From: Pseudosulfitobacter pseudonitzschiae
Lineage (GTDB): Bacteria; Pseudomonadota; Alphaproteobacteria; Rhodobacterales; Rhodobacteraceae
Direction of reading: 5' to 3'
DNA: 64,000 bases
Assembly: GCF_002222635.1 (NCBI RefSeq)
Contig: NZ_CP022417.1
Span: 124,001 to 188,000 of the forward strand
Of the stretch, positions 1 to 64,000 are shown piece by piece (position 1 is the stretch's first letter; every line of letters begins with the position of its first letter). Both the position numbers and the translations under genes were made by a program. The notes beneath the pieces were generated by a model. That model was not told where the DNA came from and searched no databases. It saw only the letters and a list, made by a program, of their open reading frames with translations.

Positions 1-2
1 TT

Positions 3-1457
3 TTTCCGTCCGTCGAACCTGATTTCGCCCAAGTGCAGGTCCGCGCCCGCGACAACTTCTCGATCTATGAAAAGGACGCGCTTGTGCGCGAGGTCGAAGA
101 ACGCCTTTACAAGTACTCCGAGATCGCATCGGTCTATGCCCGTTCGGGCGGTGGCAATCAGGATGCCGCCGACCTTATCGGAACGATCCAGATCGAATTC
201 ATCGAATGGGACAAGCGCCGGACCGCCGCGATTATCGGCGAAGAAATCCGGACCGAAATGGCCACGATACCGGGCATCGACGTACAGGTGCAGACGGCAT
301 CATCCGGCCCCACGGCGGGCAAACCGGTAAACCTCAGAGTGCGCTCCAGCGACCCCGCAGCACAAGCCACTGCAGTCGAGGCAATCCGCGATGCGATGGA
401 GGACATCGGCGGTTTTACCGATATCACGGATACCCGCCCGCTGCCGGGGGTCGAATGGCAAATCTCGGTGAACCGGTCCGAAGCTGCCCGTTTCGGGGCC
501 GACATCTCGACGTTGGGACAGGCTGTGCGCCTGCTGACGCGAGGTATCACCGTTGCCGATTATCGCCCGTCCGATGCCGATGGATCGGTCGATATCAACG
601 TGCGTTTCCCTTCCGAGGAACGAACTCTGGAGGAACTTCAGGGCTTGCGCGTGCCCACATCCGCCGGTCTGGTGCCGATATCGAACTTCGTCACCTTCGA
701 ACCGTCGCCGCGGTCGGGTACCATCACCCGCATCGACCAGCGCCGCGTCATAACCATCGAAGCGAACGTTGCCCCCGGCGTTCTGGTCAACAATCAGGTC
801 GTCGCACTGCAAGCGGCGATCAACAAGATGGATCTGCCCGATGGCGTCGCAGCGTCCTTTGCTGGCGAAGCGCAGGACCAGACCGACGCGATGACCTTCC
901 TTATCGGGGCATTCATAACGGCTGTCTTCTTGATGTTCGTGATCCTCGTGATCCAGTTCAACAACTTCTATCAGGCCTTCGTCGTGATGAGCGCCATCGT
1001 ATTTTCGGTGGCGGGCGTTCTCTATGGGTTGATCCTGACCGGCCGCCCCTTCGGCATCGTTATGGGCGGGATCGGGGTGATCGCGCTGGCCGGAATCGTG
1101 GTTAACAATAACATCGTGCTGATCGATACTTATAACGACCTGAAAAAATCAGGACTATCGCCGCTGGAAGCAGCGCTTAGAACGGGCGCGCAGCGTCTGC
1201 GTCCCGTCGTCCTCACCTCGGTCACAACGGCGCTTGGCCTGCTGCCAATGGTGATCGGCGTGAACCTGAATTTCTTCACCCGCGAGATCGTCTATGGCGC
1301 TCCCTCGACGCAATGGTGGACAGAGCTCAGTTCCGCCATCGCAGGTGGGCTTGTGATCGCGACCATCCTGACGTTGATCGTCACACCTGCCATGCTGATG
1401 CTGGGGGAAAAGAAATCGCGACGGGCACAGCCGCATACCCCAACCAGGCCGGCATGA
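3..1457 (+). CDS. RND efflux transporter permease, C-terminal half
   Basis: This is the C-terminal part of an inner-membrane RND (AcrB/HAE1-like) pump that exports substrates using the proton gradient with a periplasmic adaptor and an outer-membrane channel. The frame is open to the window edge, so the gene begins upstream; a GTG at 33 is not the true start. The visible 484 residues correspond to the second large periplasmic loop, opening with an FPSVEPD-type segment, followed by transmembrane helices 8-12. About half of a usual length of roughly 1,030 residues is present. Helices include a FLIGAFITAVFLMFVILVIQ stretch and a segment with three consecutive Asn near IVVNNNIVL. Substrate cannot be inferred. 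Confidence 0.9.
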   Translation, partial: FPSVEPDFAQVQVRARDNFSIYEKDALVREVEERLYKYSEIASVYARSGGGNQDAADLIGTIQIEFIEWDKRRTAAIIGEEIRTEMATIPGIDVQVQTASSGPTAGKPVNLRVRSSDPAAQATAVEAIRDAMEDIGGFTDITDTRPLPGVEWQISVNRSEAARFGADISTLGQAVRLLTRGITVADYRPSDADGSVDINVRFPSEERTLEELQGLRVPTSAGLVPISNFVTFEPSPRSGTITRIDQRRVITIEANVAPGVLVNNQVVALQAAINKMDLPDGVAASFAGEAQDQTDAMTFLIGAFITAVFLMFVILVIQFNNFYQAFVVMSAIVFSVAGVLYGLILTGRPFGIVMGGIGVIALAGIVVNNNIVLIDTYNDLKKSGLSPLEAALRTGAQRLRPVVLTSVTTALGLLPMVIGVNLNFFTREIVYGAPSTQWWTELSSAIAGGLVIATILTLIVTPAMLMLGEKKSRRAQPHTPTRPA

Positions 1458-1461
1458 GGTC

Positions 1462-1638
1462 TTACCTGATCCACGCCTTGTAAAAGCGCACAGCACATCT
1501 TTGCCGCGCCACGGATCGGCACAGATAGGCGGCGGTATAAAATTCGTCCTCGCGGCTTTTCGGAACTTCGCATGCCATCAGTTCGTCCGACTCCGGCACG
1601 GACAACACAGCCTCGCGCCACGTCTGGACCCCGATCAT
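1462..1638 (-). CDS. possible small protein (58 residues)
   Basis: A short minus-strand frame ends five bases from the RND stop codon, convergent with it. It encodes 58 residues with a natural-looking composition (VPESDELMACEVPKSRED region, then a Cys/Arg-rich end). I do not recognise a family. The ATG at 1638 is the last in-frame methionine; upstream codons look like non-coding extension. It could be a small conserved protein, the tail of a decayed gene, or chance. Confidence 0.25.
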   Translation of the reverse strand: MIGVQTWREAVLSVPESDELMACEVPKSREDEFYTAAYLCRSVARQRCAVRFYKAWIR

Positions 1639-1737
1639 GGAACCATCACCCGCGCCACGGGGTTTATTTATCAACAAACAGACGAACCTGTGACTTCCGA
1701 ACCCCGCAACAGGTTTACAAGCAAAGGAGACGCACCC

Positions 1738-2509
1738 ATGCAACGCAGTTCTGATATCATCGGATACTCGCTTCGTGCAAAGGACGGCGCGATCGGATCG
1801 ATTACCGACATCCTGTTCGACGACAGGCACTTTGGCTTGCGCTGGGTGGTAATCGACACCGGAACGTGGCTTCCCGGTCGCAAGGTTCTGCTGCCGCCAA
1901 CTGCACTTGGCACCCCTGACCCCGCGACCCGCGAATATCCCGTCGATCTGACCCTAAGCGAGATCGAGGATGCACCCGGTCTTGAAACCGACCAGCCGGT
2001 CTCACGACAGCTCGAAACCGATATTCTACGGCTTTTACGGATGGCACCCTTATTGGTACGGCGGATACGGCTACGCAATGGTCGGCGGAGTGCAACCCGC
2101 AGGCTTGACTCCGGGTCAGACCGTCGATCGTCAACAGGCAAAGCTTGCACAGGAACAACAGAAGGGTGATGGCCATTTGCACAGCGTCGAGGAAGTGACC
2201 GGCTATTATGTCGAGGCCACCGACGACAACATCGGCCACATCGAGGATTTCGTCATCGACGAATCCAGTTGGGCTGTCCGCTATCTGGTGATCGACACCA
2301 AAAACTGGTGGCCTGGCAAAATGGTCCTGATCTCGCCAGACTGGCTGCGCGGCATCGCGTGGACTGACGGCAAGGTTCACGTCGGTGTCACCCGCGACAA
2401 GGTCAAAGACTCGCCCGAATTTGATCCGTCGACGACAATCGACCGCAAATACGAAGAAAGCATTCATGCCCACTATGGCTATACTCCATATTGGGTCGGC
2501 TGGGCTTAA
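1738..2509 (+). pseudogene. tandem PRC-barrel protein, frameshifted
   Basis: Two PRC-barrel domains are encoded in two different frames. The first runs from the ATG at 1738, which follows an AAAGGAGA ribosome site, through a typical barrel (DIIGYSLRAKDGAIGSITDI, then WVVIDTGTWLPGRKVLL). The second continues one base out of frame through a Tyr/Trp/Gly linker (FYGFYGWHPYWYGGYGY) and another barrel (LVIDTKNWWPGKMVLI) to a stop at 2507-2509. The two halves join if one base near 2020-2024 is skipped. PRC-barrel proteins of this two-domain form are common stress-associated proteins in alphaproteobacteria. The shift may be a real mutation or a base-calling error. Confidence 0.75.
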
Positions 2510-2534
2510 ATCCACCGCATACCAAATCCAAAAA

Positions 2535-2573
2535 ACTCCGCGGGTCTGACAGAAGGACTCGCGGAGTGGTTTG
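2535..2573 (+). terminator. intrinsic terminator after PRC-barrel gene
   Basis: A perfect 8-bp stem ACTCCGCG/CGCGGAGT (2535-2542 with 2560-2567) lies 26 bases after the PRC-barrel stop and is followed by GGTTTGT. The U-run is weak, so termination may be partial. Confidence 0.5.
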
Positions 2574-2636
2574 TATCGACCCATACATTGTGACCAAGTT
2601 CGTTTCAGAAAAGCCCAGCCAGATGGAATAACACCA

Positions 2637-3572
2637 ATGAATAACAAAGATGCACTGCCCGATCGCTTTGCGCGGCTGGAAGAAATGGCTGCAAAGCTCG
2701 AGAATGTGCCCACCGCCGTCGTCTGGCCGGTCGATGCGCCCAGCCTTCTGGGTGCCTTGGAAAGTGCCCAGAAAAATCTGATCCAACCGGTTCTTATCGG
2801 ACCCGAGGACTTGATCCGCTCTGTCGCCGGACAGGAAGGTCAATCCGCCGACAATTTCAAGATCATCGCGGCATCGACGCCCGAAGAGGCGGCGCAAAAG
2901 GCGGTCGCGATGGCGGTCTCGGGCAAGGTGCGCGGTCTGATGAAGGGCGCGCTTGGCACCAAGACGCTGATGAAAGCCGTGATCGCGGAAAAGACCATGC
3001 GTCTGACCCGCCGGATGAGTCATGTGTTCGTCATGGACGTACCGCACTTTGATCGCCTTCTGTTTATCTCCGACGCTGCATTGAACGTGCGCCCCGACCT
3101 GAGCTGCCTGCGCGACATCGTGATCAACGCCATCGGTCTAACCCATGCACTTGGCATTGCGCGACCCAAAGTCGCGATGCTGTCCGCAACCGAAAACATC
3201 GACGAACGAATTGAATCCACAATATTGGCGGCAGCAATCTGCAAGATGGCCGACCGTGGCGCGATCACCGGTGCCGATATTGACGGCCCCCTTGCGATGG
3301 ACCTTGCCGTGTCGCCCCGCGCGGTCGAGATCAAGGGGATCAAATCCAACGTCGCCGGCCATGCCGATATTCTGATCGTGCCTGATCTCGTCTCGGGTAA
3401 TATCCTTGCCAAGAACCTAGATTATCTGGCCGACGCCGAGGCCGCAGGAATCGTATTGGGCGGTGCCGTTCCCATCGCACTGACCAGCCGCGCCGATTCC
3501 CCCTCCGAGCGACGCGCTTCCGCCGCCCTTTTGTGCATCGTCGCCGCCACACGAACCGTCCCGACACTATGA
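2637..3572 (+). CDS. phosphate acetyl/butyryltransferase family protein
   Basis: A 311-residue member of the PTA_PTB family, which transfers acyl groups between CoA and phosphate. Recognisable segments are the N-terminal PVDAPSLLGALESAQ region, GLMKGALGTKTLMKAV in the middle, HVFVMDVPHFDRLLFISDAALN, and the C-terminal DILIVPDLVSGNILAKNL and AGIVLGGAVPIALTSRAD. Its length fits single-domain phosphate butyryl/acetyltransferases rather than the long Pta. The ATG at 2637 gives the family-like N terminus; the frame extends upstream to 2571 but lies over the terminator hairpin. No acetate or butyrate kinase gene is beside it, so the acyl substrate is open. Confidence 0.85.
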   Translation: MNNKDALPDRFARLEEMAAKLENVPTAVVWPVDAPSLLGALESAQKNLIQPVLIGPEDLIRSVAGQEGQSADNFKIIAASTPEEAAQKAVAMAVSGKVRGLMKGALGTKTLMKAVIAEKTMRLTRRMSHVFVMDVPHFDRLLFISDAALNVRPDLSCLRDIVINAIGLTHALGIARPKVAMLSATENIDERIESTILAAAICKMADRGAITGADIDGPLAMDLAVSPRAVEIKGIKSNVAGHADILIVPDLVSGNILAKNLDYLADAEAAGIVLGGAVPIALTSRADSPSERRASAALLCIVAATRTVPTL

Positions 3573-3608
3573 CCCGAAAAAACAAATAATAAGGACGGAG
3601 ACTTCAGG

Positions 3609-5132
3609 ATGAACGCTCAGACGAAAGCAGCTTCAAAAGGCAACTCAATTTTCGACCCCGAAACGAACTGCTGGCGTGTTGAGCAAGCGCAAAAGCTCGC
3701 CTTCATCATTGATGGTGCCGACTACTTCAAGCACCTGCGCAACATCGTCTCGAATTGCAAACGCCAGCTGATGTTGATCGGCTGGGACTTCGATCTCGAA
3801 ATCGAAATGCTCCCGGGCGAGAGTGACAAAGACGGTTGTGCGCCAGACGGGCTGCCGAACAAGTTGGGTCCGTTTCTGGAAACCGTGGTAGATCAAACGC
3901 CCGAACTGGACCTCTATCTGCTTCAATGGAACGGGGCGGTGTTGGTGGCGCCAAGCGGGATCATCCCGCCCGCTGTGCTCAGCGTTTTCGGCGGCGACCG
4001 CGTTCACTTTGCACTGGACGGACACCATCCGTTCGGAGCTTGCCACCACCAGAAAATCGTCGTTGCGGATGATACATTCGCATTTTGCGGCGGTATCGAC
4101 GCGACTGTAAGCCGGTGGGATACGTCAGAGCATCTGGCCGATGACCCGCGCCGCACCCTGACAGACGGCTCGACCACACAGCCTTGGCATGACGCGACCT
4201 CGGCAATGACGGGACCGGTGGCCTCCGCCTTGGGAGAGCTGTCGCGTCTGCGATGGCAACGTGCAACAGGAGAGACACTAAAGCGGCCAACTGTTTCGGA
4301 TACGCCGCTATGGCCCGAAAGTCTTGAGGTCGAAGCCTCGGATGTGAAGGTCGCCATCGCACGGACCGAACCCCCATACGACGGCGAACCGCTGGTCAAC
4401 GAGATCGAGAACCTGTTTCTCGACAGCATCAAAGCTGCCAAGGATACCATATACGTTGAATCCCAGTATTTCGCCGCTGAGTCGATTTGCGATGCGTTGC
4501 AAGAGCGGCTGGAAGAACCCGACGGGCCAGAGATCATCATCATCAACCCGCAGTCCGCTCAGTCGGAATTCGAAGACGATTCCATGCACGTGACCCGCAA
4601 CCGGATGATCAAGCAATTGCGCGATGCCGACCATCACGACAAATTTCGGATCTACCATCCGGTAAATGCGGCAGAAGAACCCATCTATGTCCACGCAAAA
4701 ATCATGATCACCGACACCAAGCTCATTCACTTGGGTTCAAGCAATATCAACAACCGTTCGATGGGTTTCGACACAGAATGCGATATGGCGCTGGACGACA
4801 ACGCAACCTTGATCGGAAACATGCGCACCAAACTAGTGTGCGAACATATCGACGCCGATCCACAGGAGTTTGCAGAAGCACTTGAGCGCACCGGTTCACT
4901 GATCGCCACCATCGAAGAGTTGAACCGCCCCAATGGGCGGGGGTTGCGTGACCTTCAGAAAAGGCCGGAGAATTTGCGCGGCAAGGTCTTGGCCGCCACA
5001 CGTTTCATGGACCCGCGCTATACCCACTCAGACGACTCCTCTGCCGGAAAAGGTGTGCGCCCCCGTCATCTGGCTCTGGCTCTGGGCGTATCATTGATCG
5101 GCTATCTGGGTTGGTGGCTTTGGGGACGCTAG
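3609..5132 (+). CDS. phospholipase D-like protein with C-terminal membrane anchor
   Basis: A 507-residue protein with two HKD motifs, the hallmark of the phospholipase D superfamily (phospholipid hydrolysis or phosphatidyl transfer by a His-Lys-Asp catalytic pair). The first is around HHQKIVVADD (about residue 139) and the second HAKIMITD (about residue 360) followed by LGSSNINNRSMGFDTE. A C-terminal helix (LALALGVSLIGYLGWWLW) should anchor it in the membrane. The start follows a GGACGGAG sequence at good spacing. It lies 36 bases after the acyltransferase on the same strand, so co-transcription is possible. Whether it is a lipase or a cardiolipin-synthase-like transferase cannot be told. Confidence 0.85.
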   Translation: MNAQTKAASKGNSIFDPETNCWRVEQAQKLAFIIDGADYFKHLRNIVSNCKRQLMLIGWDFDLEIEMLPGESDKDGCAPDGLPNKLGPFLETVVDQTPELDLYLLQWNGAVLVAPSGIIPPAVLSVFGGDRVHFALDGHHPFGACHHQKIVVADDTFAFCGGIDATVSRWDTSEHLADDPRRTLTDGSTTQPWHDATSAMTGPVASALGELSRLRWQRATGETLKRPTVSDTPLWPESLEVEASDVKVAIARTEPPYDGEPLVNEIENLFLDSIKAAKDTIYVESQYFAAESICDALQERLEEPDGPEIIIINPQSAQSEFEDDSMHVTRNRMIKQLRDADHHDKFRIYHPVNAAEEPIYVHAKIMITDTKLIHLGSSNINNRSMGFDTECDMALDDNATLIGNMRTKLVCEHIDADPQEFAEALERTGSLIATIEELNRPNGRGLRDLQKRPENLRGKVLAATRFMDPRYTHSDDSSAGKGVRPRHLALALGVSLIGYLGWWLWGR

Positions 5133-5162
5133 GACCGCGACTAAGGTTTGGCACAGGCCGCG

Positions 5163-5858
5163 CTAAGCCTTTGCAAGGATCATATCGGCAGCTTTTTCGG
5201 CAATCATCGTTACCGGCGCGTGCGTATTGCCCGACACGATGGTCGGCATGACCGACGCATCAACGATACGCAGCCCCGACAGCCCGTGCACCCGCAAATC
5301 GTTATCCACCACAGCCAGATCGTCGTCGCCCATGCGCGCAGTACCGGTTTCTTCTGCTGCCTTCGCCACATCATCAAATATGGGCCAGCTCAGGCGCTGC
5401 TGTTCAACGCGCAATTCACCGCATTTTCCATGAAACGCGCTTTGCGGCCCCCAGTGATGTTCGGACTTGCGAAAATAGGGCAAGACATCTTTCCACCCCC
5501 AACCGGCATTTCCCATCTGGCGCCACTGGTCATAGTCCTGCGCCTGCCCACGCATGTAGATCATTCCATTGATCGACGAACACCCACCCAAAAGTTTGCC
5601 GCGCGGATAATTCAGAACACGCCCTCCAAGACCCGCCTCGGGCTCGGTACGAAAGCACCAATCCGTCTTTGGGTTGCCCATGGTATAAAGATACCCCATC
5701 GGCACATGCACCCAAAAGCGATTGTCGCTGCCGCCCGCTTCAAGAAGCAGAACGCGACATTTCGGATCTGCGCTTAGCCGGTTGGCCAGAACACATCCAG
5801 CCGACCCCGCCCCCACAATGACATAGTCGTAGGTTTCCGTTTTGGTTCTGACAGTCAC
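5163..5858 (-). pseudogene. GMC oxidoreductase with large internal in-frame deletion
   Basis: The N terminus is a canonical GMC (choline dehydrogenase-like) FAD-binding start with [17 protein letters not shown] and LLLEAGG, then [21 protein letters not shown], up to [14 protein letters not shown]. It is joined directly to the C-terminal [25 protein letters not shown] and [11 protein letters not shown] segments. About 300 residues of the usual 530, including the substrate domain, are missing, yet the frame stays open (231 residues). The GTG at 5858 overlaps the upstream gene's TGA (GTGA), showing translational coupling in the operon. It retains FAD-binding motifs and some C-terminal active-site region but is unlikely to work as a dehydrogenase. 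Confidence 0.85.
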
Positions 5859-6706
5859 GATACAGCCTTGCGCACACATCGTTGTTGCTGGACACCCAGC
5901 CCGTCGATCTCCAGCCGCATCATTTGCCCCTCTTGCAAAAAAACTTGGGGCTGCATACCCAAACCAACACCCGGCGGTGTACCGGTGGTGACCACATCAC
6001 CCGGTTCCAGCGTCATGAACGTGCTGAGATAGCTGACCAGATGCGCAATGCCAAAGATCAGCGTTCGGGTCGATCCGTCCTGCCTGCGCACATCATCCAC
6101 ATCCAGCCGCATCCCCAGATCATGGGGGTTCGCCACCTCGTCTGCGGTCACCAGCCACGGGCCCATTGGCGCAAATGTGTCGTGGCTTTTGCCTTTGGTC
6201 CACTGGCCCTGACGTTCAGCCTGCCATGACCGTTCGGAAACATCGTTGACGATCAGATAGCCCGCGACGTGGGAGAGGGCATCGGCCTGTGTGACGTTCT
6301 TGGCACGGGTGCCAATGACAAAGGCCAGTTCGACCTCCCAATCAACCTTTGCAGCACCTTGGGGCAGTTCAACATCGTCATCGGGGCCACAAATCGCAGT
6401 GGTCGCCTTGAGAAAGACAATCGGCTCGCTTGGCACGTCCATTCCGGATTCAGCCGCGTGATCGGAATAGTTCAGGCCGATGCCGATCAGCTTGCCCACA
6501 CTTCCGACACACGGACCGACGCGGGGCGTTCCCGCGACAAGCGGCAGCGCGGTGTGGTCCAGTCCGGCAATTCGTGCCAAGGCGTCCGGCCCCAGAATAC
6601 GCCCGTCGATGTCGGGCACTTCGTCCGACAAATCGCGCAGGGCACCGTCGGCATCAATCAATCCGGGTCGTTCTTCTCCAGCTTTGCCATAGCGCACCAG
6701 TTTCAT
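5855..6706 (-). CDS. fumarylacetoacetate hydrolase family protein
   Basis: A 283-residue FAH-superfamily protein. The family hydrolyses or decarboxylates 2-oxo acids using a divalent metal. Visible signatures: [35 protein letters not shown], the metal-ligand stretch [13 protein letters not shown], the [14 protein letters not shown] region, [13 protein letters not shown], and [16 protein letters not shown] near the end. Length and motifs resemble ureidoglycolate lyase or 2,4-diketo-3-deoxy acid hydrolases. It sits in the TRAP catabolic operon, between the GMC remnant (4-base overlap) and dctM, suggesting a role in breaking down the imported organic acid or sugar acid. The ATG at 6706 is the natural start. 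Confidence 0.9.
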
Positions 6707-6752
6707 GTCTCTCTACCTTTTCATTAGCGTAAAAGCTCAGCCGCCCGCGCGT

Positions 6753-8078
6753 CTAATAGACCGCGATTTGCGGGAATACGATCAGCAGCCCCACTGCCAG
6801 CACCTGCAAACAGATAAACGGCACAAGGGATCGGAAGATTTCGCCCAGCGAAATCTCGGGCGGTGTCACACTTTTCAGATAGAACGCGGCGGGACCAAAG
6901 GGCGGTGTCAGGAACGACACCTGCATGTTCATCGCAAAAAGAACGCCGAACCAGATCGGATCAAGCCCCAGATCGCGGATCACCGGCACAAAAATCGGCA
7001 TGGTCAACAGCGCAATTCCGACCCAGTCCAGAAACATACCCAGCAGGAACAGGATCAGCATCATCGTCAACACAATGATCGTCGGGTTGTCGGACACGCC
7101 CGCAATCAGCGACGAAATGAAGTCGATGCCGCCCATCAGGTTGTAAACACCCACCAACGCACTGGCGCCAATACCGATCCAGACGATCATGCCGACAGTG
7201 GTCAGCGTATGCTTGGCCGCGTCGATCAGCATGGCAAAGCTGAATTCGCGCCGCAGTATGGTCGACAGGATCACTCCGGCGACGCCTACGGCAGAGGCTT
7301 CGGTGACCGATGCGATACCCCCGTAGATCGACCCCAGCACAAAGAAAACCACCAGCATCGGCAGGATCAGTCCACGGATCAGGGCCAGCCGTTCGCGGGC
7401 GGGCATCTTCTCGACCACCGGCGTTGGAGCAGCAGCAGGATCGGTGTACGAGCGGAACAAAACATAGGTCACATAGAAACCCGCCAGCATAAAACCCGGT
7501 ACAAAGGACGCGGTAAAAAGCTCTCCGACCGAGACATTCGCCGTCAGCCCGTAAATGATAAGAACAATCGACGGCGGCACCATCGTGCCCAGCGATCCAC
7601 CGGCGCAAACCACACCGATCGCCAGCCGCCGGTTATACCCCTGCCGCAACATCTGCGGCAGCGCGACAAGACCCAGCAGAACAATTTCACCGCCGATGAT
7701 ACCGCTCATCGCGGCAAGGATAACCGCGACAAAGATCGTCTGCACAGCCACGCCTCCGCGCACACGGCCCGCGACCAGTTTCATCGCGTCAAACAGATCG
7801 CGCGCAATACCCGACCGGTCAAGGATTGCGGCCATCAGCACAAACATCGGAACCGAGACAAAAACAAAGGAAGAGACAAAGGAATAAACGCGACTGGTAA
7901 TCAGCGGCACCGAAGCGGGGCCAAACCAGCCAAGCGCGAACAGCAACGCGACCAGAAGTGTGACCAGCGCCAGCGGCATCCCTGTCAGCAGCAGAAACAA
8001 CAACAGCCCGAACATCACCAGCGTGCCCAACTCGATGCCAAGGCTGCTCAGGTCGGTCAGTGCGGAAAGGAATGGCAT
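6753..8078 (-). CDS. dctM: TRAP transporter large permease DctM
   Basis: A 441-residue polytopic membrane protein of the DctM family, the ion-coupled translocation subunit of TRAP importers. Characteristic segments include the N-terminal LLFLLLTGMPLALVTLLVAL, VPMFVLMAAILDRSGIARDLFDA, SGIIGGEIVLLGLVALPQM, GGSLGTMVPPSIVLIIYG, and the C-terminal GMFLDWVGIALLTMPIFVPV with MNMQVSFLTPPFGPAAFYL. The start codon overlaps the stop of dctQ (TGATG at 8076-8080), so translation is coupled. It forms one transporter with dctQ and dctP. Substrate is set by DctP. Confidence 0.95.
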   Translation of the reverse strand: MPFLSALTDLSSLGIELGTLVMFGLLLFLLLTGMPLALVTLLVALLFALGWFGPASVPLITSRVYSFVSSFVFVSVPMFVLMAAILDRSGIARDLFDAMKLVAGRVRGGVAVQTIFVAVILAAMSGIIGGEIVLLGLVALPQMLRQGYNRRLAIGVVCAGGSLGTMVPPSIVLIIYGLTANVSVGELFTASFVPGFMLAGFYVTYVLFRSYTDPAAAPTPVVEKMPARERLALIRGLILPMLVVFFVLGSIYGGIASVTEASAVGVAGVILSTILRREFSFAMLIDAAKHTLTTVGMIVWIGIGASALVGVYNLMGGIDFISSLIAGVSDNPTIIVLTMMLILFLLGMFLDWVGIALLTMPIFVPVIRDLGLDPIWFGVLFAMNMQVSFLTPPFGPAAFYLKSVTPPEISLGEIFRSLVPFICLQVLAVGLLIVFPQIAVY

Positions 8079-8668
8079 CAGTTACCTGTCTTTCTGTGCG
8101 CGCGTGCAGCCCGCAAATAGTTGAAGGCCAGCACCAGAAACTGGCAGCACATCACGATAAGAACGCAAAAGAGGAAGATCTTGACCAATGCGGGCGCGGG
8201 CGAATTCCACGCGCTGCCGCTGGTTTCAAGGTACAGATCACCCGAAGGCCGGTAGATCGCCTTTTTAACCATCCGCCACGCGGCCCACGCAAAAAAGCCG
8301 GTGGAGAAGGCGCAAACCAGCGAAATCACCACATCCAGCATTTGCCGCGCGCGCCCCTTTACCAGATCGTAAATCAGCACGACGCGGATATGGGAATTGC
8401 GACAAACGCACAGCAACCCACCAAAGATAAAGGTGATCGCGCTGAGAAACATGGAAGTTTCATGTGCCCATGTCGTGGGTGCGTTGAAAAAGTAACGCAT
8501 GACCACCTCAAGCACGAGCGTCGCCATGGCCAGCAACATTCCGGCAGCGAAGATCGTAGAAATGCGGTCGATGATCCGACCAAGCCGCCCCGCCTGAGGC
8601 AAGGGCCGCCCGCGTTCGGCCATCGCAGCGGGGATCGCCTCGGGGGCGATGTTTTCACGTTGCGCCAT
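8078..8668 (-). CDS. dctQ: TRAP transporter small permease DctQ
   Basis: A 196-residue protein with four predicted transmembrane segments (IFAAGMLLAMATLVLEVVMRY, MFLSAITFIFGGLLCVC, VISLVCAFSTGFFAWAAWR and IFLFCVLIVMCCQFLVLAF), matching the DctQ topology. The MRYFFNAPTTWAHE stretch after helix 1 is typical of the family. DctQ pairs with DctM in the inner membrane. An unusually long hydrophilic N terminus of about 35 residues precedes helix 1. An AAGGAG site sits upstream of the ATG, between it and the hairpin after dctP. Confidence 0.92.
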   Translation of the reverse strand: MAQRENIAPEAIPAAMAERGRPLPQAGRLGRIIDRISTIFAAGMLLAMATLVLEVVMRYFFNAPTTWAHETSMFLSAITFIFGGLLCVCRNSHIRVVLIYDLVKGRARQMLDVVISLVCAFSTGFFAWAAWRMVKKAIYRPSGDLYLETSGSAWNSPAPALVKIFLFCVLIVMCCQFLVLAFNYLRAARAHRKTGN

Positions 8669-8701
8669 AGCGTACCGTCCAGATCATTAAGGAGAAGGTC
8701 A

Positions 8702-8723
8702 CGCGGGCAGAAGCCTGCCCGCG
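8702..8723 (-). terminator. hairpin between dctP and dctQ
   Basis: A perfect 9-bp stem CGCGGGCAG/CTGCCCGCG with a 4-base loop lies just after the dctP stop and lacks a U-run. Such hairpins commonly protect or attenuate the transcript so that the binding protein is made in excess of the permeases. Confidence 0.6.
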
Positions 8724-8731
8724 CAGGGTGC

Positions 8732-9754
8732 TCAGTCGAGCATACCTTGTTGTTCCAGATAGGCGGTCAGGATGTCATAGACCTGCTTGGCATTGTCAGA
8801 CTGACCGGCAACATTTTCCCACTGCTCCATTGCGATGGTCCGGAAACGGGCGCGCTCTTCTGTGGGCCAGTTGTGGACAGTGATCTCCGGATTTGCCTTG
8901 GCTTCAGCGACGGCTTCCAGATCCTTGATCGACAGTTGCGCCACCATATCGGATGCAAGATCGCGCACCGACACGGTCATGATCGCTTGCAGATCCTCTG
9001 GCAGGCTGTTCCACTTGTCGAGGTTCATCGACACTTCAACCAGCGGCATCGAGTGGAAACCGGGATAGACCGGATTATTGCCCGCCTCGTGCAAACCTTG
9101 CGAATGGTTGGTGGAAAACACGGTTGAATCCGCAGCATCTATCACGCCCTTGTCCAACGCGGTGAACACTTCGGCATAGGGCAGATTGACAGGAACCGCG
9201 CCTGCCGCTGCAAACACTTGCTGGATCAAACCTTCGGGTGCGCGGACTTTCAAACCTTTCAGGTCGTCGACACCGCCCAGCGGTTTCTTCGATACGAACC
9301 CTTCCAGACCTGTCGTGGTCGCACCTACAAAATGCAGGTTATAGGGCTTTTCCAGGTCTTCCATCAGTTCGTTGCCGCCGCCATAGCGCATGAAACGGAA
9401 CATTTCTTCGGGCGAGGACCACGCACCGATCGGGTTTGCGATCAGACCAAAAGCTGGGTCTTTGCCGGAAAAATAGCTGACATCGGTGATATGCCCGTCC
9501 AGAATACCGGCCCCCACCGCATCTTGGGTTTCATTGTATTCCACAACCGCGCCAACCGGCAGCAGCTCGATCGCGATCCGCCCGCCACTCATCACACCGA
9601 CTTGCTCGGTCCATTCTTTCTGGATTTGGAAATTCGGGTTGCCTGCCGGATCGACAGATTGAAACTTGAACGAGAATTCCTGTGCATAGACAGGCAGACC
9701 CGCTGTCGCCGTCAATAGTCCGGCAACAATCATCGTTTTGAAGTTATTAGCCAT
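8732..9754 (-). CDS. dctP: TRAP transporter substrate-binding protein DctP
   Basis: A 340-residue periplasmic binding protein of the DctP family. It begins with a signal peptide (NNFKTMIVAGLLTATAGLPVYA, cleavage near residue 24) and continues FSFKFQSVDPAGNPNFQIQK. The conserved arginine-bearing segment GLKVRAPEGLIQQVFAAAGA is present, as are NLPYAEVFTALDKGVIDAAD and a C-terminal region rich in Ala and Glu. The ATG at 9754 follows GGGAGGAG at ideal spacing; codons further upstream are non-coding extension. It captures the substrate for DctQM. The neighbouring 2-hydroxyacid dehydrogenase and FAH hydrolase suggest a hydroxy- or oxo-acid, but this is inference. Confidence 0.93.
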   Translation of the reverse strand: MANNFKTMIVAGLLTATAGLPVYAQEFSFKFQSVDPAGNPNFQIQKEWTEQVGVMSGGRIAIELLPVGAVVEYNETQDAVGAGILDGHITDVSYFSGKDPAFGLIANPIGAWSSPEEMFRFMRYGGGNELMEDLEKPYNLHFVGATTTGLEGFVSKKPLGGVDDLKGLKVRAPEGLIQQVFAAAGAVPVNLPYAEVFTALDKGVIDAADSTVFSTNHSQGLHEAGNNPVYPGFHSMPLVEVSMNLDKWNSLPEDLQAIMTVSVRDLASDMVAQLSIKDLEAVAEAKANPEITVHNWPTEERARFRTIAMEQWENVAGQSDNAKQVYDILTAYLEQQGMLD

Positions 9755-9864
9755 TTTTGCTCCTCCCATGGATACTCTGGCATTTCTGGCGACACTGGCA
9801 TCACATCCGGCGCGGCCACTCCCCAAGCAGCATTCTGCTTCGGGCCTTCTTTCCCCGCGGACAG

Positions 9865-10899
9865 TTATTCGGCTGCCAGCGGGGCACGTTTCGGAGTGTT
9901 CACAAGGTTTCGGATGCGTCCCTCGTTCAGACACAGCATCGCCGTTTCCACGGCCAGACGCCGCGCGTCCGCAACGCTTTCGGGGCTGGACCATGCTGCA
10001 TGCGGCGACAAAAGCAGGCGCTCGCCGGTCAACACGTCGTCGCGCCCCGCATATGCAACCGAAACCGGATCGTCCTTGGCAGGCGGCTCGACGGGCAGCA
10101 CATCAAGTGCTGCCCCAGCAATTACATCGCCCCGCAAAGCATCCAACAGTGCAGGCACATCCACGATGGCACCGCGCGCCGTATTGATCAGAATGGCGTT
10201 TGATTTCATCAACCCCAGCGTCTCGGCATTGATCATATTGCGTGTCTCGTCTGTCAGCGGGCAATGCAGACTGACCACATCGCTGACCTCCAGCAACGCA
10301 CGCAGGCTTTCGACCCGTTGGACACCCACGGCAATTTCGGTCCCACGCGAGACATAAGGATCATAACAAACGACGTTCAAACCGAATGCCTTGGCCCGCA
10401 AAGCTGTGGCCGTTCCGATACGCCCCAACCCGACAACGCCAAACGTCCGCCCGCGCAGCCGTCCCATCAAGGGCGCGCGCGCATGATCAAATCCGGTTTG
10501 CGGAGACGCCATCAGCGCGCGGTGATAAGATGTAAGGCCACGTTTGAAATTCAGCATCATCGCAATGGCGTGGTCCGCGACCTCGCTGGTGCCATAATCG
10601 GGTGTATTGCACACCGGAATACCCTTGGCGGCGGCGGCGTCCAGATCGATATGGTCGAACCCGACCCCTGCCCTAACGATGACCTGACAACGGTCAAGCC
10701 GCTCGATCACTTCGGCGTTGATTGGCATCTCGTGCCAAACTACCAACGCGTCCGCGCTGCTCCACTCCTTGTCGGGAATCGCCGCGGGCTGGCGTTCGCG
10801 GTGAATGCTCCAATCCACAAGGGGCCCTGCCGTCGTGCGCTCTATTTCGGCATCGTCCGGATATTGAGCGTCTGGGGTCAACAGGTGAAGCCGGCTCAT
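9865..10899 (-). CDS. D-2-hydroxyacid dehydrogenase (NAD-binding)
   Basis: A 344-residue member of the D-isomer-specific 2-hydroxyacid dehydrogenase family (CtBP-like branch), interconverting a 2-oxo acid and its D-2-hydroxy acid with NAD(P)H. Visible are VRAGVGFDHIDLDAAAAKGI, CNTPDYGTSEVADHAIAMML, the dinucleotide fold GRTFGVVGLGRIGTATALRA, the NTARGAIVD arginine motif, the DVLPVEPP glutamate and the SPHAAW histidine: the full Arg-Glu-His set. The ATG at 10899 has AAGGAAG upstream and is preferred over a longer frame that runs over the operator. It is first in the TRAP catabolic operon. Confidence 0.9.
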   Translation of the reverse strand: MSRLHLLTPDAQYPDDAEIERTTAGPLVDWSIHRERQPAAIPDKEWSSADALVVWHEMPINAEVIERLDRCQVIVRAGVGFDHIDLDAAAAKGIPVCNTPDYGTSEVADHAIAMMLNFKRGLTSYHRALMASPQTGFDHARAPLMGRLRGRTFGVVGLGRIGTATALRAKAFGLNVVCYDPYVSRGTEIAVGVQRVESLRALLEVSDVVSLHCPLTDETRNMINAETLGLMKSNAILINTARGAIVDVPALLDALRGDVIAGAALDVLPVEPPAKDDPVSVAYAGRDDVLTGERLLLSPHAAWSSPESVADARRLAVETAMLCLNEGRIRNLVNTPKRAPLAAE

Positions 10900-10927
10900 A
10901 TGATATTCTTCCTTTTCGTATATTTCA

Positions 10928-10962
10928 CATACTAGAATTCTAGTATGATCAATAATTGTCAA
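10928..10962 (-). promoter_or_regulatory. palindromic operator and promoter of the TRAP operon
   Basis: CATACTAGAATTCTAGTATG at 10928-10947 is a perfect 20-bp palindrome. A consensus -35 TTGACA for the minus strand lies at 10957-10962, so the palindrome covers the spacer and -10 region, as expected for a repressor operator. The divergent GntR gene starts 131 bases away and is the likely binding protein (inference). Confidence 0.7.
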
Positions 10963-11077
10963 GGAGCATTTTTTCTATATATTGATTGACATGGCCCTAG
11001 CGGTCTAAAGCGTTCAAACCCGAAGGCAATTCGCAAAAACGTGCCCGATCTCGGCCCAATATCCGGAAGGAACCACA

Positions 11078-11773
11078 GTGTCGCTGAGCAAAGAAGCGTT
11101 CACCCGCATTCACGAAGCCATCGTTTCCGGTGCTCTGGACTTTGGCGAACGCCTGTCCGAGATGCAGATTGCCGAAGCGCTGGGAATGAGCAAGGCACCG
11201 GTTCGAACCGCCTTTTTCGAACTTCGGGACATCCGTCTGGTCACGATCGTTCCACAGGCAGGCACCTACGTCTTTTCGCCAACCCGAGAGGACGTGCGCG
11301 AAATGAGCATCTTCCGCGCCATGCTGGAAACAGCGGGCATGCGGCTGTCGATGGAGAATGATGCGACAACCCTTACAGGCGCGCTAAAAGAGACAGTCGG
11401 CCGGATGGAGAATGCACTGGCTGGCGGGGAATGGAAAAACTATGAAACGGCAGACATGGATTTTCACCGACTGCTGATAAACCATTCGAACAACAGCTAT
11501 CTTCCGCAAGCCTACAACCTGACAGCGTCAACCATCGAAGCTCTGCGCGTGCGCCTGCAAGGGGGCGAAGGCGAGTACCGCAAACAATCGTTTGACGAAC
11601 ACCAGATTATTCTAAGGCATCTGGAGGCGCGAAATCTGGATTTGGCGGCGCGCGTTCTGGAGGACCATATCATGGTGATAAACAACTCCAGATTGAAGCT
11701 TCCGGCACAGGGCGCCGCGCGGTCCAAGGCGCGCACGCGAACGCTTGAGGCCTATAAAGAGCTGTTTAGCTAA
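11078..11773 (+). CDS. GntR-family regulator with FCD ligand domain
   Basis: A 231-residue regulator. The N-terminal winged helix (residues about 5-65) reads IHEAIVSGALDFGERLSEMQIAEALGMSKAPVRTAFFELRD, the GntR signature. The C-terminal FCD-type all-helical domain carries metal/ligand-type residues, with Asp/His in MDFHRLLINHSNNSYL and His in FDEHQIILRHLEAR and LEDHIMVIN. The start is a GTG at 11078 behind AAGGAAC. It is divergent from the TRAP operon, with a perfect palindrome in between, so it probably represses that operon until a catabolite binds. FCD regulators usually respond to carboxylates or sugar acids. Confidence 0.88.
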   Translation: MSLSKEAFTRIHEAIVSGALDFGERLSEMQIAEALGMSKAPVRTAFFELRDIRLVTIVPQAGTYVFSPTREDVREMSIFRAMLETAGMRLSMENDATTLTGALKETVGRMENALAGGEWKNYETADMDFHRLLINHSNNSYLPQAYNLTASTIEALRVRLQGGEGEYRKQSFDEHQIILRHLEARNLDLAARVLEDHIMVINNSRLKLPAQGAARSKARTRTLEAYKELFS

Positions 11774-11975
11774 CCAGAACATGCATACGGCAAGACTATT
11801 GGATACACCGCGACTGATAGGACTGAAACCTGTGGAAACACCTTTTGTGACAGCACAGCAAGGTATCGCGGGCTTGCATCCAATACCTATGGGCTATTTA
11901 TTATTCTAAGTGCCGACCCCACGGCACACCACAATAACATTGCAAATCTTCCACAACATGGAGTATTTGCAAGGT

Positions 11976-13139
11976 ATGTATACACGCCAAACCAATCAAA
12001 TCGTGCAATCCGCCTTGGAAAGCCAAGCCGCCGTTGTCCTTCTCGGCCCCCGTCAGGTCGGGAAAACCACGCTCGCTCTCGACATCGCCTCACAGCATCC
12101 CTCGGTGTACATTGACCTTGAACGTGCAGCGGACAGGCAGATCCTGACCGAACCAGATCTCTATTTAGACGAACAGGCAGGCAAACTTGTCATTCTGGAC
12201 GAAGTGCAGCAGATGCCGGGTTTGTTCAAAAGCCTGCGCGGCCAGATTGATCGCCGCAGACGAAGCGGGTTCCGGACGGGACAGTTCCTGCTGCTTGGTT
12301 CAGCCTCCAATGTTCTGCTTCAACAATCAGCAGAGTCCCTTGCCGGTCGGGTCAGGTATATCGAAATGCCCCCTCTTCAACTTGCCGAGGTGGGCACGGA
12401 TCAATTGAACAAACTGTGGCTGCGCGGCGGCTTTCCCGACAGTTTTATGGCTGGGAACAATCAGACCAGCATGGACTGGCGTCTCGATTTTCTGCGCACC
12501 TATCTCGAACGCGACATCCCTGCCCTCGGGCCGCGCATTCCCGCTGCCACCTTGCGACGGTTCTGGACCATGCTGGCCCATGTTCAAGGTGGCCTGCTGA
12601 ACGCCGCATCACTCGCCGAAGGGCTTGGTGTTTCGGGGCAGACTGTCGGGCGCTATCTTGATCTGCTCGTCGATCTCATGCTGGTCCGGCGCCTACAGCC
12701 CTGGCATGAGAATGTTGGCAAACGTCTCGTGAAATCGCCAAAGGTCTATGTCAGGGACAGCGGGATCGTTCACGCCCTTTTGGGCATTGGCACGACCGAG
12801 GGCTTGCTCGGGCATCCGGTGGTCGGAGGCAGTTGGGAGGGTTTTTGTATCGAAGCTCTACTCGCAGCAGCCCCAGCCGGCACCGAGGCCTTCTTTTACC
12901 GCACCTCTGCTGGTGCTGAACTTGACCTGGTCCTTCGTCTGCCCGGAGAAGGCATCTGGGCGATCGAAGTCAAACGCACGACCGCGCCAAAAGTCTCGCG
13001 TGGGTTTCACGTAGGTGCTGAAGATATCAAGGCCACCCGAAAGCTTCTGATCTACGCAGGAGAGCACGAAGTCCCGATCGCAAAAGATGTTCGTGCACTA
13101 CCACTCGAACAGGCGATCGGGTTGCTGAGGGGGCTCTAG
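11976..13139 (+). CDS. ATP-binding protein, AAA_14/DUF4143 type
   Basis: A 387-residue AAA-type ATPase with Walker A LLGPRQVGKTTLAL (about residues 23-36), Walker B KLVILDEVQQMPGLF, sensor-like LLLGSAS, and a C-terminal DUF4143 domain ending in a nuclease-like core (AFFYRTSAGAELDLVLRL and IWAIEVKRTTAP, with D/ExK-like residues). Its cellular role is not established; such genes are solitary and patchily distributed. The ATG at 11976 is chosen because it places the TRQTNQIVQSAL start just before the P-loop domain; an ATG at 11958 is an alternative. No partner gene is adjacent. It may be an accessory acquisition between two transport operons. Confidence 0.8.
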   Translation: MYTRQTNQIVQSALESQAAVVLLGPRQVGKTTLALDIASQHPSVYIDLERAADRQILTEPDLYLDEQAGKLVILDEVQQMPGLFKSLRGQIDRRRRSGFRTGQFLLLGSASNVLLQQSAESLAGRVRYIEMPPLQLAEVGTDQLNKLWLRGGFPDSFMAGNNQTSMDWRLDFLRTYLERDIPALGPRIPAATLRRFWTMLAHVQGGLLNAASLAEGLGVSGQTVGRYLDLLVDLMLVRRLQPWHENVGKRLVKSPKVYVRDSGIVHALLGIGTTEGLLGHPVVGGSWEGFCIEALLAAAPAGTEAFFYRTSAGAELDLVLRLPGEGIWAIEVKRTTAPKVSRGFHVGAEDIKATRKLLIYAGEHEVPIAKDVRALPLEQAIGLLRGL

Positions 13140-13169
13140 CTCATAATCTTCTGTGCAGACGGTCAAACC

Positions 13170-14198
13170 CTATTGCTGCTCCATTGCGTTTTCCCACTCA
13201 GTCAGAAAGGCGCGCCTGTTTAACGGGTCGAGATATACCATTAAAGCGGGCCCCAGGCTGATCGGACCAAATCCCGAGCTTTCCAGCTCGCCCGAGAGAC
13301 TTAGCGAGGGTAGTGGCCATTCGCCGGGCAGCTCACGCAAGCCCGAAGCAGAAAGCAGGTCGATCATAGCGCCTGCCGCTTCGGTCTCTTGTGCAGTGGC
13401 GGGCACCAGAACGGTGCGTAGCATAACGTTGGTGAAATCCTGCATCTGCAAAATTTGCATCCGCCCGCCTTCGACCGCCGCCAGGCGATCAGTGGCATAG
13501 CTACCAAGCACATTGTAGGCCAGCGCAAGACGACCGGTGCCAACATCGTCAATCATTTGCGCCGAGCAACAATAAAGCTGCGGTCCAAGCCGGCCCATAA
13601 CTTCGTTCAGGCGCCAATAGGCATCCGTGGAACGGTCTTCCTGAGTTGCAAAAAGATACCCCAAACCACTTTCGCGCACATCGTAGGTGCCAAGCGCACC
13701 CGCAAAATGCGCAGGGTTGTCGCGCAACAAGGCAATCAGATCCTGCCGGGTAGCGGGCAGATCAAAGCCCGCGAAACGGTCAGTGTTGATGACCATAACC
13801 GCCGGTTCGACCGTAAAGGCAAAAATCAGGTCACGCCAACGCGCCCAATCCGGCAGGTCTTGCGTAATATCCGACCTGTAAGGAAGCGTGTAACCGTCAT
13901 TGGCGAGCTGGAATTGCAGATCCATCGCTGAGGAAATCGCGAGATCGAATTGCGCGCCGCCACGGATCGCCCGGTGCAGTTCACTTGACGATACGACGGT
14001 GTAATCCACCGAAACCTCTGGGCGGCTTCTCTGAAAGCCCAGAACGTAAGGCGCGAAAAGAGCAAGATCAGTGGTCGACAAAACCCGCAGGACGCGTTCG
14101 CCAGTGCCGGGGAAAAGCCGGTGATCTTCGATTTCAAGCGCGGTCGCCGCGCTGGCAGCCCAAACGATCAGGCAGAAGGCAAGACCAAGGAAACGCAT
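13170..14198 (-). CDS. periplasmic substrate-binding protein linked to two-component system
   Basis: A 342-residue extracellular solute-binding protein (ABC type, Fe/thiamine-like fold) with a signal peptide (FLGLAFCLIVWAASAATA). Segments RVLSTTDLALFAPYVLGFQRSRPEVSV and GGAQFDLAISSAMDLQFQLAND are typical of the N lobe; a Cys-Cys pair occurs in LYCCSAQMIDD. No ABC permease genes are present. The gene overlaps the end of the histidine kinase gene by 31 bases in the same operon, so it more likely serves as a ligand sensor for that kinase than as a transporter subunit. It runs convergent to the AAA_14 gene. Confidence 0.82.
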   Translation of the reverse strand: MRFLGLAFCLIVWAASAATALEIEDHRLFPGTGERVLRVLSTTDLALFAPYVLGFQRSRPEVSVDYTVVSSSELHRAIRGGAQFDLAISSAMDLQFQLANDGYTLPYRSDITQDLPDWARWRDLIFAFTVEPAVMVINTDRFAGFDLPATRQDLIALLRDNPAHFAGALGTYDVRESGLGYLFATQEDRSTDAYWRLNEVMGRLGPQLYCCSAQMIDDVGTGRLALAYNVLGSYATDRLAAVEGGRMQILQMQDFTNVMLRTVLVPATAQETEAAGAMIDLLSASGLRELPGEWPLPSLSLSGELESSGFGPISLGPALMVYLDPLNRRAFLTEWENAMEQQ

Positions 14199-15541
14199 GC
14201 GCCGCCCCTTTCGCTATTGGTTGATGTCGCAAGGTCAAGCCGCCCACCATGGGCAGCCAAGACTTCGGCGACGATGGTCAACCCGAGACCTGACCCGACG
14301 ATGCCACCGGTATTGATGCCGCGCCGGAATCGTTCAGTCAAATTTTGAAAAGGTTCTTCGCCCAGCCCCGGCCCTTCGTCGCAAACATCAAGTCGTACCT
14401 CAGAAGGGTCGCGTGTGATTTGAAGCGTCACGGTGGTGTCTTCGGGTGAATATTTGATGGCATTGTCCAAAACGTTCCGGATCGCGCTTTCCAGCAGGAT
14501 CGAATCCCCTGCGATTGGTGCGGGGGTGGCCACCAGTTGCATGCGGATGTCGCGCATGGACGCGGTGGGTTCCATCGCCGCGACAGTGCTTGCGACCAGT
14601 TCGGACAGATCCAGCCTGTCACGGGTCAGGTTCTCCGTGCGATAGGCGACGGTGGCGTGATCCAGCAACTGCCCCGCCGAACGAGAGCTTTCATCCACAG
14701 CGCGGATGATCCGTCGCAGGCGTTGCTTTTCCGTATCCCCCTGCACCGTACGCAGTGCGATTTCCGCTTGTGCGCGTACAGTCGCAAGCGGCGTTCGAAT
14801 GCGGTGAGCGGCTTCGGCGATAAAATCCTCGGACCGGCGGATCGAATTGCGCAAGCGGTCCATCAGCCGGTTCAGCGCAGACAGCAGCGGCGCCAGTTCT
14901 GTTGGCGCGGGTCGTTGCAGCGGGCGCAGATCGGACGGGCCACGCCGCGACACCGCTGCTGCGATTTCATTCAGAGGTCGCAATGACGTGGTCGCCACGA
15001 ACGCCGAAAGCGCCACCGCCACCGCGAAAAAGGCAACCGACAGGATCGCCGCCAATCGTGACAGATCTGCTGCCACTGCGCCGACACCATCACGGGTCTG
15101 GCCAACTGTGACCGTGACCAGAACCGGCCCGTCACCGGAAAGAACCTGACGGCTGGACGTCGCCATCCGGATTGATGCCCCGCGAAAGGTTGCGCTGTCA
15201 AAAACCACCTGTCCCAGCCGTGCTGTGGTTGGGGGGGGCATATCTTCGTAACCCGTCAGGATCGCCTCGCCTGCTGCCACCCGATAGAATACGCGGTCTT
15301 CGCTGATCGCGCCCAACATGGCTAAAGCGGAATAAGGCAGTTCCAGACGCAGTTGGCCCTGTTCGCTGCGCAGGGTTTCGGCAATCGTTGTGGCCGAGGC
15401 AGCCAGCACGTTATCTTGTGTGCGTTGTGTCGCTTCGCGCGCAAGCCACGTCACCATGACCCAACTGAGAACCGACAAAAGGGCGGCCACCGCCGCCAGC
15501 AGCAGCGTCAGGCGTCTGCCGATGGACCGGCTTTCAATCAT
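14168..15541 (-). CDS. TctE-like sensor histidine kinase
   Basis: A 457-residue membrane sensor kinase. Helix 1 (LTLLLAAVAALLSVLSWVMV) and helix 2 (LAAILSVAFFAVAVALSAFV) flank a periplasmic domain of about 140 residues. A HAMP-like linker follows, then the HisKA box EAAHRIRTPLATVRAQAEIAL, N box VLDNAIKYSPED, G1 DVCDEGPGLGEEP and G2 GSGLGLTIV. It fits the TctE group that controls tricarboxylate transport. It overlaps the response regulator by 8 bases and the binding protein by 31, and diverges from tctCBA, which supports regulation of that transporter. Confidence 0.9.
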   Translation of the reverse strand: MIESRSIGRRLTLLLAAVAALLSVLSWVMVTWLAREATQRTQDNVLAASATTIAETLRSEQGQLRLELPYSALAMLGAISEDRVFYRVAAGEAILTGYEDMPPPTTARLGQVVFDSATFRGASIRMATSSRQVLSGDGPVLVTVTVGQTRDGVGAVAADLSRLAAILSVAFFAVAVALSAFVATTSLRPLNEIAAAVSRRGPSDLRPLQRPAPTELAPLLSALNRLMDRLRNSIRRSEDFIAEAAHRIRTPLATVRAQAEIALRTVQGDTEKQRLRRIIRAVDESSRSAGQLLDHATVAYRTENLTRDRLDLSELVASTVAAMEPTASMRDIRMQLVATPAPIAGDSILLESAIRNVLDNAIKYSPEDTTVTLQITRDPSEVRLDVCDEGPGLGEEPFQNLTERFRRGINTGGIVGSGLGLTIVAEVLAAHGGRLDLATSTNSERGGACVSLVLPSA

Positions 15542-16205
15542 TCCCGCCGGTCTCTATCCGGTAGCCATGGCCACGCACGGTTTCAATGCGCAGACCAATG
15601 TCAGCAGTTCTGCGGCGCAGGCGGCCCACATATACCTCGATTGCGTTTTCGGTAACCGTCGTGTCGTATGTAAACAAGCGGTCCATAAGGTGCGATTTTG
15701 ACAGGATTTGGCCGGGGTGGCGGGCAAAAACTTCCAAAAGGCGGATTTCACGGCTGCGCAATTCCAGAATATCATCGCCGCGCCGCAAAGTGCCCCTGAG
15801 CAGATCGAAAGACAGTGGACCAAGAGTGATTTCGTTGCGCGCCATCCCGCCCCGCCTGCGCAGAACCGCGCGGCAGCGTGCCTCGAGTTCGGAAAAATCA
15901 AAGGGTTTGGTAATGTAATCGTCAGCCCCTTGATCCAGCGCGCCCACGCGGTCGGACACTTGGCTGCGGGCGGTCAGCACGATCACCGGAGTTTCAAGGT
16001 GTGCACGACTGCGTGCAAGAAACTCGCGCCCGTCGCCGTCAGGCAGCATCACATCCAGCAAGATCAGGTCATAACTGGCAGCGGCAAGACAGTCTTCGGC
16101 ATCTGCCAGCGTCGGCGCATGGTCAATGGCGTGGCCGTCCAGTGCCAGCCGCTTTAGAACGGCCTCAGCAAGTTCGGTGTTGTCTTCGACCAAGAGATAA
16201 CGCAC
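15534..16205 (-). CDS. OmpR-family response regulator (TctD-like)
   Basis: A 223-residue regulator with receiver domain (LLVEDN, phospho-acceptor Asp in LILLDVMLPDGDG, Thr in VIVLTARSQ, Lys in DDYITKPF) and winged-helix output domain (LRSREIRLLEVFARHPGQILSKSHL, then TVTENAIEVYVGRLRRR and VRGHGYRIE). The GTG at 16205 follows GGGAGGATC and gives the usual regulator N terminus; an ATG at 16229 would add eight unlikely residues. It is first in an operon with its kinase and a binding protein, and divergent from tctC with direct repeats between them. Confidence 0.9.
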   Translation of the reverse strand: MRYLLVEDNTELAEAVLKRLALDGHAIDHAPTLADAEDCLAAASYDLILLDVMLPDGDGREFLARSRAHLETPVIVLTARSQVSDRVGALDQGADDYITKPFDFSELEARCRAVLRRRGGMARNEITLGPLSFDLLRGTLRRGDDILELRSREIRLLEVFARHPGQILSKSHLMDRLFTYDTTVTENAIEVYVGRLRRRTADIGLRIETVRGHGYRIETGGND

Positions 16206-16249
16206 CCGATCCTCCCTGTGTTCCCACACAATGACTGGCCCTTTTGCGG

Positions 16250-16266
16250 TGTCAGGGTTCTGTCAG
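16250..16266 (+). promoter_or_regulatory. direct repeats for the TctD-like regulator
   Basis: TGTCAG occurs at 16250-16255 and 16261-16266, an 11-base period typical of OmpR-family dimer sites on one face of the helix. It lies 63 bases before tctC in the divergent region. The role as an activator site is inferred. Confidence 0.4.
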
Positions 16267-16328
16267 CTTTGCATGCTAGCATTACCTATGGGCGGCGGAG
16301 GTCCGCCTGTCAAATGGGAGGAATACCA

Positions 16329-17315
16329 ATGAACACCTATGGGTGGACACGCCGTGCGTTGATCGCAGCGGCAACAGCAAGCTTTGCAATGACAGGAATG
16401 GCCAAGGCCGACGGACACCAAATGATGGAATCCGTACACTTTCTGATCCCCGGCGGCGCCGGTGGTGGCTGGGACGGCACGGCGCGCGGCACCGGTGAGG
16501 CGCTGATGAATTCGGGGCTTGTGGGCAATGCGACCTATGAAAACCTCTCTGGTGGTGGTGGTGGTGTGGCCATCGCAAGCCTGATTGAAAACGCGGCCAG
16601 CAGCGAAGGCACGCTGATGGTGAACTCCACGCCAATCGTGATCCGCGCCCTGACCGGCGAAATTTCCCAAAGCTTCCGTGACCTGACACTGGTCGCAGGC
16701 ACTGTGGGCGACTATGCGGCGTTGGTGGTTCTGGCCGACAGCCCGATCACATCAATGGACGATGCACTGGCCATTTACCGCAAAGACCCTAACGCCCTGA
16801 CCATCGGCGGCGGGTCGGTTCCCGGTGGCATGGACCACCTTGTGGCCGCGATCATCATGCAAGGCGCGGGTGAAGACCCGACGGCCTTCAACTATGTCGG
16901 CTATGACGCTGGCGGTGAAGCGATGGCCGGCCTTCTATCGGGTGAGATAAAAGCGCTGTCCACAGGCTTTTCCGAAGCCATCGCGCTGGCCGAACAGGGC
17001 GAAATCCGTATCCTGGGCGTCACCGCGCCCGAGCGTGTGCCAGCCTATGATTCCGCGCCCAGCTTTGTCGAACAGGGGATCGACGCGCAATTCGTGAACT
17101 GGCGCGGGTTCTTTGCAGCCCCTGGCCTGCCCGGGGAAAAGCTGACCGCCTATCAGGATCTGCTTGCCGCGATGATGGAAACCCCTGAATGGGAAGTGAT
17201 GCGCGCGCGCATGGGGTTGGTCAACATCTTCCGTCCGGGTGACGAATTCGCCACTTTTCTCGAAGCTCAGGAAAAGCAGCTTGGCGATTTGATGCGTGAA
17301 CTTGGGTTCATGTAA
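16329..17315 (+). CDS. tctC: tripartite tricarboxylate transporter substrate-binding protein TctC
   Basis: A 328-residue periplasmic receptor of the Bug/TctC family. The signal peptide carries WTRRALIAAATASFAMTGMA (twin Arg followed by a hydrophobic stretch). The mature part starts VHFLIPGGAGGGWDGTARGTGEAL, the family's ligand-binding loop, and includes GGSVPGGMDHLVAA and FVNWRGFFAAPGLPGEK. The ATG at 16329 is preceded by GGGAGGAATACC. Together with TctB and TctA it imports citrate-like tricarboxylates or related carboxylates. It is followed by a strong hairpin, which should raise its level over the membrane subunits. Confidence 0.93.
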   Translation: MNTYGWTRRALIAAATASFAMTGMAKADGHQMMESVHFLIPGGAGGGWDGTARGTGEALMNSGLVGNATYENLSGGGGGVAIASLIENAASSEGTLMVNSTPIVIRALTGEISQSFRDLTLVAGTVGDYAALVVLADSPITSMDDALAIYRKDPNALTIGGGSVPGGMDHLVAAIIMQGAGEDPTAFNYVGYDAGGEAMAGLLSGEIKALSTGFSEAIALAEQGEIRILGVTAPERVPAYDSAPSFVEQGIDAQFVNWRGFFAAPGLPGEKLTAYQDLLAAMMETPEWEVMRARMGLVNIFRPGDEFATFLEAQEKQLGDLMRELGFM

Positions 17316-17349
17316 GCGACTGTGGCGACACAGTTGGTAACATGACATG

Positions 17350-17380
17350 GCGGATGCCCCGCGCCGTTCGGGGCATCCGC
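17350..17380 (+). terminator. strong hairpin between tctC and tctB
   Basis: A perfect 12-bp stem GCGGATGCCCCG/CGGGGCATCCGC with a 7-base loop lies between tctC and tctB without a U-run. It probably acts as a transcript-stabilising element or attenuator favouring the receptor over the membrane subunits. Confidence 0.65.
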
Positions 17381-17418
17381 AGACAGCAAAACAAAACATA
17401 AAACAGGAGGGGCCGTCG

Positions 17419-17907
17419 ATGACGCTGGATCGCTGGATCGCGCTAGCCTTTATCACGCTATGCTGCATTTATGGCTATGCCGCATTTTTTACAATGGACG
17501 ACCAATTGCCGCCAATCTTGCGACGCAATCCGGTCTGGCCTTCGACCTTTCCCAAGATCTTGACGGTGCTGGGGCTGATCGCCGGTTTTGTCATCCTGTT
17601 CGGCTCCAAGCGCGCAGCGGGTGACGCCAAGAAAGACGGGGCAATCGATCTGACCCGTCTCGGCAACTACCATGTCGGGCAGGCTTTGGCGTTGATCGCC
17701 TTGATGGTTGCCTATGCCTTTACGCTGCGGCCCTTTGGGTTTGTCGGCGCGACCATCAGCTTTTTGCTGATCGGGTCGCTGGTCCTTGGCGAGCGGCGTT
17801 TTCACATCATGATCCCTGTGGCCGCGATTGCCGCCGTTTCGATCTGGTATCTGGTGCAAGAGGTGTTGGGGATTTTTCTGCGTCCCTGGCCCGCGATGTT
17901 CATGTAA
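17419..17907 (+). CDS. tctB: tripartite tricarboxylate transporter small subunit TctB
   Basis: A 162-residue membrane protein with four hydrophobic segments (WIALAFITLCCIYGYAAFFT, ILTVLGLIAGFVILFG, ALALIALMVAYAFTL with FVGATISFLLIGSLVLG, and VAAIAAVSIWYLVQEVLG). The motif PPILRRNPVWPSTFPKIL after helix 1 is typical of TctB. The ATG at 17419 has AGGAGGGG upstream. It is 12 bases from tctA and forms the inner-membrane complex with it. Confidence 0.9.
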   Translation: MTLDRWIALAFITLCCIYGYAAFFTMDDQLPPILRRNPVWPSTFPKILTVLGLIAGFVILFGSKRAAGDAKKDGAIDLTRLGNYHVGQALALIALMVAYAFTLRPFGFVGATISFLLIGSLVLGERRFHIMIPVAAIAAVSIWYLVQEVLGIFLRPWPAMFM

Positions 17908-17919
17908 AGGAACAGGGAA

Positions 17920-19434
17920 ATGATTGAAGGTATTCTGATTGGCCTTACCACGGCCATTACCCCGTTCAACCTGATGATGGTAGTTGCGGGTTGCCTGATC
18001 GGCACGCTGATCGGCATGTTGCCCGGGCTTGGGCCGATGTCGATCATCGCGATCATGATCCCCGTGGCCATTGGCATCGGCGATCCGACATCGGCGCTGA
18101 TCTTGTTGTCAGGGGTGTATTACGGGGCGATTTTCGGGGGTTCTACCTCTTCGATTCTGCTGAACGCGCCGGGGGTCGCAGGAACAGTCGCGACCGCCTT
18201 TGACGGCTATCCCCTTGCGCGCAAAGGACAGGCAGGCAAGGCATTGACCATTGCCGCCATCGCCAGCTTCGCAGGTGGCACGATCGGGGCGGTCCTCTTG
18301 ATGATTTTCGCGCCCGCTCTGTCCACGGTGGCGCTGCTGTTCCACTCAGCCGAATATTTCGCGCTTATGGTGGTGGGCCTGTCGGCCATCGCGGCATTTG
18401 CCGGCACGGGTCAGGTGGCCAAAGCGCTGATGATGACGATCCTTGGTCTGATGCTGGGCACAGTAGGAGAGGGAGCACTTTCGAACACACCACGCTTCAC
18501 CTTTGGCATGATGGAACTGCAATCGGGGTTTTCTTTCATCACGCTGGCCATGGCCATGTTCGCCCTGCCCGAGGCACTGTTTCTTGTCATGAACCCCAAC
18601 CGTGCAGCTACTGGCGACGGCGGCAAGATCAGCGGGTTGCGCATTTCACGCGCCGAGGCCCGCAGCATCGCGCCTGTGATCGGGCGGCAATCCATTCAGG
18701 GTTTCTTTATCGGAGTCCTCCCCGGAGCCGGGGCAACGATTGCATCGTTTCTGGGCTACGCGGTGGAACGCAACATCGCCAAGGGGGCTGAACAGGAGGA
18801 GTTCGGCAAAGGGTCTCTCAAAGGAATTGCCGCACCTGAAAGCGCCAACAATGCCGCCTGCACCGGATCTTTTGTGCCACTTTTGACACTGGGCATTCCC
18901 GGGTCAGGGACCACCGCAATCCTGTTGGGTGCGCTGCTGGCGCTGAACGTCACGCCGGGACCGCGGTTGATGGTGGATGAACCGGGTGTGTTCTGGACCG
19001 TGATCATTTCAATGTACCTTGGCAATCTGGTGTTGCTGGTTCTGAACCTGCCGCTGATTCCCTATATTGCAAAGATCCTGACAATCCCGCGTACATTCCT
19101 GATCCCTTTCATCCTGTTTTTCACACTGATGGGCAGTTATCTGGGCCAGAACAATTCTACCGAATTGTTTATCCTTGTGGGCTTTGGCGTGATCGCAACA
19201 TTCCTCAGGTTCGCCGACTACCCGCTGGCGCCGTTGCTGATCGGGTTCATCCTTGGCGTGATGCTGGAAAACAACTTTGCACGCGCCATGCAGCTGTATC
19301 GCGGCTTTGATTTCGTGTTGGAACGTCCGATGACGTTGGGCCTGCTGGTGCTCGCGGTGCTTCTGGTGGTCCTGCCAAGCTTCCGCTCTTACCGCGCACG
19401 AAAGCGGGCCGAGGGCGTTGCCGATGGCGACTGA
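17920..19434 (+). CDS. tctA: tripartite tricarboxylate transporter large subunit TctA
   Basis: A 504-residue polytopic permease. The signature GTLIGMLPGLGPMSIIAIMIPVA is present, followed by GVYYGAIFGGSTSSILLNAPG and the later repeat GFFIGVLPGAGATIASFLGYAVE with the PESANNAACTGSFVPLLTLGIPGSGTTAILLGAL stretch: the two inverted-repeat halves of the family. About 12 membrane segments are apparent. AGGAACAGGGAA precedes the ATG. It completes the tctCBA operon controlled, by position, from the divergent two-component system. Confidence 0.95.
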   Translation: MIEGILIGLTTAITPFNLMMVVAGCLIGTLIGMLPGLGPMSIIAIMIPVAIGIGDPTSALILLSGVYYGAIFGGSTSSILLNAPGVAGTVATAFDGYPLARKGQAGKALTIAAIASFAGGTIGAVLLMIFAPALSTVALLFHSAEYFALMVVGLSAIAAFAGTGQVAKALMMTILGLMLGTVGEGALSNTPRFTFGMMELQSGFSFITLAMAMFALPEALFLVMNPNRAATGDGGKISGLRISRAEARSIAPVIGRQSIQGFFIGVLPGAGATIASFLGYAVERNIAKGAEQEEFGKGSLKGIAAPESANNAACTGSFVPLLTLGIPGSGTTAILLGALLALNVTPGPRLMVDEPGVFWTVIISMYLGNLVLLVLNLPLIPYIAKILTIPRTFLIPFILFFTLMGSYLGQNNSTELFILVGFGVIATFLRFADYPLAPLLIGFILGVMLENNFARAMQLYRGFDFVLERPMTLGLLVLAVLLVVLPSFRSYRARKRAEGVADGD

Positions 19435-19716
19435 TGGCGGGGCAACGGCGCGCAGCATACGGCTGACCGCGGGGTCGTCCCGTTGGTGTTTCAGCCGGGT
19501 GAAGCAAGCTCATATCCGGAAGAGTACTGGCATTCCCAACAGTCTTCCATTGAGCAAACAGCCGTTACCCTGCTAAGGGAAGCAACAGGTGAAGAAAATT
19601 CGATTCCGGACATGGTGGACATAGTGTTCGGAGCATTACCGACTTTGACATTTCTGATTCACTCCTGAATTCGAAAACACCTCTTTTTGTGACCATATTG
19701 GAAAGATCGAATAAGA
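19435..19716. other. intergenic stretch after tctA
   Basis: A 282-base stretch with a 61-codon frame at 19483-19668 that has no recognisable family, no signal sequence and no ribosome site. I see no convincing gene. Confidence 0.4.
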
Positions 19717-20103
19717 ATGACATCCAAATCCTTCGTAAAATTTACGCGCCCGTTTACGCTTTTTCTTGCACTGCTAAGTGTGGCGGCATGTGAGAGTCCA
19801 CAGGACACTGCTGCCCGCCAAGCTCAGTTTGACGGGCTGCCGCTTTCCCAAGTCATTGCCACAATTGGGGCGCCAACACAAAAGAGCAGCACATCTGCAA
19901 TCTGGCAATACAATGAGACAAAAACCGATTTTGTACCCATCTACAGCTATGATCAGTTTGGGAAAGCTCGTGTTTCAGGGCAACGACAACAAACGGTCAC
20001 ACTCAGTTGCACGTTTCAAGCGACACTTGACAATAACCGTGTGGTCGCGAGCAGCTACGATGGAAACAGTTGCGGTCGGTTTGCGCCAAAGCTAAGCACT
20101 TAA
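19717..20103 (+). CDS. small lipoprotein, BamE/SmpA-like repeat
   Basis: A 128-residue protein with a lipoprotein signal (FTLFLALLSVAAC; lipobox LSVAAC, Cys at about 26). After a short linker it has LPLSQVIATIGAPTQKSSTSAIWQYNE, the pattern of BamE-like envelope proteins in which a Gly-x-Pro turn is followed by a Trp-x-Tyr strand. The fold assignment is tentative. Ribosome binding is weak. DNA here is poorer in GC than the flanking operons. No partner genes are evident. Confidence 0.6.
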   Translation: MTSKSFVKFTRPFTLFLALLSVAACESPQDTAARQAQFDGLPLSQVIATIGAPTQKSSTSAIWQYNETKTDFVPIYSYDQFGKARVSGQRQQTVTLSCTFQATLDNNRVVASSYDGNSCGRFAPKLST

Positions 20104-20279
20104 TCCCGCAGCAAGCGCGCTCAGCATCCTGAGAATTTTGGTTCACTCATCTGGGCCGTTGTCTGTCAATTAACATGCCAACCTTGAGCGCCAAAAGCCA
20201 TTATACGCTCCACAGCGGTCGGGCCTTTATTTTGCAACGGAACCCGCCCCCAATACCGATATTGCCATTCATTATTTAG

Positions 20280-21419
20280 TTATGGCAACGCCACAATATA
20301 TCCTTCATCAGCCCTCGCTTCGTTCAAGCAGAGTTTATGTACAACCCCGGCAGCAGCCTCGAGGCCATTATTGTATTTCAGTGTTAACCAGGGACTTTCC
20401 AGATTTCCAACCCGTTCAACAAATTGGGCTTGCTTCTCGCTCATGCCTTTGAGCACGGATTTTGCACCCAGCTCCTCGACACGTTTCCGGTAATGAACGG
20501 CAGCAAAGAAAAACTGCGTTTTCCCCTGGTTACTTGTACTTTGCTCGAAAAATTCCATGTTGGACGCAGAGCCCACATAGCAATCCTGAGCCAGATTTTG
20601 ACCAAAATGCCGATGCACTCTGCTTCTTAAATCCACGTCACCGGAAAAATCAATATAGATCGTGGGAACAGACGGATCAATCTCTTCCAAGTCGTCATAG
20701 GTCGCCACCGTTTGATAGCACCCCAAGCTTTGAACAAAGTCTTTGTTTCTGGAGGATGTCAAACCTATCAATTTTACATCTAGTTGATCGGAAAGGCAAA
20801 ATGCAGATCCATAGGCTGTCTTGCTGGACGCTCCAGAAATGATCGCATGCCTTACCTTAAAAAGGTCTCTTTCCAGAAGGTAATCCGCCAACATGTAAGA
20901 AGTCAGAAACAGTGGCCTTAGCAGCATATGATAATCGCTCATTTTGGAATTTAACCCTGTTTCATCATACTGGGTGTAATAATTGTAGGCTGCAGGCAGG
21001 TTCTGTCGATGCGTTGAGGTGTCAACAAAGCCGCGCGAGCTGCTTTTGCCCGCTCTTAACTTTAGGTGACTCGCCATAGGGTAGTAGCCAAAGTATTGCT
21101 CACCAACGGGTACGTCCTCGGCGGCACTTGCCACAACCGTACTTATACCCCAGACGGGCATATGCCCCCAAGCCTCTTCGTTTGTCGGAAAAAACTGCCA
21201 ATAGTTCATCGAATCACCAAAAGCAGCGTAGGTGATATTGTTGGTCGTCAAAGCGAATTTATCAATTTTAACAATAACTTCATCGTCTTTCAGGTCGGTC
21301 GTCATTGCGAAGGTGTCTATTTTTGAATGCTCAAGCTTACCCTTTTTCGATAGGAGTCGTTGAACCTCAAGCTGCTGGGGAAGCAAGAGAGCTGTGTTGG
21401 CGGAAAAGTTGTGAGGCAT
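20280..21419 (-). CDS. DUF2855 family protein
   Basis: A 379-residue protein of the DUF2855 family, whose members resemble medium-chain quinone-reductase folds. Segments include VIVKIDKFALTTNNITYAAFGD, FPTNEEAWGHMPVWGISTVVAS, GEQYFGYYPMASHL, and the Rossmann-like AIISGASSKTAYGSAFCLSD and GLTSSRNKDFVQSLGCY. The function is unknown; an NAD(P)-dependent reductase is possible. The ATG at 21419 has CGGGAG upstream and removes a 16-codon extension. It lies downstream of a TetR gene on the same strand, 149 bases away, a frequent pairing for TetR-controlled detoxification enzymes (inference). Confidence 0.8.
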   Translation of the reverse strand: MPHNFSANTALLLPQQLEVQRLLSKKGKLEHSKIDTFAMTTDLKDDEVIVKIDKFALTTNNITYAAFGDSMNYWQFFPTNEEAWGHMPVWGISTVVASAAEDVPVGEQYFGYYPMASHLKLRAGKSSSRGFVDTSTHRQNLPAAYNYYTQYDETGLNSKMSDYHMLLRPLFLTSYMLADYLLERDLFKVRHAIISGASSKTAYGSAFCLSDQLDVKLIGLTSSRNKDFVQSLGCYQTVATYDDLEEIDPSVPTIYIDFSGDVDLRSRVHRHFGQNLAQDCYVGSASNMEFFEQSTSNQGKTQFFFAAVHYRKRVEELGAKSVLKGMSEKQAQFVERVGNLESPWLTLKYNNGLEAAAGVVHKLCLNEARADEGYIVALP

Positions 21420-21568
21420 GGCAATAAGCTCCCGAATATGGCGTTGATCTGCTGGCCATATTATCAAACACTATCGCCGGATGCGTTCGGATTTCAGTGG
21501 ATCAATCAGCGTGATGGATTATTGGATTTCCAACAGGCTGATCCCAATATTAAGACGAAGTGTTCGGT

Positions 21569-22213
21569 TTATCTGGCAGATGGTCGATCTGCATGTAGCA
21601 GCGCTCGGCACATAGTATGAATATCATCCAGCCAGTTTCCCAGTTCACTATCTTTTACCTGGGCAATCAGCTTGTATCGCCTGACGCCCCAGACCATCAG
21701 AAACATTAGCCTGATCGTTTCCGGAGCGGGGCGCACGGGCAGATCTGGCCAGGAGGATACGATGTCCACCCAGATTTGGGCGAGCCTTTCGAAGGCATGG
21801 CGATGGTGTCTTTCTTCGGAAATCAGGCCTTCCCGCAACAGCATTTCATGATCAAGATAAGGAGAGTTGGGATGCTGACCCGCAGTCACTCTTATGACGT
21901 GATACAAGCGCTCTAACCAGGGCTTCCCCTCGGATGAAAGATTGTATTCACGCAACCTCACAATATCCTGCTCAATACAATTCCTGACATAACCAGACAA
22001 AAGTGCAGTGGTATTCGGAAAATATTCGTACAGTGTCCCCACCGCATACCCGGTTTCTTCAGCTATCGCACGAGTCGTTGCTGCTTCCGGCCCATCGCGG
22101 CGCCAGATACGCACAAACCCGTCATAAAGAGTGTCTACGGTAAACTGGGCGCGGCTTTGTCTGGGACGCTTGTGAGGAAGTTGCGCATGCGGATTCTTAG
22201 GCTTTTCGGCCAT
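21569..22213 (-). CDS. TetR-family transcriptional regulator
   Basis: A 214-residue regulator. The N-terminal helix-turn-helix (about residues 20-70) reads QFTVDTLYDGFVRIWRRDG, then ATTRAIAEETGYAVGTLYEYFPNTTALLSGY, the TetR signature. The C-terminal ligand domain is helical and unassigned. It is immediately upstream of the DUF2855 gene, which it may repress together with itself. GC content is lower than the core genome, consistent with acquired DNA. Confidence 0.88.
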   Translation of the reverse strand: MAEKPKNPHAQLPHKRPRQSRAQFTVDTLYDGFVRIWRRDGPEAATTRAIAEETGYAVGTLYEYFPNTTALLSGYVRNCIEQDIVRLREYNLSSEGKPWLERLYHVIRVTAGQHPNSPYLDHEMLLREGLISEERHHRHAFERLAQIWVDIVSSWPDLPVRPAPETIRLMFLMVWGVRRYKLIAQVKDSELGNWLDDIHTMCRALLHADRPSAR

Positions 22214-22983
22214 AGCTGATACACCGTACTTTCACTGGCCGTCCCTCGTTCATCTAACATAGCAGACGACCTGGTTCATTCCATCTGCTTTTATGTGGCT
22301 GCAACGTGTATCCGAACAATCTCCGGTCCAGACCTTGGCTGATCTCAAAAGTACCCCTCTTTGTCAGCGACGACGCATACTGCAGAGATCCGAACCAATT
22401 CCGCACGCAAGGCATTTCTCAGGCGAATGGCCTCGGAGGCGGGACCTTTGTTCTTCACTGGATACCAAAACGGCAAAATCCCGCCGTAGCGGGTTCTGGG
22501 GTATCTGGATTTGTTGAAGAGTTAGTGTTGGTTGCGGGAGGGTACAACCAGCGTTGCCGAACAACTTTGAAATGCAGGGTTTGAAAAGAGTTGCCGTCAT
22601 TTCCATCAGGTCCAAGCCTAAAACTCTATGACAATCGGCGCGGTTCACGCACTGCCGGGCGCCGAACGACCGGTCGTGATCCTCTCGCCCGTCTACTCGA
22701 AACATGCGGATGGCAACTTCATCGACGAATCAGCCAGCTTGCTCAACGTCACTGCACGCCAAGATCGGGGAGCTGGCGGTGGCCACCCCACCCCAAGCAC
22801 CGGCCGTGCTGTTGGGAGGCGTTGGGCCGCTCCCGGTCCCCCCTCTCTCGCGAGCTAACTTGGACCCCGGGGAGTGAATGCAGAAAGCAGAGGCTGGACA
22901 CGCGGCAGGCCGAAAAGATTCATTGCCTCAGGCTAGAAACACCCGCCATACTCTAAGAAACTTGATCTACCTGGTATTACCTA
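22214..22983. other. 770-base region with decayed sequence
   Basis: No intact gene is seen. Apart from the helicase remnant at 22628-22774, several short frames in both strands look random. The region separates the TetR gene from the phospholipase D-helicase and probably consists of remains of accessory genes. Confidence 0.5.
22628..22774 (+). pseudogene. remnant of SF1-type helicase C terminus
   Basis: The translated stretch TIGAVHALPGAERPVVILSP, VYSKHADGNFIDESASLLNV matches the conserved C-terminal core of SF1 AAA helicases, where VGTVHALQGAE is followed by an FIDxxPxLLNVAVSRAKD segment. After LLNV the frame loses similarity exactly where the SRAKD motif should be. About 49 codons remain of a gene that usually exceeds 1,000. 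Assignment rests on motif recognition only. Confidence 0.5.
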
Positions 22984-25900
22984 TTGTTTTCGCTCCCGAC
23001 TTGGCTCCGTCCAAAGCCACAGAACATTGACCAGCCTAAGGCCACTCAATTGGCCGAGACCGACCTCGCGGCTGCGCCCAAGGTCGGGACCAATATCGAC
23101 CGGCCTGTCATTGACCTCTACCGGCCGCACATCACGTCTGGCGATTGCCTGATCGTGACTGGCTATCAGGACTTCCTTTCTTCGCTCGCCGTCCTGATGA
23201 AAGAGGTCAAGGAGCTAAAAGACCCTGACACAGACCCAGACATCCGCATTCGGATATCATTCGGTATCGATACGGGGAACTCTCGACGTTTGGCAAAACC
23301 GAGACCTGTAACTGAAGAAATGAAGCTCTATTGGCTGGAAAAGTCCGGCCTGCAGGTCGAGGATGACGATGACCTGCTCGCTGTGCTTGCAAAGCGCGCG
23401 ATCCAAACTCGCAAGATTGAGCTTCGCGTCTTTGACCCCGTGCTGGCCCAGTCCCGCCTGGGGATCAACGGGGATCGTCGGATGCATTCCAAGATTGTGA
23501 GTTCGCCAATAGGCGCGGTGGCTGGCTCGGCGAACTTCTCACGCTCAGGGCTGTACAGCAATATTGAATATGCAGATGGGCTCGACGCTGGAACGCATGA
23601 GCTCCAGCTTGAGCGCACCAGTGCGGCTGAGCAGATTTGGGACGTTTCGACCGACTGGACTGCTGAAGCGCTCGAGATCCTCGACAAGCTGATAAAGCCC
23701 GCCACCGCCGAAGACGCCACGGCGCGCATGATCGCGGAGCAGAAGGGCTTTGAGCCCTGGCTCACAGGCAGTCGCCAAGAAATCACCGGGCACACGCTCT
23801 ATGATTACCAACAGGAGCTGACCTATGAGGCCTGCTCTATCACGTATGATAACGGTATAGCCTTCGTAGAGGCGCCTACAGGCTCGGGTAAAACCGAAAT
23901 CGGATGCCACCTCGCCGAGGCCTTATCGGAAACCTTTTCTCGGGTCATTCCACGCTCTCCTGTGCACGGTGTCGCCAGGAAGAACGCGGCTGTCATCGCG
24001 CCGCCGAAGGTCATCCCGAGCTGGGAAAAGCACTCCACGAACTCTTTGGAGGCCATACCAAACACTAGTCTTTCGAAGAAGCGCCTGAGAGGAGCTGGCG
24101 ACGACAACGAGACCGGTCTGAGACTAGATCAGTTCGGTATACTTATCATCGACGAAAGCCATACGGTTACGCCCGGCTTCGAACAGGCATCCCAGATGGC
24201 TGCAGCGGTCGAACTCGCACCACCAAGCTGGAATGTCTGCTTGTCTGCCACGCTGCTGGGCAATCGTGACGTGGACTGGCTTACCCATATGCAAGAAAAG
24301 CGCGCCTCTATCTTCATGACCCCAAACTACATACAGGCCATGGGTGAGCTGTTTGACCGCGAAATGCAAAGTTCGCCTGACATTTTCGATCAGAAAGCAC
24401 CACTTGCTGTCTTATCCGAACCGGAAACGGCTCTTTCACGGCAGGCCCGCACGGAACTCTCTGAGCTGATTTCGCCTTTTCTGGCGCGCCGCCAGCGCCG
24501 ATGCATTGGCGAGGACGAGGATCGCTCCAAGCATGGCTACCCCAAGCTTGCCAATCATGGGCGACCCAAAACGCTGAAGCTCACGAAACCTCAGAGGGCA
24601 CGCCTCGACGAAATCTTGGCACTGTGTAATGATCTCGCACCCGGCGGGCGGGTTACGGCAGTCGAGAAGAGCCGTTTCGGCCACGTCAAAACGCAGCAGA
24701 GTACTCAGGACCAGCTCCATATCCGAAACCTGCTGAACATACTTCGAGTGAACGCAGCGCAGGCAGCTTGGGAGATGTCCCACGGCGTTATCGGGAAATG
24801 GCTGCGGGAATTTGAGCAAGGCTCCAAGAAGGGGCGTAGAGCGCCGCACCCAGGTCAGTCCGATATGTTCGGTCTGCTTGGCGTCGACGCGCTGGCGGCA
24901 CCCGAGAAGTGTGACGCTCTAGCCCAAAAGCTCAACTCGCGTTCGCTACGCGAGGTTGACGAAAAGCGGTACGAAGCCTGCCACCGCATCCAGCAACAGA
25001 TGGACCGGGTTGTTTTCCTCGCAGAGCGCACAGACACGCTCGAAATCTTCGCTGAAGCGCTGTCACGCCGCGGTCACCACACGAACTTCGTTGTTGGTAA
25101 CCAGACGAAGGGTGATGAGAGGGCAGTCAAGGCCATCTTTGGCAACGGACCGGATGGCTTTCGACGGATCACGCACGGCAAGTCTGTCGAGTCCTACTTT
25201 CGTCCTGGCGGGAGGAACGCCCCGGAAGGGCCAGCATCGGTCTTTTTAACCTACAAGATGGCCGAGGGTATCAACCTTCAGTCAGCCGATACGCTTGTTC
25301 TGCTTGGGGTGACGTCGAACCTCAAGGAACTCATCCAAGGATTGGGGCGCATCGACCGCATCGACAGTCAATTTGGGGTTGTGAACTATCACCTTGTCGA
25401 TATTCCGGTTGGTCAGTTTGCGTCAGATGAGAAGGTGACCAACCGCATCGAGAACTATCGAACACTTGCTGGTGAAGAACTAATTGACGCTGTGCAGGAG
25501 GATGGCTCAGACGACACCGAAGTAATTTTGGAAAGCGTGACCAGATACCTCGGATCGGCCAGGCGCTTGCGAGACAACAACTTCCACGACGTTCTAGCTC
25601 GGACGAAAGAGACGATCTCTCCGGAGCGTTACAGGCTCATCCGTAAGGCAAAAATCGAAGGCACCTGGGGCGCTGAATTAGCTCTCTTGTCCGCTAGAGA
25701 GAGCTTCACCGCGCTGCATCTGAAGGGCGTCGACAAGCCGACCAACTTCTTCCCTCCGCGTTTGCTGCTGCTACATGCTTCTGAGACTGGCCTGACTTTG
25801 GAGCGAGGTCAGCTGGCCTGCGCAAAGACCCTTGATTCAGCATACGAGCGGACCAGAAGCCTGGGCATGGAACAGACCAGGATGACAGAGGAGGATCTGG

Positions 25901-26352
25901 CAAGCGCGCTTGAGACCGTCTCTGGCCAACTTGGAGTGCTTACGGAATGGGACCTACGCCCAGCACGCGTTGAAAGCTTGATGAAAGCATGTGCTGAGTT
26001 CATGAGCCGGCGGGGTGACAAGAACCACGATGATCGAGAGCTGTTCGGGCACCTATCCCTCCCCGCCATCGAAATGATCTGTGAGTCTTGGAGCAGGCTG
26101 CTCGATCCCTTCTGGGAGCAAGCCAAGCAAGAGGTGCGGGACAGCTTCGCCTACGAGGACCTGCCGAAGGGATACATCGCGATCCAAGCAATTCTGCAGA
26201 AGCTTGAAAATGACGTTCGACACGCTGACGAGGTACACCAAAAGATGTCCAAGGTGATCGAGGAAGCAGAGCTTCTGTCGAGGGATCATGAACCAGAGAT
26301 CGGGCGGCGGGTTTCGGTGGTCTTCTTTTCGACCGGAGCGGGCGAACACTAA
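22984..26352 (+). CDS. phospholipase D-like / SF2 helicase fusion protein
   Basis: A 1122-residue protein. Residues about 35-230 form a PLD-like domain with HSK at 168-170 followed by GAVAGSANFSRSG. From 265 a superfamily-2 helicase core begins: DYQQELTYEA, Walker A APTGSGKT (297-304), DESH box at 390-393, LSATLLGN, and motif VI QGLGRIDRID near 780. The last 280 residues are unassigned and helical. Such nuclease-helicase fusions occur in phage-defence islands; function here is inferred. The only start in range is TTG at 22984 without a clear ribosome site. The stop codon (26350-26352) lies within the TA-flanked end of an IS630 remnant, so the native C terminus may be lost. Confidence 0.85.
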   Translation: MFSLPTWLRPKPQNIDQPKATQLAETDLAAAPKVGTNIDRPVIDLYRPHITSGDCLIVTGYQDFLSSLAVLMKEVKELKDPDTDPDIRIRISFGIDTGNSRRLAKPRPVTEEMKLYWLEKSGLQVEDDDDLLAVLAKRAIQTRKIELRVFDPVLAQSRLGINGDRRMHSKIVSSPIGAVAGSANFSRSGLYSNIEYADGLDAGTHELQLERTSAAEQIWDVSTDWTAEALEILDKLIKPATAEDATARMIAEQKGFEPWLTGSRQEITGHTLYDYQQELTYEACSITYDNGIAFVEAPTGSGKTEIGCHLAEALSETFSRVIPRSPVHGVARKNAAVIAPPKVIPSWEKHSTNSLEAIPNTSLSKKRLRGAGDDNETGLRLDQFGILIIDESHTVTPGFEQASQMAAAVELAPPSWNVCLSATLLGNRDVDWLTHMQEKRASIFMTPNYIQAMGELFDREMQSSPDIFDQKAPLAVLSEPETALSRQARTELSELISPFLARRQRRCIGEDEDRSKHGYPKLANHGRPKTLKLTKPQRARLDEILALCNDLAPGGRVTAVEKSRFGHVKTQQSTQDQLHIRNLLNILRVNAAQAAWEMSHGVIGKWLREFEQGSKKGRRAPHPGQSDMFGLLGVDALAAPEKCDALAQKLNSRSLREVDEKRYEACHRIQQQMDRVVFLAERTDTLEIFAEALSRRGHHTNFVVGNQTKGDERAVKAIFGNGPDGFRRITHGKSVESYFRPGGRNAPEGPASVFLTYKMAEGINLQSADTLVLLGVTSNLKELIQGLGRIDRIDSQFGVVNYHLVDIPVGQFASDEKVTNRIENYRTLAGEELIDAVQEDGSDDTEVILESVTRYLGSARRLRDNNFHDVLARTKETISPERYRLIRKAKIEGTWGAELALLSARESFTALHLKGVDKPTNFFPPRLLLLHASETGLTLERGQLACAKTLDSAYERTRSLGMEQTRMTEEDLASALETVSGQLGVLTEWDLRPARVESLMKACAEFMSRRGDKNHDDRELFGHLSLPAIEMICESWSRLLDPFWEQAKQEVRDSFAYEDLPKGYIAIQAILQKLENDVRHADEVHQKMSKVIEEAELLSRDHEPEIGRRVSVVFFSTGAGEH

Positions 26353-26883
26353 AGCAGCCGACTTTTAACCTGAGACATATCCGGCAGCCTTAAAGTAGTT
26401 CCAGCATTCTTCTGGCGAGAATAGATCGCAGATTTCTGTGAGGGCGTGGAACATATCTGTGAATGTTCGAGCGCCGATCCTGCGCAGGTGTGCTTTGAGT
26501 TTGGAGAACGCCATTTCAATTGGGTTCAGGTCGGGGCTGTAGGGCGGCAGGAACAGGAACCAGCATCCGGCTTCGCGCATGGCTTTGGCAGCGGCGGCAT
26601 TCTTGTGCGTGGCAAGATTGTCCAGGATGACAACAGTGCCTGGTTCCAGCTCTGGCACCAGCACTTGTTCGACGTAGGCGGCAAAGGCTTCGCCATCCAT
26701 CGCGCCTTTGATGACCCATGGCGCGAGCAAGGCATCGGCACTGAGACCCGCGATGAAGGTCTGTGTGCCCCAACTGCCGAAAGGGGCATCCATGACGAGG
26801 CGTTCGCCGCGCTGCGACCATCCGCGCTGTCGAGTCAGGTTGGTTTTGACCGAAGTTTCGTCAATGAATAGTATGTGTCGCAC
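26350..26883 (-). mobile_element. IS630-family element, truncated
   Basis: The left boundary TAAAGCAGCCG and the sequence after it parallel the left end of the intact IS630 at 30794, including an AACCTG-rich start and GACATATCCGGCAGCC. The element carries only the catalytic half of the transposase (26365-26883); the first reading frame and right end are missing, and the sequence changes near 26884. It is a diverged relative of the second copy, not a recent duplicate. Confidence 0.8.
26365..26883 (-). pseudogene. IS630 transposase, catalytic half only
   Basis: A 172-codon frame with the DDE domain of IS630 transposases: LFIDETSVKTNL (first Asp), VVILDNLATHKN (second Asp) and PPYSPDLNPIEMAFSKLKAHLRR (Glu). 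It ends with AECWNYF-like ECWNYFKAAGYVSG. The N-terminal helix-turn-helix frame present in the copy at 31379-31765 is absent, so it cannot encode a complete transposase. Confidence 0.85.
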
Positions 26884-26905
26884 AAATCCACCTTAGACGA
26901 GGCTT

Positions 26906-27262
26906 CTAGCGCACCTTGATTTGATTTGGCGACGAAAGGATGATCTGCGGCTTTCCCTTGTACAGTTTTAACGTTCCACTGATCGCAACGGTTTTGCCTT
27001 CCAGCGCGTGAACTCCGGAAAAGTGACTGGCACTATTCCGAAAAATAACGCCGTAGAAGATGTGGTTTGGATATCGCCCGCCAAAATTGATAAATATTGT
27101 GCCACCGCTGCTGCTCGACACCTGACTAACCACACCCTCGACGGTCATCTCTTGACCAATATACTGTGGCGCATCGCTTGCTGAGATTGTTTCGGCTTGG
27201 GCCGGAACAGCAAGAAGGAGCGCGACCATAGCGACAGATAGAAAATTGATTACGTGGCGCAT
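26906..27262 (-). CDS. secreted OB-fold-like small protein
   Basis: A 118-residue protein with a clear signal peptide (NFLSVAMVALLLAVPAQAE, cleavage near residue 23). The mature part resembles an OB-fold of the nucleic-acid-binding/tRNA-anticodon superfamily: QYIGQEMTVEGVVSQVSSSSGGTIFINFG, then FRNSASHFSGVHALEGKTVAISGTLKLYKGKPQIIL. Such periplasmic OB proteins are small and of unknown role. It lies between the IS630 remnant and the OLD-family gene, on the same strand. Confidence 0.72.
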   Translation of the reverse strand: MRHVINFLSVAMVALLLAVPAQAETISASDAPQYIGQEMTVEGVVSQVSSSSGGTIFINFGGRYPNHIFYGVIFRNSASHFSGVHALEGKTVAISGTLKLYKGKPQIILSSPNQIKVR

Positions 27263-27477
27263 AAAATTCCAAACATAATGAAGTGTTTTTCTAGATTATT
27301 TTCAGATTTTGGCAGCTTTATGACCAAAAGGTCATTTTCCGGAAGGTACGTGAATGTGCTGCGTAATGGAGCATTAAACTCATTCAATTGCGCTGGTGAC
27401 GTGATCGGCCCGAAGCCGACGTTCAAGCCATCAGTCCACGCTGCAGCGCAGCTTTCGGATAGCGGACGTTCGTGCAT
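27250..27477 (-). CDS. possible small protein after the OLD gene
   Basis: A 75-codon frame begins 22 bases after the OLD-family stop and overlaps the start of the OB-fold gene by 13 bases. The middle part (FTYLPENDLLVIKLPKSENN) looks protein-like but I recognise no family and no strong ribosome site. Position in a minus-strand run is the main support. Confidence 0.25.
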   Translation of the reverse strand: MHERPLSESCAAAWTDGLNVGFGPITSPAQLNEFNAPLRSTFTYLPENDLLVIKLPKSENNLEKHFIMFGILCAT

Positions 27478-27498
27478 ATCGGAGTCCAGCTTCGATCT

Positions 27499-29358
27499 TC
27501 ATTCTATCGCCAATGCAGTGGCAACCACAGTAAGGACATCCTCACCGCCAGCCACGGTGATTGGGAACCCTTTGACATCAAGCACCTTACTCTTCAATGA
27601 GATTTGCAGCTTTCCGTCGACAGCCTGCAAGTCGAACATCCCTGCAAGCTCGGGAGTTACGGATCTAGCAATCGCATTCAGATTGGTGGCGCCTTGCCCG
27701 GCCCGAATTTTCGCGAGCGCGGGTGCACATATTGCCAGAAGAACTTCTTGTAGTGCTTCAGCCTCTACAATTTTTTCGGCGGCAGAAGCGAATTGCAAGC
27801 ATCGTACAACATCTTCGTAAATCCTTCGTACCTGTTCAGAGTCCGCAGCAGCGAGGCCAGCAGCTTCAACAGCCGCAACCTCAGGCTTTGATGCCGCACC
27901 TTCCTCGGCGTTGAATGCAAAATAGCTCTCAATAGCGCCTTTTCGAAGCACAAAGCAGCCCTCTGCTTCCAGTAGACTGAGTAACGTTTCCAAGCGCCGT
28001 TTGATCGACTCCCATTGTTCTCCGTGATCCAACGAGCGGACTTCTTCATCCGAAAGGATAAATATAGTAGAAAAAGCAGACCTTCTCTGGGCCTTTCTTT
28101 GAGCGTCACCTTGTCCGTGCTCGCGTTCGATCCAATAGGGATGCTTTGCTGCTTCTGCCTCGATAGAAGCCCAGTTGGCATCAGTCATTTGGCAAAAGTC
28201 ATTATAGACTTGGCTGGCCAATTCAGTCGCAGACCCCGCACCAAGGCTAGCAGCAGCAATGTTAGCGCTTTGGGAATTCAATATGAAATGCGCCAACTCT
28301 AGATTGTCGGTTAGAGCATCCGCGTCAGCTAGGATTACTGGTCTCTTTCCCATCATGCGGAACAGCTTACATACGATGGCAAACTGACCCTTACCGATAA
28401 CTGGCAAGACTTGGGAGCCACCGGCCTCCAACTGAAGGTCTAGTTTACGGGCAACACTTGAACCGACGATGACATCTGAAGGACCTTCAACAAGCAGAGG
28501 TGACGAAGCAAACAATGCTAGTTTGTGCTCCTGTCCCATTCGGCCAAGTAAAGCTGCAATTTTCCTGCTTTGAAGTTCGCCCGCATCCGCAGGTATTTGA
28601 GTCGGATTCTCTGAAATCTCTGAAACGAATACTAAATTAAGTAGATCTGAGGGTTTGCTGAGTTCGATAAACTCAGTTGAGTGCGTGCAAAGAACGATGA
28701 TCTTCTTGTTGGTTTCAGCTTCCGGCCAGCCCGAAACGGATATTATCTCCTGAAGCAGAAATGCTTGCAATTGAGGGTGCAACGACACCTCTGGCTCATC
28801 GAGGAGGAGCGCGCCCACATCATCATCATAGATCATCGCCAACAGGCCCACTAAGTGCAGAAGACCTGACGCCTCCCGTCCAGATGAATAGGCGGCGCTG
28901 TCACCATGTAGAAAAAACACCTTAATGGCTCCAGCATCCCAGCGAATTTCGATGTCCCGCTTGAAAAGCTTCCGTAAGCGTTCCTTGACCTTTATTAATA
29001 TGTCAGGCCGGGCAGCAAGTGTCTGAAATGCGCCGTTCAACGTTTCGGTTTGGTGACGCCGCGCTTGCTCTCGCTTTCCACCATATACCGCCTCGTCGTA
29101 TCGGGGCTGACCACTCCGCTGACCATCATAATCGGATCGGTAGCTTTCCAATATTCCAATCCGGCCTGCTGAAACGAAGCTCACCTTTTTTCCTGAAATG
29201 GCTTGCTGCAACGATTGCTTCATTCCACGCATTAACTGAGTCTTCCCAGAACCATTTGGACCAAGAATGACCGTCATGCCCGAATGAAGAGTAACCGTTT
29301 TCGCGACATTTCCGCTGGACAGCGTGATATTTGAAGTAATTTCGATCGGAAAACTCAA
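27499..29358 (-). CDS. OLD-family ATPase/TOPRIM nuclease
   Basis: A 619-residue protein with an ABC-type ATPase domain followed by a TOPRIM domain. Walker A is GPNGSGKT (33-40), signature-like SSGREASGLLHL (about 158), Walker B LLLDEPEVSLHP (184-195) and the switch His in LCTHSTEF (226). The TOPRIM part has LLVEGPSDVIVG (Glu near 290) and LADADALTDNL (Asp 345/347). OLD proteins are nucleases that include phage-defence effectors such as GajA and PtuA-like ATPases. No UvrD partner or HNH gene is adjacent, so the system is unclear. GC is low relative to core genes. The start ATG at 29358 is the first in frame. Confidence 0.85.
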   Translation of the reverse strand: MSFPIEITSNITLSSGNVAKTVTLHSGMTVILGPNGSGKTQLMRGMKQSLQQAISGKKVSFVSAGRIGILESYRSDYDGQRSGQPRYDEAVYGGKREQARRHQTETLNGAFQTLAARPDILIKVKERLRKLFKRDIEIRWDAGAIKVFFLHGDSAAYSSGREASGLLHLVGLLAMIYDDDVGALLLDEPEVSLHPQLQAFLLQEIISVSGWPEAETNKKIIVLCTHSTEFIELSKPSDLLNLVFVSEISENPTQIPADAGELQSRKIAALLGRMGQEHKLALFASSPLLVEGPSDVIVGSSVARKLDLQLEAGGSQVLPVIGKGQFAIVCKLFRMMGKRPVILADADALTDNLELAHFILNSQSANIAAASLGAGSATELASQVYNDFCQMTDANWASIEAEAAKHPYWIEREHGQGDAQRKAQRRSAFSTIFILSDEEVRSLDHGEQWESIKRRLETLLSLLEAEGCFVLRKGAIESYFAFNAEEGAASKPEVAAVEAAGLAAADSEQVRRIYEDVVRCLQFASAAEKIVEAEALQEVLLAICAPALAKIRAGQGATNLNAIARSVTPELAGMFDLQAVDGKLQISLKSKVLDVKGFPITVAGGEDVLTVVATALAIE

Positions 29359-29603
29359 TTAAATTGCTCCATCCAAATAGGGCTTGTTAAGATATGTCGC
29401 GTTTATCGCTAGATGAAGATGAATTCGGAATCCAGTAAACAAATATTATGTACGCTCCTGCGAATCATGTGCCCGCTTCTTTTCTAGTGGAACCATGACT
29501 GCGCATCCGCAGCGAACGGCAGCTCTCCGCCGATTTTGTGGAAAAACTAACGTTTGCGAGCGCAGAAATGGCTGTTCCAAATGCCGCGCGAGCGCCTTTC
29601 CTG

Positions 29604-30791
29604 TCAGGCTTTTCGCGTTTGCTGCGGTGCGGGAAAGATCTTGGCCAGTTTCCGGAGGTTCTGGGCGGTTGCGGCGAGGAGGAATTCGTCATTTGCGCCG
29701 CATGGACCACGTAATCGCAGTCGGCCTAAGCCAAGGATGCGTTTGAGGTGGGCAAATAGCATCTCGACCTTTTTTCGGAGCTTCATCGAGATGTCGTATT
29801 GGCGGGTCTTGGCGATGTCGCGGGCGACTTGGCGGGCGTCTTCATGCTCTTCGCGGGTGATCTTGCGCGCCTCGGCGTTGGGGCAGCATTTGGCTTTGGA
29901 TGGGCACGCCTGGCAGACGTCCTTCAATGCGCGGTAACGGGCTGTGCCATTGCCGGTTGGTCCCCGGTTCGGGTCCGAGTAGTTGCGGCGGAACTGCTTC
30001 AGCTCATGGCCCTCGGGGCAGATATATTGGTCGTTCTCGGCGTCCCACTCGAACTCTGCCCGCGTCCAAGTGCCGTCGTTGCGTCCGGACTTGTCTATAA
30101 CCGGGATGTGCGGCGCGATCTTGCGATCGACCAGCCAGCCCAGCATCGGTCCGGTGCCGTAAGCCGTATCTGCAATCAGCCGTTCGGGATGCAGACCGAA
30201 CCTGGCCTTCACCCGCTTCAGCATGGTCTTGGTCGATCCGACCTCGGCCTGCCGGATCGACCTTGTGGCTTCTACATCGACAATCACGCCATGATCCGTG
30301 TCGATCAGGTAGTTGTCGGAATAGCTGAAGAAAGCGGGCCCCTTGCGCGCGGCGGTCCACTGGCTGGCCGGGTCGGAATGCGAGGTGAACTTGGGCTGGA
30401 CCTCGCTGGCCGCACCGAATGCTGCCTCGTCCAGCGTGTCGAGATACTCCCGAACCGCGCGGGGAGCGTCAGCCGGATCAATCCGCGCCGCGTCCCAGTC
30501 GTCCTTCGGCGTCGAGTTCTGCTTGTTGGCATCCGCCTCGATCAGGCTGGCGTCGATGGCCATGCGTTGGCCACTGACCAGACCCTCCGCGATGCAGCGC
30601 GCGACAGTCGTCTCGAACAGGTGTCGCAGAAGTTCGCTGTCGCGGAAACGCCCATGTCGGTTCTTTGAAAACGTCGAATGATCCGGGACCCGGTCACTCA
30701 GGTCAAGCCGGCAGAACCAGCGATACGCGAGGTTCAGATGCACCTCTTCGCACAGCCGCCGTTCGGACCGGATGCCGAAGCAATACCCCAC
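29604..30791 (-). pseudogene. IS1182-family transposase lacking its N terminus
   Basis: Transposase of the IS1182 group: GYCFGIRSERRLCEEVHLNL, WFCRLDLSDRVPDHSTFSKNR, AIDASLIEADANKQNS, LIADTAYGT and CPEGHELKQFRRNY with a Cys cluster (CQACPSKAKCC). It runs to RKKVEMLFAHLKRILGLGRLRLRG, holding the late Glu region. The usual first 60 or so residues are absent because the IS630 at 30794 is inserted there, and no matching N-terminal DNA follows beyond the IS630. The remaining frame is therefore a fragment. Confidence 0.85.
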
Positions 30792-30793
30792 TA

Positions 30794-31846
30794 AAGCGTC
30801 CTGCCTTTAACCTGCGACATATCCGGCAGCCGTGAAGTAATTCCAGCACTCGTCGGGAGAGTAGAGGTCGCAGATCTCGGCGATTGCGTTGAACATGTCG
30901 GTGAATGTTCGCGCTCCGATCCGGCGCAGGTGTGCTTTGAGCTTTGAGAACGCCATTTCGATGGGGTTGAGGTCGGGACTGTAGGGCGGCAAGAACAGGA
31001 ACCAGCACCCTGCCTTGCGCAATGCTTTTTCCGCTTCGGCATTCTTGTGCGTGGCGAGATTGTCCAGAATGACGACGGTTCCGGGTGAGAGTTCCGGCAC
31101 CAGCACCTTTTCAACGTAAGCGGCGAAGGCCGCGCCATCCATGGCCCCTTTGATCACCCAGGGGGCGATCATCGCGTCGGCACTCAGTCCGGCTATGAAG
31201 GTCTGGGTGCCCCATGAGCCGAAGGGGGTGTCCATAATCAGGCGGTTGCCGCAAGGGGCCCATCCCCGCTGCCGCGTCAGGTTCGTCTTCACGGATGTTT
31301 CGTCAATAAAGACAACGCGTTCCGGGTGCTTCGATACGGCTGGGAGGCGCTGCTTGAACCAGTCTTCGCGCTGTCGCCTTACCTTGGCACGGCGGCGTTC
31401 GGTGGCGACCAGCGATTTTTTTTATACGTATAGCCCAGCTTGCGAAGGAACTTACCGATGGCGTTGGGGTGCGCCTGAACACTCGTTGCGTCAAACAGGG
31501 CTGCACTCAGCTCGGGCATCGTGATGTCTCCATCTTGCTCGATGATTTCAGCAAAGAAGCTCCGATGCGGGTCCAGCTTGCCCCGGCCTTTTGGTCGGCC
31601 CTGCGGAGCTGCCTCTGCCCGGCCGGTCCGCCGGATCGCAAGCGCCCACCGCGCTCCCGTGGCGGGCGAGAGTTTCAAGCGCAATGCCGCCGCGCGACCG
31701 CTTAACCCTTCCTCAATGTATCGCTGAAACCGCGCCCGAAGCGCGTCTGGCAAAGGTGCTGACATGATCCATCCTCCCAAACAGGATGAATCACAGTTGA
31801 AGCATCAAGGGAATCCCTTTTGATTCAAGTTTTGCGTCGGACGCTT
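30794..31846 (-). mobile_element. intact IS630-family insertion sequence
   Basis: About 1,053 bp bounded by inverted ends AAGCGTCC (30794) and GGACGCTT (31846), each flanked by a TA dinucleotide (30792-30793 and 31847-31848), the target duplication expected for IS630. It contains both transposase frames on the minus strand. The left flank is IS1182 DNA; the right flank is the 3' side of the rRNA operon, so a deletion accompanied or followed insertion. Confidence 0.88.
30807..31765 (-). CDS. IS630 transposase, two frames joined by -1 frameshift
   Basis: The upstream frame (31765 down to 31379) starts MSAPLPDALRARF and holds the DNA-binding helix-turn-helix (LSGRAAALRLKLSPATGARW). The downstream frame to 30807 holds the DDE domain (VFIDETSVKTNL, VVILDNLATHKN, PPYSPDLNPIEMAFSKLK). 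A run of eight A on the coding strand (T8 at 31416-31423) lies in the overlap; slipping back one base there yields a continuous protein through KKKSLVATERRRAK into HPERVVFIDETSV. This is the usual programmed -1 signal for this IS family. Confidence 0.85.
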
Positions 31847-31873
31847 TAGTACATTGTAATGTATATTGTATTT

Positions 31874-31950
<77 letters not shown>

Positions 31951-32003
31951 CCAGATGGTTTGAGGGATCGTTTAGAGAGATACGCATTCGGAGGTTTTAC
32001 TAG

Positions 32004-32118
32004 GTTTGGCAATGACCTACTCTCCCACGTCTTAAGACGCAGTACCATCGGCGCTACAGCACTTAACTGCCAGGTTCGGGATGGGGCTGGGTGTTTTGCT
32101 TGCGCTATGATCACCAAA
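32004..32118 (-). rRNA. rrf: 5S ribosomal RNA
   Basis: The minus strand carries the 5S core (CCCATCCCGAACCTGGCAGT and GCGCCGATGGTACTGCG), and its two ends GGTTTGG and CCAAACC pair to form helix I. Ends are good to a few bases. Confidence 0.95.
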
Positions 32119-32239
32119 CCAAGAAAAACCTCTGAATGTCCAAGTCATGTACGACTGTATTATGTGTATGCTTTTGATTGTCTTTCGATGCGGTCATTCA
32201 CGGTTTTCACTGTGAAGTCTTGCTTCTACTGGATCAAAT

Positions 32240-35065
<2,826 letters not shown>

Positions 35066-35605
35066 TGATCCAGAAAAAGAAAGACTTGAAGCCAACCTGC
35101 AACCTTGCGGCCACAAGAAGACGTCGCATCAAACACGACCGGGCAGCTGGTAACTAAACCCGATCTTCTTCTGGGATCAAAAGTATACTTTTTCCCGCCA
35201 GCATGTTTGTGCATGCTGACAATGAACGGCTCTTGAGTGTTCACCATCCGTGCAGGAAGTGAACAGAACCGTTCTGGTTAGTGTACTTGACTTGGACAAC
35301 ACGTTCTTTTCAGCTGGCAGACGCTTGGGGGACCGAGGAAACAGTCCATGCAAACGCTCGCTTGAACCAAAAGGCCCAAGCACCAAACTGAGATCATCCA
35401 AATACTTATGGTGATCAAACAGTGTTGATTATGTATCTCTCTATACGATGTCAATTCGTCTGCAGAACAGAAGCTTGCGCTTCGTCCGAGAACAGACGTT
35501 CGAACATTCACAGAATGCTCGAAGATATGTTCTACTAAGTAATGGTCTTCTGATTGCTGCTGCGTAGCAATTCCCAGACCTACGTCCCTTTCTTCGAAAG
35601 AGACT
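35066..35605 (-). other. rRNA spacer between tRNA-Ala and 23S
   Basis: A 540-base internal transcribed spacer. I see no gene in it; short open frames have no recognisable content. It should contain processing stems for the 23S precursor. Confidence 0.7.
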
Positions 35606-35681
35606 TGGTGGAGCCTAGGAGGATCGAACTCCTGACCTCCTGAATGCAAATCAGGCGCTCTCCCAGCTGAGCTAAGGCCCC
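35606..35681 (-). tRNA. tRNA-Ala (TGC)
   Basis: A 76-base cloverleaf with encoded CCA; acceptor GGGGCCT/AGGCTCC and anticodon loop TTTGCAT. It is the second spacer tRNA of the rRNA operon. Confidence 0.96.
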
Positions 35682-35702
35682 ATCTAACCCCTTGCGGGAT
35701 AC

Positions 35703-35779
<77 letters not shown>

Positions 35780-36060
35780 GGTTTTCATTTTGCGTGCAAA
35801 ACAAAACCCGTGTGCGACAGGGTATTGCGAAGCAATGCCCGTAAGCAGCACTCAGTGGTTATGTCACCTGACAGCTGCCGGTAACGGCTGCTGCCGCGTT
35901 TTCCTGAAGAGATATGAGGACGGCTCGGTCCGAAGGGTCATCTTGCGATGCCCTAAATATGGACAGCTTTGTTTGCTGTCCTGCTAAGTGTTTCACGAGC
36001 TTTATGCGCTACCGCTTCGCTACTTGAGCGCGTTGGCATCACTTAAAATCTGCTAGAAAC

Positions 36061-37530
<1,470 letters not shown>

Positions 37531-37778
37531 AAAAGCAATTGCTTGCTTATCCTTGACGTCGAACCTCTGCACATCGACCTGCATCACTTACTGAATGATA
37601 CAGGCGTCTTTTCTGTTTGTTGTGCTTTCAGTTACCAAAGTAACCGAAGGCCGTCCAAACAGTGAAGCTGACACTCTATAATCGGTAGCGAGCCTAAACC
37701 CATTCCCTAAGAGCGCGATATACAGACGTTGATCCATCGAATGAACCAAACCGCCCACATATCTCTTCAGATATTATC

Positions 37779-37793
37779 AATTTCAAAGAGCGT
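37779..37793 (-). promoter_or_regulatory. boxA antitermination signal of the rRNA operon
   Basis: On the minus strand GCTCTTTGAAATTG closely follows the NusB/NusE boxA pattern (GCTCTTTrAmA) found in rRNA leaders. It lies about 250 bases upstream of 16S. Confidence 0.65.
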
Positions 37794-37944
37794 AGAGACA
37801 AAAACAAACCGTGATGCGCCCTAACTTCTTGGCGCGCCCCGCCTGCTCTATCTCTGTTTTTCGTTCCGCCTCAAAACCACCGCGTCTCCGCTCCGGCCTC
37901 TCTGGCGCCCCGCCGATGCATCACTGCGCCGCCGGTGAAGGGGG

Positions 37945-37972
37945 TTCTAAGTCTAACACCCAAAACCCGCAA
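37945..37972 (-). promoter_or_regulatory. candidate rRNA operon promoter
   Basis: Minus-strand TTGCGG (37967-37972) and TTAGAA (37945-37950) are separated by 16 bases, upstream of boxA, in a position usual for Rhodobacteraceae rRNA promoters, which often use TTGCGG-like -35 boxes. The -10 is imperfect. Confidence 0.45.
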
Positions 37973-38263
37973 CCCCTTTTTTTAACATTATGAACGTTTT
38001 CTGAAGGCTTACGAATTATCGTTTATAAACAAGGACGTAGCGTAGATTAAATTGGTGAACCTGTTCGGGGTCACCGGCCAGCCACCGCAAAATCCGCTGC
38101 GATTTCACCAAATCGGGCCTTAAATCCTGATTCACCGCCCGACTCTGGGCCGAGTCTGCACAGAGTCGCGGGCGATTTTGCCGGATTCGCGGGAATCGCC
38201 CTCCCCTGCCCCGTCCGGCTGCACTGCGCCGGTTTTTTGTTGCATATATATAGTCGGCCGGTC

Positions 38264-38436
38264 TCAGGCTTTGGGCAGGCGGGTTTCCACGATCCGCGCA
38301 TAGATCGACGCGCCCACCGGCAAAATCGCGTCATCCAGCACAAAGGCAGGGTTTCGCAGGTTCACATCAATCTCCACGCCATAGGCCCGCAGTTTCTCTG
38401 CCACGATACCCGAGGTGCGCACCTTCTCGAATCCCC
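38264..38436 (-). pseudogene. M20 amidohydrolase remnant with internal deletion
   Basis: An open stretch ending at the TGA 38264-38266 translates to a fragment of the family N-terminal region (GFEKVRTSGIVAEKLRAYGVE) fused to its C-terminal end (RNPAFVLDDAILPVGASIYA, then RIVETRLPKA). About 300 residues that should separate them are missing, and the true start and metal ligands are gone. It abuts the ThDP enzyme gene, whose stop is at 38439, so the two once formed an operon. Confidence 0.65.
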
Positions 38437-38438
38437 GG

Positions 38439-40154
38439 TCAGCTTTTGCCGATCGCCACCTCGATCAACGCCAGTCCGCGCTTGGCCGTCACATGGGCCT
38501 GTGCCTCGGCCAGTGCCGCCTCGAACCCGTCCGCATCGCTGACATGGCGCGCCCATGCACGACTGGCCTCGGCCACCTTCACAAAATCGGGGCTGGGAGA
38601 CAGATCGGTCAGCGGCACCGCATTGGCGCGCGCCGCATGGCCGTCGGGGTAAATATCAACAACCGAACTGCGCACCGCCCCCCATTCGGCATTGTTCAGC
38701 ACAATCACAATCAGCGAAAGCCCCAGCGCCTCGGCGATCTGGTGGCAGGCGACAGGATTGGCAAACATATACGAACCGTCGCCCATCGTCGCGATCACGG
38801 TCTTGTCTGGCTGCGCCAGCGCAAACCCCATCGCCGCCGGAAATCCCCAGCCAAGCCCCCCCGCATGTGGCCCGTCAAACCAGCTTTGATGCCGCGCAAG
38901 CTGCATGAACGGCAACTGGCAGCCCAGTTCGGAAAACACCGCCGCATCCACGCCCGCAATACTTCGGGCCAATGCGTGACTGATCCAGCTTTTTGTCAGC
39001 GCCGCCCCGTCGCGGGTGGCAAGTGCGGCATCAAACCGCTTGCGCTGCTCTTGCCCGTGCGCCTTGGCACAGGTCTTGGCACGCTGGGTCACGCGGTCCG
39101 CCTGCGCGTCCCACAACAGATCAAGCGCGGCCTCCAGCGCCAGTATGGCCGGTGCAACCTCGCTCGTCACGCCCAGATCACAGCGGAAATTCCGTACACC
39201 CGAACGTTCTTGCAACGGGCGTGGGCCAATCTGGATGACCAGCGCGTCGTCCAGCGGCTCAACCTGATTTGGCGACCACGGTGCCAGCACATCAAGACAC
39301 AGAACCACATCCGCCCGTTCCAGCAAGGCACGCGGATCCGGCCCCGCCGCCATCGGGTGCGTCGTCGGCAGCGCCAGCTCTACCGCCCAATATTGGCAGA
39401 CCGGAATACCCCACCGCGCGGCCAGTCGCGACAGCGCATCAAAGGCAGCGGCACTGCCCGCCCCGTGCTGGGCAAAAATCACCGGATGCGTCGCATTGGC
39501 CAGAACCTCGGCCACCTGTGCCATCTGGGTATCGACCACTTGCACTTGCACACCCGCCATCTGCGGTCGTCGCGCAGCCCCTTTGGCGGGGATCGTCTCG
39601 CTTAACACTTCGCGCGGCAGGCTGACATAAACGGGCCCTTTGGGCGTGGATGTCGCAATGCCGTGGGCGCGGTCCATCACATCAAAAATCTGCTCGGGAA
39701 AGCGCAGCTCGTAATCCCATTTGCAGGCCTCGCGGATCAGGCTCGACTGGTCCAGCATTTCTTGACCCCAGCCAATCGGCACCGTCCGCGCGCCCAACCG
39801 GCCCTTTTCCACCGTCGGCGTGCGCCCCGACATCAGCAACATCGGGATATTGTCGCAGGCCGCATTGATCGCGCCCATCGCCGCGTTGGCCAGCCCGACA
39901 TTGGTATGCACCATCACCGCCTGTGGCCGCCCCGTGGCCAAAGTATAGCCATGTGCCATCGCAACGGCGGCACTTTCAAAGGGTACGGTCACAGTCTCGG
40001 GCAGGGCGATGCCAGCCGCCTCGGCCTCTGACAGCCCCTCGATCACCGGCGGAAAGTCGGTGCCGGAATTGGCAAATATATAGTCCACGCCCAGGGTCGC
40101 CATCCGCGACAAAAGGGCGGCGCCTGCGGTCATGGTGCTGGTATCGTCGGTCAT
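38439..40154 (-). CDS. thiamine-diphosphate-dependent enzyme (acetolactate synthase/benzoylformate decarboxylase type)
   Basis: A 571-residue ThDP enzyme in three domains. The N-terminal PYR domain has DYIFANSGTDFPPVIEG with the activating Glu in VTVPFESAAVAMAHGY and VHTNVGLANAAMGAI; a central TPP_enzyme_M domain follows; the C-terminal PP domain carries GDGSYMFANPVACHQIAEAL ending in VIVLNNAEW, the Mg-ThDP motif. The family decarboxylates or ligates 2-oxo acids; the substrate is not evident from sequence. Upstream of the ATG is the rather AT-rich 40155-40270 gap and the partition genes. Confidence 0.88.
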   Translation of the reverse strand: MTDDTSTMTAGAALLSRMATLGVDYIFANSGTDFPPVIEGLSEAEAAGIALPETVTVPFESAAVAMAHGYTLATGRPQAVMVHTNVGLANAAMGAINAACDNIPMLLMSGRTPTVEKGRLGARTVPIGWGQEMLDQSSLIREACKWDYELRFPEQIFDVMDRAHGIATSTPKGPVYVSLPREVLSETIPAKGAARRPQMAGVQVQVVDTQMAQVAEVLANATHPVIFAQHGAGSAAAFDALSRLAARWGIPVCQYWAVELALPTTHPMAAGPDPRALLERADVVLCLDVLAPWSPNQVEPLDDALVIQIGPRPLQERSGVRNFRCDLGVTSEVAPAILALEAALDLLWDAQADRVTQRAKTCAKAHGQEQRKRFDAALATRDGAALTKSWISHALARSIAGVDAAVFSELGCQLPFMQLARHQSWFDGPHAGGLGWGFPAAMGFALAQPDKTVIATMGDGSYMFANPVACHQIAEALGLSLIVIVLNNAEWGAVRSSVVDIYPDGHAARANAVPLTDLSPSPDFVKVAEASRAWARHVSDADGFEAALAEAQAHVTAKRGLALIEVAIGKS

Positions 40155-40279
40155 AGTGGTCTTTCTGGGTCACAGGTTAAGGCAGCGCACGATCTGTAGC
40201 TTATATATTAATATTTACAAAGCAGCATTTCGGGCGGCGCAGGTCGGGCAAGGCCCCTGCCCTAGCCGACCTGGCACAG

Positions 40280-40294
40280 GTTTCGCGGCGAAAC
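40280..40294. promoter_or_regulatory. parS: parS-like site 1
   Basis: GTTTCGCGGCGAAAC, a palindrome apart from its central base triplet, one base after the parB stop codon. Half-sites GTTTC/GAAAC equal those of the canonical chromosomal parS. The same 15-mer recurs at 41302 and 42052. Confidence 0.65.
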
Positions 40295-40295
40295 C

Positions 40296-41378
40296 TCAGG
40301 GTTTTTCCAAAAGATGCTGCAACTCGACCATCACGGAATCAATCAGATCAGACGTCACCGCCCGCCCCGACAACCGGATCAGATAGCCCCGCGTATCCTC
40401 ATCCCGCTGCAAGGTGATCCCGCTCGACAGGGTCAGCGTCCGCTTGTCCTGCCATCCGGACGACGGCAATTTCGCCGAAGGCCGCCCACCCCGCCGCGTG
40501 TCCTTGGGCTTGTCGTCAAATTCGTCCAGCGCCAGCTTCAGCAACTCTGCCTCGCTGGCCGCCGTCGCCGGATCTTCCGAGGCCAGAACCTCGCGCAGCC
40601 GCCCTTCGCCGCCCTGCCGCAACACCTGCGCCAGCCGCAGCCCTTCTTTTTCTTTCAGGGTCTCGGGAAATTTCAGCATGTCCCCCAGCTCTTCAAAGAT
40701 CAGAGCAAAGGACCGGATCTTGCTTCGCTTCGCTTTGGACGCCGAAGGGAACAACGCGTTCACCGCCTCTTCGACGTTGATGAACGACCCCTGTTGCACC
40801 GCGATCACAACGATCCGGCCCCGTTCAAAATGGCTGAGCGAGGCGCGAATTTCGTTCTCTTCGATCATCGCGGCAAAGGCCCCGCCCATCTGGTCGGGGT
40901 CACGCAGAATGGCGCGGATGGTGGCGTGTTTTTCCTGCTCGGTCAGATCATACAAATGCTGCACCGCCTTGAGACGGCGATAGCCGGACAGCACGCCGAA
41001 TCTGGGCCCGTCAGGCTGTGGATCTGGCAGGGCAAAAACCTCGATCGGCAGCCGCAATCCGTTCAGCGCAATGGAATCCTGAAGTTCGGTCATTTCTTCC
41101 GCGATCAGCACTGTGCGGTCGCGGATCATCGCGTCGGCTTGAATCTGGGCCAGCGGAATTTCGAGGATCACCAGCCCCTTTTCCCGCGCCGTTCGCATCG
41201 CCTGCGCGTCCGACATATCGCGGGCCTGTGCGCCTGCCACCATCGCATCGGTGCTGTCTGCCGCGACCTGCGCGATGGGCGCGCCCGATTTCCGGGGCGA
41301 GGTTTCGCGGCGAAACTCCTCTTCGATCCTACTCAGATCATCGGTGCTGGGTGCCTCCAGCCGTCTACGCTTTGCCAT
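40296..41378 (-). CDS. parB: plasmid partition protein ParB
   Basis: A 360-residue ParB-family protein, the DNA-binding CTPase that loads at parS and works with ParA. The N-domain reads LEIPLAQIQADAMIRDRT, LQDSIALNGLRLPIEVF and FGVLSGYRRLKAVQHL, the last being the CTP-binding/arginine region. A helix-turn-helix follows (EENEIRASLSHFERGRIVVIA and FINVEEAVNALFPSASKAKRSKIRSFALIF). The ATG at 41378 sits 9 bases after GGAGG and overlaps the end of parA by 14 bases, so they are coupled. A parS-like 15-mer lies within its first 30 codons. Confidence 0.88.
   Translation of the reverse strand: MAKRRRLEAPSTDDLSRIEEEFRRETSPRKSGAPIAQVAADSTDAMVAGAQARDMSDAQAMRTAREKGLVILEIPLAQIQADAMIRDRTVLIAEEMTELQDSIALNGLRLPIEVFALPDPQPDGPRFGVLSGYRRLKAVQHLYDLTEQEKHATIRAILRDPDQMGGAFAAMIEENEIRASLSHFERGRIVVIAVQQGSFINVEEAVNALFPSASKAKRSKIRSFALIFEELGDMLKFPETLKEKEGLRLAQVLRQGGEGRLREVLASEDPATAASEAELLKLALDEFDDKPKDTRRGGRPSAKLPSSGWQDKRTLTLSSGITLQRDEDTRGYLIRLSGRAVTSDLIDSVMVELQHLLEKP
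41302..41316. promoter_or_regulatory. parS: parS-like site 2, inside parB
   Basis: Second exact copy of GTTTCGCGGCGAAAC, within parB codons for EFRRET. Confidence 0.6.
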
Positions 41379-42756
41379 CTTCATGCCCCTCCATCTGCAT
41401 GTCGCGCCACCAGGTCCCAAGAAGGATTTCCTTGATCTCGGCCCAAGTCCGGTCAAACGTCTCGCGCCCCCGAACATAGGTGTCGCGATTAAACTCGCGG
41501 TAGTCTGCCTCGTAAATACCGTTCACCTGTTCGCCGGCCTGCCCGACCATCGCGGTCAGTTCCTGCCGATAGGTGGTCATAAAGTCGCCAAAATAGGCCT
41601 GAATCACATTCGCTAGATCGGTCTGCTGGGCCGCGTCAAAACGGGTGATCAGGGCGCGTACGGCGTCCCATTCGAATTTCATCTCGGGCATCCCGTCCTG
41701 ACGACGCAGGCGGTTTTCGCCCTCTTCGATGCTGGCGAAGGTGGAATAGAGCATGTCGAAAAACCGGCCCGTGGAATCAAATTCCAGAAACGACGCCCCC
41801 AGCGGCACCAGAAGGATGTCAGCGGCGGACAGGGCGTTGATGGTCAGATAACCAAGCGCAGGGGGCGTATCGAGCAGGATGATGTCGTAGTCCTTTAGTA
41901 TCTCGTCAGATTGCAGCGCGTTGGTCAGCGCATCCCACAGCGGCCATGACCGCAACTGCATCCGCCAGACCGGCACCTGAAATTCGGCCCAGTACAGGTT
42001 GAGCTGCGCGCCGATCAGATCAATGTTCGGCCAGTGGGTCGGCTGGATCAGGTTTCGCGGCGAAACCTCGAGGCTTTCGGTTAAGGTTTCGTCAAGCGGC
42101 AGTTCGGTGCTGCCTGCCGCACGACGGTTCGCATTCTCGGCCTGAACGTGGCGGGCATAGTCGCGGGCCAGCAGGGGAAAGGCGGTTTGCCATTCGTCTT
42201 CGACCTTGCCGCCCATAATCGAGGTCATGGAGCCCTGACTGTCGAGGTCGATCACCAGCACGCGATAGCCGTCAAGTGCGGCAGACATGGCCAGATGCGC
42301 GGCGGTGCTGGTTTTGCCTACGCCGCCCTTGAAATTGGCGACGGCGATGACCTTGGCGGGCTGGCCCTTGGGGCGGAAGGATTTGTATTGTTTGGATGCC
42401 GATCCTTCGCTGGCAAAGTGTTCGCGTAAGGCAAGCACTTCTTCAAGGGTGAACCACTTGGAATTGCCTTCGCCGGTGCCTTGGGGCAGATCCGCGTGGG
42501 CTTTTAACACACGGCGCAAATGGGCGGGCGCGATGTCGAGCAGATAGCGGCAGACTTCCCATGTCGAGAATTTGCGCAGCCGTTTGCGCCCGTCGGGGGA
42601 ATATCCGCGCTTGGCCAGATCGTCGCGACCCTTGGCTGCGAATGTCGCCGCTTTTGCGAATCGCAGCGTGTCGATAGGGTCGGAGAGACGCGATGCTGCC
42701 GCTGCCGGATCAATGTTGAAATAGGGGGGTGGGGTCGGCTTGCCTGAATTTGTCAT
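41365..42756 (-). CDS. parA: plasmid partition ATPase ParA
   Basis: A 463-residue ParA with an N-terminal DNA-binding region (about 1-120, including FSTWEVCRYLLDIAPAHLRRVL) as in P1-type ParA proteins. The ATPase begins VIAVANFKGGVGKTSTAAHLA (deviant Walker A near 142-150), then VLVIDLDSQGS and DIILLDTPPALGYLTINAL. The large form usually also represses its own promoter. The ATG at 42756 follows GAGGG and removes 15 non-homologous residues. Divergent from the replication initiator across the origin region, the standard arrangement of Roseobacter replicase-parAB modules. It carries one parS-like 15-mer at 42052. Confidence 0.9.
   Translation of the reverse strand: MTNSGKPTPPPYFNIDPAAAASRLSDPIDTLRFAKAATFAAKGRDDLAKRGYSPDGRKRLRKFSTWEVCRYLLDIAPAHLRRVLKAHADLPQGTGEGNSKWFTLEEVLALREHFASEGSASKQYKSFRPKGQPAKVIAVANFKGGVGKTSTAAHLAMSAALDGYRVLVIDLDSQGSMTSIMGGKVEDEWQTAFPLLARDYARHVQAENANRRAAGSTELPLDETLTESLEVSPRNLIQPTHWPNIDLIGAQLNLYWAEFQVPVWRMQLRSWPLWDALTNALQSDEILKDYDIILLDTPPALGYLTINALSAADILLVPLGASFLEFDSTGRFFDMLYSTFASIEEGENRLRRQDGMPEMKFEWDAVRALITRFDAAQQTDLANVIQAYFGDFMTTYRQELTAMVGQAGEQVNGIYEADYREFNRDTYVRGRETFDRTWAEIKEILLGTWWRDMQMEGHEDGKA
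42052..42066. promoter_or_regulatory. parS: parS-like site 3, inside parA
   Basis: Third exact copy of GTTTCGCGGCGAAAC, within parA codons for EVSPRNL. Copies 1 and 3 share additional flanking bases (CAG before, CTC after). Confidence 0.6.
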
Positions 42757-42782
42757 GAACCCTCGGATGTATGCAAGTTTGC

Positions 42783-42804
42783 GCGATGTTACACATATCA
42801 TCGC
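42783..42804. promoter_or_regulatory. inverted repeat upstream of parA
   Basis: GCGATG and CATCGC separated by ten bases (42783-42788, 42799-42804), 27 bases before the parA start. It is a candidate operator for ParA autorepression. Confidence 0.4.
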
Positions 42805-42887
42805 ACATCACCGGCCCGAAGTGAATCGTAACTTTGCCGCCAAGGCTTTGTCCCTATAAATCAAGAAAAGAACGGCACAGATAGTTG

Positions 42888-43100
42888 TAGAATCTTTTAG
42901 ATATTTAGAATCTTTACCCTAGAATAACTCTTTGGTTTCAGTCTGATGACGGGATTTGGGTGCCCGAATACGGGATCAAGCGGACCTGAAAACAGGTCCA
43001 AGGGTACCCGCATACGGGATTAAGGGGAGCGATTCGCGGGTTTTGGGGTATCCGACCACGGTATTGGCCTGTTTAGGGTCACATATGCGGGAATCGCCCG
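42888..43100. other. plasmid-type replication origin with iterons
   Basis: Three TAGAAT-CTTT-type repeats (42888, 42906, 42920) make an AT-rich unwinding-like region. It is followed by iterons: GGGTGCCCGAATACGGGAT at 42958, GGGTACCCGCATACGGGAT at 43002, and a degenerate GGGTATCCGACCACGGTAT at 43046, spaced 44 bases apart. A weaker GGGT-ATGCGGG copy is near 43076. An inverted repeat GGACCTG-aaaa-CAGGTCC lies at 42982-42999 between the first two. The Rep_3 initiator gene follows directly, as in iteron plasmids. Confidence 0.75.
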
Positions 43101-43143
43101 GCGTCCATATAGGGCAAGGCCCGTAAACGGGTACCTATAGACT

Positions 43144-44436
43144 GTGGCGGACCAAGGGAACCCGTCGCAGCTAAGGTATCCAGAAAGGGCTTGTCGATGG
43201 GTACTGTTACGGGCGATAGTGTGGCAGGCGGCACAAGAAGGAATCAAACCTTTGGCCATACGAGCAGGTAGAACCGAAGACATCCCCCGTGACCAACTGA
43301 CCGGTGCATTGCGGCGCGGGGCGGTGAAAAAGCATGTGGCGGCAATTCATGTGTCGGGCAAGCTGACCCTTTTGCAGCGCAAGCTGTCGAATGTGTTGTT
43401 GCTGAACGCCTATGATACGCTGACAGACCAGCAGACCCATCTGATTGATGCGCGGACGCTGTGCATGATGATCGGGTACAATTCCAACGACATGGACACG
43501 CTAAAACAGTCTCTACGCGGGCTGGCAGAGACGGTGGCCGAATGGGATATGCTGGACGATAAGGGACAGCAGGAATGGGGCGTGTCCAGTTTGCTGAGCT
43601 ATGCCAAGCTGAAGGCGGGGGTTTGTGAATATGCCTATTCGCCCGCTTTGGCAGCCAAGCTGAACGATCCCAAGGTTTTTGCGCTGATCAATCTGAACAT
43701 CCAGCGGCGGTTCACCAGCGGTCATGCGCTGGCGCTGTACGAGAACTGTTACCGGTTCGTGCGCACCAAAAGCACCGGGTGGTGGTCGCTGGATCTGTTC
43801 CGGCGTCTGATGGGGGTGGACGACAGCCCCTATTATCAAAGCTACAAACATCTGAACGCCAAGATCATCAAACCCAGCGTGGCCGAGGTGAACAAAACAT
43901 CGAACATTGTGGTGACGCCCGAAGTGCGCAAGCGCGGGCGCGAGGTGGTCGAGATACGGTTTCACATTGCCGAGAATCCGCAGCTGGCGATCCTTGATCT
44001 GGACGACGGCGAAGGGCTGCGCAACACGCCGGTTTACGCCAAGTTGCGCGAACTGGGGGTCAGTGACCGTCTGGCGCGGCAATGGGTGACGGAACACGGC
44101 GCGGTGCATGTGAGCGAAAAGCTGGACTATGTGGCGGGGCAGGGGGGCGTGCAAAATCCGGTCAGCTATCTGACGGCGGCCTTGCGCGACGATTATAAGG
44201 CGACGGCTGCGGATGCGCCGCGCCCTGTCACCAGCGAACGCGGGGTCAAACTGGCGCGGGTGCGGGATCTGGCGGGCGCACGCACACCAACGCAGCGCGA
44301 CGCGGACAAGCGGTTGTTTCTGGCGCAGTTGGAGAGTGCCGCGGCACGCGATGATTTCGAGCGGCACGGCTGGATGTCTGCGCTGAACTATCACGCGATC
44401 GTGGCGTTCTGGGCAGAGATGGTTCCGGAAGATTAA
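43144..44436 (+). CDS. repB: Rep_3-type replication initiator (RepB)
   Basis: A protein of up to 430 residues with the winged-helix pair of Rep_3 plasmid initiators: AAIHVSGKLTLLQRKLSNVLL, LIDARTLCMMIGYNSNDMDTLKQSL, then YAYSPALAAKLNDPKVFALINLNIQRRFTSGHALALYENCYRF, with GWWSLDLFRRLMGVDDSPYYQSYKHLNAKIIKPSVAEV in the second domain. It binds iterons and melts the origin. The start is uncertain: GTG at 43144 lies within the iteron region; a GTG at 43219 is a plausible shorter start. It is divergent from parAB and convergent with the recombinase gene, with overlapping stops. Confidence 0.88.
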   Translation: MADQGNPSQLRYPERACRWVLLRAIVWQAAQEGIKPLAIRAGRTEDIPRDQLTGALRRGAVKKHVAAIHVSGKLTLLQRKLSNVLLLNAYDTLTDQQTHLIDARTLCMMIGYNSNDMDTLKQSLRGLAETVAEWDMLDDKGQQEWGVSSLLSYAKLKAGVCEYAYSPALAAKLNDPKVFALINLNIQRRFTSGHALALYENCYRFVRTKSTGWWSLDLFRRLMGVDDSPYYQSYKHLNAKIIKPSVAEVNKTSNIVVTPEVRKRGREVVEIRFHIAENPQLAILDLDDGEGLRNTPVYAKLRELGVSDRLARQWVTEHGAVHVSEKLDYVAGQGGVQNPVSYLTAALRDDYKATAADAPRPVTSERGVKLARVRDLAGARTPTQRDADKRLFLAQLESAAARDDFERHGWMSALNYHAIVAFWAEMVPED

Positions 44437-45470
44437 AGCCCCGCCGCTTTGGTCAGGTTCACGCGAAACCGGTCGCGGCGGCGTTGATACCGGCGGGTCA
44501 TTTCCGCCGAGGCATGGCCAAGCTGTTTTTGCACATAGCGTTCGTCGACCTCGGCCCCCGAGGCCAGACCGGCGCGCAGGCTGTGGCCCGAAAACAGCGC
44601 CAGCCGTTCGCGTTCGGGCAGGTCGCTGCGAATTCCGGCAGCCAGCACGGTTTGTTTGATCAGTCGGGCGACGTGTTTGTCACCAAGCCGGTCGGGGCGG
44701 GCGGTTTTGCCGTTGCGGGACGTGCGCACAAAGACGGGGCCAAAGTCGATCTTGGCGAAGTGCAGCCATTGTTCCAGCGCATGAACGGGGCAGGTCTGGT
44801 CGGACGAGCCGCGCCCGATTTCAACCTCGCGCCAGCCGGTTTTGGCGTTGAGGGTGAGCAGCGCGCCCTGATCAAGGATTTCGATCCAGCCGCCGGAATC
44901 GGGTGTGTCATCCTTGGCCACATCAAGGCTGACGATTTCAGAACGGCGCAGGCCGCCTGCGTAACCGATAAGCAGAATTGCACGGTCGCGCAGGCCGCGC
45001 AGGTCAAAGGGCAGGGTGGCGATCATTGCGATGATGTCGTCGCGCAGGATGGCGTGTTTTTGCACCGGCGGGCGGGCGTGTTTGCGTTTAATTCCGGCAA
45101 GCACCGAGGCGATGTGGCGGTCTGTTCGGTTCAGGGAGAGACCGCGTTGGGCGTAATTCCAGCCCAACCCCGACAGTCTGCGTTCGATGGTCGAGACGCT
45201 GAGGGCAGGGGTGTTGCCGGTGGGGGCGGCAAGGTCGGTGAGGTAGAGGCCGATGAGTTCGGGCGCGGGGGGCAGGGGGTCTGTTCCCTTGAGGCGGCAC
45301 CAGCGGGTGAAGTGGGCCCAATCCTTGGTATAGGCTTTGCGGGTATTTTCGGACAGCGCGGCCTGAGCATAGGTGCGGGCGGTGTCCACCAGCCGGTCAA
45401 GGGTGCCGGAGCCTGCGACGTGGTCGGGCAGGGCAAGCGATGTGTCGGTGTGGGGCGGGAGTTTGGCCAT
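44433..45470 (-). CDS. tyrosine recombinase/integrase
   Basis: A 345-residue phage-integrase family recombinase with an N-terminal SAM-like core-binding domain (ALSENTRKAYTKDWAHFTRWC) and the catalytic domain. Catalytic residues are visible: Arg in GYAGGLRRSEIVSL, HSLRAGL (HxxR) and the Tyr in LGHASAEMTRRYQRRR. Placement beside the replicase suggests a plasmid multimer-resolution or integration role. Its stop overlaps the repB stop by four bases. The ATG at 45470 is immediately next to the TGTC end of the Tni transposon, so its native 5' leader has probably been replaced. Confidence 0.88.
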   Translation of the reverse strand: MAKLPPHTDTSLALPDHVAGSGTLDRLVDTARTYAQAALSENTRKAYTKDWAHFTRWCRLKGTDPLPPAPELIGLYLTDLAAPTGNTPALSVSTIERRLSGLGWNYAQRGLSLNRTDRHIASVLAGIKRKHARPPVQKHAILRDDIIAMIATLPFDLRGLRDRAILLIGYAGGLRRSEIVSLDVAKDDTPDSGGWIEILDQGALLTLNAKTGWREVEIGRGSSDQTCPVHALEQWLHFAKIDFGPVFVRTSRNGKTARPDRLGDKHVARLIKQTVLAAGIRSDLPERERLALFSGHSLRAGLASGAEVDERYVQKQLGHASAEMTRRYQRRRDRFRVNLTKAAGL

Positions 45471-45567
45471 TGTCGTTCTTGTTCCATTAGTGGACTCTAA
45501 CGTGTTAATATCATGACATTCACGTTCTTGTTTCATTTCCGGATTATAGTTTCATATATCGGACATA
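45471..45567 (+). repeat. left-end transposase-binding repeats
   Basis: Three related copies of a roughly 24-base motif with core GTTyCATT-n3-GGA, starting near 45471, 45521 and 45544. They precede tniA and match inverted copies after tniQ. Confidence 0.6.
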
Positions 45568-45592
45568 TGACACCTTTTTGTTGATTTTGACC

Positions 45593-47239
45593 ATGGTGGA
45601 TCGCTCAGACTTCAACGCCGTCGACGATGCCGCTTGGGAACATGCAGTTGCGCGAGAGGCGGTGATCCGACGGCTGGCGAGCACGGCTACCCCGAACCGC
45701 ACCGAATTCCTCAAGGCCTGCCGAGACCTTGGTCTCAAGCGATCCCGTCTTTACGAATTGATCCGTGCTTATAAGGCGCGCCCGGTCACCAGCTCACTGC
45801 TGATGGCTTCCGCCGGATCGCCATCGGGCAGTCGACGGCTGCCGGACGAGATTGAGGCGGTGATTTCAGGGGCGATTGAGGACTTCTTCAAATCACGCCA
45901 GAAGCCCAGCATAAATGCCCTGCAAAAGGAGGTACGCAGGCGGTGCAGTCAGCGGGGTCTGCGCGCGCCGTGCTGGACGACGTTGCGGGATCGTGTGGCG
46001 GCACTGGATCCAGCAGAGCTCACCGCTGCGCGTGAGGGCGCTAAGGCCTCTCGCCAGCGCCACCGCCCGGTGCCGGGCAGCTATCAGGTTGAACGGGCCT
46101 ATGAGGTGGTTCAAATCGATCACACGCTGGTGGATGTCATCGTTGTGGACCGGGTTCATCGGGAGCCTTTGCAACGGCCCTGGCTGACGCTCGCCATCGA
46201 CGTCGCCAGCCGCATGGTGGCGGGGTTTTATCTGACGCTGGAGCCGCCGTCGGCCTTGTCGGTGGCACTGGCCATTCAGCACCTGGTGCAGCCCAAATTC
46301 GACTGGTTGGAGGCCCTGGATATCGACGCGGATTGGCCCGCGGAGGGTTTGCCGGAGACCATACACGTCGACAATGCCAAGGAATTCCGCTCGAAGGCTA
46401 TGAAGCGGGGTGCGGAAGAGCACGGAATTTCGCTGCAGTACCGGCCGATCGGTGCGCCGCACTACGGTGGTCACATCGAGCGTCTGATCGGCACTATGAT
46501 GGGGGCGGTCCACCTGCTGCCGGGATCGACCTTCAGCAGCATCAAGGACCGTGGGGATTACGATTCCGTGGCGAAATCCGCGATGACGCTCGACGAGCTG
46601 GAGCACTGGATGGCGCTGGAAATCACCCGTTATCATGCTGAACGGCACCGCTCGCTCGGGATTCCACCAGTTGCGGCCTGGAACGAGGCCTATGGGCGTC
46701 GCGGGGCACCTTTGCGCCTGCCTTACGACCTGGTGGGGTTCCGGATCGACTTCCTGCCGAGCACGGAACGCATGGTGCGCCGCGATGGCATCCATCTCTT
46801 CGGCCTGCGGTATTGGGACGATATCCTCAGCCTCTGGGCAGGCCGGCAGGACCGGCAAATGCGGGTGGCCTACGATCCACGTGACCTTTCCACGATCTTT
46901 GTCCGGACCCCTGATGGTCAGCGCTATCCTGTCCGGTTCGCCGATCTGCGCCATCCGTCGATCACCCTTGCGGAGCATCGCCGCGCGCAGGCGATCCTGC
47001 GCGAGCGCGGACGCGCGCTTGAGGACGAAGTGCTCATATTCGAGGTGATCGAGGAACAGCGGGCTCTGGTGGATGCGGCCACCAGCGAGACACGGGAAGC
47101 CAGGCGGTTTTCCGAACGACGGGATCGAGCGCTTGATGGGGTAAGGGCTTACGAGGCCGAGGATGCCGACCCGGAGCCGGAGGAAAACGAGAATGTGCTC
47201 AGGGACCACCCGGGTTTCTATGTTGAGGAATGGTCGTGA
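45593..47239 (+). CDS. tniA: TniA/TnsB-like DDE transposase
   Basis: A 548-residue Mu/TnsB-type transposase. The N-terminal DNA-binding part (LKACRDLGLKRSRLYELIRAY) is followed by an rve-type RNase H core with catalytic residues Asp in VVQIDHTLVD (about 176), Asp in TIHVDNAKEF (about 260) and Glu in YGGHIERLIGTM (about 296), then a Mu-transposase C-terminal beta-barrel domain (GLRYWDDILSLWAGR, VAYDPRDLSTIFVRTPDG). It cuts and joins the transposon ends. The ATG at 45593 is used; TTG codons slightly upstream are possible. It overlaps tniB. Confidence 0.92.
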   Translation: MVDRSDFNAVDDAAWEHAVAREAVIRRLASTATPNRTEFLKACRDLGLKRSRLYELIRAYKARPVTSSLLMASAGSPSGSRRLPDEIEAVISGAIEDFFKSRQKPSINALQKEVRRRCSQRGLRAPCWTTLRDRVAALDPAELTAAREGAKASRQRHRPVPGSYQVERAYEVVQIDHTLVDVIVVDRVHREPLQRPWLTLAIDVASRMVAGFYLTLEPPSALSVALAIQHLVQPKFDWLEALDIDADWPAEGLPETIHVDNAKEFRSKAMKRGAEEHGISLQYRPIGAPHYGGHIERLIGTMMGAVHLLPGSTFSSIKDRGDYDSVAKSAMTLDELEHWMALEITRYHAERHRSLGIPPVAAWNEAYGRRGAPLRLPYDLVGFRIDFLPSTERMVRRDGIHLFGLRYWDDILSLWAGRQDRQMRVAYDPRDLSTIFVRTPDGQRYPVRFADLRHPSITLAEHRRAQAILRERGRALEDEVLIFEVIEEQRALVDAATSETREARRFSERRDRALDGVRAYEAEDADPEPEENENVLRDHPGFYVEEWS

Positions 47240-48168
47240 CCGAGGACAACGCATTTGCACATCTCGATCCGGCGTACCGCCGGTTCGCGGCGCTTCCGGA
47301 CGATGAGCGCATCGCCTGGATCCGGGCCGACCGCTGGATTGGATTCGAGCAGTCCGGGGCAGCCCTGGCACGTCTGGAGAATCTGCTGACCTATCCGCCG
47401 CGTGACCGGATGCCGTGCTTGTTGATCTATGGCGAAACTGGCATGGGAAAGACCAAGATCGTGCGCAAGTTCGAACGTGATCACCCGCCGAAGTTCAGCC
47501 AGGTGACCGGTGTGGACCATCGCCCGGTGGTTGTCGCGCAGGTGCCATCAGAACCGATCGAGCGCGATCTCTACCGCGAACTCATGGCCAGCATGGGTGC
47601 GCCGGCCATGGTGGGCGGTACGCTCGCCCGCGAGAAGGATATCTGCCGGTCGCTGTTGCGGACCGTGGGCGCGAAGATGATCATTCTCGACGAGGTGAAC
47701 GGCATGCTGGCCGGTACCTTTCGGCAGCAGCGCATCTTTCTCAATGCGATCCGGTTTCTGGCCAATGATCTGCGAATTCCATTGGTTTGTGCCGGGACGG
47801 ATCTGGCCCGCCAGGCCTTGCTGACCGATGCACAACTGGCCGAGCGGTTCGAAGCGTTTCATCTCAAGCCCTGGCAAAACGATGCCGCCTTCGCCGGGCT
47901 CCTGAAAAGCTTCGAGCGCATCCTGCCCTTGCGCAGCGCCTCCGATCTGATCAGCGGGGAGGCCCGAGAGCGGATTCATAAGCAGACCTCCGGTGTAACG
48001 GCGCGCATCTTCCGCCTGATCGAGACGGCGACGGAAGATGCCGTCCAATCGGGCAAAGAACGCCTCGACGCGCATAGTTTCGGCGACAATCTGGTGCTGC
48101 CGCTGGTCTCGATGACCCAGACGGTTCGGCGGCGGGGAAAGCGCGTGCCGCAACGGGTCGGGGCATGA
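47236..48168 (+). CDS. tniB: TniB/TnsC-like AAA+ ATPase
   Basis: A 310-residue AAA+ protein with Walker A IYGETGMGKTKIVRKF (about 75-90), Walker B AKMIILDEVNGMLAG, sensor LVCAGTDLARQAL and a C-terminal helical lid. It bridges target DNA and the TniA transposase. The GTG at 47236 gives a GTGA overlap with the tniA stop and lies seven bases after GAGG; an ATG at 47230 is an alternative. It overlaps tniQ by four bases, so all three genes are translationally linked. Confidence 0.9.
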   Translation: MTEDNAFAHLDPAYRRFAALPDDERIAWIRADRWIGFEQSGAALARLENLLTYPPRDRMPCLLIYGETGMGKTKIVRKFERDHPPKFSQVTGVDHRPVVVAQVPSEPIERDLYRELMASMGAPAMVGGTLAREKDICRSLLRTVGAKMIILDEVNGMLAGTFRQQRIFLNAIRFLANDLRIPLVCAGTDLARQALLTDAQLAERFEAFHLKPWQNDAAFAGLLKSFERILPLRSASDLISGEARERIHKQTSGVTARIFRLIETATEDAVQSGKERLDAHSFGDNLVLPLVSMTQTVRRRGKRVPQRVGA

Positions 48169-49223
48169 CGGCCTCGGTCCGACTGCCCGTCGCGCCACGT
48201 CTGTTCGCGGACGAACTGCTTTCGTCCTGGATGGCGCGGGTGTCGGCCCGCTACGGCTCCGAGCCCCTTGAACTGACGGTGTACCTGGCGGGGCAGGGGA
48301 GGCCTACTGAAGGCCTGCGGCAGGTCGACGATGTGGCGCCGGACATGGGGTTACTCAGGCTATGGGCAAAGGCCTGCAGGATCGATCCGGCGCGGCTCCG
48401 ACACAGGTCTCTGGCTTCCCGCTATCCCGATCGGCCGCGGGACTGGTTCCTGAACGAGACCGTTCCGGTTTGTCTTGCCTGCTTCGATGCGGATGTCGCT
48501 GCTGGTCGTGATGCCTATCTGCGGGCGGATTGGCGATTGGCGGAGCAGGTGGTTTGCCCGGCTCATCGGAACATACATCTTGATCGCTGCCCCGATTGTC
48601 GCGGCCGGCTGCGGCCTTCCTTTCGCATGCTGAACGACTTGCTACGCCCCTTCTGTCGTAAGTGCGATGCCGTTCTGACCAGCAGGGGAGCGGGAGGCGG
48701 AAGCCCCTCGGAAGAGAGTTTTGCTGCGGGGGTCCTCGATCTCCAGCGTCAGATCAGTAGGATCGTCAGAGCTGATCCGAGTCGTCTTGATTGTCTCGAG
48801 CATGCAGTTCGCACCATCTGGGCACCGCTCGACCGGGGCGGCGCGGCCCGACCGGTTCTCGCGCTCTGGTACGACGAACCGGGATGGAACTGCCCGTATA
48901 ACGCCCGCGCGGCCGTGGGCAGCCTCGCGCCGCTCCAACACTTGCCGGTCCGTTGGCGTGCTCTGACACTGGTGATCTTGCACGACCTCTTCGGCGCAAA
49001 ACTCGTGCCCGGCGCGAACCTGCCGGAGGCAGCCCGCATCCTGTTCAGACGTGCGGCACCTATGCCGTGGCTGGCGCAAAGTCGAGATGCGCGGAACCGC
49101 AAAGGAAAGCGCACGATTGACGCCAGCGCAGAACGAGTCCACAGATTGAGCAAGAGGCCCGTCCACCGATTAAATGGAAATTCCCTCGACGAGAGAGGCG
49201 ATTTCGGCCGAATCCACCCATGA
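48165..49223 (+). CDS. tniQ: TniQ-family target protein
   Basis: A 352-residue TniQ with the family N terminus LPVAPRLFADELLSSWMARVSARYG. A zinc-finger-like region follows: CLACF, CPAHRNIHLDRCPDCRGRLR and CRKCD. TniQ proteins link TniB/TnsC to target selection (TnsD and Cascade-associated TniQ are homologues). The C-terminal 120 residues are not clearly assignable and become basic. The last codons run toward the right-end repeats, so the C terminus overlaps the transposon end region. No separate target-site DNA-binding protein is encoded. Confidence 0.87.
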   Translation: MTASVRLPVAPRLFADELLSSWMARVSARYGSEPLELTVYLAGQGRPTEGLRQVDDVAPDMGLLRLWAKACRIDPARLRHRSLASRYPDRPRDWFLNETVPVCLACFDADVAAGRDAYLRADWRLAEQVVCPAHRNIHLDRCPDCRGRLRPSFRMLNDLLRPFCRKCDAVLTSRGAGGGSPSEESFAAGVLDLQRQISRIVRADPSRLDCLEHAVRTIWAPLDRGGAARPVLALWYDEPGWNCPYNARAAVGSLAPLQHLPVRWRALTLVILHDLFGAKLVPGANLPEAARILFRRAAPMPWLAQSRDARNRKGKRTIDASAERVHRLSKRPVHRLNGNSLDERGDFGRIHP

Positions 49224-49291
49224 AACTAAAACGACATTGAACTGTTTTTCAGCGTAGCTTTTTACGTCCGATAAGGCAAACTTATTGGACA
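49213..49291 (-). repeat. right-end transposase-binding repeats
   Basis: Two copies of the end motif in inverted orientation relative to the left end: one read from 49236 downwards, one from 49291 downwards. The second includes TTACGTCCGATAAG (49262-49275) facing CTTATTGGACATAA (49281-49294) across a 5-base spacer. Confidence 0.55.
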
Positions 49292-49545
49292 TAATGGAGA
49301 ATGGTAAGGGGCGGCGGTTTTCGGGACGTAATGCTCCACAAAGCGCCGCGTCGGAGGCGGTGTCGGAATGTGGCAGGCCAACCCGCCACCATCTCTGGCG
49401 ATTTGGCCACCTGACCCGAACCGCGCATTTGTGACTGGCAGGAGGACGATCACGAGGCTGGCTGAGGGAGGAATACCAGCTCCTTCCAAATGAATTCTCC
49501 CACGCTGTGGACTTTGCTGCCGCGCGTACCAACCTATGAGGCATG
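49292..49545. other. spacer between transposon and serine hydrolase gene
   Basis: A 254-base stretch with no gene that I can support. A GGGAGGAAT sequence at 49467-49475 is too far from the next start to act as its ribosome site. Confidence 0.4.
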
Positions 49546-50520
49546 ATGAATCGCCGCTCATTCCTGCTTGCGACTGCCGCACCGCTTGCGGTGCCGCATG
49601 TCCTTCGCGCCCAATCGGATGATCTGGCGGCAGCTGTCCAGAACCTGTCGCAGCTGCATTCCCTTCAGATCCGGCGCGGCAATGACCTGATCTTTGCCAA
49701 GGCGCCGCGTGGTCCGGGGCTGGATCGGCCAGCGAACATCAAGTCCTGTTCCAAGAGCATCGTTGCCCTGCTTTTGGGGGTCGCGATCGACCGGGACGAA
49801 GTGCGATCAGTGAGCGCTACGATTGGCGAGGTGGCACCCGGCATTCTGCCAGCCGATGCCACGCCCGGTGCGGCCGATATCTCGATGGAGGATCTGGTGA
49901 CGCTGCGGGCAGGGCTTGAGCGGACCTCGGGCGCGAATTACGGGGCTTGGGTGAATTCGCGCGACTGGCTTTCCGATGCGTTGAGCAGACCGATGGTCGC
50001 CGAACCTGGAGGCCGGATGCTGTATTCCACAGGCTCGACCCACATCCTGGGTGCAGCGCTGGCAGAGGCGAACGGACTGAGCCTTTTGGCGCAAGCGCGC
50101 GCACGGATCGGCGATCCGATGGGTATGGAGATTCCCGCCTGGACGCGCGACCCGCAGGGCTATTACCTGGGCGGAAATGAGATGGCGCTGCGCCCGACCG
50201 CGATGCTGGATATCGCGACGATGGTGCGGGACGGCGGCGCGTTCAATGGAGTGCAGGTTGTGCCGAAGCCCTGGATCGAGGCGTCGCTTCGGCCCCGCGC
50301 GCGGTCGCCCTGGTCGGGGCTGTCGTATGGCTATGGCTGGTTCCTGTCCCCTTCGGGCTATGTGCTTGCAAGGGGCTATGGCGGACAGATCATCGCAGCG
50401 CATCGCGAGAAGAATCTTGCCGTGGCGATCACGTCCGATCCAACCTTGCCCGCCCGGACAGAAGGGTATTTCGGCGATCTGATGACGTTGCTGGACGAAA
50501 CGATCCTTGGTCTGGCGTGA
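49546..50520 (+). CDS. serine hydrolase, class C beta-lactamase fold
   Basis: A 324-residue exported hydrolase. The N terminus NRRSFLLATAAPLAVPHVLRAQ is a twin-arginine (Tat) signal. The catalytic SxxK motif is SCSK in IKSCSKSIVALLLG (about residue 67); a YST motif (YSTGSTHILGAALA) follows at the usual distance of the YxN motif. The third motif is a GYGG stretch (LARGYGGQIIAAH). This set fits the broad beta-lactamase/penicillin-binding-like esterase family, not necessarily antibiotic resistance. Two ATGs in tandem (49543, 49546) are possible starts. It is flanked by the transposon and the HipBA pair. Confidence 0.85.
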   Translation: MNRRSFLLATAAPLAVPHVLRAQSDDLAAAVQNLSQLHSLQIRRGNDLIFAKAPRGPGLDRPANIKSCSKSIVALLLGVAIDRDEVRSVSATIGEVAPGILPADATPGAADISMEDLVTLRAGLERTSGANYGAWVNSRDWLSDALSRPMVAEPGGRMLYSTGSTHILGAALAEANGLSLLAQARARIGDPMGMEIPAWTRDPQGYYLGGNEMALRPTAMLDIATMVRDGGAFNGVQVVPKPWIEASLRPRARSPWSGLSYGYGWFLSPSGYVLARGYGGQIIAAHREKNLAVAITSDPTLPARTEGYFGDLMTLLDETILGLA

Positions 50521-50617
50521 GGCCGGATAAAGGAAAGGCCGTACCGTTCGGAACCTCGTGATTGCATTGGGTCGTATCGGCAGACCGTTTCATACGCAGG
50601 ATCGTATAAATGCGTTA

Positions 50618-50679
50618 TATACGTTTTGGCGTATAAGCGCCATTTACCCGCTATAGCGCATATGGACATTTTATGCGCT
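50618..50679 (+). promoter_or_regulatory. operator region of hipBA
   Basis: Two inverted repeats precede hipB: TATACG-n6-CGTATA (50618-50635) and AGCGCATA-n9-TATGCGCT (50655-50679). HipB dimers typically bind spaced inverted repeats in their own promoter, so these are likely autoregulatory operators (inference). Confidence 0.55.
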
Positions 50680-50697
50680 GTGGCGTAGTCGGGTCAT

Positions 50698-50949
50698 ATG
50701 GATGAACTGGCACGCACATCACGGCAACTTGGGAACATCATCTTGCGCGAACGCAAGAAGCGTGGCTGGACGCAGGCGATGCTGGCCGAGCGGGCAGGGC
50801 TGAGGCAGGCGACAGTCTCCACAATCGAGATCGGAGAGACCTCGTCAAAGCTGCCATCCATCCTTGCTGTCATGGCGGCATTGGATCTGGAATTGAGGGT
50901 TGGTCTGCGCACGAAAGGCAGCGACAAGACCATCGAGGACATCTTCTGA
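50698..50949 (+). CDS. hipB: HipB-like antitoxin
   Basis: An 83-residue XRE-type helix-turn-helix protein: LGNIILRERKKRGWTQAMLAERAGLRQATVSTIEIGETSSKLPSILAVMAALD, one complete HTH_3 domain, then a short tail. It should bind the upstream inverted repeats and HipA. Its TGA overlaps the ATG of hipA (TGATG), giving coupled translation in a classic antitoxin-toxin order. Confidence 0.9.
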   Translation: MDELARTSRQLGNIILRERKKRGWTQAMLAERAGLRQATVSTIEIGETSSKLPSILAVMAALDLELRVGLRTKGSDKTIEDIF

Positions 50950-52271
50950 TGGGGCGCCTACCGGCCCATGCACCTCTTCGCGTGTACCTGAACAATCGAC
51001 GGGTCGGGACCCTGATCCGCGAAGCCAACGGCGCAATTGCATTCAAATATGACGACGACTGGCTGCGTTGGGCGCACAGCTTTCCGATTTCGCTGTCACT
51101 GCCGTTGCGCGAAACATCCTATAGGGGCGAGCCGGTTTCCGTGGTGTTCGAAAACCTGCTCCCGGATTCCGACAGGCTGCGCCGGCTGGTTGCAGAGCGG
51201 GTAGGGGCCCGTGGCACGGATGCATACAGCATGCTTTCGAAAATCGGGCATGACTGCGTGGGCGCCCTGCAATTTGTCGCGGGCGATGGCGATGCGCCCG
51301 ATGCCAGTGGTGAGATCACGGGGGAAGCGGTAGACGCAGACGCCATCGAAAGGATACTTCAAGGGCTTGGTCGCGCGCCCCTCGGGCTTGCCCCTGATGA
51401 CGCGTTCCGAATTTCCATCGCCGGAGCCCAGGAAAAGACAGCGCTTTTGTTGAAGGACGGGCAGTGGTTCAAACCCCATGGCACGACCCCCACGACGCAC
51501 ATCATCAAGACGCAGATCGGAGAGCTGCCGGGCGGTATTGATCTGTCGGACAGCGTGGAGAACGAATACTACTGCCTGAAACTGGTCGCGGCATTCGGGT
51601 TGGCCACGAACGAGGCCAGGATCGAGACTTTCGGCAGGACAAAGGCGCTTGTCATCGAGCGTTTTGATCGCAGGTGGACCAAGACCGGACGCCTGCTGAG
51701 GTTGCCGCAAGAGGATATCTGCCAGGCCCGATCCGTGCCGCCGACGCTTAAATATCAAAACGAGGGCGGGCCAGGGATGGTTGACGTCCTTAACCTGCTT
51801 GAAGGCAGCGATACACCGGGCGCGGACCAGGAGACGTTTTTGAAGGCGCAGGTCATTTTCTGGCTCATCGGAGCAACGGATGGCCATGCAAAGAACTTCA
51901 GCGTGTTCCTGAGCCCCGGAGGCAGCTACCGGATGACGCCGCTTTATGACATACTGACCGCGCAGCCTGCACTGAACGCGGGCCTTGTCCGGCGCAGCCA
52001 GATGAAGATGGCGATGTCCGCAGGCGACAACAGACACTACCGTTTCGATCAGATCCACGGGCGCCATTTCGTGCAGACGGCCATGCGTGCGGGTCTGTCT
52101 AGGAAGCGTGCCATGCAGATCATCGAAACAGTTGCAGAGCGGGCCCAGTCCGCGCTGGATGTGACCGCCGCGACTCTGCCTACCGGGTTCCCCGAGGCGC
52201 TTGTGGCCAGCGTAGACGATGCCGTCATCCAGCGGTTGCGCGCGTTGGATATGACAGCCGAGCGCACGTAG
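50949..52271 (+). CDS. hipA: HipA-like kinase toxin
   Basis: A 440-residue HipA Ser/Thr kinase of type II toxin-antitoxin modules; HipA of E. coli phosphorylates glutamyl-tRNA synthetase. The HipA_N couple domain (LRVYLNNRRVGTLIREANG, FPISLSLPLRE) is followed by the kinase part: ISIAGAQEKTALLL (P-loop-like), HIIKTQ lysine, VIERFDR, the catalytic GATDGHAKNFSVF and the metal-binding PLYDILTA. All catalytic motifs look intact. It pairs with HipB and lies in mobile-element-rich DNA, consistent with plasmid or island maintenance. Confidence 0.92.
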   Translation: MGRLPAHAPLRVYLNNRRVGTLIREANGAIAFKYDDDWLRWAHSFPISLSLPLRETSYRGEPVSVVFENLLPDSDRLRRLVAERVGARGTDAYSMLSKIGHDCVGALQFVAGDGDAPDASGEITGEAVDADAIERILQGLGRAPLGLAPDDAFRISIAGAQEKTALLLKDGQWFKPHGTTPTTHIIKTQIGELPGGIDLSDSVENEYYCLKLVAAFGLATNEARIETFGRTKALVIERFDRRWTKTGRLLRLPQEDICQARSVPPTLKYQNEGGPGMVDVLNLLEGSDTPGADQETFLKAQVIFWLIGATDGHAKNFSVFLSPGGSYRMTPLYDILTAQPALNAGLVRRSQMKMAMSAGDNRHYRFDQIHGRHFVQTAMRAGLSRKRAMQIIETVAERAQSALDVTAATLPTGFPEALVASVDDAVIQRLRALDMTAERT

Positions 52272-52360
52272 CATTTCGTCAAATAGCGTGGGGCTGACCT
52301 CTGCCCGCGACGTATCCCAATGTGACCGCGGCCAACAGACCGTTGCCCGAAAGAGAGAGG

Positions 52361-52585
52361 TGGTTCTAGATTTTAGACCAGTTTGCAGCCTTGCTAAGAT
52401 GGATCAGGGTTTCATTTAGGCTGCCAATCTCATCGGTTCTGTTTGGCTCGCATAGGTTTCATCTGGGGTCAATATACCGTGCGTCGAGTGAGGCCGTTCA
52501 GCGTTGTAGTAGGCCAGCCAATTGCTGATCCCCATCCGCATCTGTGAACCCGTCTCAAAGGCATTCAGATAGGCGCGGGGGCCGA
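52361..52585 (-). mobile_element. IS3-family element, 3' remnant
   Basis: The minus strand encodes the last 56 or so codons of an IS3 transposase (rve C terminus): RAYLNAFETGSQMRMGISNW, then LAYYNAERPHSTHGILTPDE, YASQTEPMRLAA, stop at 52416-52418. The sequence beyond the stop, including GGTTCTAGATTTTAGACC, resembles an IS3 terminal repeat. It breaks off near 52585. Confidence 0.8.
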
Positions 52586-53089
52586 CAGCCCCACGCCGCG
52601 ATTGCGGTTGACTTGCCAGACCTTACCACAGGTCGCCTCGCTGTCCTGCGCAATATTGGCGCGCGTCCAGCTCGTTGCCTGCAAGGTCCTGCCCCGGCTA
52701 GGGGACGGGGCAGGGATGGAGGGCTCTGATCACGAAGGTTCGGAGATCCCCGCGCTTGCGCGGCGATCACACTGGCAGGGGGGATTCGGGGCTTGCCCGA
52801 ACGCCCCCTGCATCCCTGGGCCGCGCCTTTGGCGCGTCCGTCTAGGGGACCGCCGGTCCCCCACCGCAACAAGAAAATGCTGCGCATCCTGCGGGGCCGT
52901 GTCCTCGCCTTCGGCTGCGGGCCGCACCACCCCCTTGTCTGCTTGATTTTCCCATTGCGGCGGTTCCCCCCCGGCCCTCGCCGGGAGGCAGGATTTCAGG
53001 AGAGGGGCGCGCTTCGCGCTTCCTCGCCAGAAACCCCGCCCCAATTTTCGGCACCAGACCGGTAGGGCATCACCACAAGGAGGCCAGAT
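52586..53089. other. GC-rich non-coding stretch upstream of ardC remnant
   Basis: No gene seen. Contains a perfect hairpin GGGGACC-gcc-GGTCCCC (52845-52861) and several GC-rich repeats. Its position before an ardC start suggests it is the leader of a plasmid-borne ardC gene. Confidence 0.45.
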
Positions 53090-53158
53090 ATGGCTGACAA
53101 ATTCGATCTTTACGCCCACGTCACCGACAGCATCATTGCCAGCATCGAAGCAGGCACA
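53090..53158 (+). pseudogene. ArdC-type antirestriction protein, N-terminal fragment
   Basis: After AAGGAGG, an ATG at 53090 starts MADKFDLYAHVTDSIIASIE followed by AGT, matching the ArdC/DUF1738 N terminus (FDxYxxVTDxIIxxIExGT). The match ends abruptly at 53158 where integrase DNA from the opposite strand begins. ArdC proteins bind single-stranded DNA on conjugative plasmids. Only 23 codons remain of about 300. Confidence 0.65.
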
Positions 53159-53162
53159 TCGT

Positions 53163-53375
53163 CAGGGCCATCGCTCTTTCCTTCAGTTCGATATCGGCGT
53201 GGATGTAGACCTGCGTCGTCTCGACCGATTCATGGCCCAGCCAAAGAGCAATGATTGTTCGGTCAACACCGCTCTGCAGAAGCTGCATTGCGGCGGTATG
53301 GCGCAAGACATGGGGGGTCCGGGGCAGACAGCTCCGGCACGTTCTTTGAACGTGATGCGCTTGGCGCATTTCCCC
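53163..53375 (-). pseudogene. tyrosine integrase, C-terminal fragment
   Basis: The minus strand encodes PHVLRHTAAMQLLQSGVDRT, IIALWLGHESVETTQVYIHA and DIELKERAMAL: HxLRH and the LGH-Tyr motifs of a site-specific integrase catalytic domain. The N-terminal domain and final 40 or so residues are missing; the end is fused to the ardC fragment. Confidence 0.7.
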
Positions 53376-53399
53376 GGGCAAGGGCGCAAATGGGCAAAA

Positions 53400-53414
53400 G
53401 TGCTCTGGGAGCAC
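53400..53414 (+). other. hairpin upstream of mobC, possible oriT part
   Basis: GTGCTC-tgg-GAGCAC, a perfect 6-bp stem, 66 bases before the mobilisation genes. Origins of transfer often lie here and carry such stems; no nick sequence was recognised. Confidence 0.25.
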
Positions 53415-53479
53415 AAATCCGGTAGTGAAGTGTTCTAATGCGGGATAGGCTAAGCGCCAGCAATGGGACACAAATTGTC

Positions 53480-54028
53480 ATGCCTCAGAAATCCGAAGTC
53501 GCCAAAACCCGTATTTCGCCCAACAGCAAGGCCCGCTTTGAGGCGGTCGCTGCAGGGCACGGTTTGTCTCCTTCGGAGTTTCTTCGGCAATTGATTGAAA
53601 CGGTTTCAGAGGACGCGGAAGTTTCCGAGACGAGGCAGACCAAAGCGAAAAGAGAGGGCAAGCTGACCGTGCGTGTCGGGAAAGATGTTAGGGCGAAGAT
53701 CGAGCGCGAAGCCAAAAGCCAGGGTGTACCGCCCTCAACTTGGGCCGCGCGCATTCTGACAGCCCGAGCGCAGGCAGCACCGCAACCCATCAAAGGTGAG
53801 CGCAAAGCAATCCGTTGGGGTTTCCGGCAGCTTCGAGGCGCGACGACAAACCTGAACCAAATCGCCACCGCTATGAACCGGGACGTTTTCACCGGGGGAC
53901 GCTATGCGCCGAAACGGCAGGAGCTGCACGAGTTGCGCAATACGGTTGATGGCCTTCGGGAGCTGCTGAGATTGTACGCGGCGGGACGTTTGGAATTTCA
54001 GTTGGGCGAAGAGCTGAGCCATGAGTGA
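53480..54028 (+). CDS. MobC-like mobilisation accessory protein
   Basis: A 182-residue protein with two ribbon-helix-helix-type segments: KTRISPNSKARFEAVAAGHGLSPSEFLRQLIETV and KLTVRVGKDVRAKIEREAKSQGVPPSTWAARIL, followed by a MobC-like region (IRWGFRQLRGATTNLNQIATAMNRDVFTGG, LRNTVDGLRELLRLY). Such proteins assist the relaxase at oriT. The ATG at 53480 is preferred; upstream frame reaches 53438. It overlaps the relaxase gene by 8 bases. Confidence 0.8.
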   Translation: MPQKSEVAKTRISPNSKARFEAVAAGHGLSPSEFLRQLIETVSEDAEVSETRQTKAKREGKLTVRVGKDVRAKIEREAKSQGVPPSTWAARILTARAQAAPQPIKGERKAIRWGFRQLRGATTNLNQIATAMNRDVFTGGRYAPKRQELHELRNTVDGLRELLRLYAAGRLEFQLGEELSHE

Positions 54029-55208
54029 TTTTAAATCCGAGTTTGGCTTTCAAGACTGTTGGACCCAGCCCGGACGCCCGCGCACAGTTCGTTCTCCGGC
54101 AGCAGGGTATTTTACGACTGGTAAGAAGTCGGACTTGGGCGGCGCGGAAAAAACGGAGGCAGGGACAGGCAGTCGCGGGACAACAATCAGCGCTGCCGAC
54201 AAGGCCCGCCTCTCGCGGGTTGTCAATAAAGCGCCCGAAGTCATGGTTAAGGTTTCCCGGCCTGCGAAAACTGACAAGAACGGCAACACCATCACTGTAA
54301 ACAGACGTACTGAGGGAGCCAGGGTCAGCGCTCATATCGACTATATCAGCAGGAACGGCCAACTAGATGTTGAGACCAGTGACGGCGTGATCCTTACCGG
54401 CAAGGAAGCAACCGCAGGTTTATACCGTGACTGGATGCAGCGCCATGACGATGACAGAGCCAACGGCGATGCGACAGACCGCACCCGGATCACAACGAGC
54501 ATATTTTTTTCAATGCCGGGGAACACCAACGCCACGGCCGTAAAGGACGCGGTTCGCGATTTGGCTCAGCAAGAGTTTGGCGGACGTCATGATTATGTGA
54601 TGGCCTTGCACACTGACACAAAGCACCCGCATGTTCATTTTACGGTTCGCACCGTTGGGCATGATGGTGTGAAGCTGAATCTTCGCAAAGCCGACTTACA
54701 GCACTTGCGGGACACGTTTGCGGAAAAGCTACGGAAAAGAGGGGTAGAGGCGGAATCGACACCCCGGCATGCGCGCGGCGTAACTCGACAGGGTGCGAGA
54801 ACCCCAGTCTATAAAATGCGTCAGCGCGGCATAACCCCGTATGTTGATAAGGCAAAGCAACGGGAAGTGAAGCGCGACATGCAGGACAATGGGGGCCGTC
54901 TGCCTAGCCAGCCTTGGGACGGTGCGATTGTCGAGCGCCGCAATCGTGTGATGAGAACCTATAGCGCTGCGGCGGCAGTTTTGGCGGAATCTCATGATCC
55001 AGGCGACAGGGCGCTAGGGTGGGCCGTGGCGGCGTTCTCAGGGCGATTAACAGATGTGGCGACCGAACGGGCCACAATGGTGCTTAGCGCCTCTGTGGCC
55101 CGCTCTGAAGTTCAACGCCAGCCTTTCGTTGATCGTAGCCAGGGAAAAGACCGGCCAGATGACGAAAAACGGCCCGAGCGGGGGCGCGGACCGTCAAGGG
55201 AGCGTTGA
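54021..55208 (+). CDS. plasmid mobilisation relaxase
   Basis: A 395-residue relaxase that would nick oriT and lead transferred DNA. The catalytic Tyr is likely in SAHIDYISRNGQLD (about residue 113), and the metal-binding HUH-like motif III is HTDTKHPHVHFTVRTVG (about 200). The first 90 residues are a basic, low-similarity extension, and the C-terminal 130 residues are charged and unassigned. It follows mobC with an overlap of 8 bases. No type IV secretion genes are present, so the source plasmid was mobilisable rather than self-transmissible. Confidence 0.82.
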   Translation: MSDFKSEFGFQDCWTQPGRPRTVRSPAAGYFTTGKKSDLGGAEKTEAGTGSRGTTISAADKARLSRVVNKAPEVMVKVSRPAKTDKNGNTITVNRRTEGARVSAHIDYISRNGQLDVETSDGVILTGKEATAGLYRDWMQRHDDDRANGDATDRTRITTSIFFSMPGNTNATAVKDAVRDLAQQEFGGRHDYVMALHTDTKHPHVHFTVRTVGHDGVKLNLRKADLQHLRDTFAEKLRKRGVEAESTPRHARGVTRQGARTPVYKMRQRGITPYVDKAKQREVKRDMQDNGGRLPSQPWDGAIVERRNRVMRTYSAAAAVLAESHDPGDRALGWAVAAFSGRLTDVATERATMVLSASVARSEVQRQPFVDRSQGKDRPDDEKRPERGRGPSRER

Positions 55209-55326
55209 GCTGAGTGAGACGGTCAAGTGCATGAGTCCTACTTGTCGAATGCTTCAGATAGCCTCAGTGTCGGCTGCCCGGGGATATAGTAGCTCGACGC
55301 CCAGCTGACCGTCAGCGAAGAGCCGA

Positions 55327-55372
55327 GGGCGGCGACGGTCAGACCGCGCCGCCCCGAGACAAGTCTTGGGAG
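55327..55372 (+). terminator. GC-rich hairpin after relaxase
   Basis: GGGCGGCG and CGCCGCCC face each other across about 12 bases in this stretch, about 120 bases after the relaxase stop. No U-run, so only a possible terminator. Confidence 0.3.
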
Positions 55373-55429
55373 CATGAAAAATTCTCTGGCAGTTGAAGGG
55401 TGGTGGAACTCGGGGGTTGGGACGTGTCC

Positions 55430-56479
55430 TTAGGTGACTGTCCAGAACTGGAACAACAGGCCAGAGGCAAAGGCACCTGTCAGGGACAAGGCGATATAGA
55501 GGGCAAAGACCTGCGGCCGTGCCAGCGCCCAGACGGCCATTGCGGCAGGGATCGACGTGACGCCGCCCGCCACAAGGAAGGACATTCCGGCCCCCGGTGC
55601 CATGCCTTGACCGATCAGCCCGCCGACCAGCGGCAGGGCGGCGTAACCGTTCAGATAGGCCGGAACACCCACCAGCGTTGCAAGCGCGATCGGGGCAAGT
55701 CCCTCGCCACCGAGCGAGGCGGTCACGGTTTCAGCCGGAATCCACGCCAGCATCAGGCTTTCGAGGATAAAGGCGAGCGTCAGCCATTTGGCAAGGAACA
55801 GGGTTGTGGTCATGGCCGTCTTGCCGAACTTGGCGCGCCGCTCTGGTTCGTCCCAGAAACGCCAGACGACGGGACCGGGTGTGCGTACCTTTGATCCGCC
55901 GCAACCGCCGTTGCCGATGCCGTCACGCAGTGGATCGGCCAGCGCACCGCCTCGCGACAGGACCAGCACGACAAGCCCGCCAAAGATCCCGAGCCCGACA
56001 GCGGCCACGGTTTTGGCGATGGCGAATTCCAGACCAAGAACGCCCGTTGTCAGCACGAACATCGACGGGTCCATGATGGGCGATGCCAGCCAAAAGGCCA
56101 TGACGGCAGACAAGGGCACGCCCATCGCAAGCAGTGCAGCGATCAGCGGGATCACCCCGCAAGAGCAAAAGGGCGAGACGCCCCCGGCCAGCGCGCCCAG
56201 CCCGATCATCAGAAGCGGGGCTCCGGTAAAGGCGCGGGCGATCAGGTTGTCGGCGCCGGTTGCCCCCGCCCAAGCGGCAATTGCAATCGACAGGATCAGG
56301 AAGGGCGCGGTGCCCAAAAGGGCGCGTCCGGCAAAGGTTGCGCTGTCTGTGGCCTGTGTCGGGTCGAACAGGGCCAGCGCCGCCAGAATCAGCGCCGAGG
56401 CAAGCCAGACGCGCTGGTCTTGCCAGATGTGGCGCAGCGTGGTCCGAAGGCCGGGGGAGGACAGGGTGGTGTCGGTCAT
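55430..56479 (-). CDS. permease of the DUF318/ArsP type
   Basis: A 349-residue membrane protein with about eight to ten hydrophobic segments in two repeats. The signature GGVSPFCSCGVIPLIAALLAMGVPLSAVMAFWLASPIMDPS and the second half VGVPAYLNGYAALPLVGGLI are typical of the SO_0444/ArsP-like permease family implicated in metal(loid) or organoarsenical export. A Gly/Cys stretch (GNGGCGGSK) lies in the central cytoplasmic loop. The ATG at 56479 follows CGGAG. It is 55 bases downstream of an ArsR regulator in one operon. Confidence 0.85.
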   Translation of the reverse strand: MTDTTLSSPGLRTTLRHIWQDQRVWLASALILAALALFDPTQATDSATFAGRALLGTAPFLILSIAIAAWAGATGADNLIARAFTGAPLLMIGLGALAGGVSPFCSCGVIPLIAALLAMGVPLSAVMAFWLASPIMDPSMFVLTTGVLGLEFAIAKTVAAVGLGIFGGLVVLVLSRGGALADPLRDGIGNGGCGGSKVRTPGPVVWRFWDEPERRAKFGKTAMTTTLFLAKWLTLAFILESLMLAWIPAETVTASLGGEGLAPIALATLVGVPAYLNGYAALPLVGGLIGQGMAPGAGMSFLVAGGVTSIPAAMAVWALARPQVFALYIALSLTGAFASGLLFQFWTVT

Positions 56480-56534
56480 AACTAAATCTCCGGAATTGTA
56501 GGTGTTTTTGGGTAAGAAAAATCGGTTTTCTGTG

Positions 56535-56852
56535 TCATGCGGCATCCTCGGCGGATTGTACGGTAACGCCAGAACAGCATTCAGCCGTCAGAAAAGAAAG
56601 AATGTGTCGCATGGCCGGAAAATCGACGCGGTTGAAGACCTCGCGCCCCTGTTTGTCCTGAATCACAAGGCCCGCATCCACCAAGGTTGACAGGTGATGT
56701 GCCAGGGTAGAGGGCGCAAGGCCCAAATGGGCACCGATGTCACTGACCCGAAGGCCGTCATTCCCCGCCTTGACCAGAAGGCGAAAGATCGAAAGCCGGG
56801 CGTCGTGGCCAAGGGCAGCAAGGGCTGAGGCATATGAGGTGTTTATTGTCAT
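56535..56852 (-). CDS. ArsR-family metal(loid)-responsive repressor
   Basis: A 105-residue winged-helix repressor: YASALAALGHDARLSIFRLLVKAG, then LRVSDIGAHLGLAPSTLAHHLSTLVDAGLVIQDKQGREVFNRVD. A C-terminal Cys-Cys pair (LTAECCSGVTVQ) is a plausible thiol ligand for arsenic or another soft metal. It probably represses itself and the permease. Confidence 0.9.
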   Translation of the reverse strand: MTINTSYASALAALGHDARLSIFRLLVKAGNDGLRVSDIGAHLGLAPSTLAHHLSTLVDAGLVIQDKQGREVFNRVDFPAMRHILSFLTAECCSGVTVQSAEDAA

Positions 56853-56958
56853 GGGGCTAATATAACCATATATCTAGTTTTGTAAAGGCTTCTTTTGTCA
56901 TGGCATCCGGCCCGTGTTGAGAACGGGGCGGGGGCAGGTTTCTGCAGTGATTTGGATA

Positions 56959-56976
56959 CTGTCACAAAACTGTAAC
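56959..56976 (+). promoter_or_regulatory. Pho box upstream of pstS
   Basis: CTGTCAC-AAAA-CTGTAAC: two 7-bp CTGTCAT-type repeats with a 4-base spacer, the standard PhoB site. It lies 87 bases before the pstS start. PhoB is encoded at the end of the same operon, so autoregulation is expected. Confidence 0.88.
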
Positions 56977-57062
56977 GAAACTTTTGCAAAAGCATCACAG
57001 AATCTCACTAACCAACAGCCGAGGTCGAATGCTCCGGCCCTAAACGACAATCAGGAGATACC

Positions 57063-58100
57063 ATGTCTTTTACAAAGCTTTCCGTGTCGGCGCTGGCGCT
57101 TGCCGCTGTTTCCGCCACTGCTGCTGCTGCGCGTGACGAAATCCGCATCGTCGGTTCGTCCACGGTTTTCCCATATACCCAAGCGGTTTCCGAACAGTTT
57201 GCCAACAACACAGGCAGCCCGTCGCCCATCGTTGAATCCACAGGCACCGGCGGCGGCATGCAGATTTTCTGCGGGGGCATCGGCGAAACACACCCCGACA
57301 TCACCGGCGCGTCGCGCGGTATGAAACCGTCCGAGTTCGAGCTTTGCGCCCAGAACGGCGTAACCGACATCACACAAGCGAACATCGGTTCGGACGGTCT
57401 GTCGATCGCGATTTCCAGCTCGAACGAATTTGATTGGGATCTGTCGCTGGCTGAAATCTATCTGGCGCTGGCCGCTGAAGTTCCCGTTGACGGTGCGTGG
57501 GTTGCCAACCCCTACAGCATGTGGTCGGAAATCGACTCGCGTCTGCCTGCGGTCGACATCACAGTGCTTGGCCCGCCCCCGACATCCGGCACACGCGACG
57601 CGTTTGTCGAACTGGCGATGCACGCCGGTTGCGAAGAGCTGGACTATGTTGCCAATGGCGATTTCGACGGCGACTGGGTTGAAGAGAACTGCTCGCGTAT
57701 GCGTACAGACGGTCCTTTCATCGAAGCCGGTGAAAACGACAACCTGATCGTTCAGCGTCTGAACTCTGACAAGAACGCGATGGGCATCTTCGGGTATTCG
57801 TTCCTGTTCGAAAACCTTGATACCCTGAAGGCTGTTAAAATCGACGCTGTCGAGCCCGATCCCGAAACAATCGCTTCTGGCGATTATCCGGTGTCGCGTC
57901 CGCTGTTCTTCTACGTCAAGAACGCGCACCGTGGCGTGATCCCCGGTTTGAACGAGTTCATCGAAGAGTACATGTCCGAAGACGCGATGGCCCCCGGTGG
58001 TTACCTGACCGAGCGCGGCATGGTTGCTTTGGGTGACGAGCGTCGCAAGACAGTTCAGGAAAACGTGCTGAACGCCGTTTCCATGGAAGCACCCGAGTAA
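57063..58100 (+). CDS. pstS: phosphate ABC transporter substrate-binding protein PstS
   Basis: A 345-residue periplasmic phosphate-binding protein. Signal peptide FTKLSVSALALAAVSATAAA; mature part RDEIRIVGSSTVFPYTQAVSEQF with VESTGTGGGMQIFCGGIG and PDITGASRGM, the phosphate-binding loops, later GPPPTSGTRDAFVELAMH. AGGAG precedes the ATG. It is first in pstSCAB-phoU-phoB, under a Pho box, and is followed by a hairpin that likely favours its expression. Confidence 0.95.
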   Translation: MSFTKLSVSALALAAVSATAAAARDEIRIVGSSTVFPYTQAVSEQFANNTGSPSPIVESTGTGGGMQIFCGGIGETHPDITGASRGMKPSEFELCAQNGVTDITQANIGSDGLSIAISSSNEFDWDLSLAEIYLALAAEVPVDGAWVANPYSMWSEIDSRLPAVDITVLGPPPTSGTRDAFVELAMHAGCEELDYVANGDFDGDWVEENCSRMRTDGPFIEAGENDNLIVQRLNSDKNAMGIFGYSFLFENLDTLKAVKIDAVEPDPETIASGDYPVSRPLFFYVKNAHRGVIPGLNEFIEEYMSEDAMAPGGYLTERGMVALGDERRKTVQENVLNAVSMEAPE

Positions 58101-58116
58101 GCGTACTCGATCTTGC

Positions 58117-58140
58117 CTGCCCGGGCGTAAGTCCGGGCAG
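58117..58140 (+). terminator. hairpin between pstS and pstC
   Basis: A perfect 8-bp stem CTGCCCGG/CCGGGCAG with an 8-base loop, followed by ATATTATT. It probably attenuates transcription or stabilises the pstS message. Confidence 0.6.
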
Positions 58141-58169
58141 ATATTATTCATTAAATTGAAAGCCAAGAC

Positions 58170-59546
58170 ATGACTCTCGCGGCCTTCCTGCTTCTTTTTG
58201 CCGCCACTCTGGCCGGCTACTTCATCAACCGGCGTGCCGCACAGGCCATCCGGAACAATGGAATGCGTCTGCATTCGCTGGAAAATTTCCACGGGCTTTA
58301 TTCGGCATTGACCGTGCTTGTGCCGGTGTTCGTGCTTTTGCTTCTGTGGTTGATGCTTCAGGGTCCGGTCGTGGACCGCCTTTTGATGGCAAGCCTGCCT
58401 GAGGGGACGCTGGACGGGTTGGGCACGGGGGCAGTTCAACTGATCCTTGCCGAAATCAAGTCGATCAGCCGAGGCACTATTTTTGGCACACCCGAAGACT
58501 GGAAACTGGTGGCGGCAGATCGTCTGGTTACCTATCAGGCAACCTCGACAGCGCTGATGCTGGCAGTTGTCGCGGTTCTGGTGGTCGTTTTGATGTTTGC
58601 CGCGCGCCGCCGCGTTGCTGCGGAATTCCGGGCGCGCCAGCAGGTTGAAAAGATCACCTCTGGCTTGATGATTTTTTGCGCCACAGTCGCCATCTTTACC
58701 ACCATCGGGATTGTTGCCGCGTTGATGTTCGAGACGGCAAAGTTCTTTTCGATGGTTTCCTTTACCGAATTCCTGTTCGGGACAAGCTGGGAGCCGCAGA
58801 TTCCCATCCGCGCTGACCAGATTGCCGCCGAAGGCGCGTTCGGTGCGGTGCCGGTGTTTCTTGGCACGATCGTGATTGCCACCGTCGCGTTGACGGTCGC
58901 CGTGCCTGTCGGGCTGTTGACCGCGATTTACCTGAACGAATTTGCACCCCACAAGGTGCGTCAGGTTATCAAACCGGTTATGGAAATCCTCGCCGGTGTT
59001 CCCACGGTTGTTTATGGCTTCTTTGCCATTCTTGTCATTGCCCCTGCCATTCGCCAGTTCGGTCAAAGCATCGGTCTGGACGTGGCGCCCAATACCGCGC
59101 TTGCGGCGGGCAGTGTGATGGGTGTGATGCTGATCCCCTTTATCTCGTCCTTTGCTGATGATGCATTGTCGGCGGTGCCGCAAAGCTTGCGGGACGGGGC
59201 GCTTGCGCTGGGAGCGACGCGGGCAGAGACGATGTTGAACGTCCTGTTTCCCGCGGCCATTCCGGGGATTGTGGGCGGTGTTCTTCTGGCTGTCAGCCGC
59301 GCCATCGGCGAGACGATGATCGTGGTGATGGCCGCAGGCCTGATCGCCAAGATGACCATCAACCCGCTGGACAGCGTTACAGCCGTTACCGTTCAGATCG
59401 TGACACTGTTGATCGGTGACACCTCGTTCGACAACCCGAAAACACTGGCAGCTTTCGCGCTTGGTATGATGCTTTTCATCGCCACGCTGCTGATCAACAT
59501 CCTGGCACTGCGGATTGTCCGTAAGTACCGTGAAATCTACGATTGA
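58170..59546 (+). CDS. pstC: phosphate ABC transporter permease PstC
   Basis: A 458-residue permease, longer than the classic 320 because of an N-terminal extension with extra helices (FLLLFAATLAGYFINRRAAQ, LYSALTVLVPVFVLLLLWLML), common in alphaproteobacteria. The BPD_transp core has VALTVAVPVGLLTAIYLNEFAP, VMEILAGVPTVVYGFFAIL and the coupling EAA-like SLRDGALALGATRAETMLNVLFPAAIPGI. It pairs with PstA. The gene is 69 bases after pstS. Confidence 0.93.
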   Translation: MTLAAFLLLFAATLAGYFINRRAAQAIRNNGMRLHSLENFHGLYSALTVLVPVFVLLLLWLMLQGPVVDRLLMASLPEGTLDGLGTGAVQLILAEIKSISRGTIFGTPEDWKLVAADRLVTYQATSTALMLAVVAVLVVVLMFAARRRVAAEFRARQQVEKITSGLMIFCATVAIFTTIGIVAALMFETAKFFSMVSFTEFLFGTSWEPQIPIRADQIAAEGAFGAVPVFLGTIVIATVALTVAVPVGLLTAIYLNEFAPHKVRQVIKPVMEILAGVPTVVYGFFAILVIAPAIRQFGQSIGLDVAPNTALAAGSVMGVMLIPFISSFADDALSAVPQSLRDGALALGATRAETMLNVLFPAAIPGIVGGVLLAVSRAIGETMIVVMAAGLIAKMTINPLDSVTAVTVQIVTLLIGDTSFDNPKTLAAFALGMMLFIATLLINILALRIVRKYREIYD

Positions 59547-59559
59547 GGGTCGCGCAGAC

Positions 59560-60864
59560 ATGACCGATATTACTTCCAATCAGAACGGACCCCGTCCGAC
59601 CAACGCAACAACCGAGGCAGTGCGCAACAGTCTGGCGCGCCGCAATCGCAAGCAGGTCATTCTGCAAGGGTTTGGCATCGCTGCGATTTCATTTGCCATC
59701 ATGATGCTTGTGATCCTGATCGGATCGCTGGTCAGTTCAGGGTATCAGGCCTTTACGCAGACGCATGTCCAGCTTGAAGTTTTTGTTGACCCCGAAGAAG
59801 TTCCGGCGTCCGGTTTGCCGCGTGGCGGTTTTGACGATGTTCTGAGCGCGTCGCTGGGCAAGTATTTTCCGGATGTCGACATGACCAGTCGGGCCGATGC
59901 CCGTGACCTGTCCATGATCCTGTCGAACGGGGCGCAATTTTCGCTGCGCGATATGGTTGTGGCTGATCCGTCGCTGATCGGGCAGACTATCACGATCAAG
60001 GTGCCGACATCGGACCCCTATGACCAGTTGGCCAAAGGGCTGGTCAAGCGTGACACTCTTGAAGCGAACCGCCGGTTGGACGATGCAGCCATCGAACGCT
60101 TTGACCGTCTGCAAGAACTGGGCATGATTTCGAAGCCGCTGAACACCGGACTTCTGACCAATGCGGACTCGCGCTTTCCGGAGCTTGCCGGTTTGAAGGG
60201 CGCAATCGTCGGGTCGTTCTGGGCGCTGCTGACGTGCTTTTTGATTTCTTTCCCTTTGGGGATCGGTGCCGCGATCTATCTTGAGGAATTCGCGCCCAAG
60301 AACAAGGTGAGCGATTTCATCGAGGTGAATATCAACAACCTTGCTGCGGTTCCGTCGGTTGTGTTTGGTTTGCTTGCCTTGGCGGTGTTTATCGGCTGGT
60401 TCGGTATGCCGCGATCTGCGCCGTTGGTCGGTGGTCTGACGCTGGCGCTGATGACCCTGCCGACAATCATCATCGCGACCCGCGCAGCACTTAAGGCGGT
60501 GCCACCGTCGATCCGCGAGGCGGCATTGGGTGTAGGCGCGTCCAAGCATCAGGTTGTGTTCCAGCACGTTCTGCCACTGGCCATGCCGGGTATCCTGACA
60601 GGCACCATCATCGGTCTTGCACAGGCTTTGGGTGAAACCGCCCCGCTTTTGCTGATCGGGATGAACGCCTTTATCACATCTGCACCGTCATCACCGTTTG
60701 ACAGTGCCACAGCGCTGCCAACCCAGATCTTTATCTGGGCGGACAGCCCCGAGCGGGGCTTTGTCTCGCGTACTTCGGCAGCCATTCTGGTTTTGCTTGG
60801 CTTCTTGATCTTCATGAATGGCATCGCGATTTACCTTCGTCAAAAATTTGAACGCAAATGGTAA
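59560..60864 (+). CDS. pstA: phosphate ABC transporter permease PstA
   Basis: A 434-residue permease with helix 1 ([21 protein letters not shown]), a large periplasmic domain of about 150 residues and the transport core: [51 protein letters not shown] and [30 protein letters not shown]. The ATG at 59560 is 13 bases after pstC, with GAGGG upstream. The long periplasmic insertion is typical of alphaproteobacterial PstA. Confidence 0.93.
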
Positions 60865-60887
60865 GCGACCCGAAAAAGGATAACGAT

Positions 60888-61685
60888 ATGAACGACATGA
60901 GAAAGATCGAACGGGACGTTAAAATGACTGACAGCAAGATTACAGCGCGGGATGTCAACGTCTATTACGCCGATACACACGCCCTTAAGAACGTCGATGT
61001 GGATATTGCGGACAAGACTGTTACGGCCTTTATCGGCCCGTCGGGGTGCGGTAAATCCACCTTTCTGCGGTGTCTGAACCGGATGAACGACACGATCGAC
61101 ATCTGCCGTGTTACAGGGCAAATCGAGCTGGACGGAAGCGACATCAACGCAAAATCCGTCGATCCCGTACAGTTGCGTGCGCAGGTTGGCATGGTTTTCC
61201 AAAAACCCAACCCGTTCCCAAAGTCGATCTATGACAACGTCGCATATGGCCCGCGCATTCACGGGCTGGCCAAATCAAAAGCCGACCTTGATGTGATCGT
61301 GGAAAAGTCGCTGCGTCGCGGTGCGATCTGGGATGAGGTCAAGGACCGGCTGGATCAACCCGGAACAGGGTTGTCGGGCGGACAACAACAACGTCTGTGC
61401 ATTGCACGCGCTGTTGCCACCGAACCCGAAGTTCTGCTGATGGATGAGCCCTGTTCGGCGCTTGACCCGATTGCCACGGCACAGGTTGAAGAGCTGATTG
61501 ATGAACTGCGCCGCGAATATTCGGTCGTCATCGTCACGCACTCGATGCAGCAAGCGGCACGGGTGAGCCAGAACACAGCGTTTTTCCACCTTGGTACGCT
61601 GGTCGAATTTAACGAAACCAACCAGATTTTCACCAATCCTCAGGATAGCCGCACTGAAAGCTATATCACTGGCCGGATCGGGTAA
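60888..61685 (+). CDS. pstB: phosphate ABC transporter ATPase PstB
   Basis: A 265-residue ABC ATPase. Walker [21 protein letters not shown]-loop [10 protein letters not shown], signature [14 protein letters not shown], Walker [15 protein letters not shown] and switch [13 protein letters not shown] are intact. It powers PstCA phosphate uptake and with PhoU signals phosphate status. The ATG at 60888 has AAGGA upstream; it starts 23 bases after pstA. Confidence 0.95.
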
Positions 61686-61696
61686 GGAACAGACCA

Positions 61697-62413
61697 ATGA
61701 GCGAACAACACATCGTATCCTCGTTCGACCGTGATCTTGAAGGGATCCAAGCTGCGGTCATGAAAATGGGCGGTATCGTAGAAGTTGCCCTGTCCGAAGC
61801 AGCGACAGCGCTGAAAACGCAGGACGTCGAGCTGGCTGAAAAGGTCCGCTTGGGCGACCGGCTGGTGGATGAGCTTGATCAGAGTGTGAAAACCGATGCG
61901 GCCAGTCTGCTTGCGTTGCGGTCCCCTACGGCGGGTGACTTGCGCACGGTTTTGTCGGTGATGGAAATCAGCTCGCATCTGGAGCGTTGCGGCGATTATG
62001 CCAAGAACATCAGCAAACGCACAATCGCAATGGCCGGAAGCGTCGAAATTGACGAAACGCTGACTGCGCTTGGGCGGATGTCCAAGTTTGTCGAGGGTAT
62101 GATCAAGGACGCGCTGGACGCCTATATCCACCGCGATGCGGCCAAGGCCGAAGAGATCATCGAAAGAGATATGGAAGCCGACCAGATTTATAACACTTTG
62201 TTCCGGTCGCTTTTGACGCACATGATGGAAGACCACCGCAATATCGCGGTCGGGATGCACCTGCATTTCATCGCAAAGAACATCGAGCGCGTGGGCGATC
62301 ACGCAACGGGGATTGCGGAACAGACAATTTATCTGGTGACAGGTGAGATGCCTGAAGACGACCGCCCCAAGCACGATAAAACGACGATGGCATTTCACGA
62401 AAGTGATGACTGA
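61697..62413 (+). CDS. phoU: phosphate signalling protein PhoU
   Basis: A 238-residue protein of two three-helix PhoU repeats: VMKMGGIVEVALSEAATAL, EISSHLERCGDYAKNIS and the second copy MHLHFIAKNIERVGDHATGIAE. The metal-binding ExxxD motifs (ERCGD, ERVGD) are visible. PhoU negatively controls the Pho regulon through PstB and PhoR. Its stop overlaps the phoB start (TGATG). Confidence 0.95.
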   Translation: MSEQHIVSSFDRDLEGIQAAVMKMGGIVEVALSEAATALKTQDVELAEKVRLGDRLVDELDQSVKTDAASLLALRSPTAGDLRTVLSVMEISSHLERCGDYAKNISKRTIAMAGSVEIDETLTALGRMSKFVEGMIKDALDAYIHRDAAKAEEIIERDMEADQIYNTLFRSLLTHMMEDHRNIAVGMHLHFIAKNIERVGDHATGIAEQTIYLVTGEMPEDDRPKHDKTTMAFHESDD

Positions 62414-63102
62414 TGGCCGAAATGCAGCCTTCCGTTCTGGTGGTTGAAGACGAACTGGCGCAGCGAGAAGTGCTGGTTTACAATCTTGAGAATGATGGAT
62501 TTCGCGTTATCAAGGCAGGAGACGGCAACGAAGCGCTTCTTCTGATCGAAGAAGAGCAGCCTGATATTATCTTGCTGGACTGGATGTTGCCGGGCACCTC
62601 TGGCATCGAGATTTGTCGGCAGATCAAGATGAAGCCCGCCTTGCGCGCCACGCCGGTGATCATGATTTCTGCCCGTTCCGAAGAAGTCGACAAGGTGCGC
62701 GGCCTTGAAACCGGAGCAGATGATTATGTCTGCAAGCCCTATTCGGTTCTGGAACTGCTGGCCCGCGTCAGGGCGCAGTTGCGGCGTTCGCGGCCTGCGT
62801 CGGTCGGCGAGCGGTTGATTTTTGGCGATGTCATGCTGGATGCGGAGACCCATAAGGTTTTCCGTGACGAGCACGAGCTGAAGTTGGGCCCGACGGAATT
62901 TCGGCTGCTTACGACCTTTATGGAAAAGCCGGGGCGCGTCTGGAGTCGGGAGCAATTGCTTGATCGGGTCTGGGGGCGCGAAATCTATGTCGATACCAGA
63001 ACAGTCGACGTTCATATCGGACGTCTGCGCAAAGCCCTTAGTACGCACGGAGGCGACGATCTGATCCGGACGATACGCGGTGCCGGATATGCTTTGGGAT
63101 GA
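62413..63102 (+). CDS. phoB: phosphate regulon response regulator PhoB
   Basis: A 229-residue OmpR-family regulator. The receiver has VLVVEDE, the phospho-Asp in DIILLDWMLPG, Ser in MISARSEE and Lys in VCKPYS. The winged helix reads LGPTEFRLLTTFMEKPGRVWSREQLLDRVWG, TRTVDVHIGRLRKAL and IRGAGYALG. It activates the Pho box in front of pstS. No phoR lies next to it in this window. Confidence 0.95.
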   Translation: MAEMQPSVLVVEDELAQREVLVYNLENDGFRVIKAGDGNEALLLIEEEQPDIILLDWMLPGTSGIEICRQIKMKPALRATPVIMISARSEEVDKVRGLETGADDYVCKPYSVLELLARVRAQLRRSRPASVGERLIFGDVMLDAETHKVFRDEHELKLGPTEFRLLTTFMEKPGRVWSREQLLDRVWGREIYVDTRTVDVHIGRLRKALSTHGGDDLIRTIRGAGYALG

Positions 63103-63799
63103 CCCCGAACTTGAAGTTGTCGAACTGACTTCAAGCAGGCGCGCACTGGCGCTTGCGTTCGGGCGGCGGGGCAGTTTGTCGGACAGGCTGCGGGACGGTT
63201 TGGATCAGGCCCGTTTCGATCTGCTTGAAGTTGATGATTTGCAGGCCTGCCTGGACAACATCGCAGCCCGTAAACCCGATGTGCTGTTGCATGATCTTGT
63301 TGTCAGCAATGCCATTTCCGATTTTCGTGAACAGGTTGACCGTTCACGCGCGACCGAAACCTTGCCTGTTCTTCCTATCATGTCGCGGGGTGAAGCCTGC
63401 CCGAATGCGCTGTCGCTTACGCCCGCCAGCAACGATGGCGAGATTTTTCTGAAGCTTAGAGCCCTTTTGCGCAGAGAGCGGCCCAGTGCGTTGAGCGGGC
63501 GCCGTGAGTCGGGTTGTTTCCAGCTTGATGAATCAGGGTTTAAAATGCACTTCCAAGACCTGTCAGCCGAGTTGAGCAAAACCGAACTGTGCGTGCTGGG
63601 CCCGTTTTTCGATTTAAAGACCAGCAGGATCGACCGCCAATCCCTTGAAAGTCTGGCCTTTGCGAACAACGGCTGGAGGACGGGAAGCCGGTCGATCGAC
63701 TTTCACGTTATCCGGATGCGCAAGCGGGTGAAGGCGCAAATCGGTATTGATCCGTTGTGTGCCATTCGTGGCTTTGGATATGCGCTGGCAGATGGTTGA
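63089..63799 (+). CDS. PhoB-like regulator with degenerate receiver domain
   Basis: A 236-residue protein overlapping the phoB end by 14 bases. The C-terminal winged helix aligns with PhoB: LSKTELCVLGPFFDL, then GSRSIDFHVIRMRKRVKAQ and CAIRGFGYALADG. The N-terminal part keeps a receiver-like layout with an Asp in VLLHDLVVS, but the acidic pocket pair (VVED in PhoB) is replaced by VVEL-TSS and the KP lysine is absent. It may bind DNA or dimerise with PhoB without phosphorylation. The start is uncertain (ATG 63089 or GTG 63080). Confidence 0.8.
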   Translation: MLWDDPELEVVELTSSRRALALAFGRRGSLSDRLRDGLDQARFDLLEVDDLQACLDNIAARKPDVLLHDLVVSNAISDFREQVDRSRATETLPVLPIMSRGEACPNALSLTPASNDGEIFLKLRALLRRERPSALSGRRESGCFQLDESGFKMHFQDLSAELSKTELCVLGPFFDLKTSRIDRQSLESLAFANNGWRTGSRSIDFHVIRMRKRVKAQIGIDPLCAIRGFGYALADG

Positions 63800-63805
63800 T
63801 CCGGC

Positions 63806-64000
63806 CTAGGTGCCGAGGCACCCGTTCAGCTTCGCGGCATCCGGCAGGCCGCCTGCATGGACCAGCTTGCCATCGACGGTAATGCCGGGCGTCGACATGA
63901 TGCCCGCCATCGCGATGGATTTTGCATCGGTGACTTTCTCGACCTCGACCTGAATGCCCAGTTTGGCGGCGGCATCCTTGATCATCTGTTCGGTGGTGGC
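63806..64000 (-). CDS. thioredoxin-like redox-active disulfide protein, C-terminal part
   Basis: The minus strand encodes 64 C-terminal residues: ATTEQMIKDAAAKLGIQVEV, then MSTPGITVDGKLVHAGGLPD and KLNGCLGT, stop at 63806-63808. This matches the small thioredoxin family (redox-active disulfide protein 2), with the cis-Pro in STPG. The CxxC motif lies beyond the window edge. Such genes often accompany ArsR and DUF318-type permease genes, as found at 55.4-56.9 kb here. Confidence 0.8.
   Translation of the reverse strand, partial: ATTEQMIKDAAAKLGIQVEVEKVTDAKSIAMAGIMSTPGITVDGKLVHAGGLPDAAKLNGCLGT

Follow-up and report, generated by a model that had tools for sequence, protein, structure and literature searches.

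Does a replicon of the Rhodobacteraceae carry its centromere inside its own partition genes? The question arose from a 64,000-nt stretch of Pseudosulfitobacter pseudonitzschiae DNA (hereafter the window), part of a 292,917-base contig (C3), for which a preliminary description had reported an identical 15-mer at 40280, 41302, and 42052 with half-sites resembling those of canonical parS. Exact matching confirmed the three copies, and GTTTC is common to the arms of both kinds of site. On the sequence comparisons presented below, it is highly probable that these palindromes serve a RepB-I-type chromid or plasmid as its partition sites (parS) and are used by the local ParB.

Organization of the locus and type of the replicon

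The partition genes lie on the minus strand: parB (40296..41378) encodes a ParB-fold partition protein of 360 aa, and parA (41365..42756) encodes a Walker-type ATPase of 463 aa. ParA matched AAA_31 (3.7e-31), and its closest curated model was partition_RepA (6.5e-65; 219 bits, under the model cut-off of 348). The rep gene (43144..44436, plus strand), which is divergent from parA, encodes a Rep_3-family initiator (PF01051, PF21205); the three degenerate direct repeats upstream of it (42958..43028, plus strand; 22-bp spacing) are candidate iterons and may represent the origin. A tyrosine recombinase gene (44433-45536, minus strand) stands beside rep and is followed by two plus-strand ORFs (45578-48168) that, judged from their translations, look like a transposase with an integrase-type core and an ATPase partner. 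In S. alexandrii, the tyrosine recombinase gene adjoins parB, unlike that of the window.

The window shows the RepB-I gene order, a Rep_3-type initiator gene divergent from adjoining parAB. Among its closest plasmid matches was pDSM107133_b, typed as a RepB-I chromid in Table 1 of PMC9025767, whose ParB and that of the window share 87% identity. In both replicons rep is divergent from parAB, and the offsets of the sites from parB are nearly equal (-688, +62, and +1087 in pDSM107133_b; -688, +62, and +1084 in the window), with no difference in kind. We therefore take the window replicon as RepB-I type, a label that derives from ParB identity and gene order. Unlike the window, D. shibae pDSHI05 (RepB-I) is without both coding copies; 3' of its parB it carries two sites, one with a 2-bp spacer and the other with a 1-bp spacer and one mismatch. 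A 4,553-bp RepB-I module of D. shibae has been amplified as a complete replication module and cloned for chromid curing (PMC4373377). Its primers map the ends of this module exactly, one next to rep and the other immediately beyond the pair of sites 3' of parB.

Copies, shape, and rarity of the palindrome

The 15-mer GTTTCGCGGCGAAAC matched the window exactly at 40280-40294, 41302-41316, and 42052-42066. Copy 1 lies just 3' of parB and ends one base before the parB stop codon (40296-40298 on the plus strand), copy 2 lies at the 5' end of parB (codons 21-26, E-F-R-R-E-T), and copy 3 lies within parA (codons 231-235, V-S-P-R-N), so the earlier placement of two copies in coding sequence and one directly after parB was correct. 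In each copy, perfectly inverted 7-bp arms flank a single unpaired base. The outer two copies stretch to the 19-bp form AGGTTTCGC-N-GCGAAACCT, which at copy 1 (40278-40296) reaches the parB stop codon.

In the whole genome (5,121,602 bases, 8 contigs), GTTTCGCGGCGAAAC was found three times in the forward and zero times in the reverse orientation, and its reversed control pattern gave 0 matches in the same bases. From the base composition of the window, 1.6e-4 copies would be expected by chance per 64 kb and 0.013 per genome. All three exact copies lie within 1.8 kb of the par locus, to which the 15-mer is thus confined; three copies in 5.12 Mb dispose of the concern, voiced in the preliminary description, that it might be frequent genome-wide. 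The centre-free pattern GTTTCGCNGCGAAAC added one genomic copy, on contig C1 at 571124. This copy, a full-consensus GGTTTCGC-N-GCGAAACC, occupies the short interval separating two ABC-ATPase genes, which resemble phnK and phnL in their translations; a congener has a site with another centre base at the matching place, in a stretch that is 88% identical.

Palindromes of this shape could be hairpins, serving as terminators or structured RNA elements. Copy 1 would suit such a role in standing just 3' of parB, before a plus-strand T-run (40302-40306); this T-run is, however, oriented wrongly for parAB transcription, and the other two copies are mid-gene. Furthermore, the outer base and spacer sort by ParB class (see below), which a hairpin does not need. 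We consider hairpins a very improbable explanation of the three copies.

Conservation of the sites in related loci

Comparison with relatives was based on 172 ParB-matching loci, from which 16 shorter copies of re-fetched loci had already been removed. After exclusion of identical ParBs, of three that were short, and of those with internal stops, 164 distinct ParB loci were left: 116 with a window-class ParA (ParA-I), including the window's own, 42 of a sister class, and 6 without a ParA match. Sites with perfect arms or at most one mismatch were scored. At least one site, mostly GTTTCGC-N-GCGAAAC, was present in 112 of the 116 ParA-I loci, and at least two sites were present in 109; no recognizable site was found in 4. 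The sites occupied the parB 5' end in 97 loci (a count biased upward in the 79 loci that came from a scan with peptide patterns including IEEEFRRE, because this peptide overlaps the parB site), the region 3' of parB in 63, parA in 60, the parA-rep gap upstream of parA in 46, the rep side in 31, and other places in 6. The other 37 loci came from a plain protein search and were partly hand-picked for fetching; their pattern was weaker than that of the full set, with at least one site in 33 and none in 4 (parB, 27; 3' of parB, 22; upstream of parA, 20; parA, 13; rep side, 9; other, 4). The set of occupied positions differed from lineage to lineage. That the sites kept the same few places in relatives supports the earlier view that partition sites are interlocked with parA and parB.

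In a survey of 248 genomes of the family, the free-centre 15-mer was found in 49 genomes and its reversed control in 19. A RepB-I-like ParB (at least 190 bits) was encoded in 40 genomes, of which 32 had the free-centre 15-mer, versus 17 of the 208 others, although in three of the 32 (G056, G126, and G149) the copy was not at the RepB-I-like parB. Among the eight genomes with a RepB-I-like ParB and no 15-mer, six had the 2-bp-spacer form, one had a GTTTCGT arm variant, and one (G053) had nothing recognizable. A related ParB (E 1e-30) was encoded in 99 of the 248 genomes, at least 16 of which hold both RepB-I-like and RepA-I-like kinds.

The sites found between parA and rep in 46 loci raise the question of whether the palindrome is an operator rather than a centromere, that is, whether ParB (or ParA) binds it mainly to repress transcription of parAB or rep; parS-based regulation has been reported for repABC systems (PMC9040568). 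The parA-rep gap of the window, however, contains no palindrome even at up to 3 mismatches, and mid-parA, parB, and the region 3' of parB are poor places for repression. An operator as the main function is therefore unlikely. Both roles can coexist, and ParB bound at partition sites may also autoregulate the parAB operon.

Constraint on the coding copies

The two coding copies might have been kept only for the amino acids of ParA and ParB, with their common DNA a coincidence of codons. In keeping with this, VSPRN was constant at the perfect parA sites (48 of 48 scored cases), and EFRRET, at 51 of 97 sites, was more frequent than any other parB peptide. The reading frames tell against it. The perfect parA site was always read in a single frame, at codons 231-235, whereas the parB site of the window begins at the third base of a codon, so that the two genes read the palindrome in different frames. 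The frame also varied within parB: among the 116 loci, 79 had a 1-bp-spacer site in the window's frame (EFRRET in 51, then EFRSET, QFRSET, and others), 12 had a site one base out of frame (GFAAKP in 8, GFATKP in 3, and GFAAKQ in 1), 6 had a 2-bp-spacer site (GFARET in 5 and GFACET in 1), and 19 were without a scored site. In the 37 protein-search loci, the corresponding numbers were 9, 12, 6, and 10.

Codon usage pointed in the same direction. When five-codon windows were scanned after removal of duplicate rows, the parA site was the most codon-constrained of 457 (z 6.6), and the parB site (z 5.3) was tied with the gene start as the highest of 340. The rare Arg codon CGA was used at parA position 234 in 61 of 88 Arg rows, compared with 7.5% of Arg codons overall. 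In addition, many loci hold further copies outside both coding places. Since the parA and parB frames differ and parB itself switches frame, giving three kinds of peptide, the coding copies are constrained as DNA. The change of parB frame under a fixed palindrome is the strongest single argument that DNA rather than protein has been kept. With two genes in two frames, and parB alone in two, codons do not explain the conservation, a possibility that the preliminary description had allowed for and that we now regard as extremely remote.

Palindromes of the sister RepA-I class

In the two sister-class loci that were scanned, the initiator was of the RPA family (PF10134) and not Rep_3. By tblastn, an RPA initiator homologue was found in 37 of the 42 sister-class loci; a homologue of the window's Rep_3 initiator was found in 102 of the 164 ParB loci, and 101 of these 102 were ParA-I. 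RepA-I loci nevertheless have a related parAB and the same half-site, usually with an outer T for the outer G and a 2-bp spacer. Because the half-site and the related parAB are kept with an initiator from another family, the palindrome follows parAB and not the initiator. This bears on the proposal that the replication initiator, not ParB, binds the sites in an iteron-like or handcuffing manner. That proposal could draw on palindromes near rep, including the rep-side sites of 31 loci, but it does not fit the exchange of initiator families, and separate 22-bp repeats lie upstream of rep. Initiator binding is accordingly most improbable, and ParB is the better candidate.

Spacer length largely separated the two classes. 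Among sites with perfect arms, the 116 window-class loci had a spacer of 1 bp in 99, 2 bp in 8, mixed spacers in 2, and no such site in 7; the 42 sister-class loci had a spacer of 2 bp in 31, 1 bp in 2, mixed spacers in 2, and no such site in 7. The copies within one locus agreed in spacer in 99 of the 103 loci with at least two perfect sites, with four loci mixing spacers, against a maximum of 80 in shuffled data. On the ParB tree, spacer length requires at least 6 changes, and no ParB residue clearly marked it. Arm variants were also common to the copies of one replicon, such as GTTTCGT in all four sites of L196 and GTTCCGC in both scored sites of L143. One RepA-I locus (L147, on contig C38 of G244), which combines a 16-mer bearing outer T with several neighboring 15-mers, is possibly a composite replicon; outer G and C flank one of the 15-mers.

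Outer base, same-cell pairs, and ParB residues

The outer base was defined as the base before GTTTCGC and was scored at perfect sites outside the two coding positions, some of which may overlap neighboring genes. In the window class it was G in 181 of 194 half-sites with spacer 1 and in 28 of 34 with spacer 2, and four window-class outer T's stem from one locus (L022). In the sister class it was T in 60 of 82 half-sites with spacer 2 and in 12 of 18 with spacer 1.

RepA-I and RepB-I replicons can share a cell, as in D. shibae, whose 153-kb and 72-kb chromids have been typed as RepA-I and RepB-I, respectively (PMC4373377). We compared 16 genomes with a RepB-I-like and a RepA-I-like locus, a hand-picked part of the multi-hit genomes; four of these pairs had no scorable outer base on one side. 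In 11 of the 12 scored pairs, the commonest outer base was G versus T, the outer T of two genomes (G094 and G208) coming in each from a single site with two unlike sides. The twelfth pair (G056, taken as D. shibae) had one C/G-sided site versus T. Spacers were different in 8 of the 12 pairs, equal in 3 (G088, G128, and G170), and mixed in 1 (G056); spacer length as the sole mark of compatibility was rejected on account of these equal and mixed pairs.

The structural model of the window's ParB had a mean pLDDT of 82 and a pTM of 0.48. Its N domain had profile matches to Noc and ParB chains and matched ParB and Noc structures, including M. xanthus ParB (VIA Z 12.8, rmsd 1.4 over 77 residues); the Pfam ParB_N score was 19.9, under the cut-off of 26.3. 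Residues 180-285 weakly matched the DNA-binding domain of SopB (Z 7.7, rmsd 3.5 over 100 residues), a score short of a clear match, and the predicted helix 215-231 is likely the recognition helix. Residues 215, 222, and 232, which lie in or just after this helix, sort with the outer base: the outer base was G in 223 of 240 half-sites of K215/R222/G232 ParBs, T in 43 of 52 of R215/G222/D232 ParBs, and T in 16 of 16 of R215/R222/D232 ParBs. The last group weakened R222 alone as the determinant of the outer base. One locus of uncertain place in the tree (L139) combines a RepA-I initiator with the K/R/G residues and outer G on both sides of three perfect sites. In a phylogenetically independent test of 3 pairs, K215 went in the same direction in 1.9 on average, which was not significant. 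The relation between residues and outer base is thus a correlation, with too few independent switches for significance.

Taken jointly, these data allow a tentative reading, for which we would put the chances a little below even. RepB-I and RepA-I would be sister partition systems with the common half-site GTTTCGC, and the outer base pair (G for RepB-I and T for RepA-I) would distinguish them when they share a cell, spacer length (1 or 2 bp) being a further and less strict mark. The switch would reside in residues in or beside the ParB recognition helix (K215/R222/G232 versus R215/x/D232), selection on the site would be sufficiently strong to rewrite the amino acids of ParB where site and gene overlap, and the RepA-I ParB may have chromosome-wide targets.

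Proposed use of the palindromes by ParB

Proteins of the ParB family bind palindromic parS as dimers, form closed CTP clamps, spread, and engage ParA. At the window locus, the relatives keep the palindrome and its places even though the protein read through it changes, and the palindrome is therefore very probably a tag for the replicon's own ParB. Use by the local ParB is supported in three ways: the palindrome goes with parAB and not with the initiator, the copies of one replicon agree in spacer length, and the outer base usually differs between the two sister ParB classes in the same cells. A dimer of the local ParB would set one helix-turn-helix on each half-site GGTTTCGC across the 1-bp spacer, load there as a CTP clamp, spread from the palindrome, and couple the replicon to ParA for its segregation. 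With two sites written inside parA and parB, the centromere, partition genes, and origin would form one compact block.

Comparison with known parS sites

Like canonical parS (GTTTCACGTGAAAC), the palindrome lies near parAB and has the same first five arm bases (GTTTC). Unlike it, the palindrome has G for A at arm position 6, an extra 1-bp spacer, and mostly G as the outer base, which in canonical parS is T; at 15 bp, with GTTTCGC arms and one central base, it is neither the 14-bp GTTTCACGTGAAAC nor close to it. The same genome has other palindromes beside its other ParB genes, namely GTTTCACGTGAAAC at the chromosomal parB locus on C1, TTGCCCATGGGCAA on C2, TTGTCCGCGGACAA on C4, TTTACAGCTGTAAA on C5, and TTGACCGCGGTCAA on C6; none recurred within the loci of C7, C8, and one C4 ParB.

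The parS consensus of repABC replicons is the 16-bp GTTNNNNGCNNNNAAC, which in Rhodobacterales lies chiefly between repB and repC and 3' of repC; intragenic parS as such is already known, having been reported inside downstream ORFs and at the repB 5' end (PMC9040568). The window sites resemble repABC parS in being palindromic, near or within partition genes, present in several copies per replicon, and sometimes intragenic, and in their GTT...AAC ends. They differ in being one base shorter (15 bp) with an odd centre, and the window locus has a Rep_3 initiator instead of repC and copies inside both parA and parB. The window site is thus not a 16-bp GTTNNNNGCNNNNAAC beside repABC, and the 16-bp variants of its relatives fit that consensus only with a GC centre.

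Discrimination between ParB and Noc depends on one or two bases in each half-site and on a small number of residues in the HTH region (PMC7383237). Similarly, the related ParBs compared here differ by bases of the half-site and by HTH-region residues; unlike ParB and Noc, they are two plasmid ParB classes that differ in outer base and spacer, with residues that correlate with the difference. The motif, searched in six spellings, was printed in no paper that we found, Petersen et al. 2009, 2011, and 2013 being outside the coverage of the search; the Roseobacter plasmid papers, in the portions accessible to us, give palindromes for RepABC types and none for RepB-I or RepA-I. As far as we have seen, four features appear to be new: the motif of RepB-I replicons, its location in parA as well as in parB, the shift of reading frame beneath an unchanging palindrome, and the way in which outer base and spacer relate these sites to those of RepA-I.

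Scattered copies in other genomes

The RepA-I-type 18-mer TGTTTCGC-NN-GCGAAACA was dispersed over the largest contig of G056 (14 copies, L242-L255), with 1 more copy on a 153-kb contig. It was likewise dispersed over the largest contig in G170 and G096 (10 plus 2 copies in each) and over many contigs in G154 (18 copies) and G113 (10 copies). In the latter four genomes, all listed copies but one have the centre bases of the resident RepA-I locus. Given that the plasmid site is also scattered over the chromosome in several hosts, the RepA-I ParB may have targets there; in G056, the flanks (agattt...att) are also common to the copies, so a dispersed repeat or the operator of a regulator is possible.

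Other scattered forms were seen as well. In G126, whose RepB-I-like replicon (L190) has a 2-bp spacer and outer G, 23 copies of GTTTCGC-NN-GCGAAAC are spread over many contigs, none with outer T on both sides; in the three of these copies that were read (L222 and L232), five half-sites have outer G and one has C. G238 and G241 contain 9 and 12 scattered 16-mers, respectively, none with outer T on both sides, and no related ParB at E 1e-30. Reading of 20 stretches around unlinked 15-mers in other genomes, and of the C1 copy in the window's genome, showed no common gene, except between that genome and one congener.

Implications

RepB-I-like and RepA-I-like parAB are widespread in the family, and ParB specificity can be tested directly in vitro with their small set of natural site variants. 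If the proposed code is true, the shifting of the parB frame through a fixed 15-bp palindrome would be a clean natural case of a binding site overriding protein sequence. The compatibility of these replicons would also be readable from sequence, with a single base pair in each half-site keeping the sister centromeres distinct.
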